Assembly: GCF_000287675.1 (NCBI RefSeq)
Contig: NZ_ALJL01000022.1
Span: 124,001-188,000 of the forward strand
Reading direction: 5' to 3'
Source of the DNA: Lachnoanaerobaculum sp. ICM7
GTDB taxonomy: Bacteria > Bacillota > Clostridia > Lachnospirales > Lachnospiraceae
DNA: 64,000 nucleotides
The notes under the pieces are model-generated. The model made no database searches. It was given only the letters and a program-made list of their open reading frames with translations, and was not told where the DNA came from. Positions 1-64,000 of the stretch are shown here, one piece after another. Each line of letters opens with the position of its first letter. Positions within the stretch are counted from its first letter, which is position 1. The position numbers and the translations under genes are program-made.

Positions 1-993
1 TTGTCATACATATTACTTGATACAAAGCTTGACCCTACAATCTCTGTAGGAGGTATTGTAAAGAAGATAAAGGGAAATATTTATATAGGCAAGGGTGACA
101 CATTTGTTACAGAAGCCTGTGAATATACAAACAGTTTTCTTGAGTTATATCCTACAGTAGGTGTTATATTGAATATTGAAGAGGATCATCTGGACTTCTT
201 TAAGGATTTAGATGAAATTAGGAACTCTTTTAAGAATTTCGCAAAAAATACAAGTCCTGACGGTTGTATAATAATAAATGATAAGATTAAAAACAACAGA
301 GAAATTACACAAGGGTTTGAGGGCAATGTGGTAAGATACGGAACCGAAAACAGTGACTGCTATGCTACAAATATAAGATATGACGCTTTGGGGTATCCGA
401 CATTTGATCTTGTACATAAAGAAGAGACATATGAGAATGTAAAACTTTGTGTAGGAGGAAACCACAATATATACAATGCCTTGGCTGCTATTTGCGTTGC
501 CTTTGAACTTGGAGTAAGTATCGAAGATATAAGAAAAGGACTTTCGGAGTTTAAGGGTGTAGACAGAAGATTTGAGGTTAAGGGAAAACTTGACGGTATC
601 ACAATAGTTGATGACTATGCACATCACCCAAGTGAGATATCGGCTACATTAAATATTGCAAAGAGATATCCTCATGACAGACTTGTAGTTGTATTTCAGC
701 CACATACATATACCAGAACGAAAGCATTTTTTGATGATTTTGCCAATGTATTAAAGAATGTGGACGAGGTTATAATTGCAAAAATTTATCCTGCAAGAGA
801 GACAGACAATCTTGGAATGAGTTCAAATCTTCTCTCAAAAAGAATAAATGAACTTGGTGGAAATTCCACAAGTTTTGAGACTTTTGATGAGATAGAAAAT
901 TATCTGTTGGAGGATTTGAGAAAGGGTGATTTACTGATTACCATGGGTGCCGGAGATATCTTAAGAGTGGGTGAGTTTTTACTCGGAAAATAA
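1..993 (+). CDS. murC: UDP-N-acetylmuramate--L-alanine ligase (MurC), C-terminal part
   Basis: Cytoplasmic ATP-dependent ligase that adds L-alanine to UDP-MurNAc in peptidoglycan precursor synthesis. The window opens inside the gene: about 330 residues are visible of the usual 450-460, and the N-terminal nucleotide-binding P-loop is missing, so the first codon here is not the true start. Visible Mur-ligase features are the EAxEYxxSFLxxxP segment (about residue 38), the central GNHNxxNALAA motif (about 153) and DDYAHHPxE (about 204), which opens the C-terminal domain and is characteristic of MurC. It ends 36 bp before the DnaD-like gene. Confidence 0.95.
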   Translation: MSYILLDTKLDPTISVGGIVKKIKGNIYIGKGDTFVTEACEYTNSFLELYPTVGVILNIEEDHLDFFKDLDEIRNSFKNFAKNTSPDGCIIINDKIKNNREITQGFEGNVVRYGTENSDCYATNIRYDALGYPTFDLVHKEETYENVKLCVGGNHNIYNALAAICVAFELGVSIEDIRKGLSEFKGVDRRFEVKGKLDGITIVDDYAHHPSEISATLNIAKRYPHDRLVVVFQPHTYTRTKAFFDDFANVLKNVDEVIIAKIYPARETDNLGMSSNLLSKRINELGGNSTSFETFDEIENYLLEDLRKGDLLITMGAGDILRVGEFLLGK

Positions 994-1029
994 TTTATAG
1001 AGATATAGTTTTAAGACAAAGGGAGAGCT

Positions 1030-2283
1030 ATGAAGTACGAATTTTTAAAGGCAGATATAACAAGCATTGTAAGTTTGCCGTCAGAATTTATAGATAAATA
1101 TATGCTAAAGGCGAACGGTGATTATATAAAGGTATACCTTTTTATGCTGAGAAATGCTGACAGACTGATAAATCCCGAAATCATAGCCGATGCCCTTGAA
1201 CTTACTATAAAGGATGTTGAAAGAGCTATAGCATACTGGTGCAAGAGCGGAGCATTGATAGAAAAGGCTGAGAATATAGGTAAGCTTGGAAACGGCGATG
1301 ACTTTGAAGAAGTTCTTATTACAAAGGGCATGCCTTCAAAAGAAGAACTTGAGGAAGCAAGACGTATTCTGACGGCGGCAAAAGAAGTATATAAAAGACG
1401 AGAAATGCTTGAAGCAGGTATGGGAGCGGAAGCTTTAAAAGAGAATAATGTTAAATCGGAAAGCCTTGATGAAGCAAAGAATCCAAAAGAAAGCGATAAG
1501 GAAACGCTTGATCCGGACAAAGATACCGATGTAGAGAATAATTCAGAGAGCGAAGTAAAGGTCGAGAACGAGATACCTGAGGTAAAAACAGAGCCGCCAA
1601 AGCTTCCTGACAGAAGTCTGGTGGATTTGACCAAGTTAAAAGGAGATGAAGATTTTCAGGAACTGGTATTCTGTGTGCAGACATATACGGAAAAGATATT
1701 TACACCTACAGATACCGAAAAGCTGGCATATCTTTATGATGTTGTGGGTATGTCAAAGGATTTACTTGAGTACATAGCGGAAGTTTCGGTACAAAAAGGT
1801 AAAAAGAGTATAAATTATATCGAAAGAGTGGCACTTTCATTCCATGAAAAAGGCATTACTACAGTTGAGGAAGCCAAAGAAGACAATGTAAAATATTTCA
1901 ATGAAAATAAAGCAGTGTTAAAGGCCTTTGGAATATATGACAGAGTTTTGGCACCGGTTGAATTGAGATTTGTTAAAAAGTGGTTTGATGAGTATGGATT
2001 CAGCACGGAGATAGTTGTTGAAGCCATCAGCAGAACAGTACTTAACACATCATCACAGAGTTTTTCATATGCCGACGGTATACTTACAAGATGGCATAAT
2101 GAGAATGTACGCACACTTTCAGACATAAAAACTCAGGATGAAAAACATGATGAGAAGGTAAAGGCGGCTCCGAAAACTTCAAATACCGCTTCAGGTTCAA
2201 AGTTCAATAATTTTGAGCAGAGGAATGACAATATTGATTCCGATATGCAGGACAAGTTTTTAAATGAGCTGAACAATTTATAG
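1030..2283 (+). CDS. DnaD-like replication initiation protein
   Basis: Predicted primosome component acting at chromosomal origins or restart sites with the DnaI-like ATPase encoded just downstream. The 417-residue protein has an N-terminal winged-helix-like segment (about 1-85), an acidic, Lys/Glu/Ser-rich linker (about 130-195) and two DnaD/DnaB_2-type helical modules (about 210-285 and 300-375). The second contains the aromatic YxxGIL.RW-like pattern (YADGILTRW) typical of DnaD C-terminal domains. The pairing with a DnaI/DnaC-type gene 20 bp away matches the common clostridial arrangement. It could equally be called DnaB-like; paralogue assignment from motifs alone is uncertain. Confidence 0.85.
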   Translation: MKYEFLKADITSIVSLPSEFIDKYMLKANGDYIKVYLFMLRNADRLINPEIIADALELTIKDVERAIAYWCKSGALIEKAENIGKLGNGDDFEEVLITKGMPSKEELEEARRILTAAKEVYKRREMLEAGMGAEALKENNVKSESLDEAKNPKESDKETLDPDKDTDVENNSESEVKVENEIPEVKTEPPKLPDRSLVDLTKLKGDEDFQELVFCVQTYTEKIFTPTDTEKLAYLYDVVGMSKDLLEYIAEVSVQKGKKSINYIERVALSFHEKGITTVEEAKEDNVKYFNENKAVLKAFGIYDRVLAPVELRFVKKWFDEYGFSTEIVVEAISRTVLNTSSQSFSYADGILTRWHNENVRTLSDIKTQDEKHDEKVKAAPKTSNTASGSKFNNFEQRNDNIDSDMQDKFLNELNNL

Positions 2284-2302
2284 TTTGGCTTAAAGGAGAT
2301 GT

Positions 2303-3325
2303 ATGGCTATAGATAATTCCTCATATAACGCAATAATGAGAGAATATGAAAATATAAGAGCAAATAACAGAGCCGCACAGGTCAGAAGAATTGAAGAGGT
2401 ATATGAAAAGATACCTGAAATGAAGGAATTAAACAATTCCACAGGAAGTGTGGCTGTTTCAAGATATAAAGAAAGCTTGAAATCGGGAATATTGTCAATA
2501 AATGATTTAAAAACAGATATTGACAGTATAAAAAACAAAAAAGAAGAACTTTTGTGCGCTGCCGGCTTTCCGAAGGATTATATGGAAATAACATATGATT
2601 GCAAAGACTGTAAGGATACAGGATATATAGACGGAAAAAAATGTCATTGCATTAAGTTAAAGATAAGGAAACTCCTGTATGCTCAATCAAATCTTGAAAA
2701 TATATTAAGTAAAGAAAATTTTGAAAATTTCTCATTCGATTATTATGATAATAAAACGATACTTCCGGGGCAGAATATGACAAATGCCGCTTATATGGAG
2801 GGTGTAAAAAGATTTTGTGAGAAATTTGCAGACAAATATTTTAAAATAGACGGAAGCAAAAATGCTGTTGATACGGCTTCTGACGAAAATGACAGAAGAA
2901 ATATTATATTCAGCGGTAATACCGGTGTAGGAAAGACATATTTAAGCAATTGTATAGCCAAGGTATTACTTGACAGATATTATTCCGTAATATACCTAAG
3001 TGCAAAAGAACTTTTTGAAGCATTGGTAAAGGTTAAGATGGAAAAAAGTGAGGATCAAAAATATTTGCTTCTCATTGAAGAAGTGTATGAAAGTGATATG
3101 CTGATAATTGACGATCTGGGCACGGAACTTTCCAATCACTTTACAACTACCGAATTTTTCCATATAATAAACCGTAGGGTTAACACCGAAAAATCTACTA
3201 TAATATCGACTAATCTCAGTCTGGATGAAATGAGAGATATATACAGTGAGAGAGTTACTTCAAGAATAAGAAAGAGTTTCATGTATATAAGATTATTTGG
3301 AAATGATATTAGAGCAAAGCTGTAA
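2303..3325 (+). CDS. DnaI/DnaC-type helicase loader ATPase
   Basis: AAA+ ATPase that probably loads the replicative helicase onto DNA. The 340-residue protein has a coiled N-terminal region, a four-cysteine putative zinc site (Cys100, Cys103, Cys114, Cys116), a Walker A motif GNTGVGKT (205-212) and Walker B LIIDDLG (267-273) followed by an IstB/DnaC-type sensor region. The start is supported by AAAGGAGA nine bases upstream. It lies between the DnaD-like gene and prs. DnaI of Bacillus is the closest well-described analogue; the name dnaC is also used in Clostridia. Confidence 0.88.
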   Translation: MAIDNSSYNAIMREYENIRANNRAAQVRRIEEVYEKIPEMKELNNSTGSVAVSRYKESLKSGILSINDLKTDIDSIKNKKEELLCAAGFPKDYMEITYDCKDCKDTGYIDGKKCHCIKLKIRKLLYAQSNLENILSKENFENFSFDYYDNKTILPGQNMTNAAYMEGVKRFCEKFADKYFKIDGSKNAVDTASDENDRRNIIFSGNTGVGKTYLSNCIAKVLLDRYYSVIYLSAKELFEALVKVKMEKSEDQKYLLLIEEVYESDMLIIDDLGTELSNHFTTTEFFHIINRRVNTEKSTIISTNLSLDEMRDIYSERVTSRIRKSFMYIRLFGNDIRAKL

Positions 3326-3335
3326 TGGAGGGAAA

Positions 3336-4511
3336 ATGCTGTACGAAGATAAAAAAATTGATTCTATTCCTGTAGGTCCTTTGGGACTTATACCTCTTAA
3401 AGGAATGGAGGATTTTACAAAAAAAGTAAATAATTACCTTGTAGAGTGGCGTAAAGAGAGAGAAAGTGAGCATAAGGATACACTTTTATTCTCAGAGTAT
3501 GAGAAAGAAGATTATATTATAAAATCAACCATCTCAAGATTCGGCTCAGGTGAGGCTAAGGGAACTATAGAGGAATCTGTAAGAGGTGATGATTTATATT
3601 TGCTTGTGGATGTATGCAATTATTCCATGACTTATTCACTGTCAGGAAAAATAAATCATATGTCACCGGATGATCATTTCCAGGATCTTAAAAGAATTAT
3701 TGCGGCAATAGCCGGAAAGGCAAGAAGAATAACTGTTATAATGCCTTTCTTATATGAGAGTCGTCAGCATAAAAAGACCGGAAGAGAGTCTTTGGACTGC
3801 GCATTGGCATTACAGGAACTCACCAATATGGGTGTTGACAACATCATTACATTTGATGCTCATGATCCAAGAGTACAAAATGCGATTCCTTTAAAGGGAT
3901 TTGAAACTGTGCAGCCGATTTATCAGTATACAAAGGGACTTCTAAGACATTTCCCGGATTTACAGGTTGATTCGGATCATATGATGATTATTTCTCCTGA
4001 TGAAGGCGGAATGAGAAGGGCAATATATTTTGCAAATATGCTGAAGCTTGATGTAGGTATGTTCTACAAAAGAAGAGATTATACAAAGGTGGTTGACGGC
4101 AGAAATCCGATTATCGCACATGAGTTTTTGGGCTCCGATGTCGAAGGTAAAGATCTTGTAATCATTGACGATATGATATCTTCAGGTGAGAGTGTTCAGG
4201 AAGTCGCTAAGGAACTTAAAAAGAGAAAGGCCAAAAGAGTCTTTGTCTGTGCAACTTTCGGACTGTTCACAAACGGCTTTGCAAAATTTGATAAATATTA
4301 TGAGAACGGTATTATCGACGGTATATTTACAACAAACTTAGTGTACCAGTCACCTAATCTCTTAAGCAAACCTTATTATTACAATGTTGAGATGAGTAAG
4401 TATGTTGCTCTTATTATTGACAATTTGAACCATGATTCTACTATAAGCGGTCTATTGACACCTACAAACAGAATCAACAATTTACTTGAGAAGGTAAAAA
4501 ATAACAAATAG
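3336..4511 (+). CDS. prs: Ribose-phosphate pyrophosphokinase (long form)
   Basis: Makes PRPP from ribose 5-phosphate and ATP for nucleotide, His and Trp synthesis. I take the ATG at 3336, preceded by GGAGGG just after the dnaI stop; an in-frame ATG at 3297 lies inside dnaI without a ribosome site. The 391-residue product is about 70 residues longer than the usual 310-320. The extra residues are at the N-terminus and as an insertion. Key motifs are the FDAHDPR segment (about 173-179), SPDEGGMRRA (220-229) and the PRPP loop VIIDDMISSGES (275-286). Long forms of this kind are familiar from Lachnospiraceae-type genomes. Confidence 0.92.
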   Translation: MLYEDKKIDSIPVGPLGLIPLKGMEDFTKKVNNYLVEWRKERESEHKDTLLFSEYEKEDYIIKSTISRFGSGEAKGTIEESVRGDDLYLLVDVCNYSMTYSLSGKINHMSPDDHFQDLKRIIAAIAGKARRITVIMPFLYESRQHKKTGRESLDCALALQELTNMGVDNIITFDAHDPRVQNAIPLKGFETVQPIYQYTKGLLRHFPDLQVDSDHMMIISPDEGGMRRAIYFANMLKLDVGMFYKRRDYTKVVDGRNPIIAHEFLGSDVEGKDLVIIDDMISSGESVQEVAKELKKRKAKRVFVCATFGLFTNGFAKFDKYYENGIIDGIFTTNLVYQSPNLLSKPYYYNVEMSKYVALIIDNLNHDSTISGLLTPTNRINNLLEKVKNNK

Positions 4512-4528
4512 GATATAAGGTTTGGGTT

Positions 4529-5242
4529 ATGAGAGTAGTTATATGTGATGATAATCCAATAGAACGAAAGAATTTGTTAGAAATCACTACACATATATCA
4601 AAGTCGGAGGGCCTTGATACGGAATTTGAGGTGTTTGAGAGCGCCAAGCAGATGTTATTTGAAGTGGAAGATAAACTTGAGCTTATTGATGTAATGTTTC
4701 TGGATATAAATATGCCGGGAATTGACGGAATGGAGGCGGCATCAAAACTTCGTTCAAACGGATATATCGGAGAGATAGTATTCACCACAGTTTCAAAGAA
4801 TCATATGTTGGGAGCTTTTGATGTCAGAGCCTTCAACTATATTGTGAAAGGTGAGACTGACGGTGCAAAGACGGTAAAGATAATAAAGGATGTTTTTAAA
4901 ACGGCATCAGAAAAATCAAAAGAGTATATGCTCTTTACCGGCATCGGTGAATATAGGAATATCGCGATAAATGATATAAAATATTTTGAAGTTAGAGGAA
5001 AAATAATAACCGTGTACTACGGCAGTAAAAGTTTTGAGTTTATTTCAACAATAGGAAAACTTGAAAACCTGCTGTTTACAAAGGGTTTTATAAGAGTGCA
5101 TAGATCATTTTTAGTTTCATTGCAACATATAAAGAATTTCACTTATGAGGAAATCACATTGATAGACAATACTGAAATTCCGGTGGGAAGAAAGTACTAC
5201 AGTGGACTTAAGGAAGCGATGAAAGAAAATGCAATAGGGTGA
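4529..5242 (+). CDS. LytTR-family response regulator
   Basis: Two-domain transcription regulator. The receiver domain (about 1-120) has acidic residues D7/D8 and the phospho-acceptor D59 in MFLDINMPGIDG, and the C-terminal LytTR DNA-binding domain (about 135-235) ends with the typical RVHRSFLVSLQHI and IPVGRKYY segments. No histidine kinase is encoded nearby, so its partner must be elsewhere. It is followed after only four bases by the surface-protein gene at 5247, which makes that gene a likely co-transcribed partner or target. AgrA/ComE/VirR-type regulators are the nearest functional analogues; the signal is unknown. Confidence 0.9.
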   Translation: MRVVICDDNPIERKNLLEITTHISKSEGLDTEFEVFESAKQMLFEVEDKLELIDVMFLDINMPGIDGMEAASKLRSNGYIGEIVFTTVSKNHMLGAFDVRAFNYIVKGETDGAKTVKIIKDVFKTASEKSKEYMLFTGIGEYRNIAINDIKYFEVRGKIITVYYGSKSFEFISTIGKLENLLFTKGFIRVHRSFLVSLQHIKNFTYEEITLIDNTEIPVGRKYYSGLKEAMKENAIG

Positions 5243-5246
5243 TTAA

Positions 5247-6278
5247 ATGAAGAAAAAATATAAAGCAATGTGTGCTATGTCATTGGCACTGACGACCGCC
5301 TTTATATCGGTAAACGGTGTAGGTGTTCTAAGAGGCAATGCGACAACTGTCGGAGCTACATATGTAGATATGACAGGTATTCAAAATGACAGAGGTTTAC
5401 ATAGCTCAAACGCAGGGTATGTTGAAACCTCAGCCGGAATAGATGAAAGCAACTATGGAGAGTGGATAATTGAAAGAGAGCCTACATATGAGCAGGACGG
5501 GCTAAGAAAAAGAGAATATGTCGCTTCGGACGGTACATTTTATGTACAGTATGAGACTATTCCAAGGCTGATTGTACCGCCCGTGCCCTCAGATCCGATA
5601 CCGGAGCCTACAAGGCCTTCAGATTCGGGAGAGGGAACAAGGCCTTCAATACCTGAAAAAAATATTGCCACAAAATCCGATGCAAATAAATCTTTTGGAC
5701 ATTCATCGGGAAAAAAGAAAAAAATTGAAAATTCGGAAAGTTCAAAAAAAGGTGCAAAAGACTCTCAGAGCGGCAATGACAATTCGGACTCCAAGAACTC
5801 GGCAAATAATGTAGAACCAACCGAAAGCTCTGCGCAAAAGGCTGAAAATGCAAAGCGGCCGGGAAATAAATCAGGTCATAAACATAAAAGAAATGATAAT
5901 GACAGTGTGAGTGAATCTGAAGCTGACAAAAATGTTAAGTTTGAAGTAAATACCGACAGTACAATTACGGATAATGCGAATGAAAACAATACGTTCACAA
6001 GCCTTCCTGATATTACGGAAACTTCGACAGAGATAAGTAACAAGAATGAAGTTATTAATGAAACTGTTGAAGCTTCAACAAATGCGGATGAAAGTATAGA
6101 GGAAAACAGTTCACCTGATAAAAGCTTTAACGGATATGACGGAGCTACACTTTTAGCCGCAGGTGCATATGCATGGTGGATTGCAATTGTATTATTACCG
6201 ATGATAAATGCGGTTAAATGGATAAATAAAAAGAGAAGAGAAAAATCGAGGGGCAATGTTAATAAGAAATATAATTGA
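5247..6278 (+). CDS. Secreted, membrane-anchored low-complexity surface protein, function unknown
   Basis: I do not recognise a characterised family. The 343-residue product has an N-terminal signal peptide (basic MKKKYK, then a hydrophobic stretch to about residue 32). A short folded module (about 70-110) follows with the pattern GxWxxxxxPTYxxxGxRxRxY...IP, resembling small W/PT repeats of clostridial surface proteins but without their cysteines. Next comes a Pro-rich hinge, a long Ser/Asn/Lys/Glu-rich linker (about 130-290), one hydrophobic membrane segment (about 298-322) and a basic tail. No LPxTG motif is visible. Position directly after the LytTR regulator suggests a shared operon. Confidence 0.7.
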   Translation: MKKKYKAMCAMSLALTTAFISVNGVGVLRGNATTVGATYVDMTGIQNDRGLHSSNAGYVETSAGIDESNYGEWIIEREPTYEQDGLRKREYVASDGTFYVQYETIPRLIVPPVPSDPIPEPTRPSDSGEGTRPSIPEKNIATKSDANKSFGHSSGKKKKIENSESSKKGAKDSQSGNDNSDSKNSANNVEPTESSAQKAENAKRPGNKSGHKHKRNDNDSVSESEADKNVKFEVNTDSTITDNANENNTFTSLPDITETSTEISNKNEVINETVEASTNADESIEENSSPDKSFNGYDGATLLAAGAYAWWIAIVLLPMINAVKWINKKRREKSRGNVNKKYN

Positions 6279-6411
6279 GATTGCATTAATTATTATATTA
6301 TTCATTGTAGGCATCGTGGTATATTTGTATTTAAAAAGAAGGATAAATGATGCCGAATCTGATTTGGTAATCAGAAAGAAAAAAGAAATAAAAGAAGATA
6401 CAGAGGATTAA
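6256..6411 (+). CDS. Small single-span membrane protein (51 aa)
   Basis: A 51-codon reading frame starts at ATG 6256 behind GAGGGG and overlaps the end of the preceding surface-protein gene by 23 bases in another frame. The product has a strongly hydrophobic Ile/Leu/Val segment (about residues 5-26) followed by a basic, charged tail (KKKEIKEDTED), as in small bitopic membrane proteins. It ends seven bases before proS. Overlap, spacing and a plausible ribosome site favour a real gene, possibly working with the surface protein. It belongs to no family I can name. Confidence 0.55.
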   Translation: MLIRNIIEIALIIILFIVGIVVYLYLKRRINDAESDLVIRKKKEIKEDTED

Positions 6412-6417
6412 ATAAAA

Positions 6418-7857
6418 ATGGTTAAAGAAAAAAAGCTTGTAGAAGAAATTACTTCCATGGAGAAAGACTTTGCACAATGGTATACAGATATTGTGCTTAA
6501 GGCGGAGCTTGTTGATTATACAAGTGTGAAGGGTTGCCTTGTAATAAGACCTGCCGGTTATGCTATATGGGAAAATATGAAAAATGAGATAGACAGAAGA
6601 TTTAAAGAGACAGGCATTCAAAACTGTTATCTGCCTATGTTCATACCTGAGAGCCTTTTACAAAAAGAGGCGGACCATGTTGAAGGCTTTGCACCTGAGG
6701 TTGCATGGGTAACTCATGGTGGAATGGAGGAGCTTGAGGAGAGACTCTGTGTCAGACCTACATCGGAAACATTATTCTGTGACTACTACTCAAAGGTTGT
6801 AAAGAGTTATAGAGATCTTCCGCAGCTTTTAAATCAGTGGTGTTCTGTAGTAAGATGGGAAAAGACAACCAGACCTTTCCTTCGTTCAAGAGAGTTTTTA
6901 TGGCAGGAGGGACATACGGTTCATGCCACAGCCAAGGAAGCTCATGACAGAACCGTACAGATGCTTGAAGTATATGCGGATTTCTTTGAAAAGGACTTGG
7001 CTATACCTGTTATAAGAGGTATAAAGACTGATAAGGAAAAGTTTGCCGGAGCTGAGGCAACCTATACCATAGAGGCACTTATGCATGACGGTAAAGCTTT
7101 ACAGTCAGGTACCAGCCACTACTTCGGAGACGGATTTGCAAAGGCTTTTGATGTAACATTTACAGATAAGGACAATCAAATCAAGCCTGTTTTTGAGACC
7201 TCATTCGGTATGACTACAAGAATAATTGGTGCTGTTATAATGGTACATGGTGATGACTCAGGTCTTAAGTTACCACCTCATATAGCACCTGTTCAAGTAA
7301 ATATCATACCTGTAGCCGCACATAAAGAAGGTGTACTTGAGGCGGCTAATGCGCTTAAAGACAGACTCTATGCTGCAGGTGTAAGAGTAAAGCTTGATGA
7401 CAGCGAGAAGAGTCCGGGATTTAAGTTTGCCGAGTCTGAGATGAGAGGTATACCTCTTAGAATTGAAATTGGACCGAAGGATATTGAAAATAATCAATGC
7501 GTATTTGTCAGAAGAGATACAGGTGAAAAGATCTTCGTATCACTTGAAAATGTTGAAAGTGAAGCTAAGGAATGCCTTGAAAAGATTCAGACAAATATGT
7601 ATAAAACAGCCCTTGCGCATAGAGAAGCTCATACTTATGAGGCAAGAACTATGGAAGAGTTCAAGGATATTGCAGATAACAAGCCGGGATTTATCAAGGC
7701 TATGTGGTGCGGTGACAGAGCTTGTGAGGACAAGATAAAGGAAGAGGCAGGAGCCACATCAAGATGTATGCCTGAGGCACAGGAGCAGCTTAGCGATGTA
7801 TGCGTTTGTTGCGGCAAGAAGGCTACAAAGATGGTTTACTGGGGAAAAGCATATTAA
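6418..7857 (+). CDS. proS: Proline--tRNA ligase, archaeal/eukaryotic-like type
   Basis: Class II aminoacyl-tRNA synthetase charging tRNA-Pro. At 479 residues it is the short form without the inserted editing domain of the E. coli type. It carries class II motifs (motif 2 around [12 protein letters not shown] and [20 protein letters not shown]; motif 3 near [10 protein letters not shown]) and the C-terminal cysteine-bearing domain with four metal-type cysteines (WCGDRACE ... VCVCCGKK), ending in the KAY-type terminus of this class. It follows the 51-codon gene by six bases and ends at a strong terminator. Confidence 0.96.
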
Positions 7858-7869
7858 AATAATAAAGAG

Positions 7870-7894
7870 ACCGCAGTCATAAGGCTGCGGTTTT
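7870..7894 (+). terminator. Rho-independent terminator after proS
   Basis: Six-base GC stem CCGCAG/CTGCGG (7871-7876 with 7885-7890), extended by an A-T pair, with an eight-base loop and followed by TTTTAA. It lies 13 bases after the proS stop codon. Confidence 0.85.
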
Positions 7895-7961
7895 AATATT
7901 AAGTTTTTAAGCATTCATATACTTATGTCCCCCGGTATCAGCTTTTGTTAAGGAGATAAGA

Positions 7962-9167
7962 ATGAGAATAGATTTGCCAAAGAATGTTGAAAATATTATA
8001 GAAAAGTTGGAAGAGAACGGCTTTGAAGGATTTGCGGTAGGAGGTTGTGTAAGAGATTCCCTGCTGCACAGGAAGCCTAAGGACTGGGATATCACTACAA
8101 ACGCTCTTCCGGAAGAAATGAAGAGGATATTTAAAAAGACCTTTGATACGGGTATTGCACACGGAACTATTACAGTGCTTATAGACGGAGAAGGCTATGA
8201 GCTGACTACATACAGAATAGACGGAAACTACTCGGACGGAAGACATCCTGACAGTGTTTCATTCAGTAAAAGCCTTTCTGAAGATCTTTGCAGAAGGGAT
8301 TTTACAATTAATGCAATGGCTTATTCGCATAAAAAGGGTATAGTGGATCTTTATAAAGGTCAGGAGGATTTAAGCAGCGGTATTATTAGAGCTGTAGGAG
8401 ATCCAAATAAGAGATTTGATGAGGATGCTCTGAGAATGCTTAGGGCAATCCGGTTTTCTGCACAACTTGGGTTTGAAATAGAAAAAGACACATTTGTTGC
8501 AATAAAAGACAAGGCTTCATTATTATCAAATGTCAGTAAGGAGAGAATATTTGTAGAGCTGAATAAGACACTTTCAGGAAATTTTGCAGAAAATGTAAAG
8601 TATATATACAGCAGCGGACTTTATAAATATATCGGTAAAGAGTTTGCAAAGCTTGATGAAAGCTTTTATCAGTTTTACAAAAGAGACCTGGGTGATGAAA
8701 AACATATGTACTGGACTGTATTTTTGCAAAATGTAGAAAATATAAATTCGGTAAAGAAAATACTCTCAGAATTGAAGTCTGATAATGCAACAAAAATAAA
8801 TACATGTCTGCTTATAGAGGAACTTAAATTACCTTTACCGAAGAAGGATTCGGATATAAGACTGTCATTGCACAGACTCGGTACAAAACTCTTTGAGGAC
8901 TATATAAAGATTTGCAAGTCGGACAGAAAAAATGCGAATATTTTGGAAGAGATAAATGATATTGAAAAGAGATATGAGAAGATTAAAGAAGAAAATCATG
9001 CTTTTGATATCTCCATGCTTGATATTACCGGGAAAGATCTGATGGAACTTGGAATACCGAAAGGACCTAAAATCGGTGAGATTCTGGAAGAGTTATTAAA
9101 AAGAGTAATTGAAAATCCCAAACTGAATAATAAAGAACTGCTTCTTGATATAGCAAAAAATGAGTAA
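7962..9167 (+). CDS. cca: CCA tRNA nucleotidyltransferase
   Basis: Adds or repairs the 3' CCA of tRNAs, consistent with the tRNA-Leu in this window lacking an encoded CCA. The 401-residue class II enzyme shows the nucleotidyltransferase signature GGCVRD (about 22-27) and the metal-binding DxD in KDWDITT (about 36-42). These are followed by RRDFTINAMAY and the DEDALRMLRAIRF segment of the neck domain. Start chosen at ATG 7962 behind AAGGAGA. It ends in a converging terminator shared with the minus-strand gene. The enzyme could be a poly(A) polymerase relative, but the single copy and motifs favour CCA addition. Confidence 0.92.
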   Translation: MRIDLPKNVENIIEKLEENGFEGFAVGGCVRDSLLHRKPKDWDITTNALPEEMKRIFKKTFDTGIAHGTITVLIDGEGYELTTYRIDGNYSDGRHPDSVSFSKSLSEDLCRRDFTINAMAYSHKKGIVDLYKGQEDLSSGIIRAVGDPNKRFDEDALRMLRAIRFSAQLGFEIEKDTFVAIKDKASLLSNVSKERIFVELNKTLSGNFAENVKYIYSSGLYKYIGKEFAKLDESFYQFYKRDLGDEKHMYWTVFLQNVENINSVKKILSELKSDNATKINTCLLIEELKLPLPKKDSDIRLSLHRLGTKLFEDYIKICKSDRKNANILEEINDIEKRYEKIKEENHAFDISMLDITGKDLMELGIPKGPKIGEILEELLKRVIENPKLNNKELLLDIAKNE

Positions 9168-9170
9168 TAA

Positions 9171-9211
9171 AAAGCTACGGGTCGGTACGGTAAGTACAAA
9201 CCTGTAGCTTT
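9171..9211. terminator. Bidirectional terminator between convergent genes
   Basis: Twelve-base inverted repeat, AAAGCTACGGGT (9171-9182) with ACCTGTAGCTTT (9200-9211), containing one G-T pair. It sits between the cca stop and the stop of the minus-strand gene, with A/T tracts on both sides, so it can serve both strands. Confidence 0.75.
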
Positions 9212-9216
9212 CAGCT

Positions 9217-10164
9217 TTATTTGTTTCTTTTTCTTATTTCGCTAAGTTCCTTCATCTGAGAGATGTACTTTTTATTAAGTCCCGGATTTCCTTTTATCAT
9301 ATTTCTAATAAAGAATGACATGATTTTTCCGGTTTTCGGTAAGCTTAAGGATACCTTTTCTCTTGCAACTTCATATTTTATTTTAAGCTCAAGATAAGCC
9401 GGACTCTTTGAAGCAACCGTATTTGAAAGTGACGAAAGAGCATTTTCTATATCGGATTTTAAAGATGAGAAACTCACTCTTCCGTTTGAGATATATTCAT
9501 TTGCCTGGCTCACACGTCCTGCCACGCTGTCTTTGATGCCTACAAGCTTACTTTGAGTTTCACTTACAAGGTCGTCTGCTATCAATGAAAGTTTTTCTTT
9601 GACTTCAAGGAATTCAACCTTAGCCCTTTCAAGAGCCGTATATGCTTTGGCAAGATTGAATGCGGCCTTTATTGAAAGAATCAAATCCGAGAAAAAGATA
9701 ATACTCACAACTATTACAGAAGTCTTCAAATTTGACTCATTTATCTTAGATACAAATCTATAGACATTTACCTGTAAAAAATCGGTAAGCAGTAGTGATA
9801 AAAATCCCCATGCTATAGAGGTGGAGAGCGATATATATCCGCTTAAATTGAACTTGTGATCGCTATAGTCCCAGTATTTGACTTTAAAGAGTCTTTCCAT
9901 CACATAACCTGTGATATATTCAAGTATTGTAGCAGCAATCATTCCTGAGAAGTAAACTTCCAAATTATTCCCATGAAAGTTGTCTGTAATAATAAGAACA
10001 AACAAAGCGCCGAAGGCATATATAGGAATATAAGGGCCTCGAAGGAAGCCTCTGTTTGTAAGTTTTCTCTCCTTGATAGTTGCATATCCGGATTCAAAAC
10101 ACCATCCGAAAAAACAATATATATAAAAAAATGCAATCCATTGCAATAGGGTGTACTTGGTCAT
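9217..10164 (-). CDS. Putative ABC-transporter type IV-like membrane protein (CmpB-like family)
   Basis: A 315-residue polytopic membrane protein. I start it at 10164, where GGAGGTGATT precedes the ATG; an upstream in-frame ATG at 10194 lacks a ribosome site. The N-terminal half has about five hydrophobic segments. It carries the family pattern FxxYxFxGWxxE near the start, the KLTNRGFLRGPYIPIYAFGA segment and a YWDYS element, which I associate with the putative ABC-transporter type IV (CmpB) family of Firmicutes. The C-terminal third is cytoplasmic and helical. Substrate and partner are unknown and no ATPase is adjacent. It is transcribed divergently from the glycosyltransferase gene. Confidence 0.7.
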   Translation of the reverse strand: MTKYTLLQWIAFFYIYCFFGWCFESGYATIKERKLTNRGFLRGPYIPIYAFGALFVLIITDNFHGNNLEVYFSGMIAATILEYITGYVMERLFKVKYWDYSDHKFNLSGYISLSTSIAWGFLSLLLTDFLQVNVYRFVSKINESNLKTSVIVVSIIFFSDLILSIKAAFNLAKAYTALERAKVEFLEVKEKLSLIADDLVSETQSKLVGIKDSVAGRVSQANEYISNGRVSFSSLKSDIENALSSLSNTVASKSPAYLELKIKYEVAREKVSLSLPKTGKIMSFFIRNMIKGNPGLNKKYISQMKELSEIRKRNK

Positions 10165-10345
10165 AATCACCTCCAATGAGAACAATAATACCACAGTAGT
10201 AGATTATCTACAAGTTTTGAAGTTTTATAAAGATAATAAAAACTCACTTTATATCAACTTTTATGTTATAGTATGATATTGAAGTAAGCGTATTTAAAAC
10301 CCTATGCGGTTTTACCTGCAAATAATATAAAAAGAGAGTATAAAT

Positions 10346-11308
10346 ATGAAAGTAAGTATATGCTGCATTACCTATAATCACGGTAAATACATAAGAAAGG
10401 CAATAGATTCCTTTTTGGCGCAGAAAAGAAACTTTGATATAGAAATTCTGATAAATGATGATGCATCAACAGATGATACGGCAGATATTATAAGAGAATA
10501 TGAAAAAAAGTATCCGGATATTATAAAACCTTTATTTCATGAGGAAAATATGTACTCGCAAGGGGTTACAAATCCAAGCGGAAAATACAACTTTCCAAGA
10601 GCAAGCGGAGAATATATAGCCATGTGTGAGGGAGATGACTACTGGTGCGATGATCATAAACTTCAAATGCAGGTGGATTATATGGATGCACATCCGGAAA
10701 TAAGCTTTTGCTTTCATGCTGCGAAGGTTGAAAATCTGGATGCCACATTTTCTCCAAACCTTATAAGACCTTATACCGGAAACTGTGTAGTCGGTGCAAA
10801 AGAGGTGATAAATAAAAGAGCACATTATCCAACAGCCTCACTTTTATTACGAACAGAGTATATGAAGAGTTTGCCCAAGTATTATTTTGACTGTAAGGTG
10901 GGAGATATACCCATGCAGATAATATCTGTAAAATACGGCGATGCCTATTATATTGACAGGGTTATGAGTGTGTACAGAATGGGAGTACCGACTTCATGGA
11001 CAGCCTCACAGTTTAGCGGTGATTACAAAAGAAAACAGGAAGAGTACTATCAAAATATGGAGGCCATGTATAAGGCATATGATGAAGACTCCGGATACAG
11101 ATTTCATGAAGAAGTGCTAAGTGCCGCAAAGAGACTTCGTTTCCTTACATATGTAAATACAAGAGATTTTAAAAACATATTGTCAAAGGACTTTAAAAAA
11201 GAATATAATGAGCTGGATTTTAGAGAAAGATTTTTTATAAAGTTTGAATATTTCTTACCTGCATTATATAAGTTTGTGAGGAATACAGCATTATATTTTA
11301 AAAGATAA
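10346..11308 (+). CDS. Family 2 glycosyltransferase
   Basis: Inverting GT-A glycosyltransferase, probably adding a sugar to a surface polysaccharide or glycan. The 320-residue protein begins with the GT2 fold signature VSICCITYNHGKYI, has the nucleotide-binding INDDASTDD (36-44) and the acidic EGDDYW motif (95-100) in the DxD region. A Lys/Phe-rich C-terminus follows. No other polysaccharide genes flank it, so the acceptor is unknown. The next gene starts ten bases downstream. Ribosome site: AAAGAGAG before the ATG. Confidence 0.88.
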   Translation: MKVSICCITYNHGKYIRKAIDSFLAQKRNFDIEILINDDASTDDTADIIREYEKKYPDIIKPLFHEENMYSQGVTNPSGKYNFPRASGEYIAMCEGDDYWCDDHKLQMQVDYMDAHPEISFCFHAAKVENLDATFSPNLIRPYTGNCVVGAKEVINKRAHYPTASLLLRTEYMKSLPKYYFDCKVGDIPMQIISVKYGDAYYIDRVMSVYRMGVPTSWTASQFSGDYKRKQEEYYQNMEAMYKAYDEDSGYRFHEEVLSAAKRLRFLTYVNTRDFKNILSKDFKKEYNELDFRERFFIKFEYFLPALYKFVRNTALYFKR

Positions 11309-11317
11309 CGGAGGACT

Positions 11318-12316
11318 ATGACATATTTTAAAAATATAAATCTGATAAAAGTAATAAAAATTGCTGTCGGAACAGGACTTGCAATATTTATTGCCGGAAT
11401 TTTCGGGTTAAACTACAGTGCATCGGCAGGTATTATAACCTTACTTAGTATACAGGATACAAAAAAATCCACAATAAAGATTGCATTAAAAAGGATTGCG
11501 GCATTTGTTCTGTCTATGTTGATTTCCCTTGTCGTATTTAGTGTATTCGGATATGATATATGGGCGCTGGTTTGCTACTTGCTTATATTTGTAGCGGTAT
11601 GTATGGTCTTTGATTTGAATGAAGGACTTTCACCATGTACCGTCTTGGTAACACATATTCTGGCGGAAAAGTATATGAGTTTTGATGTTGTAAAAAATGA
11701 AGCGGCTTTGATGCTTATAGGAACATCCGTCGGAATATTTTTAAATATGTATATGCCGAGAAACTTGAAACATATAAGGGAATATCAGGCAAAAATAGAA
11801 AATGAAATAAAGTACATGCTGGATACTTTGGTAGGCTTTCTAAGAGATGAGAATAACAGGGTAAAACTTGAATATGATTTTGATGCGCTTGATAAGCTGA
11901 TAGACAGTGCAATCTCAAAGGCATATATTGATAAAGACAATATACTAAGCTATGATTTGAAATATTTTATAAACTATATGGAAATGAGAAAGTCTCAAAT
12001 CATGACCCTTAGATATATTTTTGATCAGGGAAAGGGCATGAAGACAAGACCAAGTCAGGCAAGAGATGTGGCTGAACTTATTTTTAATCTTGTGCCCAAA
12101 CTGCATGAGTCAAATAATGCGGTAAATGCACTGATGGACTTATATTTTGTAAAAGAAAAGATGAAAAACTCACAGCTTCCAAAGAGCCGAGAGGAATTTG
12201 AAGACAGGGCAATACTTCATTCAATGGTAGTAAATTTTGAGCAGTTCCTTGAAATAAAAAGGGAGTTTGCCGCAAATTTGAGTGAAGAAGAGAAAAATAT
12301 ATTTTGGAACAGGTAA
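11318..12316 (+). CDS. Aromatic acid exporter (ArAE/FUSC-like) family protein
   Basis: A 332-residue membrane protein with four to five hydrophobic segments in the first 150 residues (including GLNYSASAGIITLLSIQDTK, typical of ArAE_1 proteins). The soluble helical C-terminal half (about 160-325) matches the ArAE_1 C-terminal domain in layout. Family members are small FUSC-type efflux proteins whose substrates are usually unproven. It is preceded by GGAGGA and followed after four bases by the RNase H gene, suggesting a short operon with the glycosyltransferase. Function is inferred from the family only. Confidence 0.78.
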   Translation: MTYFKNINLIKVIKIAVGTGLAIFIAGIFGLNYSASAGIITLLSIQDTKKSTIKIALKRIAAFVLSMLISLVVFSVFGYDIWALVCYLLIFVAVCMVFDLNEGLSPCTVLVTHILAEKYMSFDVVKNEAALMLIGTSVGIFLNMYMPRNLKHIREYQAKIENEIKYMLDTLVGFLRDENNRVKLEYDFDALDKLIDSAISKAYIDKDNILSYDLKYFINYMEMRKSQIMTLRYIFDQGKGMKTRPSQARDVAELIFNLVPKLHESNNAVNALMDLYFVKEKMKNSQLPKSREEFEDRAILHSMVVNFEQFLEIKREFAANLSEEEKNIFWNR

Positions 12317-12320
12317 ATAT

Positions 12321-12929
12321 ATGGCAAAGAAATATTACGCGGTAAAAAAAGGAAGAAATACAGGAGTCTTTGAGACATGGGATGAATGTAAAAAGTCGGT
12401 TAGCGGATTTTCGGGAGCCGCTTATAAAAGTTTCACAAGCAGGGAAGAGGCTTTGGATTTTGTAAACGGAACAAAGAGTGTTGAGGATAAAGAGGAAGGC
12501 GAAGAGAAACAATCTGAAGCTTTTGCTTATGTGGACGGAAGTTATGACGACACTACCAAGTCATATTCATATGGCATGGTTATGATGCATGAGGATGAAG
12601 AACTTTATTTTTCAAAAAAGTTTGAAAAGGATGATATGAGTGATATGAGAAATGTTGCAGGTGAGATACAGGGTTCTATGGCGGCCATGCAATATTGTCT
12701 GGATCATGATATAAAGAGTATCAGTATTTTTTATGACTATGAGGGTATAGAGAAGTGGTGCAACGGAGATTGGAAAGCCAAAAAGCCCGGTACCATGCAT
12801 TATGTTGAATTTTATAAAAATGCTTCAAAGCATGTGGATGTGGATTTTATAAAGGTAAAAGGACATTCGGGAGATAAGTATAATGATATGGCGGATGAAC
12901 TTGCCAAAAAAGCACTTGGACTTATATAA
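12321..12929 (+). CDS. rnhA: Ribonuclease H1 with N-terminal viroplasmin-like domain
   Basis: Degrades RNA in RNA-DNA hybrids. I choose ATG 12321 because the 202-residue product then begins directly with the hybrid-binding domain (KKYYAVKKGRNTGVFETWDEC, about 3-50). An earlier in-frame ATG at 12282 lies inside the exporter gene. The RNase H domain (about 70-200) shows the catalytic set: D in AYVDGSYDD, E in AGEIQGSM, D in FYDYEGIEKW and the final D in KVKGHSGDKYNDMADELAK. The gene symbol is by analogy; in Clostridia this two-domain form is usually simply called RNase H. Confidence 0.92.
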   Translation: MAKKYYAVKKGRNTGVFETWDECKKSVSGFSGAAYKSFTSREEALDFVNGTKSVEDKEEGEEKQSEAFAYVDGSYDDTTKSYSYGMVMMHEDEELYFSKKFEKDDMSDMRNVAGEIQGSMAAMQYCLDHDIKSISIFYDYEGIEKWCNGDWKAKKPGTMHYVEFYKNASKHVDVDFIKVKGHSGDKYNDMADELAKKALGLI

Positions 12930-12933
12930 AAAT

Positions 12934-12953
12934 GCCGGAGTATAAACTCCGGC
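12934..12953. terminator. Stem-loop between convergent rnhA and yerC-like genes
   Basis: Perfect seven-base stem GCCGGAG/CTCCGGC with loop TATAAA. On the minus strand it is followed directly by ATTTTTAT and lies immediately after the yerC-like stop. On the plus strand an AT-rich run ending in ATTTTT follows. It probably serves both genes. Confidence 0.75.
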
Positions 12954-12957
12954 AAAA

Positions 12958-13266
12958 TTATTTTTCCTTATTATTTTCAAATAAACCGAGTCTGTTAAAA
13001 ACAAGGTCATAGCCGTCATTTCCATAGTTTAATGAACGGTTTACTCTGGAGATGGTAGCTGTAGAAGCGCCGGTTTCCTCGGCAATCTCCAAATATGTTT
13101 TCTTTTCACGCAGCATTTTAGCTACTTCATATCTTTGAGAGATGGAGAGCAACTCATTTACGGTGCAAACATCCTCAAAGAAAATATAAAATTCCTCTTT
13201 ATCTTTTAGTGTAAGGATGGCGTCAAATAGATGGTCTACCGCGTCAGTCCTGATCTTATTATTCAT
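12958..13266 (-). CDS. YerC/YecD-type TrpR-like DNA-binding regulator
   Basis: A 102-residue TrpR-superfamily protein. I start it at ATG 13266, preceded on the minus strand by TGGAGCA; an in-frame ATG at 13329 would add 21 unsupported residues. The sequence shows the TrpR-like helical bundle with the conserved FFEDVCTVNELLSISQRYEVAKML segment split over its first half and a helix-turn-helix (YLEIAEETGASTATISRV, about 60-78). Family members are small repressors whose targets in Firmicutes are poorly known. It is divergent from potA, 152 bp away, so the polyamine operon is a possible but unproven target. Confidence 0.85.
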   Translation of the reverse strand: MNNKIRTDAVDHLFDAILTLKDKEEFYIFFEDVCTVNELLSISQRYEVAKMLREKKTYLEIAEETGASTATISRVNRSLNYGNDGYDLVFNRLGLFENNKEK

Positions 13267-13418
13267 ACAAATTGCTCCATTCAAATAGTAATTACATTTT
13301 AGCATTTTAACTTGTAAAAGTAAAGCCAAGATAAAATAATATTTTTAGTGAATTATATTAAAAAAGATGGTATTATATTTTATTGTATAAAGCCAAATAA
13401 CCCTAGGAGGGAATTTAG

Positions 13419-14387
13419 ATGACAGATACTATACTAAGTCTGGAAAATATAAAGAAGAGTTTTGACGGTGAGAATGTTTTAAAGAACATCTCTCTTGATA
13501 TAGGTAGAGGAGAGTTTATCACTCTTTTGGGTTCAAGTGGTTGCGGAAAAACCACTACGATAAGAATAATTGCAGGGCTTGAGAGTCCGGACAGCGGCAA
13601 GGTGATACTTAACGGAAAGGATATCACAGGACTGGCACCGGAAAAGAGAGATGTAAATACGGTATTTCAAAATTATGCTCTATTCCCTCATATGAATGTT
13701 GAAAAAAATATAGGCTATGGATTAAGACTGAAAAAGAAGCCGGCCAATGAAATAAAAAAAGAGGTGGAGAAAGCGCTGTCTCTGGTACAACTTGAAGGAT
13801 TTGAAAAAAGGAACCCTACACAGCTTTCAGGAGGTCAAAGACAGAGAGTCGCAATAGCAAGGGCTATTGTAAATAAGCCAAGTGTATTGTTATTGGATGA
13901 GCCTCTTGGAGCACTTGATCTGATGCTTAGAAGACAGATGCAGATGGAGTTAAAAAAGCTTCAAAAAGCACTTGGTATTACATTTATATATATAACTCAT
14001 GACCAGGAAGAGGCTTTAAATATGTCCTCAAGAATAGTTGTTATGAGAGACGGTAATATAGAACAGATAGGTACTCCAAGTGAGGTGTATGACACTCCTG
14101 CAACCGCTTTTGTTGCCGAGTTTGTGGGAGGTGCAAATCTCTATAAAAACGAAGGTAAGACATATGCAATACGTTCGGAACATGTAAGGCTTGGAGCAGG
14201 TGATTATGACGGTATAGTAATTGAAAACAGTTTTACCGCCGGTCTTTCAAAAGTAAAGGTGAGATTGAAAGATAATCAGGAGATTACTTCTTCACATATG
14301 GGCATGAATATCAATCTGAATCCGGGTGATGCAATAAGTATCGGCTGGGATAAAAAAGATATGGTGGAGGTTCAAGGTGAAAAATAA
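13419..14387 (+). CDS. potA: Spermidine/putrescine ABC transporter ATPase
   Basis: ATP-binding subunit driving polyamine import with PotB, PotC and PotD. The 322-residue protein has Walker [10 protein letters not shown] (38-46), Q-loop [11 protein letters not shown] (82-92), signature LSGGQRQR (136-143), Walker B LLLDEP (157-162), the H-loop in THDQEEAL and a short C-terminal TOBE-like regulatory domain. The start follows a strong AGGAGG. It overlaps potB by 11 bases. Regulation may come from the divergent YerC-like gene or from the AT-rich intergenic region, but no operator can be assigned. Confidence 0.95.
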
Positions 14388-15231
14388 GAAGCTTAACAAA
14401 TACCTGCTAAGGATACCGATATATATTTTTACAATACTTTTTGTAATATTGCCTCTGGCCTATATGGTAATTATCAGCTTTTTGACAAAGGCAAAGACCT
14501 GGGGATTTGATTTTACATTTACTCTGGAAAATTATAAAAAAGTATTTGATCCTTTTTATTTGAATATATTTTTGGAATCCGTTAAACTGGCGCTTGCATC
14601 AACTGTTTTGGTTACTCTGATAGGATATCCTTTCGGATATTTTATGGGAAGGCTCAGTGAGAGATGGAAGAGAAGAATGATGATGCTTCTTATGATTCCC
14701 TTTTGGACCAGCGGTCTTATCAGACTGAACGGTTGGATAATAATATTTAGAAGTAACGGAGTGCTTGATAAACTTTTAATGTTTTTGGGCATTACAAAGA
14801 CTCCGCTTAAACTGCTGTATACATATCCTGCGGTACTTGTAGGTATGGTATATTTTTTACTGCCGTTTATGATACTTTCAGTGTATTCAAGTGTGGAAAA
14901 AATGGATTGGAGCTTAATAGAAGCTTCCAGAGATTTGGGGGCAAGTAGATTTGAATCCTTCCTTACTATTACTCTCAGACTTACAATGCCGGGACTCTTA
15001 AGCGGTGTGGTACTTACATTTGTACCCAGTATGGGACTTTTCTATATCTCAGATATACTTGGTGGAAATAAAATAGTTCTTATCGGAAGTGTTATAGTGG
15101 AGCAGCTTACAAAGCTGAGAAATATACCTTTTGCGGCGGCATTGAGTGTGATTTTAATGTTACTTACAATAGTATTCTTAAGACTTTATAAGAAGGTTTC
15201 AGGTACAGGAGAATTGGAGGGATTATTTTGA
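14377..15231 (+). CDS. potB: Spermidine/putrescine ABC transporter permease PotB
   Basis: One of two inner-membrane permease subunits of the polyamine importer. The 284-residue protein has six predicted membrane segments and the cytoplasmic EAA loop ([14 protein letters not shown] ... TMPG, about 190-215) that contacts the ATPase. It overlaps potA by 11 bases (start) and potC by four bases (end), implying translational coupling in the order potABCD. Its size and the [17 protein letters not shown] segments fit PotB rather than PotC. Confidence 0.94.
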
Positions 15232-15995
15232 AAAAGGTATCAAAAGCGGCCGTTATATTTTTGGGGCTGGTAACTGTTTTAAACTATCTTCCCATTATAC
15301 TCACTGTAGTTTATTCCTTTAATAAATCCAAGCTTACAAGTGTATGGGAAGGATTTTCTCTCGACTGGTATAAGATGCTTTTTAATGACGGTGATATAAA
15401 GAAAGCGTTATTAAACAGTATAATACTGGCGGTGCTGACATGTATGCTTTCACTTGTAATAGGTGTCAGTGCGGCTCTTGCCATGAGAGGGAAAAAGCTT
15501 ATTTTTGATGATTTCATCAGCGGTTTTGCATCTCTGCCTATAATGATTCCCGAGATAATTCTCGGAATGGTCTTTATGGCTATATTTTCATATATGAATT
15601 TGCCTTTCGGCTTTGTAACCATGACGATTGCACACAGTTCATTCTGTGTACCTTATATATTTTTGATTGTAAGGGCAAGGCTTATGGGAATGGATCTTTC
15701 GCTTGAGGAGGCGGCAAGAGACCTTGGGGCAAGTGAGTTTGAAACATTCAGAGATGTAACATTACCATATATTTTGCCGGGAATTGCATCCGGATTATTA
15801 TTATCATTTGCAATGTCCTTTGATGATGTGGTAATATCTATATTTACGACCGGTCCTTCAGTAAATACTCTTGCAATAAAGATATATACAAAGATGAAGA
15901 CAGGTATTACTCCTGAAATAAATGCACTTGCGACTGTTATACTGGTGATTACGGTGCTTGTAATATTTATTTCGGAAAGAACAAGGAAAGATTGA
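15228..15995 (+). CDS. potC: Spermidine/putrescine ABC transporter permease PotC
   Basis: Second permease subunit of the polyamine importer. The 255-residue protein has six predicted membrane segments and an EAA loop EAARDLGASEFETF ... ILPG (about 160-185). The DDVVISIFTTGP segment typical of PotC follows. It starts within the potB stop region (TTGAAAAAGG with the stop TGA in another frame); the start is a TTG preceded by GGAGGG. PotD follows after 17 bases. Confidence 0.93.
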   Translation: MKKVSKAAVIFLGLVTVLNYLPIILTVVYSFNKSKLTSVWEGFSLDWYKMLFNDGDIKKALLNSIILAVLTCMLSLVIGVSAALAMRGKKLIFDDFISGFASLPIMIPEIILGMVFMAIFSYMNLPFGFVTMTIAHSSFCVPYIFLIVRARLMGMDLSLEEAARDLGASEFETFRDVTLPYILPGIASGLLLSFAMSFDDVVISIFTTGPSVNTLAIKIYTKMKTGITPEINALATVILVITVLVIFISERTRKD

Positions 15996-16012
15996 TTTTG
16001 GAGGTAAATTAA

Positions 16013-17113
16013 ATGAAATCTAAAGTATTAGGTTTACTTGGTTTGGGAGCGGCACTTGCTCTTACAGCATGTGGAGGCGGTTCTAAAGATGCCGCACAGC
16101 AAAGTACAGGAGCTGCCACAGACAGCGCTCTTAAGGGTACTACTTTAAATCTGTACACATGGGACGGAATGTTCCCACAAGAGGTTTTGGACGGTTTTAC
16201 GGAGAAGACCGGAGTTAAGGTAAATTATTCAAATTTTGACCTTGATGAGACAATGCTGGCAAAGCTTGAAGAGACTAAGGGTGGAGATTATGATATTGTT
16301 GTTGCAGATGATTATATTATTCAGCTTGCAATAAAGGAAGGACTTGTTAAAGAACTTGATAAGTCAAAGATATCTACATATGACAATATAAATCCTTTAT
16401 TCCAAAGTAAGTTTTATGATCCTGACAATAAGTATACAATGCCTTACGGTGCAGGTATACCTTTGATTGTATATAATCCTGAGACTGTGAAAGTGGATAT
16501 TCAAGGTTATAACGATCTTTGGAATCCTGAGCTTGCAGGTAATGTAGGTATTATAGGAAACTACAGAGTAATAGACGGTATTACTTTGAAATCTCTCGGA
16601 TATTCATTTAATACAAATGATCTTACTCAGATACAGGAAGCAGGAGATAAGTTAAAGACTTTGGCGCCAAATATCCGCCTTATAAATGACAATAATCTTC
16701 AGGATTATCTCTTAAGCGGTGAAGTCGGAGCGGCATTTATGTATACATCACAGGTAACTCAGGCAATCAAAGCAAATCCTGATTTAAAAGTTGTATATCC
16801 TAAAGAAGGACTTGGATTCGGGGTAATGGGAAGCTTTATTCCGTCAAATGCACCGAATGCCGAAGCGGCTTATAAATTCCTTGAGTATATCAATGAGCCT
16901 GAAGTGGCTGCAAAGTGCTTTGAGTATATAGGATACTTTGTTACAAACAAGGCTGCTGAAAGCTATGTATCAGATGATTGGAAGGACCTTATAGTATTCC
17001 CTGAGGATAAGATATCACTTATTGAGGGCGGAGAGCTGATTGAGAATATCAGTGATGAGGCAAATGAGCTTCACAATAAGCTCTGGGAAGAGTTCAGACA
17101 GGAAACAAATTAG
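16013..17113 (+). CDS. potD: Spermidine/putrescine-binding lipoprotein PotD
   Basis: Extracytoplasmic substrate receptor of the polyamine importer. The 366-residue protein has a lipoprotein signal with lipobox LTAC (Cys20) followed by a Gly/Ser/Ala spacer. The mature domain starts LNLYTWDGMFPQEVLDGF, a PotD/PotF-type beginning. The D/E-rich ligand region DDYIIQLAI and the YGAGIPLIVYNPE segment also fit. It is last in potABCD and is followed by a perfect terminator. Putrescine or spermidine preference cannot be read from the sequence. Confidence 0.94.
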   Translation: MKSKVLGLLGLGAALALTACGGGSKDAAQQSTGAATDSALKGTTLNLYTWDGMFPQEVLDGFTEKTGVKVNYSNFDLDETMLAKLEETKGGDYDIVVADDYIIQLAIKEGLVKELDKSKISTYDNINPLFQSKFYDPDNKYTMPYGAGIPLIVYNPETVKVDIQGYNDLWNPELAGNVGIIGNYRVIDGITLKSLGYSFNTNDLTQIQEAGDKLKTLAPNIRLINDNNLQDYLLSGEVGAAFMYTSQVTQAIKANPDLKVVYPKEGLGFGVMGSFIPSNAPNAEAAYKFLEYINEPEVAAKCFEYIGYFVTNKAAESYVSDDWKDLIVFPEDKISLIEGGELIENISDEANELHNKLWEEFRQETN

Positions 17114-17122
17114 GAAATAGAT

Positions 17123-17154
17123 AAGGGGATGCCGTATTTTCGGCATCCCCTTTT
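17123..17154 (+). terminator. Rho-independent terminator of the pot operon
   Basis: Perfect ten-base stem GGGGATGCCG (17125-17134) with CGGCATCCCC (17141-17150), extended by two A-T pairs, loop TATTTT, followed by TTTT. It lies ten bases after the potD stop. Confidence 0.95.
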
Positions 17155-17180
17155 AAGTTTACATAAATTAATATACTAAA

Positions 17181-18656
17181 TTATCTTCCCTGCATTATAG
17201 GATCTGTAGGATCGTATGTCTGGTTTGCAGGAATTGGCTGCTCTATAGCATCCTTCTCAACAGGACCCTTATTTGTAGGATCGTTGTAAATTGTAACAGG
17301 TGTGTTCATCTTGGTGTTGTAATATACCCAAGCCGCATCACCTGCACGGAGTCTTAAACATCCGTCAGATCTTGCATCATCAATATAGTTGTATGTAGAT
17401 GCATCAAGTCTGTTTGAATCAGCCTTATCATAGTAGATAAGAGAGTGAATGATATATCCGTCCTTAAATCTTGAAAGGAACTGACAATAGATATTGTCAT
17501 GCATTATTTTCCATCTGTACTTAACATATGTCTTGAATGTACCCACAGGTGTAGCAGGTCCGTCAGTTGACATGAAAGTCTTGTAAGGAATTATATATCC
17601 GTTTGCACCGTCTTTAGCCATGATATACATGGTCATTGTTGCCTTATTGTACTTAATCTCATAAGAATCCTGTAATCCCATAACAGGCTCAAGATCTCTT
17701 ACAACGGCACCTGTATTCTCATCAAGATAATACTTGTATCCGTCTATATACTGCCATCCCTTTTGAGTTGCACCGTCTTTAAAATAGTACTGATCATTAT
17801 TATAAAATCCCCATCCGGTATAGGCATCTTTTGATGAGTACTGAACCTGACCGTTGGCATCTACATAAGTTCCCTCATAAACAGGGGCTTCCATAAGTAC
17901 CTTTGTAGGCTCTGTAAACGCTGTTTGCTTGTCCCAAAGTGTAAGCTTAAGAGCTACTATATATCTGTCTGTACCGATAGTACCGAGAGTCTGACCGTTC
18001 TTTGCCCAGTCAAGTACAGTTCCGTCATTTAAAACAGCCTTGTAATAAAGGTCGCTTCTTACACCTGTATATCCCTTTACTCTTATCTGAACAGCCTGAA
18101 CCTTGTTTGCAGGATCTGTTATAGGTGCAGTCTCTTTAGAGTTCATCCATGTAGACCAACCTGAGTTCATATTGTAGGTTCTGTAGTAATATCTACCTAT
18201 ACCTGAATGATTAAGGTAAAGCTTGTTAAAACCGTCTTTTGCATAAGCATAAGCACTTGTGTTTGTCTCGGCACCTGAGATCTCCTGATCTGCAGTATTC
18301 CAAAGTCCGAAGTGAACCATCTGTGTTTCACCAAGCACAGGCTCGGGATTTGTATTTCCGTTACCTACATTACCAAGACCTGCATTGGCAACTACGCTGT
18401 CAAGGTCAAGGTTTTCCGGCATATTTACATTATTAATAGTGGAAGGTATATAATCGTTTGTAGATACCACCTCACCTGTAGCTGCAGAAGTTGCAGCCTC
18501 TGTGCTTTCAGCTGTCTCAGTCTGAGCCGATGTTTCTACAGCTACCGAGCCACCTGTAACATTTTTTCTTATTGTTGCTGCAAATACGTTGGATGATAAT
18601 ACTGAAGAAATCATCAATGCTGACGCAAATACAGCTGAAATTCTTTTTAAATGCAT
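17181..18656 (-). CDS. Secreted L,D-transpeptidase with ChW-like repeat
   Basis: Exported cell-wall enzyme of 491 residues. The signal peptide is MHLKRISAVFASALMISSVL to about residue 26. Then come a Thr/Ala/Glu-rich linker and a clostridial hydrophobic repeat (ChW)-like region (about 115-245, W..G..LGTIG..R.IVALKL pattern). A YYF.DG/GWQ..DG.KYYLD segment like cell-wall-binding repeats follows (about 275-320). Last is a YkuD-type catalytic domain (about 330-470), with IHSLIYYDK and ARSDGCLRL holding the nucleophile Cys. The usual SHGC is SDGC here. Strong CCTCCT-complement ribosome site upstream. It would form 3-3 crosslinks or anchor proteins to peptidoglycan. Confidence 0.85.
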   Translation of the reverse strand: MHLKRISAVFASALMISSVLSSNVFAATIRKNVTGGSVAVETSAQTETAESTEAATSAATGEVVSTNDYIPSTINNVNMPENLDLDSVVANAGLGNVGNGNTNPEPVLGETQMVHFGLWNTADQEISGAETNTSAYAYAKDGFNKLYLNHSGIGRYYYRTYNMNSGWSTWMNSKETAPITDPANKVQAVQIRVKGYTGVRSDLYYKAVLNDGTVLDWAKNGQTLGTIGTDRYIVALKLTLWDKQTAFTEPTKVLMEAPVYEGTYVDANGQVQYSSKDAYTGWGFYNNDQYYFKDGATQKGWQYIDGYKYYLDENTGAVVRDLEPVMGLQDSYEIKYNKATMTMYIMAKDGANGYIIPYKTFMSTDGPATPVGTFKTYVKYRWKIMHDNIYCQFLSRFKDGYIIHSLIYYDKADSNRLDASTYNYIDDARSDGCLRLRAGDAAWVYYNTKMNTPVTIYNDPTNKGPVEKDAIEQPIPANQTYDPTDPIMQGR

Positions 18657-18811
18657 ATTTCCTCCTAAAAAAAGAATACATTAGTAAACTAAAGTCACTA
18701 TGGTTTAGAATTATAACATATAAATAAATTTTGTTCAATTGATTTAAATATTACATAAATCTTTCGCTTGTTAACAAATGTTACATCATATAAAATATTT
18801 GCCTGATTTGA

Positions 18812-18841
18812 TTGCGAAAATAAGTATAAAGGGGTTATAAT
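18812..18841 (+). promoter_or_regulatory. Predicted sigma-A promoter for the selD operon
   Basis: TTGCGA (18812-18817), 18-base spacer, TATAAT (18836-18841), about 50 bases before the selD start. The perfect -10 and near-consensus -35 lie in the 238-bp gap between the divergent transpeptidase and selD genes. Confidence 0.6.
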
Positions 18842-18894
18842 AGTCATTAGTTTATATATTGACGATATAGATAAGTTATATTTTAGGAGGCAAT

Positions 18895-19920
18895 ATGGAA
18901 AAACTTTACTGCAAAGGCGGCGGCTGTACTGCAAAGCTTGGGGCCGGAATACTCAGCCATATACTTGAAAGATTGCCAAAGCAAAATTTTGATGAGAACT
19001 TAATGGTAGGATTTGATGCAAAGGATGATGCGGCGGTATATAAGCTTACAGACGACATTGCATTCGTTCAAACACTTGATTTTTTTCCGCCTATGGTGGA
19101 AGATCCTTACACTTTCGGACAGATAGCGGCAGCAAATGCCCTAAGTGATATATATGCCATGGGTGGTGAAGTAAAGACCGCATTAAATATAGTATGCTTT
19201 CCGCAAAGCAGTGATTTGAATATCCTTGGAGAAATAATGCGAGGCGGACTTGAAAAGGTAAAGGAAGCAGGAGGAGTACTTGCAGGCGGACATTCAATAG
19301 ATGATACGGATGTAAAATACGGTCTCAGTGTTACCGGTATTGTAAATCCAAATAAGATATATTCAAATAATACCGGAAAAGCGGGAGACAGACTGATACT
19401 TACAAAAAGACTTGGAGTAGGAATAATATGTACTGCCGCAAGAATCGGTGAAGCTGATGAAGATACATTAAATGAAGCTGTTGATTCTATGAGGACATTA
19501 AATAAATATGCATGTGATATATCAAAAAAATACGATATTCATGCATGTACCGATATAACAGGTTTCGGATTTTTAGGCCACCTGATGGAAATGATGGGTG
19601 ATGATAAGTCATGTGAAGTTTATGCAAAACAGATTCCGGTATTTGAGGCTGCAAAAGCTTTGGCTGATGAATTCCTTATTACAGCCGGAGGACAGAGAAA
19701 CAGAAATTATGTGGGTGAAAATGTTATTTTCGAGGATGTACCTTTCGCGATGGAAGAAATTTTATTCGACCCTCAGACATCGGGGGGACTCTTACTTGCC
19801 GTAGGAAAAGAAGAGGCTGATGCACTTTTAAATGAATTAAAAGAGGCAGGTATGCCTGCAGCAATTGTAGGAGAAATAAGAGAAAGAGAAAATACAGCTA
19901 TAAAAGTAGCTGATAAATAG
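18895..19920 (+). CDS. selD: Selenide, water dikinase (selenophosphate synthetase)
   Basis: Makes selenophosphate from selenide and ATP, the reactive selenium donor. The 341-residue protein has the N-terminal active-site segment [11 protein letters not shown], with Cys11 where other SelD proteins carry Cys or selenocysteine, and the conserved Lys14. The usual second cysteine is replaced by Ala. Further motifs are [33 protein letters not shown] and DPQTSGGLL. Ribosome site TAGGAGG. It heads a tight selD-yedF-aminotransferase-DUF3343 run. No selA, selB or tRNA-Sec is visible, so selenium here more likely feeds the molybdenum-hydroxylase cofactor. Confidence 0.95.
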
Positions 19921-19929
19921 GAGGATAAT

Positions 19930-20547
19930 ATGATAAAAGTAAATGCAATAGGGGATGCATGTCCTATACCTGTAGTTAAGACAAAGAATGCAATAAGAGA
20001 GCTTGGAGGAAGCGGAGTAGTAGAGGTCAGTGTTGACAATGAGATTGCGGTACAAAACCTTTTAAAGATGGCAAAGCAAAAAGAGTATGAGGCTGCGTTT
20101 GAGAAAAAGTCAAATACTGAATACATAGTTACTATCAATGTAAATGGGGGAGAGGTTTCTGATACTAAGCCTGTTACTAAGGCAACTGTAAAGTCTGATG
20201 AGATAAAATTAAAAGAAACAATTGTGGTAATAGATTCAGATAAGATGGGTGATGGCGATGAAGAATTCAGTAAGACTCTTTTAAAGGGCTTTATTTATGC
20301 TCTGAGCTCCCAGGATATACCACCTGCAAAAATTCTGTTTTACAATACAGGTGTAAGACTTACCACAGAGGGGTCGGCAAGTATTGAAGATTTGAAGGTT
20401 TTGGAAAAAGCAGGTGCAAAAATCTATTCCTGCGGTGCATGCCTTAATAACTACGGACTTACCGAGAAGCTTTCGGTAGGTGAGGTGACAAATATGTATG
20501 ATATTGTAAGTTATCTCATGGAAGCCGACCTTGTAATAAGACCATAA
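19930..20547 (+). CDS. yedF: Selenium metabolism protein YedF (TusA-like plus DsrE-like)
   Basis: A 205-residue protein found beside selD in selenium-using organisms. The N-terminal TusA/SirA-like domain (about 1-75) has the conserved CPIP motif with Cys11 in GDACPIPVVKTK. The C-terminal DsrE/F-like domain (about 95-205) has a second conserved cysteine region YSCGACLNNYG. Its exact reaction is not established; carrying sulfur or selenium between SelD and downstream enzymes is the working idea for the family. Starts behind AGGAGGA nine bases after selD and overlaps the next gene by one base. Confidence 0.9.
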   Translation: MIKVNAIGDACPIPVVKTKNAIRELGGSGVVEVSVDNEIAVQNLLKMAKQKEYEAAFEKKSNTEYIVTINVNGGEVSDTKPVTKATVKSDEIKLKETIVVIDSDKMGDGDEEFSKTLLKGFIYALSSQDIPPAKILFYNTGVRLTTEGSASIEDLKVLEKAGAKIYSCGACLNNYGLTEKLSVGEVTNMYDIVSYLMEADLVIRP

Positions 20548-21707
20548 TGATTTATTTAGATAATGCCGCCACTACATTCAAAAAACCGATAAATGTAATA
20601 GAAGCTATAAATCATGCACTTACATCCTATGGAAACAGTGGTAGAGGTGCATACAGGGCCGCACTTGATTCGGGCAGAATGGTCTATGAAACAAGAGAAA
20701 AGATTTCAAAATTTTTCGGAAGCAGCGACCCTTCAAAAGTAATTTTTACATCCAATGCAACAGAGGGTTTAAATATCGTATTGTTCGGACTGTTCGGAAG
20801 TGGAGATCATGTAATAAGTACGGTAACGGAGCATAACAGCGTGCTTAGACCGCTCTATAAGCTTGAAAAAACCAAGAATATAGGCATTGATTTTATCGGA
20901 ATAGATGAAAGCGGCAAATTAAAATATGATGAATTTGAAAAGCATATAAAAGAAAATACAAAGGCTATAATTGTAAACCATGTATCTAATGTGTCAGGTG
21001 AAATAGCGGATTTGGAATATATTGGAAAAATATCAAGTAAGAATAATCTTTATTTTATAGTGGATGTATCTCAGAGCGCCGGAAATATCAAGATAGATAT
21101 GAATAAAACGGGGATAGACATTCTTTGCTTTACAGGTCATAAGGGATTGTTCGGACCGGGAGGTACAGGAGGTATAGTTATAAATTCCGATATTCTGATA
21201 GATACCTTTAAGGTAGGCGGAAGCGGTGTGCAATCCTTTAATAAGGAGCAACCTGATGAATATCCGACAAGATTGGAGGCAGGGACTTTAAATATTATGG
21301 GGATTGCAGGCCTTGGTGCCGGAATTGATTTTATAAATGAAATCGGAATTATAAATATACATAATAAAGAGATGGGTCTGCTAAAAAGGCTTTATAAGGG
21401 CATAAAGGATATAAATGGTATAAAGTTTTATACGGATTGTTCTGAATTTGAAAAAGAACCCGGGTCTATAAGGCATGGAAGTATTTTGCCGATAAATATA
21501 GACGGGATTCATTCGGGAGATCTGGCTGATTATCTTGGTGAAGACTATGATATAGCGATAAGAGCAGGTGCACACTGTGCCCCATTGATGCATAAGGCGT
21601 TGGGAACAGTGGATGAGGGCATAGCAAGATTTTCATTCTCATATTTTAATACAGAGGAAGAAATAGATGCTGTTATAAAAGCGATAAAAGAAATAGTGGA
21701 AGAATAA
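20547..21707 (+). CDS. Class V aminotransferase, cysteine desulfurase family (EF2568 type)
   Basis: PLP enzyme of 386 residues that probably releases sulfur or selenium from cysteine or selenocysteine. It opens with the desulfurase signature YLDNAATTFKKP, has the PLP lysine K199 in TGHKGLFGPGG and a candidate catalytic cysteine in RAGAHCAPLMH (about 349). Stop and start codons of neighbours overlap by one base on both sides. Cysteine-desulfurase-like proteins of this subgroup sit in the selenium-dependent molybdenum hydroxylase locus of Enterococcus faecalis, which is the basis for the context call. IscS/SufS function in Fe-S assembly is less likely. Confidence 0.87.
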   Translation: MIYLDNAATTFKKPINVIEAINHALTSYGNSGRGAYRAALDSGRMVYETREKISKFFGSSDPSKVIFTSNATEGLNIVLFGLFGSGDHVISTVTEHNSVLRPLYKLEKTKNIGIDFIGIDESGKLKYDEFEKHIKENTKAIIVNHVSNVSGEIADLEYIGKISSKNNLYFIVDVSQSAGNIKIDMNKTGIDILCFTGHKGLFGPGGTGGIVINSDILIDTFKVGGSGVQSFNKEQPDEYPTRLEAGTLNIMGIAGLGAGIDFINEIGIINIHNKEMGLLKRLYKGIKDINGIKFYTDCSEFEKEPGSIRHGSILPINIDGIHSGDLADYLGEDYDIAIRAGAHCAPLMHKALGTVDEGIARFSFSYFNTEEEIDAVIKAIKEIVEE

Positions 21708-21943
21708 TGAGAGAAAAAAGTTGGAAATATATAGTTACATTTCAAACCACCACAGCTGCAATGGCTTTTGAGAGCCTATGCAGTAAGGAAAATGTTCCGG
21801 GAAGGCTTATACCTGTGCCGAAAGAACTATCATCAGGTTGCGGTCTTGCATGGTGTGTTCCTTTTGAGTCGGCGGATTTAATAGATAACTTGATTAAAAA
21901 AGAAAATCCTCTGTATGATAAGGCAAGTAAGGTTTGGCATTAA
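21707..21943 (+). CDS. DUF3343 family protein
   Basis: Small cytoplasmic protein of 78 residues with the DUF3343 pattern: a beta-alpha start (YIVTFQTTTAAMAFESLC), the VPGRLIPVPKELSSGCGLAWCVP core with two close cysteines, and a short C-terminus. Proteins of this family regularly follow the EF2568-type aminotransferase and probably assist sulfur or selenium transfer through the CGLAWC cysteines; that role is inferred. The start overlaps the previous stop (TAATGA). Confidence 0.85.
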   Translation: MREKSWKYIVTFQTTTAAMAFESLCSKENVPGRLIPVPKELSSGCGLAWCVPFESADLIDNLIKKENPLYDKASKVWH

Positions 21944-22038
21944 AACTATATAATAAACAGTATTAAATAAATATGTGAATTATTAACATGTTTAGTCTAA
22001 AAAATAGTATGATACGCTCATAAAAAATAATATTTAGA

Positions 22039-22067
22039 TTGATTTTTGCAAGAAAAAATGATAGTAT
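22039..22067 (+). promoter_or_regulatory. Candidate promoter upstream of NCS2 permease operon
   Basis: TTGATT (22039-22044), 17-base spacer, TAGTAT (22062-22067) in the 349-bp gap before the NCS2 permease. It would give a leader of about 220 bases containing the hairpin at 22153-22177. Confidence 0.35.
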
Positions 22068-22152
22068 ATAAAAAATAAAAGTTGTAACAATATTTTTTAT
22101 TAAATATATCAAAGGAAAGTTTACAATTAAACAATCAATATGTAGATATTTG

Positions 22153-22190
22153 ACGCATCAGAAAATATCTGATGCGTATTTAAATTTTTT
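22153..22190 (+). terminator. Terminator-like hairpin in the leader of the NCS2 permease gene
   Basis: Perfect ten-base stem ACGCATCAGA (22153-22162) with TCTGATGCGT (22168-22177), five-base loop, followed by ATTTAAATTTTTT. It lies 210 bases after the DUF3343 stop and 115 bases before the permease start. It can be either the end of the selD operon transcript or an attenuator for the permease operon. A second small hairpin CATCTC/GAGATG (22245-22259) lies nearer the gene. No aptamer I know is recognisable here. Confidence 0.65.
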
Positions 22191-22292
22191 CTCTTGATAT
22201 ATTTTTAACAATGGGGAATTTAAATATTGATCCTTAGTACATTTCATCTCTAAGAGATGTAAAAATAAATGTCTTTTTTAAGGAGGATTAAA

Positions 22293-23672
22293 ATGAGTGA
22301 AAAGACAAGTAGTTCAAATGTAAGTATTGACAATATTTACAAATTGGACGGAAGAGTTCCTGTGGCGAAAGCAATACCTTTCGGACTGCAACATGTTATG
22401 GCCATGTTCGTTTCAAACCTTGCTCCGATAGCTATGGTATGCGGTGTGGCCAAGTTGCTTGGAAGTGACGTGCCGGGGATAAGCGGTGTTGATCTTGCAA
22501 GACTTTTGCAAAGTGCTATGTTTATAGCAGGACTTGGTACATTGATTCAGCTGTATCCGGTATGGAGAATAGGTGCAAGACTGCCGGTTGTAATGGGTGT
22601 AAGTTTTACCTTTGTTGCAACATTGACCTACATAGCCTCGAACTTTAATTACCAGACGATGATCGGTGCGGTAATAGTTGGAGGATGTGTAGAAGGTTGC
22701 CTGGGCCTGACATATAAGTATTGGAAGCAGATAATTTCACCTATAGTGTCGGCAAGTGTTGTTACCACAATCGGATTTTCCTTGCTTGGAGTAGGTGCAA
22801 AAAGCTTCGGAGGCGGATATGTTGATGACTTCGGTGCTCCGAAATATATGATTGTAGGACTTATCACTCTTATTGCATGTATAACATTCAGCTCACTTGC
22901 AAAGGGATTCTGGAAGCAGCTTAATGTAATGTTCGGTCTTATAGTAGGATATATTGTCGCATTCTTGTTCGGAATAGTGGATTTTTCACATTTTGCAGAA
23001 ACAATAAAGGAAGTAGGTTTTATAGCATTACCTAGAATATTGCCATATAAGCCTGTATTTAATTTAAGTGCAATTTTATCTATAGTGGTTGTTTTCCTTG
23101 TATCTGCAGCAGAGACTATCGGTGATACAACTGCGGTAGTTGCAGGCGGACTTGATAGAGATATTACAGAGAAGGAAGTATCAGGATCACTTGCATGTGA
23201 CGGTTTCTTAAGTGCCGTATCGGGATTGTTCGGTTGTACTCCTATAACATCATTCTCACAGAACGTAGGACTTATCGCAATGACAAAGGTAGTGAACAGA
23301 TTTACTATTATGTTCGGTGCACTTACACTTATTCTTGCAGGATTGTTCCCTCCTATAGGCGCATTCTTCTCAACATTGCCACAGCCTGTACTTGGCGGAT
23401 GTACAATAATGATGTTCGGTACTATCGTAGTAAGCGGTATGAATATGATCGGAAAATGCGGATTCAATCAGAGAAATACTGTAATTGTAGCATTGGCTAT
23501 AAGTATCGGAATAGGATTTACTCAGACACCCGGTATATTTGATTATTTCCCGAAGGTTATAGGAGATATTTTTGCAGGTAACTCTGTGGCAGGCGTATTT
23601 GTACTTTCAATGTTGTTAAACTTCGTATTGCCGAAGGATATGGATGTAAAGAAATTGGTTGGTATGCAATAA
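22293..23672 (+). CDS. NCS2-family nucleobase permease (xanthine/uric acid type)
   Basis: Membrane symporter of 459 residues with about 12-14 hydrophobic segments. I start it at ATG 22293 behind AAGGAGGAT; an in-frame ATG 24 bases upstream lacks a ribosome site. It has the NAT/NCS2 signature QNVGLIAMTKVVNR (about 335-348) and the conserved acidic TM8 segment SAAETIGDTTAV. In family terms these fit xanthine or urate carriers rather than uracil carriers, and the purine-catabolic context agrees. Its stop codon abuts the yqeC start, so the two genes are translationally linked. Confidence 0.88.
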   Translation: MSEKTSSSNVSIDNIYKLDGRVPVAKAIPFGLQHVMAMFVSNLAPIAMVCGVAKLLGSDVPGISGVDLARLLQSAMFIAGLGTLIQLYPVWRIGARLPVVMGVSFTFVATLTYIASNFNYQTMIGAVIVGGCVEGCLGLTYKYWKQIISPIVSASVVTTIGFSLLGVGAKSFGGGYVDDFGAPKYMIVGLITLIACITFSSLAKGFWKQLNVMFGLIVGYIVAFLFGIVDFSHFAETIKEVGFIALPRILPYKPVFNLSAILSIVVVFLVSAAETIGDTTAVVAGGLDRDITEKEVSGSLACDGFLSAVSGLFGCTPITSFSQNVGLIAMTKVVNRFTIMFGALTLILAGLFPPIGAFFSTLPQPVLGGCTIMMFGTIVVSGMNMIGKCGFNQRNTVIVALAISIGIGFTQTPGIFDYFPKVIGDIFAGNSVAGVFVLSMLLNFVLPKDMDVKKLVGMQ

Positions 23673-24374
23673 ATGATAATTTCATTAGTTGGTGGTGGTG
23701 GAAAAACCACCACCATGTTTTATATAGGGAGATATTTTGCCAAAAAGGGCAAAAAAGTAGTTATTACCACAACAACTCATATAGTAAAACCGGATGTATA
23801 TACTCTGATTGATTCCGCAAAAGAACTTGAAAAATTGGAGTTTAGGGATGAACCTGTGGTTATAGGAAAAAATGCAGGTGAAAAATTATCATCTCTTGAT
23901 ATAATAGAGGTGCAGGAGCTCGACAAATTTGCCGATATAGTATTGGTTGAAGCGGACGGAGCAAAGCGCTTACCTATAAAAATTCCAAGAGAAGGAGAGC
24001 CGGTAATACCTGAAAATACAGATATTTGTATAGTATGCATGGGTATTGATGCTGTCGGAAAAAAGATAAGCGAAAAATGTTTCAGGTATGAAAGAGCTGC
24101 AGAAATTTTTGGTTGGGATGAAGATCATATACTCAGTGAAGAGGATGCTGCAAGGATATTGACAGATAAGAGGGCGGAGTTTAAAGGAATAAATAACAGA
24201 AAAACTTTATTTATTATAAATAAGGCCGACACTAAAGAAGAGGTGAGAAAGGCTTTAGAGACAGAAAAATATATAAATATTTTTTGTGAAGAAAACGGTT
24301 TTAAAAATTTCAAAGTTTCAATAACTTCATATAATAATAACAGAGAGTTTTGTGATTTTGAATTTCTAGCTTAG
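23673..24374 (+). CDS. yqeC: Selenium-dependent hydroxylase accessory protein YqeC
   Basis: Small P-loop protein of 233 residues with Walker A GGGGKTTT (7-14), a VVITTTTHIVKP strand-turn and a conserved VLVEADGAKRLPIK segment (about 90-103). YqeC-type proteins co-occur with selD, yedF and yqeB and are thought to help mature selenium-containing molybdenum hydroxylases; the reaction is not known. The ATG directly follows the permease stop codon, and yqeB begins 11 bases later. Confidence 0.88.
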   Translation: MIISLVGGGGKTTTMFYIGRYFAKKGKKVVITTTTHIVKPDVYTLIDSAKELEKLEFRDEPVVIGKNAGEKLSSLDIIEVQELDKFADIVLVEADGAKRLPIKIPREGEPVIPENTDICIVCMGIDAVGKKISEKCFRYERAAEIFGWDEDHILSEEDAARILTDKRAEFKGINNRKTLFIINKADTKEEVRKALETEKYINIFCEENGFKNFKVSITSYNNNREFCDFEFLA

Positions 24375-24385
24375 AGAGAAGGTTT

Positions 24386-25189
24386 ATGATGGACAAAAAA
24401 ATTTGGATAAGAGGTGCCGGGGATTTGGCAACAGGAATTGCTTTAAGATTGTATAGATCGGGATTTGACATAATAATGTCGGATATCGCCGTACCTACTA
24501 CAGTAAGAAGAACGGTTGCATTTTCGCCTGCCGTTTATACAGGTGAGACACAGGTTGAAGGAATAACCGGAAAACTCTGCGAAAATATTTCAATGATTGA
24601 TACTGTAATCGAGTCGGGATGTATACCTGTAATAGTGGATCCAAGTGGTGAGATCATGAAGGAATATAAGCCTGATATTATAGTGGATGCAATTATTGCA
24701 AAGACAAATATAGGTACTAAAATAACCGATGCTGATATTGTAATAGGTGTCGGTCCGGGATTTGAAGCAGGAGTTGACTGTCATGCCGTAGTTGAAACCA
24801 AAAGAGGACATAATCTCGGCAGAGTAATATGGAGCGGAAGTGCTTATCCAAATACAGGAGTTCCCGGAAATATAGGCGGATATACTGTGGAAAGAATCAT
24901 AAGGGCAACTGCAGACGGAGTGTTCAGCGCAAAGGTAAATATCGGAGACTTTGTAAAGGCCGGAGATTTGCTGGCATACTGTGATGAAACACCTGTATAT
25001 GCGAACATTGACGGTATTGTAAGAGGACTTTTGCAAGACGGTGTAAAGGTAAAGAAAGGTATGAAATCCGGTGATGTGGATCCGAGAGCCGAAAGGGAAT
25101 ATTGCTTCAGCGTATCGGATAAGGCGAGCGCCATAGGCGGTGGAGTACTCGAAGCTATATTTAGCAAAATAAGCGGCAGGAGAGCTTGA
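24386..25189 (+). CDS. yqeB: Selenium-dependent molybdenum cofactor maturation protein YqeB
   Basis: A 267-residue protein with an N-terminal nucleotide-binding-like motif (IRGAGDLATGIALRLYRSGF) and an XdhC-related Rossmann layout. Its C-terminal part (about 175-230) resembles a biotinyl/lipoyl-like barrel (VNIGDFVKAGDLLAYCDETPV), usual for YqeB. It is considered the key marker of the selenium-dependent molybdenum hydroxylase trait and may insert selenium into the molybdenum centre. The stop codon overlaps the start of the MocA-like gene (TGATG). Two adjacent ATGs (24386, 24389) are possible starts. Confidence 0.9.
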   Translation: MMDKKIWIRGAGDLATGIALRLYRSGFDIIMSDIAVPTTVRRTVAFSPAVYTGETQVEGITGKLCENISMIDTVIESGCIPVIVDPSGEIMKEYKPDIIVDAIIAKTNIGTKITDADIVIGVGPGFEAGVDCHAVVETKRGHNLGRVIWSGSAYPNTGVPGNIGGYTVERIIRATADGVFSAKVNIGDFVKAGDLLAYCDETPVYANIDGIVRGLLQDGVKVKKGMKSGDVDPRAEREYCFSVSDKASAIGGGVLEAIFSKISGRRA

Positions 25190-25776
25190 TGGATCTGGTG
25201 ATTTTGGCCGCAGGAGAAGGTAAACGATTTGGCGGAGACAAGCTTTTGGCAGATATAAAAGGTGTTAAGCTTTATCAATATATGGAAAAGATATATAAAA
25301 GAGCATATGACTTTGACAATAAGATAATAGTCGGTAAGGACACCGAGATTTTAGATTATTATAAAAAGAACGGATTTATAACCATATATAATGACAAGCC
25401 GGAGCTTGGTAAATCAAGATCAATAAAGCTTGCGGTGAGTAAACTGAAAAATATTGAGAATTCAGGCAGTGTACTTTTCGGTGTATGCGATCAGCCTTTG
25501 CTAAGGTCCGAAACGATATCAAAGATAATAGATGAATTTCAAAAATCGAATAAAACTATAAGTAGTGTAAGATGTAAAAACAGGCTTGGAAATCCATGTA
25601 TATTTTCAAGTGAATACTTTGATGAACTTCTCTTACTTGGAGAAGAAGAAGGTGGTAAAAAGCTTATAAAAGCGCATATTTGTGAGGTTTTATTCGTGGA
25701 TATAGAAAATGAGGATGAACTTTTGGATATTGATACAAAAGAGGCGTACTCTCATGTACTTGAGAAAATACATTGA
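25189..25776 (+). CDS. mocA: MocA-like molybdenum cofactor nucleotidyltransferase
   Basis: NTP-transferase of 195 residues that likely cytidylylates molybdopterin to the dinucleotide form used by xanthine-dehydrogenase-type enzymes. It has the MobA/MocA nucleotide loop LAAGEGKRFGGDK (about 4-16), the metal-binding GVCDQPLL segment (about 105-112) and GNPCIFSSEYF (about 141-151). I prefer ATG 25189, which overlaps the yqeB stop, to a TTG three bases earlier. E. coli YgfJ/MocA proteins are the analogues. A MobA (GMP) function is not excluded. Confidence 0.85.
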   Translation: MDLVILAAGEGKRFGGDKLLADIKGVKLYQYMEKIYKRAYDFDNKIIVGKDTEILDYYKKNGFITIYNDKPELGKSRSIKLAVSKLKNIENSGSVLFGVCDQPLLRSETISKIIDEFQKSNKTISSVRCKNRLGNPCIFSSEYFDELLLLGEEEGGKKLIKAHICEVLFVDIENEDELLDIDTKEAYSHVLEKIH

Positions 25777-25863
25777 AAAAAATATAATAGGACAATTCTT
25801 ATAGATATATTGATAATTTAAATAAATATATGGCATAATTCATATAAAAAACTCTAAAAAAGT

Positions 25864-25892
25864 TTGACTAAAAATTAATTAGGTGATATCCT
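25864..25892 (+). promoter_or_regulatory. Predicted promoter upstream of the purine riboswitch
   Basis: TTGACT (25864-25869), exact 17-base spacer, TATCCT (25887-25892), about 75 bases before the aptamer. It would drive the riboswitch-guanine deaminase transcript. Confidence 0.5.
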
Positions 25893-25967
25893 TTATATAT
25901 AAATTGATACTTGAGTTATATTTGAATGTGTTCTTTTAGAAGAAATACATAAAAATATTGATTTAGA

Positions 25968-26033
25968 GGCCTAATATAAGCTCATAATCGGTTGAGCGTC
26001 TCTACCAATTACCGTAATAATTGACTATAGGCC
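25968..26033 (+). promoter_or_regulatory. Purine riboswitch aptamer, guanine class
   Basis: The sequence folds as the purine three-way junction. P1 is GGCCTA (25968-25973) with TAGGCC (26028-26033). P2 is GCTCA (25980-25984) with TGAGC (25993-25997) and a GG-bearing loop. J2/3 is GTCTCTACC (25998-26006). P3 is AATTA/TAATT around loop CCGTAA (26012-26017), which matches the canonical L3. The base that pairs with the ligand, in GACTATA, is C (26025), which by family rule selects guanine, hypoxanthine or xanthine rather than adenine. It is followed by a hairpin (26032-26048) and a terminator, and precedes guanine deaminase. Confidence 0.92.
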
Positions 26034-26053
26034 CACAGAAATTGTGGGTGGAG

Positions 26054-26096
26054 TGAGGTGTGTTTCCATGCACAATGGAAAGCACCTCATATTTTT
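26054..26096 (+). terminator. Riboswitch expression-platform terminator
   Basis: Outer stem TGAGGTG (26054-26060) with CACCTCA (26083-26089), inner stem TTCCAT (26064-26069) with ATGGAA (26075-26080), loop GCACA, followed by TATTTTT. It lies 21 bases after the aptamer and 14 bases before the guanine deaminase start. Which aptamer state allows it to form cannot be decided by eye. Confidence 0.88.
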
Positions 26097-26109
26097 ATTA
26101 GGGGAGAAT

Positions 26110-27378
26110 ATGATAGTTAAAGGAAATTTGGTGGATTGTACAAAAAAAGGTACGATCAGGATAAGAGAAAACAGCTTTTTAGTAGTTGAAAACGGCGTTA
26201 TATCAAAAATATATTCGCAATACGAGCTTCCTGATGCTTTAAAGAATGAGGAGATAGAAGATTACGGAGATTCTTTGATATTACCGGGACTTATAGATAT
26301 GCATCTTCATGCACCTCAATTTGCCTTCAGAGGGCTTGGGATGGATATGGAACTTTTAGATTGGCTCAATACATATACATTTCCCGAAGAAGCCAAATAC
26401 AAGGATATAGTATATGCAAAAAAAGCCTATAAAAAATTCGTGGATACATTGTCCAAAAGTTATTCCACAAGAGCGGTAGTATTTGCGACCTTGCATACGG
26501 ATGCTACAATACTGTTGATGGATATGCTGGAAGAGAGCGGATTGAAATGTTTTGTAGGTAAGGTAAACATGGACAGAAATTCTACAGATGAACTTATTGA
26601 AACTACAGAGTCATCTATAGATTCTACAGTTAAATGGCTTGATATCTGTAAAGACAGATATAAGAATATAAAGCCGATAATTACTCCAAGATTTATTCCC
26701 AGCTGCAGTGATGAATTGATGAAAGAACTGGGAAAGATTAGAGGAGATATTTACGGATTACAGTCACATTTATCGGAAAATCCCAAGGAAGTCGAATGGG
26801 TAAGGGAGCTTTGCCCGGATTCGGACGGATATCTTGATGCTTACAATAAAAGAGGTAACCTGAATAAAAGTAAGGTAGACACGGTTATGGCACATTGTGT
26901 ATACTCTGATGATAAGGAGATTGAACTTTTAAAGGAGAAAAATGTGTATGTAGCTCATTGTCCGCAGTCAAATATATGTCTGTCATCGGGAATAGCGCCT
27001 ATAAGGAAATTTCTTGATAAGGGTATAAAGGTAGGGCTTGGAAGTGATATAGCGGCGGGATACTCGCTGAATATATTAAACCAGGCGGTAGAAGCAATAG
27101 GGCTTTCAAAGCTTTATTGGAGATATATAGATGAAAATTCAAAACCTCTGGAGCTTGCCGAGGCATTTGCCATAGCAACAAGGATTCCGGGAAGTTACTT
27201 TGGAAAGGTGGGAGCCTTTGAAGAAGGATTTGAAGCGGATATGCTTGTAATAAATGATGAGGAATTGAATAAGGATATTGATGATATAAGAAAGAGATTT
27301 GAAAGATTCTTATATCTGTCGGATGAATGCTCATTGAGAGCAAAATATGTATCCGGAGTAAAAATAGTCACTGTTTGA
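26110..27378 (+). CDS. guaD: Guanine deaminase
   Basis: Zinc amidohydrolase converting guanine to xanthine. I start it at ATG 26110, preceded by GGGGAGA; an in-frame ATG at 26044 lies within the riboswitch terminator and is unlikely to be used. The 422-residue protein has the metal-binding DMHLHAPQFAFRG motif (about 62-74), QSHLSEN (about 218-224), MAHCVY (about 262-267) and AHCPQSN / GLGSDIAAG (about 286-320), all fitting the GuaD branch. Product xanthine feeds the XdhABC enzyme encoded next. Control by a guanine-class riboswitch fits its substrate. Confidence 0.93.
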   Translation: MIVKGNLVDCTKKGTIRIRENSFLVVENGVISKIYSQYELPDALKNEEIEDYGDSLILPGLIDMHLHAPQFAFRGLGMDMELLDWLNTYTFPEEAKYKDIVYAKKAYKKFVDTLSKSYSTRAVVFATLHTDATILLMDMLEESGLKCFVGKVNMDRNSTDELIETTESSIDSTVKWLDICKDRYKNIKPIITPRFIPSCSDELMKELGKIRGDIYGLQSHLSENPKEVEWVRELCPDSDGYLDAYNKRGNLNKSKVDTVMAHCVYSDDKEIELLKEKNVYVAHCPQSNICLSSGIAPIRKFLDKGIKVGLGSDIAAGYSLNILNQAVEAIGLSKLYWRYIDENSKPLELAEAFAIATRIPGSYFGKVGAFEEGFEADMLVINDEELNKDIDDIRKRFERFLYLSDECSLRAKYVSGVKIVTV

Positions 27379-27483
27379 TTTTGTATTTTTATCAACTTAC
27401 AAAGACGAGGAAGCTAATCGCTACAAGATGGTAAAGGTATATAAATTAAATAATATAAAATATTAAATTAGAGAGGAAATAAT

Positions 27484-29775
27484 ATGGAGGTTGGAAAAAG
27501 TATCACCAGAGTGGATGCGTTTGACAAGGTCACAGGTAGAACAAAATATACTGACGATTTATGTGATGCGGGAGCATATGTGGCAAAAATAGTGCATTCC
27601 ACAATAGCTCACGGAAAAGTTCTTTCTGTTGACACAAGTGAGGCGGAGAAGATTGAGGGAGTTGTTAAGATTGTCACTTGCTTTGATCTTGGACAGTATA
27701 GAAATTACTTCCCTACAGCAGGACATCCATGGTCTACAGACGTAAGCCATCAGGACGTTGCAGACAGATTACTTCTCACTGATGAAGTTAAGTTTTACGG
27801 TGATGATGTTGCGGCTGTTATAGCTGAAAATGAGGTGGCTGCAAATCAGGCGCTCAGAGCTATAAAGGTGGAATATGAAGAGTATCCTGTGGTTACAGAT
27901 GTTTTGGAAGCTATGAAGGACGGTGCACCACAGATTCATAAGGATTACCCTAACAATATTTTAAAGCACACAAGTCTTAGCAGAGGTAATTATGCTGAGG
28001 CAATCAAAGAAGAGGGCCTTACGGTAGTTGACAGATGGTATAATACCGAACCTGTACAGCATTGCCATATAGAGAACTTTATCTGCTACGCATATGCAGA
28101 AGGCAAAAGAATTACGATAGTAGCTTCTACACAGATTCCTCATATTGCAAGAAGAGTTGTAGGTCAGGCTCTCGGTATTCCTTGGGGAGATGTAAGAGTT
28201 ATTAAGCCTTATATCGGTGGTGGCTTCGGAAATAAGCAGGATATACTGTATGAGCCGCTTTGTGCATTCCTTTCATTACAGGTGGGAGGACATCTTGTAA
28301 AGCTTGATTGCAGCAGAGAGGAAACCTTCTTTGCAAACAGAACAAGACATGGTATAAAGTTCCATATAATTTCACATGTAAGAAAAGACGGTACATATGC
28401 CGCAAGAAAGATAGAAGCATTCTCAAACCAGGGTGCATATGCTTCACACGGACATTCTATCGCGGCAAAGGGACTCGGAGCTTTCCCACAGCTTTATCCA
28501 TGTGATAATGTTGAAGGTGATGCATATACGGTATTTACAAACAGACCTGTAGCGGGAGCTATGAGAGGATACGGAATTCCACAGGCCATGTTTGCGGTAG
28601 AGTCTCATACGGAAGATGTAGCGAAGATAATGGGTATTCCACCTATCGACTTCAGACTTAAGAATCTTATGCCGCAGGGATATAAGGACGCTTTTTCAAA
28701 GAATGAAAACTACTATGATACATTCAGACAATGTATCGAAAAAGGTAAAGCTTATATGGACTATGATAACAGAGTTAAAGAGCTTTCAAAACAGACAGGC
28801 AGAGTAAGAACAGGTATAGGAATGGCTGCATTCTGGTATAATACTGCGGTTTGGCCTATATCACTTGAGTCGTCATCATCAAGAATGGTACTCAACCAGG
28901 ACGGTTCTGTAACATTACAGCTTGGTGAGACTGAGATAGGACAGGGAGCTGATACGGCATTCTCACAGATGGCTGCAGAAGTTCTTGGAATCAGCACGGA
29001 TGAAGTGCATGTTGTTTCAAACCAGGATACCGATATTACACCTTTCGGTACAGGTTCATATGCTTCAAGACAGACCTATGTAGGTGGTTTCTCTATTGCA
29101 AAGACAGCAGGACTTTTGAAGCAGAAGATTCTTGACTATGCTTATATTTTGACAAATATGCCACCGGCAATTACAGATATCAAGAATTCTATGATAATAA
29201 GAACTACAGATAACAGAGAGCTTATTTCATTAAGAGATCTGGCTACAGAAGCACTTTATTCTCTAAGCGACAGCAGACATATTACAGCGGAGTCCACAGC
29301 ACAGATTAAGTCAAATGCATATTCATTCGGATGCTGTTTTGCAGAGGTTGAAGTTGATATAGATATGTGTAAAGCAAAGCTCACAAAGATAATAAATGTA
29401 CATGACTGCGGTAAGCTTATCAACCCTGCACTTGCTAAGGCACAGGTTGAGGGCGGTATGAGTATGGGTATAGGATATGCACTTTCGGAGGTACAGCTTG
29501 TAGATAAGAAGACAGGAAAAGTCTTAAATGATAACCTGCTTGATTATAAGCTTTCTACATGCATGGATCATCCACATCTTGAGACGGCATTTATTGAAAA
29601 TCCTGAGCCTACATCACCATTCGGTACAAAATCATTAGGTGAGCCACCGGTTTGTCCTGTGGCACCGGCTATAAGAAATGCTATTATGAATGCTACAGGT
29701 GTAGGTGTTAATGAATTACCTTTACGTCCGGAAAAACTGTATGAATATTTTGATAAAGCAGGTTTACTTAAGTAG
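27484..29775 (+). CDS. xdhA: Xanthine dehydrogenase/purine hydroxylase molybdenum subunit
   Basis: Large catalytic subunit of 763 residues binding the molybdopterin cofactor. It hydroxylates hypoxanthine or xanthine toward urate. It starts with the aldehyde oxidase/xanthine dehydrogenase N-domain (VDAFDKVTGRTKYTDD), has GGGFGNKQD (about 239-247), AMRGYGIPQ (about 360-368), the QGADTAFSQ region and the C-terminal catalytic Glu in LGEPPVCP (about 720). Length and layout match XdhA of E. coli. Neighbouring selD, yedF, yqeB and yqeC suggest a selenium-containing centre, which the protein sequence alone cannot show. GAGAGGA ribosome site; 105-bp leader. Confidence 0.92.
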   Translation: MEVGKSITRVDAFDKVTGRTKYTDDLCDAGAYVAKIVHSTIAHGKVLSVDTSEAEKIEGVVKIVTCFDLGQYRNYFPTAGHPWSTDVSHQDVADRLLLTDEVKFYGDDVAAVIAENEVAANQALRAIKVEYEEYPVVTDVLEAMKDGAPQIHKDYPNNILKHTSLSRGNYAEAIKEEGLTVVDRWYNTEPVQHCHIENFICYAYAEGKRITIVASTQIPHIARRVVGQALGIPWGDVRVIKPYIGGGFGNKQDILYEPLCAFLSLQVGGHLVKLDCSREETFFANRTRHGIKFHIISHVRKDGTYAARKIEAFSNQGAYASHGHSIAAKGLGAFPQLYPCDNVEGDAYTVFTNRPVAGAMRGYGIPQAMFAVESHTEDVAKIMGIPPIDFRLKNLMPQGYKDAFSKNENYYDTFRQCIEKGKAYMDYDNRVKELSKQTGRVRTGIGMAAFWYNTAVWPISLESSSSRMVLNQDGSVTLQLGETEIGQGADTAFSQMAAEVLGISTDEVHVVSNQDTDITPFGTGSYASRQTYVGGFSIAKTAGLLKQKILDYAYILTNMPPAITDIKNSMIIRTTDNRELISLRDLATEALYSLSDSRHITAESTAQIKSNAYSFGCCFAEVEVDIDMCKAKLTKIINVHDCGKLINPALAKAQVEGGMSMGIGYALSEVQLVDKKTGKVLNDNLLDYKLSTCMDHPHLETAFIENPEPTSPFGTKSLGEPPVCPVAPAIRNAIMNATGVGVNELPLRPEKLYEYFDKAGLLK

Positions 29776-29784
29776 GAGGAAGAA

Positions 29785-30684
29785 ATGTACGATATAAAAG
29801 CTTTATATGAGGCGACAAGCGTAGATGATGCTTGCAGACTTTTAAAAGAACATCCGGGCTCACAGGTTATTGCCGGCGGAAGTGATGTTTTGGTACAGAT
29901 AAGAGAAGGAAAGAGAGCGGGTAAGGAGCTTGTAAGTATCTATATGCTTGATGAGCTTAGAGGTATCTGCCTTGATGCCGATGAAAATATAAGAATAGGA
30001 TCTTTAACAAGCTTCTCACATATTACAAAGAATCCTATTATACAAAAATACATAAATGTACTTGGTGAAGCTGTGGATCAGATAGGTGGACCACAGATCA
30101 GAAATATAGGAACTATCGGTGGAAATACATGTAACGGTGTTACATCAGCAGACTCCGCTTCCACACTTTTTGCATGGGATGCACAAGTTGAGATAGCCGG
30201 AGAGGGCTACAGAAGATTAGTACCTATAAATGAATTTTATATAAAGGCCGGAACAGTGGATTTAAAAGAGGGAGAGATACAGACAGCTATTATTATCCCA
30301 AAGAAGGCATATGAAGGTTATAAAGGTCATTATATAAAGTATGCAATGAGAGAGGCAATGGATATTGCTACTACCGGTTGTTCGGTAAATGTAAAGCTCT
30401 CAGAAGATAAAAAGAGCTTTGAGGATGTAAGAATAGCTTACGGTGTAGCCGGTCCTATTCCTATGAGAGTTCCTTCAGCGGAAAACTTTATCAGAGGAAA
30501 AGAAGTTAATGAGGAGAATATAGAAGCTTTTGCACAGAAAGTTCTTGAAGATATCAATCCTCGTGATTCATGGAGAGCAAGTAAAGCTTTCAGATGTCAT
30601 ATAGGTGTTGTTATGGCAAGAAAAGCTTGTGAAAAGGCTGTAAAGCAGGCAGGAGGTAAGGTCGATGACAGGACAGAGTTATAA
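29785..30684 (+). CDS. xdhB: Xanthine dehydrogenase FAD-binding subunit
   Basis: Medium subunit of 299 residues carrying FAD and passing electrons from the Fe-S clusters to NAD or another acceptor. It has the FAD-binding motif VIAGGSDVLVQIREGKR (about 29-45), QIRNIGTIGGNTCNG (about 103-117) and a CO dehydrogenase flavoprotein-type C-terminal domain. It starts behind AGGAGGA nine bases after xdhA and overlaps xdhC by 20 bases, implying coupled translation and subunit stoichiometry control. Confidence 0.92.
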   Translation: MYDIKALYEATSVDDACRLLKEHPGSQVIAGGSDVLVQIREGKRAGKELVSIYMLDELRGICLDADENIRIGSLTSFSHITKNPIIQKYINVLGEAVDQIGGPQIRNIGTIGGNTCNGVTSADSASTLFAWDAQVEIAGEGYRRLVPINEFYIKAGTVDLKEGEIQTAIIIPKKAYEGYKGHYIKYAMREAMDIATTGCSVNVKLSEDKKSFEDVRIAYGVAGPIPMRVPSAENFIRGKEVNEENIEAFAQKVLEDINPRDSWRASKAFRCHIGVVMARKACEKAVKQAGGKVDDRTEL

Positions 30685-31156
30685 ATTGGTCAGTTGTACC
30701 ATCAACGGCAAGAAATGTGAGAAAATGGTAGATGTAAGAAGTTCACTTACAGATATGCTTAGGAATGACTATAGACTTACTTCCGTAAAAAAAGGCTGTG
30801 AGGTAGGAGAGTGCGGAGCATGTAATGTTCTTATAAACGGAGAGGCATTTAACTCATGTATTTATCTGGCAGTATGGGCCGAGGGCAAGGATATCCTTAC
30901 ATTGGAAGGTCTTATGGGACCAAACGGTGAGATATCGGATTTGCAGCAGGCATTTATAGATGAGGCTGCTATACAGTGCGGTTTCTGTACACCGGGATTT
31001 GTAATGTCGGCTACAGAGATTCTTAACAGTGGAAAACTCTATTCAAAAGAAGAGCTGAGAAAGTTACTCTCAGGGCATCTTTGCAGATGTACAGGTTATG
31101 AGAACATACTTGTAGCAGTTGAAAAGACAATGAAGAAGAGACTTGGTGTTGACTGA
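30665..31156 (+). CDS. xdhC: Xanthine dehydrogenase iron-sulfur subunit
   Basis: Small subunit of 163 residues with two [2Fe-2S] clusters. The ferredoxin-type N-domain has the CEVGECGACNVL pattern (about 43-54) with a further Cys about 20 residues on. The helical C-domain has QCGFCTPGF (about 103-111) and the paired cysteines of LCRCTGY (about 140-146). It relays electrons from the molybdenum centre of XdhA to FAD in XdhB. The start lies inside the end of xdhB behind AGGAGGTAAGG. The name follows E. coli usage, where XdhC is the Fe-S subunit. Confidence 0.93.
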   Translation: MTGQSYKLVSCTINGKKCEKMVDVRSSLTDMLRNDYRLTSVKKGCEVGECGACNVLINGEAFNSCIYLAVWAEGKDILTLEGLMGPNGEISDLQQAFIDEAAIQCGFCTPGFVMSATEILNSGKLYSKEELRKLLSGHLCRCTGYENILVAVEKTMKKRLGVD

Positions 31157-31185
31157 TCGATAGGAGCTTGGCTTTTGGAGGGAGT

Positions 31186-32919
31186 ATGAACAAAGATAGT
31201 TTAAAGCGACTGATTGATGTAGCAAATGGGAATAAAAAAGCTGATCTTGTACTGAAAAACGGCTCTATAGTGGATGTCTGCAGCGGAAAAATATTCAAAG
31301 CGGACCTCGCTATAGCAGAAGGTTATATTGCAGGATTTGGAGAGTATGATGGTGAAACAGAGGTGGATATAGAGGGGAAATATATCGCACCGGGCCTTAT
31401 GGATGCACATATTCATATAGAGTCATCATACTGTACTCCTGAAGAATTCGGCAGAATGGTGGTACCTCACGGTACTACCACTGTCATAGCGGATCCTCAT
31501 GAGATAGTGAATGTATGTGGAATAAAGGGCTTTCACTATATGCAGGAGGCCGCAAAAAACACCTGCCTGTCCGTAGAATATATGATGCCGTCCTGTGTAC
31601 CTGCAACAAAGATGGAGGATTCGGGATGTGTGATATTGGCTGAAGATATGGCAGATGATATAGTATCAAAAGATGTCCCGGGACTCGGTGAGTTTATGGA
31701 CTACAATGCCGTTATTGAAAATGACGACATTGCCATTGATAAACTTATTTTAGCAAAGGATCACGGGAAAATTGTAGACGGACACAGCCCGAATCTGTTC
31801 GGTAAGGCATTAAATGCATATGCCTGCGCCGGAATTGACACGGATCATGAGTGCTCCACACTTGAAGAGATGGAAGACCGACTGAGCAGAGGCATCTATG
31901 TACAGCTGAGACAGGGATCAGCCTGTCACAATCTTGGTGCACTGATACCGGGAATAAATGAGTTTAATTTCAGAAGATGTTTATTATGTTCGGATGACAG
32001 ACAACCGAAGACAATTTTTGAGGACGGACATCTTGAATATCATTTGAAAACTCTGGTAAATGCCGGAATCTCACCTGTTATGGCAATTGCAATGGCTACT
32101 GTAAATGTAAGCGATTGCTATGGATTAAAGGACAGGGGAATGATAGTTCCGGGAAAGAGAGCTGATCTTGTTATATTTGATGAGCTGAAAGATTTTAAAG
32201 TATCATCGGTATACATTCTCGGTGAGGAAGTTGCAAGAGAGGGAGAGTATCTCAAAGAGTTAAAAAAGCATGATATTACAGATGTATCGAATACTGTACA
32301 TCTGGATAACTTCAAAAAGGAAATGCTACAAATGTGGCTGAAATCCGATGAGGTTTATGCAATTGAAATGATTGCGGGAGGAGTGCTTTCAAAGAAAACG
32401 AAGATAAAGATAAAAAGAGATGAAAACGGTCTTTTTGTCTTTGATAAAAATATAGATGCCTGCAAATGTGCGGTTATAGAGAGGCATCACAACACAGGTA
32501 AGATCGGACTGGGAATAATAAAAGGCTATGGTATACAAAGCGGTGCCATAGCGGCATCCGTAGCACATGATTCACATAATATTATCTGCGTAGGAGTAAA
32601 TGATGATGAGATGAATCTTGCTATTGAGAATGTAAAACAAAACGGTGGAGGTTTTGCACTGGTAAAGGACGGAAAGGTGATTGAAAGCCTGTCTTTACCT
32701 GTAGCGGGACTTATGAGTGATTTAAGCGGTGAAGAGGTTTCAAAGAAACTTTTAAGTCTTCACAAAAAGGCTGTAGTTGAATTAGGGGTTAACGAAAGCC
32801 TTGAACCTGTTATGTCACTCACATTTATGTCACTTATTGTTATTCCCGAGTTGAAACTCACTGCTAGGGGGTTATTCGATATTTTTGAGAATAAGTTCAT
32901 AGACATTGAGGCGAATTAG
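31186..32919 (+). CDS. ade: Adenine deaminase
   Basis: Metal-dependent amidohydrolase converting adenine to hypoxanthine, a substrate for the xdhABC product. I use ATG 31186, preceded by GGAGGG; an in-frame TTG at 31168 is less likely. The 577-residue protein has LMDAHIHIESSYCTP (about 71-85), the DPHEIVNVCG loop (about 107-116), GHSPN and a DTDHEC segment, and the long C-terminal domain typical of bacterial Ade rather than the adenosine-deaminase-like adenine deaminases. It forms one transcription unit with guaD-xdhABC judging by spacing. Confidence 0.94.
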   Translation: MNKDSLKRLIDVANGNKKADLVLKNGSIVDVCSGKIFKADLAIAEGYIAGFGEYDGETEVDIEGKYIAPGLMDAHIHIESSYCTPEEFGRMVVPHGTTTVIADPHEIVNVCGIKGFHYMQEAAKNTCLSVEYMMPSCVPATKMEDSGCVILAEDMADDIVSKDVPGLGEFMDYNAVIENDDIAIDKLILAKDHGKIVDGHSPNLFGKALNAYACAGIDTDHECSTLEEMEDRLSRGIYVQLRQGSACHNLGALIPGINEFNFRRCLLCSDDRQPKTIFEDGHLEYHLKTLVNAGISPVMAIAMATVNVSDCYGLKDRGMIVPGKRADLVIFDELKDFKVSSVYILGEEVAREGEYLKELKKHDITDVSNTVHLDNFKKEMLQMWLKSDEVYAIEMIAGGVLSKKTKIKIKRDENGLFVFDKNIDACKCAVIERHHNTGKIGLGIIKGYGIQSGAIAASVAHDSHNIICVGVNDDEMNLAIENVKQNGGGFALVKDGKVIESLSLPVAGLMSDLSGEEVSKKLLSLHKKAVVELGVNESLEPVMSLTFMSLIVIPELKLTARGLFDIFENKFIDIEAN

Positions 32920-32994
32920 ATTTTTAAAATATATTGAATGGCAGTGATATACTTAAATCTTATGAATTAAAATCGACTTACAAGGAAACTAAAA

Positions 32995-33019
32995 ACTCCG
33001 GGCCGAGTATCACCGGAGT
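32995..33019 (+). other. GC-rich hairpin in the leader of the AzgA-type permease gene
   Basis: Seven-base perfect stem ACTCCGG (32995-33001) with CCGGAGT (33013-33019) and an 11-base loop, followed by TATAATAAAAAAA rather than a T-tract. It sits 25 bases before the permease start. It may be an mRNA 5' stabiliser or part of an unrecognised regulatory RNA. Confidence 0.45.
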
Positions 33020-33043
33020 ATAATAAAAAAAAGGAGACTATAT

Positions 33044-34426
33044 ATGGAAAAGTTTTTTAAACTGAAAGAAAACGGAACCGATGTAAAAACCGAGATTATT
33101 GCCGGTATTACAACATTCATGACAATGGCATATATTTTGGCAGTTAATCCGAATATCTTAAGTGCTGCAGGTATGGACAGAGGTGCCGTATTTACCGCAA
33201 CTGCAATAGCTTCATTTTTAGGTACTGCACTTATGGCATTGTTTGCAAACTATCCTTTTGCACTTGCACCGGGTATGGGACTTAATGCATATTTTGCTTA
33301 TACTGTAGTTTTAGGTATGGGATACAGCTGGCAGACAGCTCTTACAGCAGTATTTGTAGAAGGTATTATATTTATAGCACTCTCAGTTACAAATGTGCGT
33401 GAGGCTATCTTTAATGCGGTTCCAAGAAACTTAAAATCAGCTGTAAGTGTGGGTATCGGACTTTTTATTGCATTTATCGGACTTCAAAATGCCAAGATCG
33501 TTATAGGTGGTGCTACACTTGTAGAATTATTCTCACTTGGAGGATACAACAAGGTACATGGCGTTGAAGGTGTAATTGCTACAGGAAATGATGCAGGTAT
33601 TACAGTTATTATTGCTATAATCGGTGTTCTTATTACAGCATTCCTGGTTGTAAAAGAAGTAAAGGGAAATATCTTACTCGGTATATTGGCAACATGGGTT
33701 CTGGGTATAATCGCTCAGATTACAGGTTTGTATGTTCCAAACCCTGCACTGGGTTTCTTCAGTGTATTACCTGATTTTTCAAACGGACTCAGTATACCAA
33801 GTATTGGACCGGTTTTATTCAAGCTTGAGTTCCACAAGATTGCAACATTGGAGTTTGTTGTAGTTATGTTCGCATTCTTATTTGTAGATATGTTTGATAC
33901 TATCGGTACATTGATAGGTGTATCTACAAAGGCCGGAATGCTTGATAAAGACGGTAAGCTTCCAAATATCAAGGGAGCATTACTTGCGGATGCTGTAGCT
34001 ACTACAGCAGGTGCAATGCTTGGTACAACAACAGTTACAACATTCGTTGAGTCAGCTTCAGGTGTTTCAGAAGGTGGAAGAACAGGTCTTACAGCAATGA
34101 CAACAGCAATTCTTTTTGCGGCTTCATTGTTATTATCACCTATATTCCTTGCAATACCTTCTTTTGCAACAGCACCGGCACTTATAGTGGTAGGATTCTA
34201 TATGTTCTCAAATGTTGTACATATTGATTTCTCAGATATGACAGAAGCCATTCCTTGCTATATCTGTATAGTTGCAATGCCGCTCTTCTACAGTATTTCA
34301 GAGGGTATTTCAATGGGAATTATATCTTACGTATTTATCAATGCTGTTACAGGAAGAGCTAAGAAGGTTACACCGCTTATGTATATACTTTCAATATTGT
34401 TTATATTGAAGTATATATTACTCTAG
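33044..34426 (+). CDS. AzgA-type adenine/guanine/hypoxanthine permease
   Basis: Purine symporter of 460 residues with about 12 hydrophobic segments. Family features are TEIIAGITTFMTMAYILAVNP (about 16-36, split here by motif), PFALAPGMGLNAYFAYTVV, the LFVDMFDTIGTLIGVSTKAGM segment (about 285-306) and TTTVTTFVESASGVSEGGRTG. It belongs to the AzgA/PbuG branch, distinct from the NCS2 permease at 22293, so the locus carries importers for both oxidised and unoxidised purines. It starts behind AAAGGAGA, 124 bp after ade, and is followed by a terminator. Confidence 0.9.
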   Translation: MEKFFKLKENGTDVKTEIIAGITTFMTMAYILAVNPNILSAAGMDRGAVFTATAIASFLGTALMALFANYPFALAPGMGLNAYFAYTVVLGMGYSWQTALTAVFVEGIIFIALSVTNVREAIFNAVPRNLKSAVSVGIGLFIAFIGLQNAKIVIGGATLVELFSLGGYNKVHGVEGVIATGNDAGITVIIAIIGVLITAFLVVKEVKGNILLGILATWVLGIIAQITGLYVPNPALGFFSVLPDFSNGLSIPSIGPVLFKLEFHKIATLEFVVVMFAFLFVDMFDTIGTLIGVSTKAGMLDKDGKLPNIKGALLADAVATTAGAMLGTTTVTTFVESASGVSEGGRTGLTAMTTAILFAASLLLSPIFLAIPSFATAPALIVVGFYMFSNVVHIDFSDMTEAIPCYICIVAMPLFYSISEGISMGIISYVFINAVTGRAKKVTPLMYILSILFILKYILL

Positions 34427-34471
34427 GTTTTACTTATATTTTCACTGCCTTGAATAGTTTTTAATAAATGA

Positions 34472-34503
34472 AGAGATATGGGGAGACTCGTATCTCTTTT
34501 TTA
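34472..34503 (+). terminator. Terminator after the purine permease
   Basis: Stem AGAGATA (34472-34478) with TATCTCT (34491-34497), extended inward by a wobble and a G-C pair, followed by a T-run. It closes the purine-catabolism block. The remaining 200 bases to nanE are AT-rich and hold only the inverted repeat at 34658. Confidence 0.75.
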
Positions 34504-34657
34504 ATGAAAAAGGAGACTTTAATTTTTCAATATCTGAAAATGTGGAATAAATAAGCATATTAGTACTTTGTGCACAAATAAATACAATTTAAAATGTTTA
34601 CTTTTAATAACAGTTTGGCAAGTGCGAGAAAGTAAAAACAGAATACAAGAGAAGTAT

Positions 34658-34672
34658 TGAAATTTATTTTCA
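34658..34672. promoter_or_regulatory. Candidate RpiR-type operator before nanE
   Basis: Inverted repeat TGAAA-N5-TTTCA in the leader of nanE, about 36 bases before the start. RpiR/MurR regulators often bind TGAAA/TTTCA dyads, and an RpiR gene ends this operon. The spacing is plausible, but such AT-rich dyads occur by chance. Confidence 0.3.
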
Positions 34673-34708
34673 GGAATGGTAAGATACTTTCAGATGGAGG
34701 TAGTAAAA

Positions 34709-35404
34709 ATGAATGACAGAATCAAAAACCTAAAAGGGAAACTGATCGTTTCATGCCAGGCACTGGAAAATGAACCGTTACATTCAGACTTCATTATGGG
34801 GAGAATGGCTCTTGCGGCAAAAATGGGCGGAGCTTTCGGCATCAGAGCAAATTCTGTTGTGGATATCAAAGAGATACAAAAACAGGTGGATTTGCCGATA
34901 ATCGGAATCATTAAAAAAGATTATGATGACAGTGAGATTTATATCACACCTACAATGGACGAGGTAGATGCTTTGGTAGAAGCGGGAGTTGATATAATAG
35001 CACTGGATGCGACAAACAGACTCAGACCGAATAAGAAAAGCTTAAAGGAGTTCTTTGGAGAAGTTAGAGCAAAGTATCCTGATAAGCTGTTTATGGCGGA
35101 TTGTTCAACGGAAGAAGAGGCAATCTTTGCGGACGAATTAGGTTTTGACTTCATCGGTACTACTATGGTCGGATATACTAAGGAGAGTGAAGGTCTAAGG
35201 ATTGAGGAGAACGATTTTGAGATATTGAGAAATATCCTCGCTAAAGTAAAGCATAAGGTAATAGCTGAGGGTAATATCAATACACCTGAGAAATGTAGGA
35301 GAGTAATAGAACTTGGAGCGTTCAGTGTGGTCGTAGGTTCAATTATTACCAGACCACAACTTATAACAAAAGAATTTTCAAAAGCGCTTGAACAGGTTGT
35401 GTAG
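34709..35404 (+). CDS. nanE: N-acetylmannosamine-6-phosphate 2-epimerase
   Basis: Converts ManNAc-6-P to GlcNAc-6-P in sialic acid and amino-sugar breakdown. I choose ATG 34709 behind GGAGG; an in-frame ATG 33 bases earlier has no ribosome site. The 231-residue TIM-barrel protein shows LIVSCQA near the N-terminus, the GIKKDYDD segment, catalytic-type Lys and Asp in IALDATNR (about 88-95), FMADCST, IAEGNI and VVVGSIITRP (about 206-215). It precedes a sugar ABC importer. The other sialate genes nanA and nanK are not in the window. Confidence 0.92.
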   Translation: MNDRIKNLKGKLIVSCQALENEPLHSDFIMGRMALAAKMGGAFGIRANSVVDIKEIQKQVDLPIIGIIKKDYDDSEIYITPTMDEVDALVEAGVDIIALDATNRLRPNKKSLKEFFGEVRAKYPDKLFMADCSTEEEAIFADELGFDFIGTTMVGYTKESEGLRIEENDFEILRNILAKVKHKVIAEGNINTPEKCRRVIELGAFSVVVGSIITRPQLITKEFSKALEQVV

Positions 35405-35443
35405 AAGAATAATCTTGAGTGTAAGACTCATTAAGGAGGAAAT

Positions 35444-36805
35444 ATGAAGAAATTATTGTTAACAGGTTTGACACTTACAGCGGCAGGTATGCTTGCGGCA
35501 TGTGGAGGAGGAAAAGCGGCAGATCAAACAAGTGCAGCGGCTGACTCAAAGGCGGATACAAAGCAGGAGGGAGCAAGTGAAGCTGCAGGAGATGCGGCTG
35601 AGGTATCACTTTGGACATATCCTGTAGGTAAATGGGGAGACTCTGCAACAGTTGACGGAATTATTAAAAAGTTCAATGAGAAGTATCCAAATATTAAGGT
35701 AACTGTAGAGTATCTTGACTATCAAAACGGTGACGATCAGATCAACACTGCTATTGAAGGAAAGCAGGCACCTGATATCGTACTTGAAGGACCGGAAAGA
35801 CTGGTAGCAAACTGGGGTGCAAAGGGACTCATGGTTGATTTAAAGGATATGTTTGAGAAGGATGCGGCATCAGATATCTACGATCCTGTAAAGACTGCAT
35901 GTAAGAGCCCTACAGGTGAGTTTTATGAATATCCTGCATTTATGGTTGCACATTGCATGGCTGTAAACAAGACAATGTTTGAGAAGGCTGATGCATTAAA
36001 GTATCTTGATTTAGACACACATACATGGACAACAGATAACTTCCTTAAGGCAGTTCAGGCGGTATATGATTCAGGACAGCAAAATGTCGGTGCTATCTAC
36101 TGTGTTTCACAGGGTGGAGACCAGGGAACAAGAGCTTTGGTAAACAATCTTTACTCAGGTACATTTACAGATAAGGATCATACAAAGTATACAGTAGATT
36201 CTGAAGAGAACAAGAAAGCTTTACAGGCAATTGTTGATCAGGCAGGTTTAAACTTTGATCCTTCTATAGCAGGTGGTGACGAGATTACATTGTTCAGAAA
36301 CGGTACTTTGGCAATGTCACTTTGCTGGAATGCATCACAGCAGACAAATTCAGACAACGGCCCTGCAGGAAAGACAAATGCAGGTGATGAGATTATACCT
36401 ATGTTATTCCCAAGTGATGACGGCGTTACAGAGCTTTGCGGCGGTATCTGGGGATATGGAATCTTTGACAACGGAGATGCAGGTAAGATTGAAGCTGCAA
36501 AGACATTTATCGACTTCGTATGTAATGATGAGGCACAGGTTAAGGAAAGCGTTAAGGCTTCAGGATTCTTCCCTGTAAGACCTTCTGTAACAGGTGTATA
36601 TGAGGGAACAGAGACAGCTGATGCAATGAAGCTTTTCGAAGAGAAGTTCATGCCTTCAATGGGTGACTACTATCAGGTAACAAAGGGATGGACTACAGCT
36701 CGTACAGAGTGGTGGAACATGCTTCAGAGAATAGGTGCAGGCGGCGATGTGGCAACAGAGGTCGCAACATTTACAACTAACGCAAATGCGGCAGCAGCTC
36801 AATAA
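35444..36805 (+). CDS. Sugar ABC transporter substrate-binding lipoprotein
   Basis: Extracellular carbohydrate receptor of 453 residues. The lipoprotein signal ends in the lipobox LAAC (about Cys20), followed by a Ser/Ala/Asp spacer to about residue 50. The mature part is of the family 1 extracellular solute-binding type (VSLWTYPVGKWGDSATVDGIIKKF start). Context with nanE and an RpiR regulator suggests ManNAc, sialic acid or another amino sugar, but the ligand cannot be read from the sequence. A strong stem-loop follows the gene and separates it from the permease genes. Confidence 0.88.
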   Translation: MKKLLLTGLTLTAAGMLAACGGGKAADQTSAAADSKADTKQEGASEAAGDAAEVSLWTYPVGKWGDSATVDGIIKKFNEKYPNIKVTVEYLDYQNGDDQINTAIEGKQAPDIVLEGPERLVANWGAKGLMVDLKDMFEKDAASDIYDPVKTACKSPTGEFYEYPAFMVAHCMAVNKTMFEKADALKYLDLDTHTWTTDNFLKAVQAVYDSGQQNVGAIYCVSQGGDQGTRALVNNLYSGTFTDKDHTKYTVDSEENKKALQAIVDQAGLNFDPSIAGGDEITLFRNGTLAMSLCWNASQQTNSDNGPAGKTNAGDEIIPMLFPSDDGVTELCGGIWGYGIFDNGDAGKIEAAKTFIDFVCNDEAQVKESVKASGFFPVRPSVTGVYEGTETADAMKLFEEKFMPSMGDYYQVTKGWTTARTEWWNMLQRIGAGGDVATEVATFTTNANAAAAQ

Positions 36806-36860
36806 TAACAGTAGTAAAACATTGCTTTAAAAAAATAGTTAGGTGATCTAACATGTTATA

Positions 36861-36896
36861 AAATGTTGCTAAGGATTTTCTTTAGCAACATTTTTT
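36861..36896 (+). terminator. Stem-loop between binding-protein and permease genes
   Basis: Twelve-base perfect stem AAATGTTGCTAA (36861-36872) with TTAGCAACATTT (36882-36893), nine-base loop, running into TTTTTT. It probably acts as a partial terminator or 3' stabiliser, so that the binding protein is made in excess over the permeases. Confidence 0.8.
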
Positions 36897-36909
36897 AGAA
36901 AGGGGAAAC

Positions 36910-37818
36910 ATGGCAAAGGGTGTTTATACAACCAGGTCAAAGGAATTGGTAAGAAGAGAAACCGCTTCAGCTTATATGTTTTTATTACCAAGCCTTGTAT
37001 TCTTTATCGGTTTTGTAATAATACCGATGATTATATGTATATATACCAGCTTCTTTGATTCTACAATGGGCAAGGATGCTAAGGATGTATTTATCGGATT
37101 TGGAAATTATATAGAACTGTTTCAAGACGGAATTTTTCTAAAGGCACTTAAAAATACCTTTGTTATTGTTATCGTTTCAGTTCCTGTGGTTTGTATATTT
37201 TCATTGTGGATTTCATCTGTAATATACAATCTAAATGATAAAGTGCTTTCAGTTTTCAGATGTATCTTTTATCTCCCTGTAGTTACCGGTTCGGTTGCCG
37301 TTACAGTGGTTTGGAAGTGGATGTACAATAATTATTACGGTATCTTCAACTATATCGGAAAAGGTACAGGTATTTTAAAAACAAATATCAACTGGCTTGG
37401 AGACGAGAGATTTGCTCTGGCATGTATCATACTTATCCTGCTTACCACATCTGTAGGTCAGCCTATAGTATTATATGTATCCGCACTTGGAAATGTGGAC
37501 AATTCATTGGTTGAGGCCGCACAGGTGGACGGAGCAAATGAGTTGCAATTATTCTGGAAGATTAAATGGCCTCAGATTATGCCTACAACATTATATATTC
37601 TTGTTATAACAACTATTAACAGTTTCCAGTGTTTCGCTCTTATACAGCTTTTAACATCAGGCGGACCGAATCATTCAACAGATACTGTAATGTATTATAT
37701 CTATTATATGGCATTTAAGATGTTCAGATACGGATACGGAAATGCAATGGGTGTTGTACTCGCAATATTTATAGCGGTATTGTCTGCAATTCAGTTTAGA
37801 GTGGCAAAGGAGAGATAA
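36910..37818 (+). CDS. Sugar ABC transporter permease (MalF-like)
   Basis: First membrane subunit of the sugar importer, 302 residues with six predicted membrane segments. The EAA loop EAAQVDGANELQLFWKIKWP (about 204-223) contacts a shared ATPase encoded elsewhere. The QCFALIQLLTSGGP segment near the C-terminus is typical of MalF/LacF-type permeases. It lies one base before the second permease gene. No ATPase gene is in the operon, as is usual for CUT1 systems that use a general MsmK-like ATPase. Confidence 0.9.
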   Translation: MAKGVYTTRSKELVRRETASAYMFLLPSLVFFIGFVIIPMIICIYTSFFDSTMGKDAKDVFIGFGNYIELFQDGIFLKALKNTFVIVIVSVPVVCIFSLWISSVIYNLNDKVLSVFRCIFYLPVVTGSVAVTVVWKWMYNNYYGIFNYIGKGTGILKTNINWLGDERFALACIILILLTTSVGQPIVLYVSALGNVDNSLVEAAQVDGANELQLFWKIKWPQIMPTTLYILVITTINSFQCFALIQLLTSGGPNHSTDTVMYYIYYMAFKMFRYGYGNAMGVVLAIFIAVLSAIQFRVAKER

Positions 37819-37819
37819 T

Positions 37820-38704
37820 ATGAAAACTTCAAATACACTAAAAAAACTGTATACTGTTGTATCGATAATTATACTGATAGCACTGGCGTTTTGCTTTGTT
37901 TTTCCACTGTATTGGATAGTTACAGGTGCATTTAAAACACCTGTTTCAATAAATTCACCGGTACCTGATTGGATACCTAAAGAGCTCGTACTTGATAACT
38001 TTAAAAAGCTGTTCTCAAGACAGGCGGCACCTATATTTGAATTGGGATTTATAAAGGGACCTATGGCGCCGGCAGCAGTAAGATGGATGATAAATACGGT
38101 ATTTATGGCGGTTATGGCCATGGTACTTACGTGTCTTACAGCATCTATGGCGGGATATGCACTTGCAAAAAAGAGATTTCATGGAAGGATAATACTTTTT
38201 ACACTCATAGTATGTGCTATGGCATTGCCTAAGCAGGTTATTCTTATACCTCTTATCAGAGAAATGTCTGCACTTAAACTTTATAACACTATATGGGCGG
38301 TTATACTTCCAACCGTAGGATGGCCTTTCGGTGTATTTCTTATGAAGCAGTTTTCTGAGGGTATACCTACGGAAATGCTGGAAGCTGCAAGGATTGACGG
38401 TGCAAGTGAATTTAAAACATTTACAGATATAGTTTTCCAGATGGTAAAGCCGGGAGTGGGTGCTTTGGCAATATTCACATTTATCAACAGCTGGAACGAT
38501 TATTTCATGCAACTTATTATGCTAAGTTCTACTTCTAATTTGACAATTTCTCTGGGAATTGCTAAACTACAAGCAGAAAACTCGACAGATTTCGGACTTA
38601 TAATGGCGGGAGCTACACTGGCCGCAGCACCTATACTGATAGTGTTTATTGCACTTCAAAAATACTTTACAAAAGGTATTACTCTTGGTGCTGTAAAGGG
38701 TTAG
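37820..38704 (+). CDS. Sugar ABC transporter permease (MalG-like)
   Basis: Second membrane subunit of the sugar importer, 294 residues with six predicted membrane segments. It has the N-terminal FPLYWIVTGAFKTP motif (about 29-42) and the EAA loop EAARIDGASEFKTF (about 192-205), both typical of MalG-type permeases. It starts one base after the first permease stop behind AGGAGAG. The RpiR gene follows after 22 bases. Confidence 0.9.
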   Translation: MKTSNTLKKLYTVVSIIILIALAFCFVFPLYWIVTGAFKTPVSINSPVPDWIPKELVLDNFKKLFSRQAAPIFELGFIKGPMAPAAVRWMINTVFMAVMAMVLTCLTASMAGYALAKKRFHGRIILFTLIVCAMALPKQVILIPLIREMSALKLYNTIWAVILPTVGWPFGVFLMKQFSEGIPTEMLEAARIDGASEFKTFTDIVFQMVKPGVGALAIFTFINSWNDYFMQLIMLSSTSNLTISLGIAKLQAENSTDFGLIMAGATLAAAPILIVFIALQKYFTKGITLGAVKG

Positions 38705-38726
38705 TAAGTAGCGGAAAGAGGGGAAA

Positions 38727-39578
38727 ATGATATACGAAAAATCAGTGATTCCGATAATAGAATCAAAATATACGCTTTTTACAAATACTGAAAAAAAGAT
38801 AGCGGATTATTTTTTACAATGTGATGCGAATATGGATATAAATATCCAGAATGTGGCTGAACAGCTCTATGTATCACAGGCATCTATTTCAAGATTTGCA
38901 AAAAAGTGCGGCTTTGTAGGTTTCAGAGAATTTATATTTGCATACCTGGACAGTGCAAGAGTAAAAAAGCCGAACGGTAACAGCACCACACAAAATGTAT
39001 TTAATACATATCAGGATCTTTTGAATAAGGCATATTCACTGCTTGACAACGATCAGGTGCAAAGAATAGTGAAGATGCTTGTAAATTCAAAGAAGGTCAT
39101 AGCTGTAGGTAAGGGAAGTTCAGGATATGCGGCAAGTGAAATGGAGAGCCGTTTTGTGAGAGTGGGACTTGATATAGACTCTCTTACGGATTCCGACAGA
39201 ATAAGAATGCAGTCCGTATTTTTAAAAGACGGAGATACAGTGGTAGCATTCAGTATAAGCGGTAAGACTGAGGATATTATTTTCCTTTTAAAGCATGCAC
39301 ATGACAGGGGCAAGAAGACTGTATTTTTCACGGCGGCGGATAACCCTCATTTGCATGAATTCTGTGATGAAGTTGTATTGGTTGCTTCACTTGAATATTT
39401 GGAGAACGGAAATCTTATTTCTCCACAGTTCCCGATGCTGCTTGTACTTGACCTTATATACAGTGAATACATAAATATCGATCCTGTGTTTAAGAGTGCA
39501 ATACTGGAGGATACCGTTACTACTTTAAATAAGAAAGAAGATGACAGAAGATTCTATCTGTCAAGACCGACCAGATAA
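38727..39578 (+). CDS. MurR/RpiR-family transcriptional regulator
   Basis: Sugar-phosphate-responsive regulator of 283 residues. It has an N-terminal RpiR helix-turn-helix (about 1-77, with NVAEQLYVSQASISRFAKKCGF) and a C-terminal SIS domain (about 110-250) whose VIAVGKGSSGYAASEM and AFSISGKTEDII loops bind phosphosugars. As the last gene of the nanE-ABC operon it is the likely local regulator, probably sensing an amino-sugar phosphate such as ManNAc-6-P or GlcNAc-6-P. The operator is not proven; see the dyad at 34658. Confidence 0.9.
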   Translation: MIYEKSVIPIIESKYTLFTNTEKKIADYFLQCDANMDINIQNVAEQLYVSQASISRFAKKCGFVGFREFIFAYLDSARVKKPNGNSTTQNVFNTYQDLLNKAYSLLDNDQVQRIVKMLVNSKKVIAVGKGSSGYAASEMESRFVRVGLDIDSLTDSDRIRMQSVFLKDGDTVVAFSISGKTEDIIFLLKHAHDRGKKTVFFTAADNPHLHEFCDEVVLVASLEYLENGNLISPQFPMLLVLDLIYSEYINIDPVFKSAILEDTVTTLNKKEDDRRFYLSRPTR

Positions 39579-39598
39579 TTATTATATGAAAATTCGGT

Positions 39599-39642
39599 AA
39601 AGAGCTTGTATTGTACCTGACAAAGGAGTTTACAGGCTCTTT
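39599..39642 (+). terminator. Stem-loop after the RpiR gene
   Basis: Twelve-base stem AAAGAGCTTGTA (39599-39610) with TACAGGCTCTTT (39631-39642), one G-T pair, 20-base loop. No T-run follows directly, so it may be a 3'-end stabiliser more than a classical terminator. Confidence 0.5.
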
Positions 39643-39665
39643 CGGTATAAAAAAGGTAATATTTT

Positions 39666-39695
39666 TTGACAGTATTTTCTATTTTACTGTATAAA
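39666..39695 (+). promoter_or_regulatory. Upstream promoter of rpoD
   Basis: Consensus TTGACA (39666-39671), 18-base spacer, TATAAA (39690-39695). First of two tandem sigma-A-type promoters in the gap before rpoD. Confidence 0.6.
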
Positions 39696-39702
39696 TATTC
39701 GC

Positions 39703-39731
39703 TTGAAAAAATATATTAAAAGCATTATAAT
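39703..39731 (+). promoter_or_regulatory. Downstream promoter of rpoD
   Basis: TTGAAA (39703-39708), exact 17-base spacer, perfect TATAAT (39726-39731). The leader to the rpoD start would be about 130 bases. Confidence 0.75.
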
Positions 39732-39869
39732 GTCAATGCAAATGATAGAAGTAAATACAATGGATAATTATATTCATTTTAAGAATGTGTATTTATTTTA
39801 TATTATTTGCAGATAAAATAAAAATAGATATGTCAATTATCGGCATCTATTTGTGAAGGGATGATCTTA

Positions 39870-41102
39870 GTGGCTAAAGAAAACCGAAATACTACAGGAA
39901 GTAAGGCATCAAAAGGCAGTGAAAGTGAAAATAAGAAAAAGATGTCACCGCAGGAGTTCTTACAGAAGATGGAGGAACTTGTAAATAAGGGCATGGCTTC
40001 TGACATGAAACTTGATATAGGTGAGATAAATGATTTTTTTGCGGGTACGGAGCTGAATGCCGACAGCGTAGAGCAGATTTATTCTTATCTTGAGAACAAG
40101 GGTATTGAGATCAATGAAAACATATCGGATGATATTAATATTGATATAGACAATATTGATAATATAGACAGTATTGCAGATGATGATTCACTACTCTTGG
40201 ACGACGATGATGAGTTTGACAAGGACTCTGAAGAGGACATAGATCTCAGTGCGATTGACCTGCTTGAAGGTGTAGGTACTGAGGATCCTGTAAGAATGTA
40301 TCTTAAAGAAATAGGTACTGTACCTCTCTTGACAGCAAATGAAGAGCTTGAATTGGCGAAAAGAAAACAGGATGGCGATGAATACGCAAAGCAGCGTCTT
40401 ATAGAAGCTAACCTTCGTTTGGTTGTAAGTATTGCAAAGAGATATACAGGAAGAGGAATGAGTTTCCTTGACTTGGTACAGGAGGGTAATTTAGGCCTTA
40501 TAAAAGGTGTAGAGAAGTTCGACTACACAAAGGGCTTTAAGCTTTCAACATATGCTACATGGTGGATCAGACAGTCTGTAACAAGAGCGCTTGCAGATCA
40601 GGCAAGAACCATAAGAGTTCCGGTACATATGGTAGAGACCATAAACAAGATGAGCAAAATGCAAAGAAAACTTACTTTGGAACTGGGTTATGAGCCAAGT
40701 GTTACAGAACTTGCAAATGCACTTGATATGACTGAAGAAAAGGTCATGGAAATAATGCAGATTGCAAGAGAGCCGGCATCTTTGGAGACTCCTATAGGTG
40801 AGGAAGATGATTCAAACCTTGGAGATTTTGTTGCAGATGCAAATGTTTTGACACCTGAGGGAAATGTTGAGTCGGTAATGCTCAGAGAGCATATCGATAC
40901 ATTGCTTGGAGACTTGAAAGAAAGAGAAAGACAGGTTATTGTGCTTAGATTCGGTCTTGAGGATGGACATCCGAGAACCTTGGAGGAAGTAGGAAAAGAG
41001 TTCAAGGTAACAAGAGAGAGAATAAGACAGATTGAAGCTAAGGCTTTGAGAAAACTTAGAAATCCTGTCAGATCAAAGAGAATCAGGGACTTTTTGGCGT
41101 GA
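39870..41102 (+). CDS. rpoD: RNA polymerase primary sigma factor
   Basis: Housekeeping sigma-70 factor of 410 residues. I favour GTG 39870, nine bases after GAAGGG; an ATG at 39861 abuts that site too closely. Region 1.1 with an acidic Asp/Ile-rich linker (to about 125) is followed by region 1.2 ([11 protein letters not shown]), region 2 ([20 protein letters not shown] ... YATWWIRQ) with -10 recognition residues. Region 3 and region 4 follow, with the helix-turn-helix [20 protein letters not shown] near the C-terminus. queH overlaps its stop codon by one base. Confidence 0.96.
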
Positions 41103-41746
41103 TGAAGAGAAATTTACAAAAAGAATTGGAAGATATTATAAAGAAAGAGGAAGCTTTGGGCAATCGCCCAAGGCTTCTTCTGCATGCCTGTTGCGGACCG
41201 TGTTCATCATATTGTATGGAATATTTGGAAAAGCATTTTGATTTGACTGTATTTTTTTATAACCCGAATATTGATGACACCAAGGAATATAAGCTTAGGG
41301 TGGAAGAGGCAAAGAGACTGATAGAAGAGATGGATTTTACTTCAGATGTAAAATTCATTGAAGGAGATTATGATCCGAGTATTTTTCACAGCAGAATAAA
41401 GGGCTATGAAAATGAAAAAGAGGGCGGAAAAAGATGTGATATCTGCTTTGAGCTAAGACTGCATGAGGCTGCAAAAGCCGCATCAGATTACGGCTTTGAC
41501 TATTTTACTACTTCTCTTACCATTTCACCTATGAAGAATGCCGAAAAACTTTGTGAAATAGGCGAAGAGGTGGCTAAAGAATATAATGTAAAGTATTTAC
41601 CAAGCGATTTTAAGAAGAAAAACGGATATAAGAGATCTGTGGACTTGTCTAAGGAACATGAGCTTTACAGGCAGGATTATTGCGGATGCTCATTTTCAAA
41701 AAGAGAGTCGATTGAAAGAGCCAAGGCAAGAGAGAATATCGTTTGA
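41102..41746 (+). CDS. queH: Epoxyqueuosine reductase QueH
   Basis: Last enzyme of queuosine synthesis in bacteria that lack QueG, reducing epoxyqueuosine in tRNA. The 214-residue protein has the N-terminal HACCGPCSSY motif (about 27-36), FYNPNI (about 56-61), KRCDICFELRL (about 111-121) and the C-terminal YCGCSFS (about 193-199). Together they provide the cysteines for a [4Fe-4S] cluster and a second metal. The ATG overlaps the rpoD stop (TGATG); a GTG three bases earlier is an alternative start. Confidence 0.92.
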   Translation: MKRNLQKELEDIIKKEEALGNRPRLLLHACCGPCSSYCMEYLEKHFDLTVFFYNPNIDDTKEYKLRVEEAKRLIEEMDFTSDVKFIEGDYDPSIFHSRIKGYENEKEGGKRCDICFELRLHEAAKAASDYGFDYFTTSLTISPMKNAEKLCEIGEEVAKEYNVKYLPSDFKKKNGYKRSVDLSKEHELYRQDYCGCSFSKRESIERAKARENIV

Positions 41747-41830
41747 CGATTGGTATAGTTTGATTTATAATTAAAAAGTAATGTTTATATCAATGATCAA
41801 AAGATCTTGAAATATGAAAGGAAGATTATT

Positions 41831-42097
41831 ATGTTAAGTAGAAAAATTACTATCAAGAATCCTTCAGGTTTGCACCTACGTCCGGCAGGAGTTCTGTCAC
41901 AGACAGCAATGAAGTTTAAATCAGATATAATAATTGAGTACGGTGAGAAGAAGATAGTTGCAAAGAGCGTGCTTAATGTTATGGCTGCAGGTATCAAGTC
42001 AGGTACAGAGGTAAATCTGATAGTTGAAGGTGATGACGAAGAGGAAGCAATGAAGACTTTGGTAGAGGCTATCGAGTCAGGCCTTGGTGAAAAATAA
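41831..42097 (+). CDS. ptsH: Phosphocarrier protein HPr
   Basis: Central phosphocarrier of the sugar phosphotransferase system, 88 residues. I use ATG 41831; an in-frame ATG at 41807 would add eight residues. The active-site His15 lies in GLHLRPAG (canonical GLHxRPA) and the HPr-kinase site Ser46 in AKSVLNVMAAG. It is monocistronic in appearance, with an AT-rich gap of 117 bp before a second HPr-like gene. It links carbon supply to catabolite control. Confidence 0.93.
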   Translation: MLSRKITIKNPSGLHLRPAGVLSQTAMKFKSDIIIEYGEKKIVAKSVLNVMAAGIKSGTEVNLIVEGDDEEEAMKTLVEAIESGLGEK

Positions 42098-42214
42098 TAA
42101 ATAATTTTTCTATTTGTAACATATCATACTTGACAAATGCCTATATTTGGTGGTTAAATAATGCAATGTATTTTGTATTGTGCAAAATACGATGTTATAA
42201 AATGAGGTATAGAT

Positions 42215-42457
42215 ATGAAAGAAAGAAAAATCCGCCTTCTGTCGGTTGAAGACGCTAAGAACTTTGTTAAAGTTGCTACCGGGTGTGATTTTGATGTGGA
42301 TTTATATGACAACAGTATTATGATTGACGCAAAATCTATTATAGGAGTGCTGAGCATGGATCTTAGACATGTTTTGGCAGTCAGATATTCAGGCGAGAAC
42401 GAAGAATTGGAAGCTTTTTTAGATGACCATATGAAGGGAATCGAAAAAATAGCTTAA
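42215..42457 (+). CDS. HPr-like protein lacking the active-site histidine (Crh-like)
   Basis: An 80-residue HPr-fold protein next to ptsH. The segment DAKSIIGVLSMD aligns with the HPr Ser46 region and keeps the serine (Ser41 here), while the region that would hold His15 (around SVEDAKNFVKV) has no histidine and no GLHxRPA. That is the pattern of Crh, a regulatory HPr paralogue phosphorylated by HPr kinase only. Whether it binds CcpA is unknown. Start supported by AGGTATAG-type weak ribosome site before ATG 42215. Confidence 0.75.
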   Translation: MKERKIRLLSVEDAKNFVKVATGCDFDVDLYDNSIMIDAKSIIGVLSMDLRHVLAVRYSGENEELEAFLDDHMKGIEKIA

Positions 42458-42521
42458 GCATATTTATGAAATATCATAAATGGTTTAAAATAAGCCGGCT
42501 TGACCGGTAGTTGTTTAACAT

Positions 42522-42552
42522 ACAGGCAGGTCTTTGACTTGCCTGTTTTTTC
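42522..42552 (+). terminator. Rho-independent terminator before ispF
   Basis: Ten-base stem ACAGGCAGGT (42522-42531) with ACTTGCCTGT (42537-42546), one wobble pair, five-base loop, followed by TTTTTTC. It lies 65 bases after the HPr-like gene and 26 bases before ispF, so ispF transcription must pass it or start between. Confidence 0.8.
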
Positions 42553-42577
42553 ATATAGAAGAGACGGAAAGGTAATT

Positions 42578-43120
42578 ATGAGAATAGGACATGGATATGA
42601 TGTTCACAGACTTGTAGAAGGCAGAAAGCTTATAATAGGAGGAGTGGAGATAGAGCATACTCTGGGACTTCTCGGGCATTCGGATGCGGATGTACTTTTA
42701 CATGCGATAATGGACTCTTTACTTGGAGCTGCAGGACTTGGAGATATAGGAAAACATTTTCCGGATACAAAAGCGGAATATAAGGATGTAAGCAGTGTTG
42801 TGCTTTTGAAAAAAGTTGCTAATATACTTGACGAGAATGCATATATAATAGAAAATATAGATGCAACTGTTATTGCACAAAAGCCTAAAATTGCTCCTCA
42901 TATTGATAGGATGAAGGAAGTGATATGTGATACACTGAGTATATCACCAAACCAATTGAATATAAAGGCAACCACGGAAGAGGGGCTTGGCTTTACAGGA
43001 AATGAAAGCGGTATATCTGCACACAGCGTCTGTCTGTTGAATTCAGTAAGAGATGCTTTTTATGTATCTCCAGATTCAAAGGATTGCGCTACCTGCAACG
43101 GATGCCATAGTAAAGGATAA
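42578..43120 (+). CDS. ispF: 2-C-methyl-D-erythritol 2,4-cyclodiphosphate synthase with Cys-rich tail
   Basis: MEP-pathway enzyme for isoprenoid precursors. The start is ATG 42578 behind GGAAAGG; upstream in-frame codons lie in the terminator. The 180-residue protein has the metal-binding DVH in GHGYDVHRL (5-13), His34/Asp36 in [20 protein letters not shown], and the C-terminal [10 protein letters not shown]. The usual length is about 157-160. The extra 20 residues form a tail containing CATCNGC (Cys170, Cys173, Cys176), which is not part of the known fold. cysS follows ten bases later. Confidence 0.92.
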
Positions 43121-43130
43121 AAGGAAATTT

Positions 43131-44540
43131 ATGAAGATTTTTAATACACTTTCTAAAAGAAAAGAAGAGTTTGTACCTATTGAAGAGGGAAAGGTAAGAA
43201 TGTATGTCTGTGGACCTACAGTCTATAATTTGATACATATCGGAAATGCCAGACCTATGATTTTCTTTGATACGGTAAGAAGATATTTTGAATACAGAGG
43301 CTATGATGTAAACTATGTTTCAAACTTTACGGATGTTGATGATAAGATAATCAATAAGGCGATAGAAGAGGGAGTTGATGCATCTGTAATTTCCACAAGA
43401 TATATAAATGAATGCAAGAAAGATATGGAAGCAATGAATGTGCTTCCTGCCACAAAAAATCCTCTGGCGACAGAAGAGATAGGCGGTATGGAGGAGATGA
43501 TATCAACTCTTATCGATAACGGTCATGCATATGTGGCAAAGGACGGTACGGTATATTTCAGGGTAAAGAGCTTTGACGGATACGGTAAGCTTTCACATAA
43601 GAATATAGATGAACTTCAGTCAGGATTCAGAGAGATTAAGGTAACGGGTGAGGACGGAAAGGAAGACAGCAATGACTTCGTTCTTTGGAAACCTAAAAAA
43701 GACGGAGAGCCTTACTGGGATTCACCATGGTCAAAGGGAAGACCGGGATGGCATATAGAATGTTCCGTAATGAGTAAAAAATATCTTGGCGATCAGATAG
43801 ATATCCATGGCGGAGGTGAGGATCTTATCTTCCCTCATCATGAAAATGAGATAGCTCAGTCGGAGTCTGCAAGCGGAAAGAGCTTTGCAAATTATTGGAT
43901 GCACAATGCGTTCTTAAATATTGACAATAAAAAGATGAGTAAGTCTTTAGGTAATTTCTTTACAGTAAGAGATATCAGTGAGAAGTACGATCTTCAGGTA
44001 TTAAGATTTTTTATGCTCTCAGCACACTATAGAAGTCCACTCAATTTCTCTGCAGAGCTTATGGAAGCATCTAAGAACAGTTTGGAGAGAATTCTTACAG
44101 GAGTTGAGAATTTAAAGGATGTTCAAAAAAAGAATAATTCTTCACCAATTACAGATGCCGAGCTCTCAAATCTTGAGATGGCAAAGGTGTTAAAGGATAA
44201 GTTTGTAGCCGCAATGGACGATGATTTCAATACGGCTGATGCGATAAGTGCTATATTTGAGCTTATAAAGCTTTCAAATACTTCATTGAATGAAAACTCT
44301 ACACTAGAGTATGCAAACGGACTTTTAAATATAATAGAGCCGCTTTGTGACGTACTTGGAATTATTACAGAAAGAAAGACGGAAATCCTTGACAGTGAAA
44401 TAGAGGATCTGATAGAGCAGAGGACTCAGGCCAGAAAGAATAAGGATTTTGCACTTGCAGATAAGATCAGAAACGATCTTCTTGACAGAGGTATTGTACT
44501 TGAAGATACAAGAGAGGGAGTTAAATGGAAGAGATCTTAG
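43131..44540 (+). CDS. cysS: Cysteine--tRNA ligase
   Basis: Class I synthetase of 469 residues charging tRNA-Cys. It has the zinc-site Cys and signature region CGPTVYNLIHIGNARP (HIGN here for HIGH), WHIECS, HGGGEDLIFPHHENE and KMSKSLGN. I use ATG 43131 preceded by AAAAGGAA; an in-frame ATG at 43053 is inside ispF. The last 16 bases overlap the mrnC start, a conserved cysS-mrnC-rlmB arrangement in Firmicutes. Confidence 0.97.
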   Translation: MKIFNTLSKRKEEFVPIEEGKVRMYVCGPTVYNLIHIGNARPMIFFDTVRRYFEYRGYDVNYVSNFTDVDDKIINKAIEEGVDASVISTRYINECKKDMEAMNVLPATKNPLATEEIGGMEEMISTLIDNGHAYVAKDGTVYFRVKSFDGYGKLSHKNIDELQSGFREIKVTGEDGKEDSNDFVLWKPKKDGEPYWDSPWSKGRPGWHIECSVMSKKYLGDQIDIHGGGEDLIFPHHENEIAQSESASGKSFANYWMHNAFLNIDNKKMSKSLGNFFTVRDISEKYDLQVLRFFMLSAHYRSPLNFSAELMEASKNSLERILTGVENLKDVQKKNNSSPITDAELSNLEMAKVLKDKFVAAMDDDFNTADAISAIFELIKLSNTSLNENSTLEYANGLLNIIEPLCDVLGIITERKTEILDSEIEDLIEQRTQARKNKDFALADKIRNDLLDRGIVLEDTREGVKWKRS

Positions 44541-44977
44541 ATTATCTTCTAAAACCTTTTAATATAGAAAAAAGGGATGCAAAAGAGTTTTCTCCGTTGG
44601 TACTGGCTTATATAGGTGATGCGGTATATGAGCTTATAATAAGAAGCATTTTGGTATCCGGTGGAAACCGCCCGGTAAATAAACTTAATAAGGATGCCAC
44701 TTCACTTGTAAAAGCGGGAGCACAGGCACAGATTATAAAACTTATAAATGACGAGTTAAGTGAGGAAGAGTTCACCATATTTAAAAGGGGCAGGAACTCT
44801 TCTCCGCATACCATGGCAAAGAATGCCAGTATGACTGATTATAAATATGCTACCGGGTTTGAAAGCCTTATAGGTTTTTTATATCTGGACAATCAGTTTG
44901 ACAGAGCGCTTGAACTTGTCAAAACCGGTCTTGACAGATTTTTGGAAAATAATGATATTGGAGTAAAGAATATATGA
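44525..44977 (+). CDS. mrnC: Mini-ribonuclease III
   Basis: Matures the ends of 23S rRNA precursors. The 150-residue protein is a lone RNase III catalytic domain without the double-stranded RNA-binding domain. It has LAYIGDAVYELIIRS (about 28-42) and a second acidic cluster in the C-terminal half (GFLYLDNQFDRAL). It overlaps cysS by 16 bases and rlmB by four bases, so it is co-translated within this translation-apparatus block. Confidence 0.93.
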   Translation: MEEILDYLLKPFNIEKRDAKEFSPLVLAYIGDAVYELIIRSILVSGGNRPVNKLNKDATSLVKAGAQAQIIKLINDELSEEEFTIFKRGRNSSPHTMAKNASMTDYKYATGFESLIGFLYLDNQFDRALELVKTGLDRFLENNDIGVKNI

Positions 44978-45729
44978 ATGAAAATGCCATTGAAGGCAGA
45001 AATGTGGTAATAGAGGCTTTCAGAAGCGGTAAAACTGTTGATAAATTATACTTGCAGGACGGTTTGAAGGACTATACTGTTTCTACAATATTAAGAGAAG
45101 CCAAAAAGCATGGTACATATGTAAATTTTGTGAGCAAAGACAGGCTTGATACAATGAGCGAGACCGGAAAGCATCAGGGAGTTATTGCAATAGTTGCGGC
45201 ATATGAGTACGCAAGTGTTGAGGATATATTGGAAAAGGCAAGACAAAAAAATGAGTCGCCTTTTGTATTTATTTTAGACGGCATAGAGGATCCTCATAAT
45301 TTGGGTGCAATCATAAGAACAGCCAATCTTAGCGGTGCTCATGGGGTGATTATACCTAAACACAGAGCCGTAGGACTTACTGCTGTAGTAGCAAGAGCTT
45401 CTGCAGGAGCAATTAATTATACGCCTGTTGCCAAAGTCACCAATATAAACAAAACTATGCAGGAGCTGAAAGATGCAGGAATGTGGTTTGTTTGTGCAGA
45501 CATGGGCGGCGAAAAGATGTATAATATTGATTTGACGGGAAGTATCGGACTTGTAATAGGTAATGAGGGAGACGGAGTAAGTGAAAGTGTTAAGAAAAAT
45601 TGCGATTTCATAGCTTCTATACCTATGAACGGTGATATTGATTCACTCAATGCATCTGTCGCCTGTGGTGTATTGGCTTATGAGATAGTCAGACAGAGGA
45701 TTGCGAAAGGAGCAATATATGAAAAGTGA
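44974..45729 (+). CDS. rlmB: 23S rRNA (guanosine-2'-O-)-methyltransferase RlmB-like
   Basis: SPOUT-class TrmH-family methyltransferase of 251 residues. An N-terminal substrate-binding domain (about 1-80) is followed by the SPOUT domain with motif 1 EDPHNLGAIIRTA (about 106-118), motif 2 LVIGNEGDGVS (about 195-205) and motif 3 PMNGDIDSLNASVA (about 215-228) that make the trefoil knot. By family position it probably methylates G2251 of 23S rRNA, but other TrmH-type targets are possible. It overlaps mrnC by four bases and ldh by 11. Confidence 0.9.
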   Translation: MNENAIEGRNVVIEAFRSGKTVDKLYLQDGLKDYTVSTILREAKKHGTYVNFVSKDRLDTMSETGKHQGVIAIVAAYEYASVEDILEKARQKNESPFVFILDGIEDPHNLGAIIRTANLSGAHGVIIPKHRAVGLTAVVARASAGAINYTPVAKVTNINKTMQELKDAGMWFVCADMGGEKMYNIDLTGSIGLVIGNEGDGVSESVKKNCDFIASIPMNGDIDSLNASVACGVLAYEIVRQRIAKGAIYEK

Positions 45730-46672
45730 TAAGAGAAAAGTTGTTCTTGTGGGATGCGGTATGGTCGGCATGAGCTATGCGTATGCCATGTTAAACCAAA
45801 ATGTTGTGGACGAGCTGGTTCTTATAGATGTAAATAAATTAAGAGCTGAGGGAGAAGCTATGGATTTGAATCATGGCTTGGCTTTTTCAGGCTCACATAT
45901 GAGAATCTGGGCAGGAGATTACAGTGACTGTACAAGTGCGGACATTGTCGTAATATGTGCAGGTGTAGCTCAGGCACCGGGAGAGAGCAGAAGAGATCTT
46001 TTAAAGAGAAATATGGAAGTGTTCAAATCCATTATCGATCCTATCACAGAGAGCGGCTTTAACGGAATATTCCTTGTGGCTACAAACCCTGTAGATATAA
46101 TGACTGAGATTACATATAAGCTTTCAGGGTTTAATCCGAGAAGAGTAATCGGTTCAGGTACGGCACTTGACTCTGCAAGACTCAGATATCTGCTTGGATC
46201 ATATATACAGGCAGATCCAAGAAGTGTGCATGCCTATGTTATAGGTGAACATGGTGATTCGGAGTTTGTGCCATGGTCAAATGCAATGCTTTCAACAAAG
46301 CCTATTACAGATCTTATAGCCGAATCAAAGGGTAAATTAAATATAGAAGAGCTTGACCGTATTGAGGAGGATGTAAGAACAGCAGCTTATAAGATAATAG
46401 AGGCTAAGAGAGCAACATACTACGGTATAGGAATGAGCCTTACAAGAATTACAAAGGCAATACTTGGTGATGAGAATTCAGTACTTACAGTATCGGCAAA
46501 TCTGCGTGGTGAATATGGACAAAATGATGTATTCGTCGGAGTTCCATGTGTTATAAACAGCGCAGGAATTCAAAGAATACTTGAATTTTCTCTTACAGAT
46601 GAAGAAAAGGCAAAGTTTGCAAAATCCTGTGAGGAGCTTAGAGCTACGTATAAAGAGTTGGAAGAGAAATAA
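45719..46672 (+). CDS. ldh: L-lactate dehydrogenase
   Basis: Reduces pyruvate to L-lactate with NADH, a fermentative redox outlet. I start it at ATG 45719 behind AAAGGAG, overlapping the rlmB end by 11 bases. The 317-residue protein has the Rossmann motif VGCGMVGMSYA (about 9-19), the specificity-loop Gln in CAGVAQAPGESR that favours lactate over malate dehydrogenase, and the active-site His in VIGEHGDSE (about 172-180). Overlap with rlmB implies co-transcription with the cysS block. Confidence 0.94.
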   Translation: MKSDKRKVVLVGCGMVGMSYAYAMLNQNVVDELVLIDVNKLRAEGEAMDLNHGLAFSGSHMRIWAGDYSDCTSADIVVICAGVAQAPGESRRDLLKRNMEVFKSIIDPITESGFNGIFLVATNPVDIMTEITYKLSGFNPRRVIGSGTALDSARLRYLLGSYIQADPRSVHAYVIGEHGDSEFVPWSNAMLSTKPITDLIAESKGKLNIEELDRIEEDVRTAAYKIIEAKRATYYGIGMSLTRITKAILGDENSVLTVSANLRGEYGQNDVFVGVPCVINSAGIQRILEFSLTDEEKAKFAKSCEELRATYKELEEK

Positions 46673-46705
46673 ATAAAACATCTTAGTTTCATTTGGAGGA
46701 CAGAC

Positions 46706-47563
46706 TTGAAAGATAAATATTATTCTATTGGAAGAGTATCTGAAATATGTAATATACCGATAAAGACTTTAAGATATTATGATAAGATAAATGTGATGGT
46801 TCCAAGTATCAGACAGGAAAACAATAATTACAGATATTACAGTCATGATCAAATGGTAAGGCTTTTTATCATAAAGAGGCTCAGATATTTGGGCTTTTCG
46901 CTGGAAGAGGTTAGAAATATATTAAAAGAAGATGATATTCAAAAGATAGAACTTATAGTGACAAAAAAACAAAACTCCATAAAAGATGAAATTATTGAGC
47001 TCAATAAAAAGTATGAAGAAGCTGCTACTTTAAATAATAAAATTAAATCTGCGCAAAGAATACTTGAAGACAGTAATAATTACAATGTAGAAAGTTCTTT
47101 TAAGCTTGAAAAGCAAAGAGAAGTATATGTATTTGGTAAAACTACCATGATGCAGTCTTATAGGAACGAAAAAGTCAGTCTGGAAAAATGGATAGATATT
47201 ATAGAGTCTGCAAAAGAAAGAAATCTGAATATTCAGGGTGATATACTTGTATCCTATCACACTGAGATGTTTGGACAATTTATTCACAGAGATTGTGAGG
47301 TGGAGTTTTCCATTGTAGTTGAAAATGATATCAAGGATGTTGAAGTAAAGAAATTCGGAAACTTTCTTGCCGCCAATGCTATATATGTCGGCGATTACAG
47401 CGATATAGTGCATACATATATTTCTTTGAAAAGATGGATAGAAGAAAACAATCTGATTGTAGATGGACCTGTAACAGAAAGATTTATGCTTTCACCGGTG
47501 GATCTGCCTAATACAGATCGACATATTGTAAAGATAATAGTACCGGTAAAACCGAGAAACTAA
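46706..47563 (+). CDS. MerR-family regulator with GyrI-like effector domain
   Basis: A 285-residue transcription regulator. It has a MerR helix-turn-helix-wing (about 4-72, with TLRYYDKINVMVPS), a dimerisation coiled coil (about 75-125) and a C-terminal GyrI-like or BmrR-like ligand-binding domain (about 130-285). The start is TTG 46706, five bases after GGAGGA. A terminator follows. Its target is unknown; members of this group often control efflux pumps. The pyrimidine operon lies 405 bp downstream in the same direction, without a recognisable MerR spacer promoter. Confidence 0.85.
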   Translation: MKDKYYSIGRVSEICNIPIKTLRYYDKINVMVPSIRQENNNYRYYSHDQMVRLFIIKRLRYLGFSLEEVRNILKEDDIQKIELIVTKKQNSIKDEIIELNKKYEEAATLNNKIKSAQRILEDSNNYNVESSFKLEKQREVYVFGKTTMMQSYRNEKVSLEKWIDIIESAKERNLNIQGDILVSYHTEMFGQFIHRDCEVEFSIVVENDIKDVEVKKFGNFLAANAIYVGDYSDIVHTYISLKRWIEENNLIVDGPVTERFMLSPVDLPNTDRHIVKIIVPVKPRN

Positions 47564-47599
47564 TAATTGAATAAAGAGTATATTTATATACTATCAAAA

Positions 47600-47628
47600 A
47601 GTCTCCCCTTAGGGGAGGCTTTTTTGTT
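47600..47628 (+). terminator. Rho-independent terminator after the MerR gene
   Basis: GTCTCCCCT (47601-47609) pairs with AGGGGAGGC (47611-47619) with one wobble, the centre opening as a small loop, followed by TTTTTTGTTTT. It separates the MerR unit from the pyrimidine operon. Confidence 0.9.
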
Positions 47629-47808
47629 TTACATAAATAAGATTACAAAATTTTGAGATAGGCATAACTTACAAAAATATAAAGTCGATATTGTGTAAGA
47701 TTACTTTCAAAAAATAGCAATATGCACAAAAAAGACTTATAGTTGCTTTTTGTTGAATTAATTATATGTAAATTTATGCTTTGAGCAATAAATTTATAGG
47801 AGATAAAA

Positions 47809-47823
47809 ATGAAATACAGATAA
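47809..47823 (+). other. Four-codon reading frame (MKYR) in the operon leader
   Basis: ATG AAA TAC AGA TAA preceded by AGGAGAT at optimal spacing, 145 bases before the DUF1097 gene. A minimal leader ORF or a decayed gene start; no function is known. Confidence 0.3.
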
Positions 47824-47830
47824 AATATAT

Positions 47831-47877
47831 GTTAAATTCAGAAAAATTTAACTTGAATATACAATAGCTGTATATTC
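47831..47877 (+). promoter_or_regulatory. Two inverted repeats in the leader of the pyrimidine operon
   Basis: GTTAAATT (47831-47838) pairs perfectly with AATTTAAC (47845-47852), six-base loop. GAATATAC (47855-47862) pairs perfectly with GTATATTC (47870-47877), seven-base loop. They lie side by side about 90-140 bases before the first gene of the operon and could be operators or RNA hairpins. The rest of the 405-bp gap is AT-rich and I find no clear promoter in it. Confidence 0.4.
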
Positions 47878-47968
47878 TAAGATAATAATTGAATAAAATA
47901 AGTTCTTAAACAAATAATAGTTAATTATTTAACATTTAAAAATAAAATATGTAGGAAAGGAGGACAGT

Positions 47969-48478
47969 ATGGCGGGATTTATTATATCAAATACCATATC
48001 AAACATAATTGTATGTGGCCTATGGACATATATTTCAGCTATGTTTGCCGGTCCGCTGATAGCAACTTGGGTAGGCTTTGCAGGATGTACATCTTATTAT
48101 GCAGCAGGTTGTGGTAAAAACGGTTTTATCAGATCATTATGCAGTAATATGGCAGGTATCTTTATCGGATGTACAATCATTTGGCTATGTGTAAATGTAA
48201 ACGGAAGTCTATGGTTTAACGGATTGATAACAGGAATATTCAGTGGAGTTATCATCTATATCACACATTGTGATTTAACCAGATTTGCAACTTGCACATT
48301 TATGGGCGGCTTTAGTGCTTTTGCATCAGGTGGTAATTGGAAGATGTTGATTATTTGCTTTATCCTGGGAAATATCGTTGGGCTCGCATCGGATTATCTG
48401 GGTAGATTTATATTAGCAAAGTTTTTCAAGAAGACTGATAAAAAAGACTGGGTTATTGCTAAATTTTTAGAGGATTAA
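47969..48478 (+). CDS. DUF1097-like membrane protein, candidate pyrimidine transporter
   Basis: A 169-residue polytopic membrane protein with about five hydrophobic segments rich in Gly, Cys and small residues and a short charged C-terminus (KKTDKKDWVIAKFLED). It resembles DUF1097 proteins such as E. coli YcdZ, which have no proven function. It is the first gene of the pyrimidine-degradation cluster, preceded by a very strong AAAGGAGG, and preT follows 25 bases later. Its position suggests uptake of uracil or thymine, or export of an end product; this is inference. No other transporter lies in the operon. Confidence 0.65.
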   Translation: MAGFIISNTISNIIVCGLWTYISAMFAGPLIATWVGFAGCTSYYAAGCGKNGFIRSLCSNMAGIFIGCTIIWLCVNVNGSLWFNGLITGIFSGVIIYITHCDLTRFATCTFMGGFSAFASGGNWKMLIICFILGNIVGLASDYLGRFILAKFFKKTDKKDWVIAKFLED

Positions 48479-48503
48479 GAATCAAAAAGTAAGGGGTTTT
48501 AAT

Positions 48504-49712
48504 ATGAGCAAAATTTTAAAATTGGCATATGGCGTGGAGAAGTCGGAAGGCTTTAATTACAGACTTGCCATGGAGGAAGCATCCAGGTGTCTTCTATGTG
48601 AAGATGCACCTTGTTCTAAGGGCTGTCCGGCAGGTACAGACCCGGCTAAGTTCATTCGCTCACTGAGATTTAAGAACATAAAAGGTGCTGCAGAGACAAT
48701 AAGAGAAAACAATCCTTTAGGTGGTTCATGTGCCTGGGTATGTCCTTATGACAGAATGTGTGAAGAAGAATGTAGTAGATGTGGAATAGACAAGCCTATA
48801 CAGATTGGTAAAATACAAAGATATCTTGTTGAAGAAGAACAGGCTATATCGGCAAAGTTTGTCAGTGCCGGAGAAAAGATCGGAAAGAAGGTAGCGCTGA
48901 TAGGTGCCGGACCTGCATCACTTGCTTGTGCAAGAGAGCTCGCACTTGCAGGAGTGGATACAACAATTTTTGAAAAGCAGGCTAAGGCAGGTGGAGTTTT
49001 GAGATATGGAATCACACCTACAAGACTTCCTGACCGTGTTGTGGATTTTGATATAGAACTTATAAAAGAGTTGGGAGTAAAGTTTGAATTCGGTAAGGAA
49101 ATCAAATTTGAAGATATTCCTAAACTTAAGAGTGAGTATGACGCCGTATTTGTCGGAGTCGGTCTTTGGGATTCAAAGAAAGTAGATATAGAAGGTAGTA
49201 ATCTTAAGGGCGTTGAGTCGGCAATCGAGTTTTTGTTTAAAGCTAGAACAGGTGAGATTAAAGAACTTCCGGAGAGAGTAATTGTAATCGGAGGCGGTGA
49301 TGTAGCAATGGATTGTGCTACAACCGCAAGACAATTGGGGGCTGAAAAAACCTGTATCTGCTATAGAAGAACTATAGAAGAGGCACCTGCAAATATTGAA
49401 GAGATTTCTTTTGTAAGAGAGATGGGAATTCCTATTTATACCGGATTTGCTCCTGAAAAGATCTGTGGAGAAAACAATCAGGTAAGAGCTCTTGTTGCAA
49501 AGGGAATGAAGGATGATAATGAGATGACACTTAAGGCGGATATGGTCGTATTTGCAATAGGACAGGATCAGGTTGAAGACTACAAGAGTTTTGTTGCAGG
49601 TGATGGAGTATTTGCCGGTGGTGATGCATTACATGGTGTCGGTATAACAGTGGTAGAGTCTGTTCATGAAGGAAAAGAAGCGGCTTACCAGATATTAGAT
49701 TATATAAGGTGA
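48504..49712 (+). CDS. preT: Dihydropyrimidine dehydrogenase (NAD+) subunit PreT
   Basis: Flavoprotein subunit that takes electrons from NADH for reduction of uracil and thymine by PreA. The 402-residue protein has an N-terminal Fe-S domain with cysteine clusters ([18 protein letters not shown] about 30-47; [15 protein letters not shown] about 76-90). An FAD/NAD-binding glutamate-synthase-like domain follows, with [17 protein letters not shown] (about 130-146), [10 protein letters not shown] and [13 protein letters not shown] (second dinucleotide fold, about 257-269). Length and order match E. coli PreT. The gene is 10 bp ahead of preA. Confidence 0.93.
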
Positions 49713-49722
49713 GGAGATTAAT

Positions 49723-50985
49723 ATGGCTTTGAAAAAAGATTTATCAATAAATTTTTTAGGTGTTGATTGTGAGAATCCTTTTTTTCTATCTTCTTCACCT
49801 GTAGGCAGTAATTATGAGATGTGTGCCAAGGCACTGAGAGCCGGTTGGGGTGGTATTTTTTATAAAACAATAAGTGTTTTTATACCAAATGAATGTTCTC
49901 CAAGATTTGATATAGCTTCAAAAGAGGGAACGCCTTGGACCGGATTTAAGAATATGGAGATGACTTCAGACAAGCCGAATGAAGTAAACTTTGAGTTTAT
50001 CAGGCAATTAAAGAAGGACTTTCCGAATAAAGTGATAGTTTCAAGTATCATGGGCGCAAGCGATGATGAGTGGGCGGTACTTGCAAAAGAGTCTGAAAAG
50101 GCCGGAGCGGATATGATTGAATGTAATTTCTCATGTCCGCAGATGACTTCATCAACTATGGGTTCTGACGTAGGACAAAATCCTGATTTGGTAAAGCATT
50201 ATTGTGAAGTTGCTTCTGCGAGTACTAAGCTTCCGATAATAGCAAAGATGACACCAAATCTTGGAAATATGGAGATTCCTGCAAGAGCAGCTATAGAAGG
50301 CGGTGCAAAGGGAATAGCTGCAATTAATACAGTAAAATCTATTACAAATCTTGATATAAACTTAAGAACAGGAATGCCTGTTGTAAACGGAAAATCTGCA
50401 ATATCAGGATATTCCGGAGCAGCAGTAAAACCGATTGCACTAAGATTTATATCAGACTTAATGCATGATCCTATTGTAAGTAAAGTTCCTATAACCGGAA
50501 TGGGCGGTATAGAAACCTGGAGAGATTGTCTTGAATTTTTGATGCTTGGTGCATCAAATCTTCAGGTAACAACTGCAGTAATGCAATATGGATATAGAAT
50601 TGTTGAAGATATGATAAGCGGTATATCACATTATATGAATGATTACGGAATCAATAAACTTCAGGATATAGTGGGTACTGCTGTAGGAAATATTGTTGGT
50701 GCTGATGATTTGGATAGATCATATAAGATACTGGTTCAGATCGATAAAGAAAAATGTGTCGGATGTGGAAGATGCTATGTATCATGCTTTGATGCGGCTC
50801 ACCAGGCTATTGAATATGACTATGCAAGCAGAGTTCCGACAATAAATGAAGATAAATGTGTAGGATGTCATCTTTGCTTAAATGTTTGTCCGGTAATGCA
50901 ATGTATAACACCGGGTAAACTTGTATATAAGAATAAGAATGATAATCATACAATTAATTTAAAGGAAAGTAATAGTTATCTATAA
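49723..50985 (+). CDS. preA: Dihydropyrimidine dehydrogenase subunit PreA
   Basis: FMN-containing catalytic subunit reducing uracil to 5,6-dihydrouracil (and thymine to dihydrothymine). The 420-residue protein has the dihydroorotate-dehydrogenase-like barrel ([18 protein letters not shown] about 17-34; ECNFSCPQM about 139-147; [39 protein letters not shown]). A C-terminal ferredoxin domain holds two [4Fe-4S] motifs, [11 protein letters not shown] and [11 protein letters not shown] (about 345-390). The motifs follow E. coli PreA closely as I recall it. With PreT it forms the NADH-dependent enzyme of the reductive pyrimidine route. Confidence 0.94.
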
Positions 50986-51005
50986 TATATCAGGGGGGTT
51001 GATTT

Positions 51006-52376
51006 ATGTTAGATTTAATTATTAAAGGTGGTGTGGTAGTTACAGCAACAGATATGTTCCCATGTGATGTGGGTGTAAAAGACGGTAAGATTGTTGAGAT
51101 GGGAATGAATCTTGATATGGATGCAAAGGAAGTAGTGGATGCTACGGGAAAGCTTGTACTTCCGGGAGCATTGGATGTGCATACTCATCTTGCTATGCCT
51201 TTTGGAGGAACAATATCTGCCGACAGTTACCTTTCAGGTACCAGAGCCGCAGCCTGTGGAGGTGTTACTACAATATTTGACTATCCGGTTCAGAGAAAAG
51301 GCGGCACCATTATGGATTTGGTAAATTCCAAAAAAGCCATACTTGAAAAAGAAGCGTGTGTGGACTGGGCATCTCATTGTATAATTACAGACTTTAATGA
51401 CGGTCAGATACTTGAAGAGATGGAAGAAGCCGTTAAAGAAGGTATTACTTCTTACAAATGCTTCATGGTATACAAAAAAGCCGGAATGATGGTAGATGAC
51501 GGAATGTTTGCGACTTTACTTCTTAGAGCAAAGGAACTTGGAGCATTGGTAAATGTTCATGCAGAGAATTCCGATATGATAGATTATTTTGAGGCTAAGT
51601 TCAAAAAAGAAGGAAACTTAAGTCCTTGGTATCACTATCTGGCACGTCAGGAGTTTGTTGAAGCTGAAGCCGACAGAAGAGCTCTGCATTGGTGTAAGCA
51701 TTTGGATGCACCGCTCTACATTGTTCATATGGCTGACAAGGAAGGCCTTGAGGCATGTATAGAGGGCAAGAAAGAGGGAGTACCTATTTATGTGGAGACC
51801 TGCCCACAGTATCTTGAGTTCACATGTGAGGTATATAAGAGAGAGGACGGAAGAAACTTTGTCTGCTCACCTCCAATAAAGGGAGAGGAAAGCAGACAGG
51901 CTCTTTGGGAAGCTATAAAGAAAAATCAGATTGATGTTGTTGCAACAGATCACTGTCCGTTCCAAAGTTATGAAAAAGATTGGGGAATTGACGACTTTAC
52001 AAAGATCCCAAACGGATGTGCGGGCCTTGAAAACATGTATCCATATATGCTTGATGCCGCTAACTCCGGTAAAATTACTTTTTCACAGGCTGTTGCTCTT
52101 TGCTCAACAAATCCGGCAAGAATTTTCGGATGTGAAAAGAAAGGCGGAGTCAGAGTAGGAAATGATGCGGATATAGTTATTTATGACAGGGATAAGGATT
52201 TTACAATAAGTGTAAATAATATGCATTCCGACTATGACCACACAATATGGGAAGGTAAGAAACTTCATGGATATCCTGTAAAGACATTCCTTAGAGGACA
52301 GCTTGTCTATGACAACGGAGATTTTGTAGGAAAGCCCGGAATGGGTAGATTCGTAAAGAGAGTACCTAGAAGTTAA
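51006..52376 (+). CDS. hydA: Dihydropyrimidinase (D-hydantoinase type)
   Basis: Zinc amidohydrolase opening dihydrouracil to N-carbamoyl-beta-alanine. The 456-residue protein shows metal ligands in LDVHTHLAMPFG (about 56-67), the carboxylated lysine in TSYKCFMVYKKAG (about 147-159), HAENSD (about 181-186), VHMADKEG (about 237-244) and the catalytic Asp in VATDHCPF (about 312-319). Length and motif order fit dihydropyrimidinase rather than allantoinase. Preceded by AGGGGGG; starts 20 bases after preA. Confidence 0.93.
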   Translation: MLDLIIKGGVVVTATDMFPCDVGVKDGKIVEMGMNLDMDAKEVVDATGKLVLPGALDVHTHLAMPFGGTISADSYLSGTRAAACGGVTTIFDYPVQRKGGTIMDLVNSKKAILEKEACVDWASHCIITDFNDGQILEEMEEAVKEGITSYKCFMVYKKAGMMVDDGMFATLLLRAKELGALVNVHAENSDMIDYFEAKFKKEGNLSPWYHYLARQEFVEAEADRRALHWCKHLDAPLYIVHMADKEGLEACIEGKKEGVPIYVETCPQYLEFTCEVYKREDGRNFVCSPPIKGEESRQALWEAIKKNQIDVVATDHCPFQSYEKDWGIDDFTKIPNGCAGLENMYPYMLDAANSGKITFSQAVALCSTNPARIFGCEKKGGVRVGNDADIVIYDRDKDFTISVNNMHSDYDHTIWEGKKLHGYPVKTFLRGQLVYDNGDFVGKPGMGRFVKRVPRS

Positions 52377-52395
52377 AGTATTAATGATTGTATTT

Positions 52396-52430
52396 TACTG
52401 TCACTGCTTTATATATAGGTAGTGGCAGTA
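52396..52430 (+). other. Intra-operon hairpin between hydA and the amidase gene
   Basis: Ten-base stem TACTGTCACT (52396-52405) with AGTGGCAGTA (52421-52430), one wobble, no T-run. Probably an mRNA processing or stabilising element within the operon. Confidence 0.45.
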
Positions 52431-52469
52431 TGAATTTATGAAGAATATATTGTTTTAATAGGGGGTAAT

Positions 52470-53726
52470 ATGTATAAGTGTAGCGAAGATAGAATGGCGG
52501 ATAAGATTAAAACCATGAGTCAGTTTGGTGATGCAGGACATGGAGGTATCACAAGATATTCTCTTTCAAAAGAAAATCTTATGGCAAGAGCTGAATTCAA
52601 GAAAAGAATGGAAGCTATCGGTGCAAAGATTAAGACCGATGATATGGCAAATATGTATGCAACATTAGAGGGTAGTGATCCTACACTTCCTGCAATTGTT
52701 ATGGCTTCACATTCAGATTCAGTAAGAAATGGTGGAAACTATGACGGTATCTTAGGTGTAATGGGAGCTATGGAAGTTTTGGAAACTGTTGCAGAGCAAA
52801 AGATACCTCATAAGCACAATCTCGTAGCAATGATTTGGACAAATGAGGAAGGATCTTTATATCCACCTGCTATGATGTCATCAGGAGTTATCTGTAATGA
52901 TTACTTACCTGAAGAGATTGGAAAGAAATTTAAGCATGAGGATATGCTTGCATCAACTTCAGTCCTTGATAAGAATAAGACATTTAAAGAGGCTCTTGAA
53001 GCAAGCGGCTATAAGGGAGATGTAGCAAACAGATTAAATCCTAAGGATTATAAGGCAATGTTCGAGCTTCATATTGAGCAGGGACCTATCCTTGAGGCTG
53101 CAAAGAATGATATCGGAATAGTTACCTGTGTTCTTGGAATGATAAACTACAGAATCAAAGCGTTCGGACAGTCAGATCATGCAGGAACAACTCCTATGCC
53201 ATATAGAAAAGATGCATTATATGCAGCTGCAAAGCTTTTACAGTATCTTCATGATGAGCTTGATAAGCTTGATAAGGCACTAGTATATACCACAGGTGAG
53301 ATAGTATGTCATCCAAATGTACATACAGTTATTCCTGATTTTGTAGAGTTCTCGATTGATGCAAGACATGAGGATCCTAAGGTTATAGGGCAGGTTGTTG
53401 AAGTAATAAAGAATATGCCGAAGGAAATAGTAGGCTGTACTACAGGTTATGAGAGGGCATGGTCACGAGATACAGTTTACTATGATGAGGAGCTGGTAGG
53501 TTATGTAACAGAAGCTGTAAATGAGCTCGGATATTCAAATCAGAGAATTAACTCAGGTGCAGGACATGATGCACAGTTTGTAAGCTATATGATGCCTACT
53601 ACAATGATATTTGTACCTTCAAAGGACGGACACTCACATTGCGAAGAGGAGTTTACACCGGTTGAGCAGTGTACAAAGGGTGCCAGTGTACTTTTGAATG
53701 CAGTATTGAAGTGTGATGCTCAATAA
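52470..53726 (+). CDS. M20-family N-carbamoyl-amino acid amidohydrolase (beta-ureidopropionase role)
   Basis: Metal-dependent amidase likely converting N-carbamoyl-beta-alanine to beta-alanine, CO2 and ammonia. The 418-residue protein shows hydantoinase/carbamoylase-family motifs: ASHSDSVRNGGNYDGILGV (metal His and Asp, about 80-98), WTNEEGSLYPPAMMSSGV (about 124-141), ELHIEQGPILE (about 194-204) and GQSDHAGTTPMPYRKDAL (about 230-247). Related enzymes act on N-carbamoyl amino acids or allantoate; the neighbouring preTA and hydA favour the pyrimidine substrate. Start ATG 52470 behind GGGGG, flanked by hairpins on both sides. Confidence 0.88.
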   Translation: MYKCSEDRMADKIKTMSQFGDAGHGGITRYSLSKENLMARAEFKKRMEAIGAKIKTDDMANMYATLEGSDPTLPAIVMASHSDSVRNGGNYDGILGVMGAMEVLETVAEQKIPHKHNLVAMIWTNEEGSLYPPAMMSSGVICNDYLPEEIGKKFKHEDMLASTSVLDKNKTFKEALEASGYKGDVANRLNPKDYKAMFELHIEQGPILEAAKNDIGIVTCVLGMINYRIKAFGQSDHAGTTPMPYRKDALYAAAKLLQYLHDELDKLDKALVYTTGEIVCHPNVHTVIPDFVEFSIDARHEDPKVIGQVVEVIKNMPKEIVGCTTGYERAWSRDTVYYDEELVGYVTEAVNELGYSNQRINSGAGHDAQFVSYMMPTTMIFVPSKDGHSHCEEEFTPVEQCTKGASVLLNAVLKCDAQ

Positions 53727-53739
53727 TATGATTTAAGTG

Positions 53740-53764
53740 TTGGGGTCAAATATTTTGGCCCCAA
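53740..53764 (+). other. Intra-operon hairpin before the hotdog gene
   Basis: Ten-base stem TTGGGGTCAA (53740-53749) with TTGGCCCCAA (53755-53764), one wobble, five-base loop, no T-run. It divides the pyrimidine-opening genes from the CoA-dependent genes and may mark a processing point. Confidence 0.5.
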
Positions 53765-53789
53765 TATTACAGTAGAACAGAGGTGTGAA

Positions 53790-54245
53790 ATGAGTGTTAG
53801 AAAAGTAGCGGAATTAAATTACAATATGACAACTGCCGATGCAAACAATGTAGACGGAAAAATACCGTTTGGAAGACAGTTTGATTTTATCGGTGATGTT
53901 GAAACAGAGTTGATGATATTAAATGACGGTGATGAATCTTTGTGCCTTGGATATACAGATGTTGAACTGTATGAAGATGCGTATGTAGGTGATCAACTTA
54001 ATTTTAGAGCAGAGATGCTAAAGGTGGGAAATACATCAAGAACCTGTAGAATAAGTACATATAAGGTTGCAACACCTGCTTACAGAATGGGTATCAAAGA
54101 TGCAAATCCCGGAGATATGTATTATTTTGATCCTCCAAAATTGATTACTGAAGGTACTGTAGTACTTGTAGTAAAGAAAGAATTACAACGTGGAAATCAG
54201 CCAAGTGGTGAAGTTATTGATCCTTGGAGAGAACTTGAGCTTTAA
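53790..54245 (+). CDS. Hotdog-fold protein, beta-aminoacyl-CoA ammonia-lyase type
   Basis: A 151-residue single hotdog domain. It carries GDVETELM (35-42), DGDESL (46-51), VGDQLNF (66-72) and VGNTSR (79-84). I associate these with beta-alanyl-CoA ammonia-lyase (Acl of Clostridium propionicum) and 3-aminobutyryl-CoA ammonia-lyase (Kal). The N-terminal HYGGNLVxGAR-type segment expected in that family is degenerate here (NNVDGKIPFGR, 19-29). Expected reaction is beta-alanyl-CoA to acryloyl-CoA plus ammonia, probably together with the hotdog domain of the next gene, which starts 11 bases later. The family call is from memory of motifs, not a search. Confidence 0.72.
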   Translation: MSVRKVAELNYNMTTADANNVDGKIPFGRQFDFIGDVETELMILNDGDESLCLGYTDVELYEDAYVGDQLNFRAEMLKVGNTSRTCRISTYKVATPAYRMGIKDANPGDMYYFDPPKLITEGTVVLVVKKELQRGNQPSGEVIDPWRELEL

Positions 54246-54256
54246 TAGGGGGTATT

Positions 54257-55825
54257 ATGAGTACTGAAGTTACATTAAGATATAGAATGTCCGATAGAGA
54301 TGTTTTCTACGGTGGAGGAGTTGTAAACGGAGCCAGATCCATTACTTTGATGGAAGATACCGCAAACAGATTGATGACCAAGGTTTATGGAAATCAGAGC
54401 AGATGTGCAAAGGTAAGAAAAGTAAGATTGTTTGTGCCATGTTTTGCCGGAGATTATATGGAGTATAAGGCGAGACTTTTGGGTGAAGAAAACGGAAGAG
54501 CAATTATAGAAGTACGTTCTTTTAAGGTTGCGGTTATCCCTGAGGAGCCTGAGTTTGAAAGCTCTATAGATGTTTTGGAAGATCCTCCTCTTTCAACCGT
54601 ATGTATTTTTGAATATATTATTCCGGAAAAAAAGGAGAAAAAGAAGGCAAAAGCGCTTGAGGGGTTGAAAGTTCTTGACCTTACACATGCATATAACGGT
54701 CCTTTCTGTACCGCACTTTTAGCAGACAACGGTGCTGAGGTTATAAAGATAGAGCCTCTTACAGGTGATCAGTCAAGATATTGGCCTCCAATGGATGACA
54801 ATAGCGGTGAGAGCGGATTTTATGCATTTATAAACAGAAATAAAAAAGGAGTTACTCTTAACTTAAAGACTGAAAAAGGAAGAGAGATTTTCTATGACCT
54901 TGTCAGAGAGGCTGATGTGGTGGTAGAAAACTTCAGAGTTGGAGTAACAAAGAAATTACAAGTTGACTATGAGACATTAAAGAAGATAAATCCAAGAATA
55001 ATTTATGCTTCAGGTAGCGGTTTCGGACAGTATGGACCTTTCTCAAACAGACCGTGCTATGATATCGTTGCACAGGCTCTGGGCGGTATGATAAATCTTA
55101 CAGGTTATACAGATGCTCCTCCTGTAAAATGCGGTGTATCGGTAGCCGATAATGTTACAGGAATTTATCTTTGCGTCGGTGTACTTATGGCTCTTTACAG
55201 AAGAAATGTAACCGGTGAAGGTCAGCAGGTAGATGTGGCTATGGCAGATACTATATTCACATTGCTTGAAAATGCAATAATCTATACAACCCTTAAGGGA
55301 ATTATACCTCAGAGACAGGGAAATATTGATGCTACAGTTTCACCATTCAATGTATATGAGGCAAAGGACGGATATATAGCACTTGGAGTAGGTACAGATA
55401 AGCTGTTTAAGGTATTCTGTGATGTAATAGGCAGACCGGACCTTGTTACAAATGAAAAATTTGCAACCAATGATCTCAGAATTAAAAATTACAATGACGG
55501 TTTACATGAGATAATTGTGGATTGGGTAAAGCAAAGAGGTAAGGCGGAAGTAGAGAGTATGTTTGAAGAGGTAGGAATACCTTGCGGACAGATACTTGAT
55601 ATGAAGGAAGCGATAGAACATCCACATTTCAAAGCAAGAGAGATGATGGTACATGTTGAGCATCCTACTATCGGTGATATGTATATACAGGGTTGTCCTA
55701 TAAAACTTAGCGAAACACCGGGAAGCGTAGATGCTCCGGCACCGCTACTTGGACAACATAATAAAGAGGTTTACGGCTTTGATGATGAAACATTGAAACA
55801 ATTAAAAGAAGAAGGCGTAATCTAG
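54257..55825 (+). CDS. Fusion of ammonia-lyase-type hotdog domain and class III CoA-transferase
   Basis: A 522-residue two-domain protein. Residues 1-122 form a hotdog domain with MSDRDVFYGG (11-20), VVNGAR (22-27) and GDYMEY (65-70), paralogous to the preceding gene. A Lys/Glu linker (123-135) leads to a class III (CaiB/BaiF-type) CoA-transferase: GLKVLDLTHAYNGPFCT (136-152), ENFRVGV (224-230), SGFGQYGPF and the presumed catalytic Asp269 in YDIVAQALGG. The likely job is activation of beta-alanine with CoA from propionyl- or acetyl-CoA, coupled to deamination. I know of no described enzyme with this fusion. There is no sign of frameshift between domains. Confidence 0.82.
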   Translation: MSTEVTLRYRMSDRDVFYGGGVVNGARSITLMEDTANRLMTKVYGNQSRCAKVRKVRLFVPCFAGDYMEYKARLLGEENGRAIIEVRSFKVAVIPEEPEFESSIDVLEDPPLSTVCIFEYIIPEKKEKKKAKALEGLKVLDLTHAYNGPFCTALLADNGAEVIKIEPLTGDQSRYWPPMDDNSGESGFYAFINRNKKGVTLNLKTEKGREIFYDLVREADVVVENFRVGVTKKLQVDYETLKKINPRIIYASGSGFGQYGPFSNRPCYDIVAQALGGMINLTGYTDAPPVKCGVSVADNVTGIYLCVGVLMALYRRNVTGEGQQVDVAMADTIFTLLENAIIYTTLKGIIPQRQGNIDATVSPFNVYEAKDGYIALGVGTDKLFKVFCDVIGRPDLVTNEKFATNDLRIKNYNDGLHEIIVDWVKQRGKAEVESMFEEVGIPCGQILDMKEAIEHPHFKAREMMVHVEHPTIGDMYIQGCPIKLSETPGSVDAPAPLLGQHNKEVYGFDDETLKQLKEEGVI

Positions 55826-55838
55826 TGGAGGAAAAGAA

Positions 55839-56981
55839 ATGGATTTTAATTTTTCCAAAGCACAGTTGATGCTGAGAAAAACTGTAGCCGACTTCAGTGA
55901 AAATGTGGTAAAACCAAGAGCTGAAGAAATAGATAGAAGCGGAAAGTTTCCAAAAGATTTATTTTTGGAGATGACCAAGATGGGATTAACCGGTATAGGA
56001 ACTGAAGAAAAATATGGAGGAAGCGGAGGCAGCGATATCGAAAAGATAATTGCTGTGGAAGAAATAGCGAAATACTGCGGTTCTACTGCAGCTACACTTT
56101 CAATACATACTATATTTGCTTCAGTAATCGGAAAATTCGGTACTGAAGAACAAAAGCAAAAATATTTGCCGGTAGTATGTTCAGGAGGCGAGTTGGGGGC
56201 ATTTGCCCTCACCGAGCCAAATGCCGGATCTGATGCCGGAAGTGCAAGGACAACCGCTATATTTGATGAGAGTAAACAAGAGTATGTTCTAAATGGTACA
56301 AAATGCTTTATAACAGGTGGAGGATTGGCAAAGTATGTATTGGTATTTGCTCTTACATCACCTGAATTAAAGACCAAGGGACTTAGTTGTATACTCGTGG
56401 AGCGTGGAACTCCGGGATTTTCAATAGGTAAGATAGAAGATAAGATGGGACTTCACGGATCCGAGACAGCGGAGCTTATATTTGATAATTGCAGGGTACC
56501 TAAGGATAATCTTATAGGACCGCTCGGTAAGGGATTTAAAATTGCAATGACTGCACTTGACGGTGCAAGAATAGGAATTGCGGCACAGGCTGTTGGAATT
56601 GCGGCAGGTGCATTGGATGAAAGCATAAAGTACACAAAAGAAAGAGTACAATTTGGCAGACCTATTTCCTCATTGCAGGGCTTACAATGGTATATTGCGG
56701 AGATGGCTACAAAGGTTGAGTGTGCAAGATGGATGACATATAGAGCGGCAAGCCTTAAAGTAAGCGGTATGCCGTATACAAAAGAGGCTGCTATTGCAAA
56801 GTTTAATGCATCAAAGGTGGCTGTTGAAGTAACAGATAAGGCGTTACAGATACATGGAGGATATGGATATATGAGAGACTATCCATTAGAGAGAATGTAT
56901 CGAGATGCAAAAATAACGGAAATATATGAAGGTACTTCAGAGATTCACAAGGTTGTTATAGCCAGAGAAGTGCTGAAATAG
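55839..56981 (+). CDS. Acyl-CoA dehydrogenase family, candidate acryloyl-CoA reductase
   Basis: FAD enzyme of 380 residues, full acyl-CoA dehydrogenase layout. It has ALTEPNAGSDAGS (about 125-137), CFITGGG (about 154-160), the middle beta domain and the C-terminal catalytic Glu region IYEGTSEIHK (about 362-371). In this operon, beside etfBA and the ammonia-lyase/CoA-transferase genes, the expected direction is reduction of acryloyl-CoA to propionyl-CoA, as in the acryloyl-CoA reductase-Etf complex of Clostridium propionicum. For thymine the substrate would be methacrylyl-CoA. Butyryl-CoA dehydrogenase activity is possible on sequence alone. GGAGGAAAAG ribosome site. Confidence 0.87.
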   Translation: MDFNFSKAQLMLRKTVADFSENVVKPRAEEIDRSGKFPKDLFLEMTKMGLTGIGTEEKYGGSGGSDIEKIIAVEEIAKYCGSTAATLSIHTIFASVIGKFGTEEQKQKYLPVVCSGGELGAFALTEPNAGSDAGSARTTAIFDESKQEYVLNGTKCFITGGGLAKYVLVFALTSPELKTKGLSCILVERGTPGFSIGKIEDKMGLHGSETAELIFDNCRVPKDNLIGPLGKGFKIAMTALDGARIGIAAQAVGIAAGALDESIKYTKERVQFGRPISSLQGLQWYIAEMATKVECARWMTYRAASLKVSGMPYTKEAAIAKFNASKVAVEVTDKALQIHGGYGYMRDYPLERMYRDAKITEIYEGTSEIHKVVIAREVLK

Positions 56982-56989
56982 GGGGTAAT

Positions 56990-57802
56990 ATGAAGATCAT
57001 TGTATGTATAAAGCAGGTGCCAAATACAAGTGAAGTCAAAATCAACCCTGAAACAAAAACACTTATCAGAGACGGAGTGGAAAGTATAATAAATCCTGAT
57101 GATAAGAATGCACTTGAGGCGGCATTAAAAATAAAGGATGAAAAGGGTGCTAAGGTCGTTGTAGTAAGTATGGGACCTATGCAGGCAAAGGAAGCAATAC
57201 TTGAAGCTCTTGCTATGGGAGCTGACAGCGCTTATCTTATAAGTGACAGAAAATTCGGTGGATCCGATACTTGGGCTACAGCAACCATTTTGGCGGCTGC
57301 TATAGAAAAAATAGGCGACTATGATTTGATTATATGTGGCAGACAGGCTATAGACGGTGATACTGCTCAGGTTGGACCGGAGATAGCAGAGTTTCTTAAT
57401 ATACCACAGGTTACATATGCAAAGGAGTTGGAACTAAAAGACGGTGCGGTCAGAGTAAAAAGATTTTGTGAGTCAAAAGACTATGAATTTGAAGTAAAGC
57501 TTCCTGCTCTTATCACAGCTATTAAAGAACTTAACACTGCAAGATATCCAAGTGTGAAAGGAATCTTTAAAGCTTATGAGGGTGATGAAGAATTGGTGAA
57601 GATCCTTACCTTTGATGACTTGAATGTGGATGAAACTCAGATAGGTATCAAAGGTTCTCCAACAAATGTACATCGTTCATTCGTGCCTGTAAAAGAAAAG
57701 CATAGTGAGTTTATAGAAGGAAATACGGCCATGGAAAAAGCCAAACTTCTTTTGACAAAGCTATATGAGAATAAATTGATACAGTCCGGAGGTGCCAAGT
57801 AG
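56990..57802 (+). CDS. etfB: Electron transfer flavoprotein beta subunit
   Basis: Partner of EtfA delivering electrons from NADH to the acyl-CoA dehydrogenase encoded just upstream. The 270-residue protein begins KIIVCIKQVPNT and has SMGPMQAKEAI, the ALAMGAD turn, DRKFGGSDTWATA and the CGRQAIDGDTAQVGP segment (about 119-133). These are the features I associate with EtfB proteins of anaerobes, including bifurcating ones with FAD in EtfB. Nine bases after the dehydrogenase, and one-base overlap with etfA (TAGTG). Confidence 0.93.
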   Translation: MKIIVCIKQVPNTSEVKINPETKTLIRDGVESIINPDDKNALEAALKIKDEKGAKVVVVSMGPMQAKEAILEALAMGADSAYLISDRKFGGSDTWATATILAAAIEKIGDYDLIICGRQAIDGDTAQVGPEIAEFLNIPQVTYAKELELKDGAVRVKRFCESKDYEFEVKLPALITAIKELNTARYPSVKGIFKAYEGDEELVKILTFDDLNVDETQIGIKGSPTNVHRSFVPVKEKHSEFIEGNTAMEKAKLLLTKLYENKLIQSGGAK

Positions 57803-58839
57803 TGGAAAGAGCAAAGGTAAATCAAGACATTAATCTTAATGACTATAATGATGTATGGGTACTTGCAGAAACTGTAAACGGAAAAATTTTGCCTATAACA
57901 TTGGAACTGATGGGTGAGGGCAGAAAACTTGCAAATGACCTTGGGAAAAAACTTGCAGTAATTGTGCCGGGCTATAATATAGAAGAGGCTGCAAAGGTGC
58001 TTGTAGGGTATGATGTCGATATAGTATACTATGTGGAACATGAACTCTTGAAAGATTTTTCCACTTTGGGATTTGTGGAGGTACTTTCAAAAGAAGTGAA
58101 AAAAAGAAAACCGGAAGTTCTTTTGGTTGGTGCAACCTCTATAGGTAGAGATATAGGGCCGAGACTTGCCGCAAGGCTTGGAACCGGACTTACTGCCGAT
58201 TGCACAGGACTGGAGGTTGACGCGGAAGATAAGAAGCTTCTTATGACAAGACCTGCTTTTGGTGGAAATATTATGGCTACAATTATTTGTCCTAAAAACA
58301 GACCACAGATGGCAACCGTAAGGCCGGGAGTGATGGCAAGGGCAAAGAAAATTGAAAAGTCAAATGCAAGTTTTGAAAAGATCATACCCGAGTTGAAAGA
58401 AGAAGATATAAGATCAAAACTTATCGGAACAATTGAACATGATCAAAAACGGGTAAATTTGACAGATGCAAAGATTATTGTATCAGGCGGTAGAGGTATC
58501 AAGAATAAAGACGGTTTTGCATTGATTGAAAGTCTTGCTAAAGCTCTAGGCGGTGAAGTGGGTTCATCACGTGCCTGTGTGGATGCAGGATGGATAGACT
58601 CATCTCACCAGGTTGGACAGACAGGAACTACTGTCAGACCTGATTTATATATTGCCTGCGGTATATCGGGGGCTATACAGCATTTGGCGGGAATGAGCGA
58701 ATCGAAGTATATTGTTGCAATAAATACAGATAAAAATGCACCTATATTTGATATTTGTGATTATGGTATCGTAGGTGATTTAAAAGAAATTATACCGGCA
58801 CTTGTTTCAAGCATAGAATCGGGAGAGTTTACATTATAG
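57802..58839 (+). CDS. etfA: Electron transfer flavoprotein alpha subunit
   Basis: FAD-binding subunit of 345 residues. The start is GTG 57802, overlapping the etfB stop by one base, with GGAGGTG upstream. The N-terminal domain (about 1-190) is followed by the C-terminal FAD domain with SGGRGIKNKDGF (about 229-240), SRACVDAGWI (about 253-262), the HQVGQTGTTVRPDLY segment and CGISGAIQHLAGM. It completes the acryloyl-CoA reductase module and is the last gene of the cluster before a terminator-like hairpin. Confidence 0.93.
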   Translation: MERAKVNQDINLNDYNDVWVLAETVNGKILPITLELMGEGRKLANDLGKKLAVIVPGYNIEEAAKVLVGYDVDIVYYVEHELLKDFSTLGFVEVLSKEVKKRKPEVLLVGATSIGRDIGPRLAARLGTGLTADCTGLEVDAEDKKLLMTRPAFGGNIMATIICPKNRPQMATVRPGVMARAKKIEKSNASFEKIIPELKEEDIRSKLIGTIEHDQKRVNLTDAKIIVSGGRGIKNKDGFALIESLAKALGGEVGSSRACVDAGWIDSSHQVGQTGTTVRPDLYIACGISGAIQHLAGMSESKYIVAINTDKNAPIFDICDYGIVGDLKEIIPALVSSIESGEFTL

Positions 58840-58863
58840 TAATTCCTTGGAAAATTTGAATAT

Positions 58864-58893
58864 GGGGTGGCTTATGCTACCCCTGATTTTGTT
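58864..58893 (+). terminator. Terminator-like hairpin after etfA
   Basis: GGGGTGGC (58864-58871) pairs with GCTACCCC (58876-58883), one wobble, loop TTAT, followed by TGATTTTGTTTATTT. Imperfect T-run, but the position fits the operon end. Confidence 0.65.
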
Positions 58894-58924
58894 TATTTAC
58901 AGTTTTAAAAATTAAGGAGGAGAT

Positions 58925-60277
58925 ATGGAAGAAGTTCTTGTGAAAAATAAAATGGAGGTCGAACCTATAAAATCTCTTATTTTAAAGATGTCCATACCTC
59001 CTCTTATTTCTATGTGTATGCAGTATTCATACAATCTCCTGGATTGCATATTTGTATCATGTGTCAGCGAGAAATCATTAAGCGCCGTATCCATAATTTT
59101 CCCCATTACTACACTTTATATTGCTATAGCTATTTGGATTGGAGTAGGAGTCAGTGTACTGGTTGCAAAATACCTCGGGGAAAAGGATGAGGAAAAGGCT
59201 AATACGATAGTGGCCAATGGAATAATAGTGTCTTTTGTTGTGAGCAGTTTTGTAACCTTTATAACAATGAACATTATGAAGGAATTTATACTTTCATTTA
59301 CAAGTGATCCGGAGACTATTGGTTTGGCACTGGAGTATATGGATATATGTGTATTTATGGCAATTCCATGTGCAGTACATATTTGTATACAAAAAGTATT
59401 GCAGGGAACCGGAAATATGCTGGCACCTATGTGCTTTCAAATAGCGGGCGTATTAACCAATCTTATATTTGATCCTATACTTATATTCGGATACTTCGGA
59501 TTTAAACCGATGGGAGTGAAAGGTGCTGCTATTGCAACAGTTATGGGATATACTGTCTCGACTATTTTGGCATTTTTGGTATTGATATTCCAAAAGCAAA
59601 AGGTAAAACTCGGTTTAAAATACTTTATACTTCGGTTTAATCATATAAGGGATATCTTTGTAGTGGGTTTCCCGTCTTTTATAATGAATGTGCTTGGTGC
59701 GGCAATGGTATATAATACAAATCTCTTTTTGAAACAATATTCGGAGATTGCGATAGCTTTTTTTGGAGCGTATTTTAAGATACAGCAGATGGTAATAATG
59801 ACATTAAACGGACTTATACAGGGCTGTATACCTGTTATGAGCTATAACTACGGTGCAAAAAGAGAGGACAGATTAAAGGAGAGTCTAAAGATAGGCACAA
59901 TTGTTGCAATAATACTTACATCATTCAGTATAGTAATGCTTTGGACTTTTACAAAAAATATATTGCTGACCTTTAATCCTCCGAAAGAGATGTTTGAGTT
60001 TGGAATTTTTGGTATCAGGATAATGAGTCTTAGCTATGTATTTGTTGGAATTACCACAATGATTGCATCATATATGCAGTCCACAAAGAATGTAGGCAAA
60101 AGCATATTGATAAATCTTTGCAGACAACTTTTGGTACTGGTTCCGGTAATGTTTATCGGCTCAAAGACATTAGGGCTAAAAGGAATATGGAGCGCATTTT
60201 TGGTAACTGAATTAATCTGTGTAATATTTAGCCTTGTATTATATAAGAATACAAAGATAAATATGGAAAATATTTAA
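58925..60277 (+). CDS. MATE-family multidrug/cation efflux transporter
   Basis: A 450-residue membrane protein with about 12 predicted membrane segments arranged as two MatE repeats. The first opens with LKMSIPPLISMCMQYSYNL and contains the family segment VSVLVAKYLGEKDEEKA. The second has GAAIATVMGY and GLIQGCIPVMSYNYGAKRED, a typical MATE signature. It uses a Na+ or H+ gradient to export drugs or metabolites; the substrate is unknown. It lies 85 bp after etfA behind the hairpin, so co-transcription with the pyrimidine operon is possible only by read-through. AAGGAGGAG ribosome site. Confidence 0.9.
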   Translation: MEEVLVKNKMEVEPIKSLILKMSIPPLISMCMQYSYNLLDCIFVSCVSEKSLSAVSIIFPITTLYIAIAIWIGVGVSVLVAKYLGEKDEEKANTIVANGIIVSFVVSSFVTFITMNIMKEFILSFTSDPETIGLALEYMDICVFMAIPCAVHICIQKVLQGTGNMLAPMCFQIAGVLTNLIFDPILIFGYFGFKPMGVKGAAIATVMGYTVSTILAFLVLIFQKQKVKLGLKYFILRFNHIRDIFVVGFPSFIMNVLGAAMVYNTNLFLKQYSEIAIAFFGAYFKIQQMVIMTLNGLIQGCIPVMSYNYGAKREDRLKESLKIGTIVAIILTSFSIVMLWTFTKNILLTFNPPKEMFEFGIFGIRIMSLSYVFVGITTMIASYMQSTKNVGKSILINLCRQLLVLVPVMFIGSKTLGLKGIWSAFLVTELICVIFSLVLYKNTKINMENI

Positions 60278-60326
60278 ACTACATATTATAGAATATAATA
60301 ATTCTCTGTTTAATATTAAAAAGATA

Positions 60327-60365
60327 TGGTATAATCTTAGTTAGATAAACCTAACTAAGATTATA
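60327..60365 (+). promoter_or_regulatory. Extended -10 promoter embedded in a 15-bp perfect inverted repeat
   Basis: TGGTATAAT (60327-60335) is an extended -10 element. TATAATCTTAGTTAG (60330-60344) is repeated in perfect inversion as CTAACTAAGATTATA (60351-60365) with a six-base centre. The dyad covers the -10 and the expected start site of the methyltransferase gene, as an operator would. It could also act as a transcript hairpin. TTAG/CTAA dyads recall metal-dependent DtxR/MntR-type sites, which is only a suggestion. Confidence 0.55.
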
Positions 60366-60388
60366 TTATTTTAATAAGGAGGATCATT

Positions 60389-61147
60389 ATGGCAGAAAAA
60401 GGACATGAATTTCTGGCAAGAATCGGCAAAACGAGACTTAGACCGGGTGGTATAGAGGCAACCAATTGGCTGCTTGAAAAAGCAAATATTAAGAATGACT
60501 CAAAGGTTTTGGAAGTGGCCTGTAATATGGGAACTAATTTGGTACATATAGCAAATAAGTATGGATGTGATATAGTAGGCGTAGACCTTGATGAGAAAGC
60601 AATTGAAAAAGCAAATAGAAAAATAAAAGAAAACGGTTTAGAGAACAGAGCAAAAGCTATATGTGGAGATGCATTTGCCCTCCCTTTTGATGACGAGAGC
60701 TTTGATGTGGTAATCAATGAAGCTATGCTTACAATGCTTTTGGGTGAGCAAAAGGAGAAGGCTCTAAAAGAGTACTACAGAGTACTAAAACCCGGTGGAC
60801 TGGTCCTAACCCAGGATGTTGTATTAATTACAGAGGATTTAGACAGAGCAAAGGAGCTGAGAGTCGGTCTTAGCAGAGCTATAAATGTAAATGTCGAGCC
60901 ACTCTTAAGTGATGGCTGGGAAGGCTGCTTTGAAAGATCGGGATTTAAAGTAGAAAAGAAAATAGGACCTATGACGCTTATGAGTATACCGGGAATGATG
61001 AAAGATGAGGGAATATTTGAGGCATTAAGTATTATAAAAACGGGACTGCAGGAATTTAATAAAGAGTATTTTCAGAGAATGCGTAACTTTATGATGGATA
61101 ATAAAAAGGAACTGGGCTATATTTGTTTTGCCGGAAGAAAGGATTAA
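60389..61147 (+). CDS. Class I SAM-dependent methyltransferase
   Basis: A 252-residue soluble methyltransferase. The SAM-binding motif I LEVACNMGTNLV (about 43-54) is followed by the acidic VGVDLDEKAI (about 65-74), an acidic GDAFALPFDDESFDVV and the YRVLKPGGLVL post-motif (about 131-141). The C-terminal third is helical and Met-rich. Ubiquinone/menaquinone-type and small-molecule methyltransferases share these motifs, so the substrate is open. It has its own promoter region with a palindrome and AAGGAGG. Confidence 0.85.
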   Translation: MAEKGHEFLARIGKTRLRPGGIEATNWLLEKANIKNDSKVLEVACNMGTNLVHIANKYGCDIVGVDLDEKAIEKANRKIKENGLENRAKAICGDAFALPFDDESFDVVINEAMLTMLLGEQKEKALKEYYRVLKPGGLVLTQDVVLITEDLDRAKELRVGLSRAINVNVEPLLSDGWEGCFERSGFKVEKKIGPMTLMSIPGMMKDEGIFEALSIIKTGLQEFNKEYFQRMRNFMMDNKKELGYICFAGRKD

Positions 61148-61162
61148 ACAGGAAAAAATTAC

Positions 61163-61191
61163 TTGCAAATATTGCGCTCATATGCTAATAT
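61163..61191 (+). promoter_or_regulatory. Promoter of the tRNA-Leu gene
   Basis: TTGCAA (61163-61168), exact 17-base spacer, TAATAT (61186-61191), 13 bases before the tRNA 5' end. Confidence 0.65.
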
Positions 61192-61204
61192 TGTCAAGTA
61201 ATGA

Positions 61205-61287
61205 GCCGGTGTGGCGGAATGGCAGACGCGACAGACTCAAAATCTGTTATTCGAAAGGGTGTGCGAGTTCGAGTCTCGCCACCGGCA
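61205..61287 (+). tRNA. tRNA-Leu (anticodon CAA)
   Basis: Acceptor GCCGGTG (61205-61211) pairs perfectly with CACCGGC (61280-61286), discriminator A at 61287. The anticodon arm ACAGA-CTCAAAA-TCTGT gives anticodon CAA, reading UUG. A long variable arm typical of class II leucine tRNAs precedes the T-arm (GCGAG-TTCGAGT-CTCGC). The 3' CCA is not encoded and must be added by the cca product. No integrase or duplicated 3' end is nearby, so it is not marking an island. Confidence 0.95.
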
Positions 61288-61290
61288 TTA

Positions 61291-61320
61291 AACTGTATGA
61301 GGAATTCATGCAGTTTTTTT
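61291..61320 (+). terminator. Terminator of the tRNA-Leu transcript
   Basis: Ten-base stem AACTGTATGA (61291-61300) with TCATGCAGTT (61306-61315), one wobble, five-base loop, followed by TTTTTT. Confidence 0.9.
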
Positions 61321-61490
61321 AATGCAAAAATATTTTACATTAAAAATATAGTATCAAATCGGATATAAAGGGATAAAATTGGACATTGCATAGAAAGTTT
61401 TAAAATTCTTCCTATAAAATGGAAAAGTAAGTCTTTTTATGCTAGAATACATCAAAGAATTTTTATAAGACTTTTTATAAAGGTGGTAAT

Positions 61491-62666
61491 ATGGATTATA
61501 GTAAAGAAGCTTTAAAATTACATGAGGAAAATGGAGGTAAGGTTGCCGTTGTAAGTAAAATAAAAATAAACAGTAGAGATGATTTAAGCACTGCATATAC
61601 ACCGGGAGTGGCAGAGCCTTGTAGAGAGATTGCAAATGATCCTGAAAATGTATGGAAGTATACGGCAAAGAAAAATCTTGTGGCGGTGGTTTCAGACGGA
61701 ACAGCTGTACTGGGACTTGGAGATATCGGTCCGAAGGCTGCCATGCCTGTAATGGAAGGTAAGGCAATACTGTTTAAGGAGTTCGGAGATGTGGATGCAT
61801 TTCCTGTATGTATAGATACAAAGGATACCGAGGAGATTATAAAGACTGTAAAGAATATTGCACCATGCTTCGGAGGAATAAACTTGGAGGATATTGCCTC
61901 ACCTAAATGCTTTGAAATAGAAGAAAGACTTGAAAAAGAACTTGAGATACCGGTTTTTCATGACGATCAGCACGGTACTGCAATAGTTGTCACAGCGGCA
62001 CTTATAAATGCACTTAAGCTTGTAAAAAAAGAAATGTCCGAAATAAAGGTTGTTTTAAACGGACCGGGAAGCGCCGGCACGGCAATTATCAAAATGCTTT
62101 TGGAGTCGGGTGTAAAGAATATAATAGCCTGTGATGAATTCGGTATATTATATAATGACAGAGCAGAGGGGATAAAGGATCATAAAAAATGGCTTTGTAC
62201 CGTAACCAATAAGGAAGATATGAGAGGCAATCTTTCCGATGCGCTTGTAGGTGCGGATGTGTTTATAGGAGTTTCCGTAGCAAATATCCTTACAAAAGAT
62301 ATGATAAAGACAATGGCAAAGGATCCGATAGTCTTTGCTATGGCAAATCCGAATCCGGAGATTTCATATGACGATGCAATAAAAGCCGGTGTAGCTGTAA
62401 TGGGAACCGGAAGAAGCGACAGACCGAATCAAATCAACAATGTACTTGCATTCCCCGGGATTTTCAGAGGTGCGCTGGATGCAGGTGCAAGAGATATTAA
62501 CTATGATATGAAAAAGGCGGCGGCAAAGGCTATTGCAGAGTATATAAAACCTGAGGATCTTAATGCGGAAAATATTATACCTTCCGCACTTGATAAGTCT
62601 GTAGCAAAGGCTGTAGCCGAGGCGGTAAAGAAAGCCGCTTTGGATAGCGGTGCAGTTAGAAAGTAG
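61491..62666 (+). CDS. Malic enzyme (NAD(P)-dependent, short form)
   Basis: Oxidatively decarboxylates malate to pyruvate and CO2. The 391-residue single-module enzyme lacks the phosphotransacetylase-like extension of the MaeB type. It shows STAYTPGVAEPCREIA (about 33-48), SDGTAVLGLGDIGP (about 67-80), the NLEDIASPKCFEIEERL metal region, FHDDQHGTA (about 157-165) and the Rossmann motif LNGPGSAGTAI (about 185-195). AAAGGTGG ribosome site; a weak extended -10 TGCTAGAAT at 61440-61448 may be its promoter. Confidence 0.93.
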   Translation: MDYSKEALKLHEENGGKVAVVSKIKINSRDDLSTAYTPGVAEPCREIANDPENVWKYTAKKNLVAVVSDGTAVLGLGDIGPKAAMPVMEGKAILFKEFGDVDAFPVCIDTKDTEEIIKTVKNIAPCFGGINLEDIASPKCFEIEERLEKELEIPVFHDDQHGTAIVVTAALINALKLVKKEMSEIKVVLNGPGSAGTAIIKMLLESGVKNIIACDEFGILYNDRAEGIKDHKKWLCTVTNKEDMRGNLSDALVGADVFIGVSVANILTKDMIKTMAKDPIVFAMANPNPEISYDDAIKAGVAVMGTGRSDRPNQINNVLAFPGIFRGALDAGARDINYDMKKAAAKAIAEYIKPEDLNAENIIPSALDKSVAKAVAEAVKKAALDSGAVRK

Positions 62667-62674
62667 GATTGGAT

Positions 62675-63223
62675 ATGGGAGATATAAAAGAGATTTTTTT
62701 ATTTTCATATAATGAATTAAAAAAGGTAAAGACAATTACTACAGTTGCAATGTTTGTTGCACTGTCAATTATACTGGGTGCGTTTACCGTTCCTATCGGT
62801 AATTTCCTGAAAGTAGGATTTTCTTCATTAACAACTGTAAGTATAGGCTATCTGTTCGGACCGATAGTCGGAAGTATATTCGGCGCAATTACCGATATTG
62901 TAAAATATATGATAAAGCCTACCGGGCCTTTCTTTCCGGGATTTACATTTAATGCTGTTATAGCAGGTCTTATATATGGAAGTGTTCTATATAAAAAGCC
63001 TGTTTCTATAACAAGGATATTGGTGGCTGAAGTTTTGGTAAGCTTTTTATGTAATATATTGCTTGGTACACTTTGGCTCAATATATTATACGGAAAAGCC
63101 TTCTTTGCTATTTTGCCGATGAGAATGGTAAAAAACATGATTTTGCTTCCTATAAACAGTTTTATGGCATTTGCCATATTAAAGTTTATGGAGCAGCATA
63201 ACTTAAGAAAAAACTTCGATTAG
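62675..63223 (+). CDS. ECF transporter S component, folate type (FolT-like)
   Basis: A 182-residue integral membrane protein with about six hydrophobic segments, the substrate-binding S component of an energy-coupling-factor importer. The pattern ALSIILGAFTVPIGNFLKVGFSSL split over the first helices, GYLFGPIVGSIFGAITDIVKYM and PTGPFFPGFTFNA is typical of FolT-like proteins. ATP-binding and EcfT subunits are not in the window and are usually shared. I use ATG 62675; a TTG six bases earlier is an alternative. It follows malic enzyme by eight bases, so the two are probably co-transcribed. Confidence 0.82.
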   Translation: MGDIKEIFLFSYNELKKVKTITTVAMFVALSIILGAFTVPIGNFLKVGFSSLTTVSIGYLFGPIVGSIFGAITDIVKYMIKPTGPFFPGFTFNAVIAGLIYGSVLYKKPVSITRILVAEVLVSFLCNILLGTLWLNILYGKAFFAILPMRMVKNMILLPINSFMAFAILKFMEQHNLRKNFD

Positions 63224-63294
63224 ATGTATTAAAATATAACTCACGAAAATACTATAAAAGCTGTGAAATAAAAATAAAAAAAATAAAAAAGTGC

Positions 63295-63323
63295 TTGCAA
63301 TCGCTTTTTATCTATGCTATCCT
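63295..63323 (+). promoter_or_regulatory. Promoter of the S10 ribosomal protein operon
   Basis: TTGCAA (63295-63300), exact 17-base spacer, TATCCT (63318-63323), in the gap before rpsJ. Confidence 0.65.
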
Positions 63324-63329
63324 AGTATG

Positions 63330-63540
63330 GCTGTGACATTGATAGCTGAGAAGCATAGGTTGCCGTTTACGGGTTTTATGTGGAGCGAAGGTCATGTTGC
63401 AAAAACTGGCGACAAGTCACTGTACAAACAGCATCTCATATTGAGTATTTTCGTGGGTTAGTCACTATGACACGCACGGAAGAGTGTACAGTCACCGCTT
63501 GTCAATTTCTTTTATAAAGATTGAAAAGGAGGCGGCTTTT
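63330..63540 (+). promoter_or_regulatory. Structured leader of the S10 operon
   Basis: A leader of about 210 bases between the promoter and rpsJ. A long-range pairing joins GACAAG (63411-63416) to CTTGTC (63498-63503) and CTGTACA (63420-63426) to TGTACAG (63485-63491), enclosing a 58-base arm. Such leaders are commonly bound by ribosomal protein L4 (rplD) or otherwise provide feedback control of the operon; which mechanism applies here is not visible. Confidence 0.6.
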
Positions 63541-63543
63541 TTT

Positions 63544-63861
63544 ATGGCAAATCAGGTAATGAGAATCACATTAAAAGCTTATGATCATCAATTAGTTGAC
63601 AGCTGTGCTGCAAGAATTGTTGATACTGTAAAGAAGACAGGAGCAGCTGTTTCAGGACCTGTTCCACTACCAACAAAGAAGGAAGTGGTTACTATCCTTA
63701 GAGCTGTACATAAGTACAAAGACTCTCGTGAGCAGTTCGAGCAGAGAACACACAAGAGACTGATTGATGTCATTGCACCATCACAGAAGACTGTTGATGC
63801 ACTTTCCAGATTGGAAATGCCTGCAGGTGTGAACATAGACATCAAAATGAAGAGTAGATAA
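63544..63861 (+). CDS. rpsJ: 30S ribosomal protein S10
   Basis: First gene of the S10 operon. The 105-residue protein shows the S10 pattern [20 protein letters not shown] (8-27), [16 protein letters not shown] and the THKRLIDVI segment (about 75-83). I choose ATG 63544, 12 bases after GGAGG; an in-frame ATG at 63484 would start inside the leader structure. Besides translation, S10 acts with NusB in antitermination. rplC follows after 76 bases. Confidence 0.97.
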
Positions 63862-63937
63862 TCCGCTAAATAGCGTTAATCCTGCTCTAGGATGAGCACA
63901 TAGTGCTCCGCTGTAGAATAAACCAGGAGGTATATTA

Positions 63938-64000
63938 ATGAAGAAGGCAATACTTGCTAAAAAAGTCGGTATGACACAGATTTTCGATGAGAACGGTGTG
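63938..64000 (+). CDS. rplC: 50S ribosomal protein L3, N-terminal fragment
   Basis: Starts at ATG 63938 behind AGGAGG and runs off the window after 21 codons. The visible start KKAILAKKVGMTQIFDENG is the typical L3 N-terminus, and the position after rpsJ is the standard S10 operon order. Confidence 0.95.
   Translation, partial: MKKAILAKKVGMTQIFDENGV

Follow-up and report, generated by a model that had tools for sequence, protein, structure and literature searches.

In the window, the whole 64,000-nucleotide stretch of Lachnoanaerobaculum sp. ICM7 DNA that was analyzed, two adjacent genes encode a stand-alone hotdog protein (HD1) and a hotdog domain (HD2) fused to a class III CoA-transferase (CoAT). 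We suggest, with a probability of roughly two in three, that HD1 and HD2 form an obligate heteromeric β-aminoacyl-CoA ammonia lyase, most likely acting on β-alanyl-CoA, with one live site per dimer. Neither HD1 nor HD2 holds the loop and the helix-acid motifs within one chain, unlike the canonical lyases Acl and Kal. Such a pair would offer a concrete enzyme for the β-alanine step when Clostridia, oral and gut genera among them, degrade uracil anaerobically.

Gene layout and operon context

Both open reading frames were located where the original prediction had placed them, 151 and then 522 amino acids long, and the gap between them is 11 bases. The features of the locus are:

48504-49712, + strand: PreT-like part of dihydropyrimidine dehydrogenase, named by adjacency; none of the 25 families displayed passes its curated cut-off
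49723-50985, + strand: PreA part of dihydropyrimidine dehydrogenase (NF006183, 585.8 bits, cut-off 335)
51006-52376, + strand: dihydropyrimidinase (TIGR02033, 459.5 bits, cut-off 393)
52470-53726, + strand: carbamoylase-type amidase, probable β-ureidopropionase (TIGR01879, 360 bits, cut-off 204)
53790-54245, + strand: HD1, stand-alone hotdog, 151 aa, proposed acid-donating lyase subunit (4mtu, E 1.2e-16)
53841-53876, + strand: HD1 residues 18-29, degenerate loop, ANNVDGKIPFGR versus Acl2 AHYTGNLVNGAR (0/7 canonical loop positions at ≥90% in 24 pair-a HD1 rows)
53892-53942, + strand: HD1 residues 35-51, GDVETELMILNDGDESL, helix acids and following loop intact (row conservation)
54257-55825, + strand: HD2-CoAT fusion, 522 aa, N-terminal hotdog and class III CoA-transferase
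54257-54622, + strand: HD2, fusion residues 1-122, proposed loop-donating subunit (4mtu, E 1.7e-7)
54308-54337, + strand: HD2 residues 18-27, YGGGVVNGAR, loop intact (row conservation)
54350-54376, + strand: HD2 residues 32-40, MEDTANRLM, degraded helix motif, Glu replaced by Arg38 (row conservation)
54656-55762, + strand: class III CoA-transferase domain, fusion residues 134-502 (PF02515, 441 bits, cut-off 23.3)
55247-55249, + strand: candidate catalytic Asp331 of the CoA-transferase domain, aligned with an Asp of YfdE (4hl6)
55839-56981, + strand: acryloyl-CoA reductase AcrC (NF042972, 703 bits, cut-off 640)
56990-57802, + strand: EtfB, named by us from sequence, without a profile
57802-58839, + strand: EtfA, named in the same way

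The amidase also passes the 'allantoate amidohydrolase' subfamily (NF006771; 481.6, cut-off 399). Judged by its gene content, the operon would serve as a route from β-alanine to propionyl-CoA downstream of uracil breakdown, and since genes for uracil breakdown, a CoA-transferase, an acryloyl-CoA reductase and Etf stand together, β-alanyl-CoA is the likely substrate. Related loci have a similar content: among 20 pair loci a class III CoAT is found in 19, AcrC in 16, Etf genes in 14 and a pyrimidine gene in 15, with no pyrimidine gene in the examined stretch of the other five. None of seven canonical-lyase regions has a CoAT, AcrC or pyrimidine gene. An intact canonical Kal is found some 41 kb away on this contig; its neighbours are KCE, KDD and KamA (lysine operon). 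The accessible part of a paper on the reductive uric acid pathway does not treat β-alanyl-CoA deamination (PMC12507026), and that of an Anaerostipes hadrus paper covers preTA and hydA without mention of an ammonia lyase or of 'acryl' (PMC11036815).

One possible option is that the same heteromer takes another substrate, either 3-amino-2-methylpropanoyl-CoA (from thymine) or thymine- and uracil-derived β-aminoacyl-CoAs alike, with a canonical Acl acting on β-alanyl-CoA where present. An Acl-like canonical gene adjoins the pair at two loci (L018 and L116), where the substrate of the pair may thus be a different one; three genomes (G537, G672 and G740) each hold both of two pair kinds, a and b; near several pairs a second acyl-CoA dehydrogenase scores 417-471 bits, under the AcrC cut-off, in 5/5 tested; and the loss of His18 (see below) suggests an altered pocket. 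However, in the window genome (98.63% complete) no family member was found at E 0.001 beyond HD1, HD2 and Kal, and the sole reductase of the operon passes the acryloyl-CoA reductase cut-off. We regard another substrate as rather unlikely.

Fold and family of the hotdog chains

HD1 and HD2 are paralogous to Acl and Kal, lyases with a single chain, and have diverged from them, which bears out the original view of HD1 and fusion residues 1-122 as paralogous hotdogs. For both, the top match by sequence and by Foldseek is Acl2 of Clostridium propionicum (PDB 4mtu), with E values of 1.2e-16 for HD1 and 1.7e-7 for HD2. AlphaFold2 single-chain models gave a pLDDT of 92.0 for HD1 and 90.3 for HD2 (residues 1-127), and Foldseek matched them to 4mtu with TM 0.80/0.84 and 0.81/0.73, respectively. 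In VIA-align the HD2 model aligned with 4mtu at Z 16.3 (rmsd 2.6, 122 aligned) and a thioesterase ties at Z 16.5. The Kal profile NF052388 scored 62.5 bits for HD1 and 55.2 bits for the HD2 domain, both under the curated cut-off of 160, and no Pfam family was matched at E 1 by either; automatic annotation may therefore miss the pair.

It could also be argued that the pair is not a lyase at all but acts as a thioesterase or as a regulator that binds CoA esters, as the fold is common to acyl-CoA thioesterases (including the one that ties with 4mtu for HD2) and the regulator FapR. Yet a lyase is the best sequence match and the top Foldseek match of both chains, no other candidate lyase is seen in the operon, and hydrolysis by a thioesterase would make the CoA transfer futile, all of which makes a non-lyase function highly improbable.

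Complementary loss of conserved motifs

HD1 lacks the YGG/GAR loop and retains GDVETELM and DGDESL, as was originally described, with DANNVDGKIPFGRQ at the place of Acl2 DAHYTGNLVNGARI. HD2 carries DVFYGGGVVNGAR and MEDTANRLM, and GNQSRC stands where DGDESL would be. The alignment with Acl and Kal upheld the idea of complementary loss, as neither chain has the full canonical set. Against a canonical reference of 43 positions, each conserved in 33 or all 34 canonical rows and with the segments picked after the alignment was viewed, conservation in at least 90% of rows is found at 0/7 loop and 11/14 helix/acid positions in pair-a HD1 (24 rows), and at 4/7 and 1/14 in pair-a HD2 (26 rows). As read from this alignment, the complementary loss is not due to chance.

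The same division is seen in the full sets of 27 HD1 and 29 HD2 sequences. In HD1 (own numbering) Gly35, Asp36, Thr39, Glu40, Gly47, Asp48 and Glu49 are invariant in 27/27 rows and Asp46 is present in 26/27, and in HD2 (Acl2 numbering) Tyr19, Gly21, Val24, Asn25 and Gly26 are found in 29/29. Glu39 (Acl2 numbering) is kept by a single HD2 of the 29 and is otherwise Arg (22), Lys (3), Asn (2) or Ser (1); the HD2 of the window genome has neither Glu39 nor Asp47. The prediction for the fusion stands for the presence of YGG/VNGAR and for MEDTANRLM at the helix; loss of the whole GDVxTELM motif is ruled out, as the Asp of GD (Acl2 Asp35) is present in 28/29 HD2. At position 28, 26/27 HD1 and 27/29 HD2 have Arg or Lys.

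It had also been proposed that a heterodimer could rebuild one site from two halves. Such a rebuilding would be incomplete, since His18, present in 34/34 canonical rows, is gone from both chains (0/24 pair-a HD1, 0/26 pair-a HD2), its place being taken by Asn, Ala, Ser or Gly in pair-a HD1 and by Phe or Tyr in pair-a HD2. Furthermore, 15 of the 43 canonical positions, including three loop and three helix positions, do not reach 90% in either chain. A composite site would thus differ from that of Acl.

An alternative explanation is that HD1 is a homo-oligomeric enzyme by itself and that HD2 plays no catalytic part, serving to anchor or regulate the CoA-transferase. The acids are kept in 27/27 HD1 rows, save one Asp45, and HD2 is fused to a CoA-transferase in two lineages, both of which fit this explanation. 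In contrast, the loop that every canonical row keeps is gone from HD1, and an anchor needs none of the five residues that are invariant in HD2, in rows that are mostly unfused. We consider such a division of roles very improbable.

Pairing, distribution and duplication history

HD1 and HD2 co-occur and diverge together. Each of the 27 distinct HD1 sequences is encoded next to an HD2. The HD1-HD2 distance correlation is 0.94 (n = 19), whereas for HD1 or HD2 against CoAT (n = 18) or AcrC (n = 13) r is 0.52-0.59. Identity to the window's copy is 55-96% for HD1 and 43-95% for HD2. The pairs are uncommon in the family and class samples: in the class sample of 391 genomes, 11 copies of each chain are spread over one and the same set of 8 genomes, and in the family sample HD1 is present in 6/397 genomes with an adjacent HD2 in 6/6, where HD2 was sought in the 14 genomes with an A1 match, so that a lone HD2 elsewhere could escape. 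In the phylum sample of 398 genomes HD1 was found in the window's genome only, at a threshold of E 1e-25 that would miss a weaker HD1, and the four other matching genomes hold canonical-type genes. The samples and the 20 named loci overlap, apparently sharing several records (e.g., G387/L005, G088/L006 and G653/L010), and so are not independent; identical sequences were removed before counting and near-identical ones were retained.

Sequences were sorted into HD1, HD2 and canonical by profile score (A1 >140 and A2 >110 for the pair; canonical rows have A1 ≤112 and A2 ≤90, with A2 95 for the later-added L129), and because both profiles contain the motifs, a tree without the motif columns served as control. 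HD1 and HD2 each form one side of a branch (100/99 and 100/100), and the control recovers the same two splits (95/97 and 100/100). With the topology left free, HD1 joins Acl (99/90); HD1 and HD2 as one clade are not rejected by the AU test (p 0.594), so the duplication may have preceded or followed the separation from Acl. The tree without motif columns gives a warning of long branches meeting where HD1 joins Acl.

Living Clostridia appear to preserve a series that runs from tandem Acl-like duplicates with both motifs, through the partly split pair b, to the fully split pair a. This would be a natural series for the change from a homo- to an obligate hetero-oligomer, each step of which is testable with small proteins. 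Tandem duplication alone was rejected as the cause of the split: both tandem Acl-like copies of G1131 (L127) retain the loop motif, Glu39 and Asp47, and L018 has two identical Acl-like copies. Both G1131 copies carry His at position 45.

Proposed mechanism and comparison with known systems

In the heteromeric lyase that we favour, the live site would be built from both chains. The HD2 loop where the central helix begins (Tyr18, Gly20, Asn24 and Gly25) should hold the thioester, and the HD1 acids in and after the helix (Asp36, Glu40, Asp46, Asp48 and Glu49) should bind and remove the ammonium group, while the second site, formed by the HD1 loop and the HD2 helix, would be dead. The fused CoA-transferase should make β-alanyl-CoA, the Lachnoanaerobaculum fusion would place activation and deamination in one complex, and AcrC-Etf would then reduce acryloyl-CoA to propionyl-CoA.

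In the C. propionicum pathway Acl acts between CoA transfer and acryloyl-CoA reductase. The HD1-HD2 pair is placed alike, and Acl, the β-alanyl-CoA:ammonia lyase of this organism (PDB 4mtu and 4mzq), is the best match of both chains; yet Acl has both motif sets in one chain, whereas here they are divided over two, with His18 in neither. Kal, the 3-aminobutyryl-CoA ammonia lyase of lysine fermentation (NF052388), is homologous to the pair and likewise has all motifs in a single chain.

According to the accessible text on HadAB and ChsH1-ChsH2, these are heteromeric MaoC-type hydratases of two hotdog chains with one functional site per heterodimer, and ChsH2 bears an additional domain to which the next enzyme binds (PMC4491049; PMC11321319). 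HD1-HD2 resembles them in having two paralogous chains, complementary loss and constant pairing, known here from sequence and single-chain models. They differ in that the hydratases, as described there, carry the His/Asp dyad entirely on one chain and belong to MaoC, in contrast to the divided motifs of HD1 and HD2, which match no Pfam family. BvaB1/BvaB2 were rejected as a precedent, since the text available likens them to enoyl-CoA hydratases rather than to Acl (PMC4619459).

That hotdog sites form at the dimer interface, as originally assumed, agrees with the related thioesterase YciA, whose D44, in the part of the paper available, sits in a depression formed jointly by monomer A (residues 52, 58-61 and 125-131) and monomer B (residues 29-35) (PMC10560148). 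Profile alignments to thioesterases match these pocket regions to the helix-acid and loop motifs, give or take about one residue, so that the matching regions come from opposite chains. The hexameric acyl-CoA thioesterases YciA/TE6 share the fold and probably the two-chain pocket with HD1 and HD2, but are homomeric hydrolases.

Among the matches listed in open PubMed Central texts (titles and abstract starts), no heteromeric β-aminoacyl-CoA ammonia lyase is reported. The odds seem to us about level that the pair is, to our knowledge, the first ammonia lyase of hotdog fold with a heteromeric make-up, in which a duplicated homomer with two equal sites would have come to have one live and one dead, with the graded series in Clostridia recording the passage to an obligate heteromer and the fusion tying the lyase to the CoA-transferase, so that reactive acryloyl-CoA would be made inside a multi-enzyme assembly.

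Fusion to the CoA-transferase

The fusion, for which channelling of β-alanyl-CoA to the lyase was originally put forward as a possible benefit, is local and peripheral to the system. It is the pair that forms the conserved unit, HD2 being mostly unfused, and a search for the same architecture did find it in Lachnoanaerobaculum and a close relative, plus one other lineage. In the CoAT tree a single clade of fused CoA-transferases is rejected (p-AU 2.8e-4, excluding two same-genus rows that end at a locus edge, and L036), and the AU test applied to HD2 by itself does not reject one origin of the fusion (p 0.127). From these trees the fusion probably arose twice; one fusion followed by repeated fissions may be an alternative history.

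The identification of the partner as a class III CoA-transferase is confirmed by the PF02515 match, which at 441 bits covers positions 1-366 of 366, a complete domain. The closest solved relative by sequence is YfdE (4hl6), and Asp331 aligns with the Asp of its VDIAMFD, which we take to be the nucleophile of class III CoA-transferases. YfdE, Frc and SUGCT have the same complete domain, and the window protein differs from them by its N-terminal hotdog.

Two hotdog genes and their domains

According to the original prediction, two paralogous hotdog domains are encoded side by side, one of them fused to a class III CoA-transferase (CoAT). Both open reading frames were found with the positions and lengths that it gave:

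53790-54245, HD1, stand-alone hotdog protein, 151 aa
54257-55825, HD2-CoAT, fusion protein, 522 aa, starting 11 bases after HD1
fusion residues 1-122, HD2, hotdog domain
fusion residues 134-502, full class III CoA-transferase domain (PF02515, 441 bits)

No Pfam family matched HD1 or HD2 at E 1, and both fall far under the cut-off of 160 bits of the NCBIfam 3-aminobutyryl-CoA ammonia lyase (Kal) model (HD1 62.5, HD2 55.2). Single-sequence searches gave one convincing solved relative, 4mtu, Acl2 of Clostridium propionicum. The AlphaFold2 models (pLDDT 92.0 for HD1 and 90.3 for HD2) are hotdogs as predicted, and the top Foldseek match of each is again 4mtu (TM 0.80/0.84 for HD1, 0.81/0.73 for HD2). 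In VIA-align, run for HD2 only, 4mtu (Z 16.3) and an acyl-CoA hydrolase of Staphylococcus (Z 16.5) are tied.

Complementary loss of motifs

We aligned 34 canonical single-chain lyases (30 Kal-like and 4 Acl-like, including Acl2, whose numbering is used here) with 27 HD1 and 29 HD2 sequences, identical cores being removed; 24 HD1 and 26 HD2 rows belong to the fully split type of the window (pair a). The conserved set comprises 43 positions kept in at least 33 of the 34 canonical rows, and a position was considered kept in a chain when at least 90% of the rows have it. In the loop that precedes the central helix (17-27), pair-a HD1 keeps 0/7 positions and HD2 4/7; in the helix and acid loop (34-54) HD1 keeps 11/14 and HD2 1/14. 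Positions kept by one partner only are divided in the same way (loop: HD1 0, HD2 4; helix: HD1 10, HD2 0), with a Fisher p of 0.001 that is descriptive, the segments having been picked after the alignment was viewed. Glu39 is found in 27/27 HD1 vs 1/29 HD2 (22 Arg, 3 Lys), Asp47 in 27/27 vs 0/29 (all Asn), whilst Tyr19 is present in 29/29 HD2 and 3/27 HD1. HD1 and HD2 are homologous domains with complementary losses.

The predicted division of the motif halves holds for the loop, retained in HD2, and for the helix acids, retained in HD1, but it is not complete. As 15 of the 43 positions are below 90% in both pair-a chains (loop 3/7, helix segment 3/14, elsewhere 9/22), among them His18, present in 34/34 canonical rows, and as Asp35, the nearest position to the thioesterase catalytic Asp, is retained in 28/29 HD2, the proposed live site would resemble that of Acl without being identical to it, and the proposed dead site would retain some acid.

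A less split type, pair b, occurs in three genomes, each of which also has pair a:

L108:6815-7691, pair b, near PreT, PreA and ureidopropionase genes
L111:6373-7275, pair b
L115:6407-7286, pair b

Here HD1b retains His-Tyr-x-Gly and has lost Gly26 (VNG to VQP), and HD2b retains the entire loop, has lost Asp47 in 3/3 and retains Glu39 in 1/3; the polarity of loss is identical in both types. Tandem Acl-like duplicates in one genome (G1131) retain the loop, Glu39 and Asp47 in both copies, so that duplicates, pair b and pair a form a series of increasing division. In Peptoniphilus stercorisuis two identical tandem Acl-like lyase copies adjoin the split pair (L018:6954-7858).

A possible heteromeric lyase

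The original prediction also stated that hotdog active sites form at dimer interfaces, and this is so in YciA (HI0827), a related thioesterase that forms hexamers: monomer A contributes residues 52, 58-61 and 125-131 to the D44 pocket, and monomer B contributes residues 29-35 (PMC10560148). As D44 and residue 52 lie on one face of a helix, we assign D44 to monomer A. In SaPaaI, one of the two essential residues is in the loop leading into the helix and the other is mid-helix (PMC13114782). In profile alignments (with a Neisseria thioesterase, and by aligned ranges for HI0827) the GD motif coincides with the catalytic Asp and the loop motif with segment 29-35, to within about one residue. Based on these geometries and alignments, the element that HD1 has lost and the one that HD2 has lost are expected to face each other across the dimer. 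We infer an HD1:HD2 heteromer with one live site per dimer, at a probability of roughly 0.8; the other site would be dead.

Such an arrangement would function in the manner of HadAB and ChsH1-ChsH2, hotdog hydratases that are heteromeric and have one site per dimer (PMC4491049, PMC11321319); those, however, are MaoC proteins, in which a single chain carries the catalytic dyad. HD1 and HD2 are homologous to Acl and Kal, yet neither chain has both motif sets and both score below the Kal cut-off, and we therefore class them as a putative new, heteromeric form of hotdog ammonia lyase. Among the papers listed in our literature searches, none describes a heteromeric hotdog ammonia lyase.

Conservation of the pair

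For 27/27 distinct HD1 cores, some almost identical, HD2 is in the same locus, and the order HD1-HD2 on one strand is seen in 26 of them (reversed in L108). The class sample (391 genomes) has 11 HD1 and 11 HD2 copies, both confined to one set of 8 genomes. Of the 397 genomes of the family sample, where HD2 was sought in the 14 genomes matching the HD1 profile, 6 have HD1, with an adjacent HD2 in 6/6. Some genomes of these samples recur among the 20 named pair loci. HD1 and HD2 each form a single clade, with or without the motif columns, and their distances correlate at 0.94 (19 loci), vs 0.52-0.59 for either against CoAT (18) or AcrC (13) and 0.68 for CoAT against AcrC.

At an identity threshold of at least 45%, the 20 loci contain a class III CoA-transferase in 19, AcrC in 16 and at least one pyrimidine gene in 15, within the stretch fetched; not one of these three was found in any of 7 canonical-lyase regions, one of just 4.5 kb. 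In Clostridium sp. OS1-26 the CoA-transferase (L024:6714-7899) reads as two ORFs, a broken gene or a sequence error. A second acyl-CoA dehydrogenase, which perhaps acts on a methyl-branched substrate, lies near several pairs (L118:7995-9134, L109:8073-9212, L018:8897-10039, L111:5082-6221, L116:8705-9850) and scores 417-471 bits with the AcrC model, under its cut-off of 640.

The CoA-transferase fusion

The same fusion, sought in other genomes as had been proposed, was found in two further Lachnoanaerobaculum loci (L005 and L006, whose HD1 is 99% identical to that of the window), in L007 (Lachnospiraceae oral taxon 107) and in isolate CHKCI004 (L013:6280-8968), which besides its own fusion encodes HD1 as a separate protein and one more, unfused HD2; fusions in G387 and G088 are apparently L005 and L006 again. 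The linkers are unlike one another, and a single clade of fused CoAT domains is rejected by the CoAT tree (p-AU 2.8e-4, 21 rows); for HD2 alone it is not rejected (p 0.127). In six unfused loci (L008-L012, L014) CoAT immediately follows HD2, the natural precursor of a fusion. The fusions, together with this adjacency, support a physical association of the proposed lyase and the CoA-transferase. Beta-alanyl-CoA might be channelled through the fusion, as had been proposed.

Operon and surroundings

The genes on one strand are, in order, a DUF1097 membrane protein, PreT-like, PreA (NF006183, 585.8 bits, cut-off 335), dihydropyrimidinase (TIGR02033, 459.5, cut-off 393), a carbamoylase-type amidase, HD1, HD2-CoAT, AcrC (NF042972, 703, cut-off 640), EtfB and EtfA, the last two assigned from sequence. 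This order may be read as uracil to beta-alanine, CoA transfer, deamination and reduction to propionyl-CoA; no other candidate than HD1/HD2 was seen within the operon for the deamination. Beta-alanyl-CoA is quite probably the main substrate in Lachnoanaerobaculum. The other lyase of the window genome is a canonical Kal (G000:C22:218538-218912), next to KCE, KDD, lysine 2,3-aminomutase and lysine 5,6-aminomutase.

46706-47563, MerR-type regulator with GyrI-like ligand domain, immediately upstream
47596-47624, terminator-like site before the first gene
47969-48478, DUF1097 membrane protein, operon head
53737-53767, strong RNA hairpin separating the ureidopropionase gene from HD1
58864-58883, terminator-like site after the last gene

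Three weaker terminator-like sites on the + strand are within genes, and the total of 9 is a small excess over the shuffled mean of 5.3. The DUF1097 protein, with relatives in 9/20 named loci, is a candidate transporter for a pathway compound. The hairpin (-20.4 kcal/mol over 69 nt, z -3.2; 2/200 shuffles equally stable) has no T run and its stem is conserved in L005-L007; it could allow differential expression of the two operon halves. Rfam matches in the window are a purine riboswitch (25951-26047), a tRNA (61205-61287) and an S10-Clostridia ribosomal protein leader (63340-63415).
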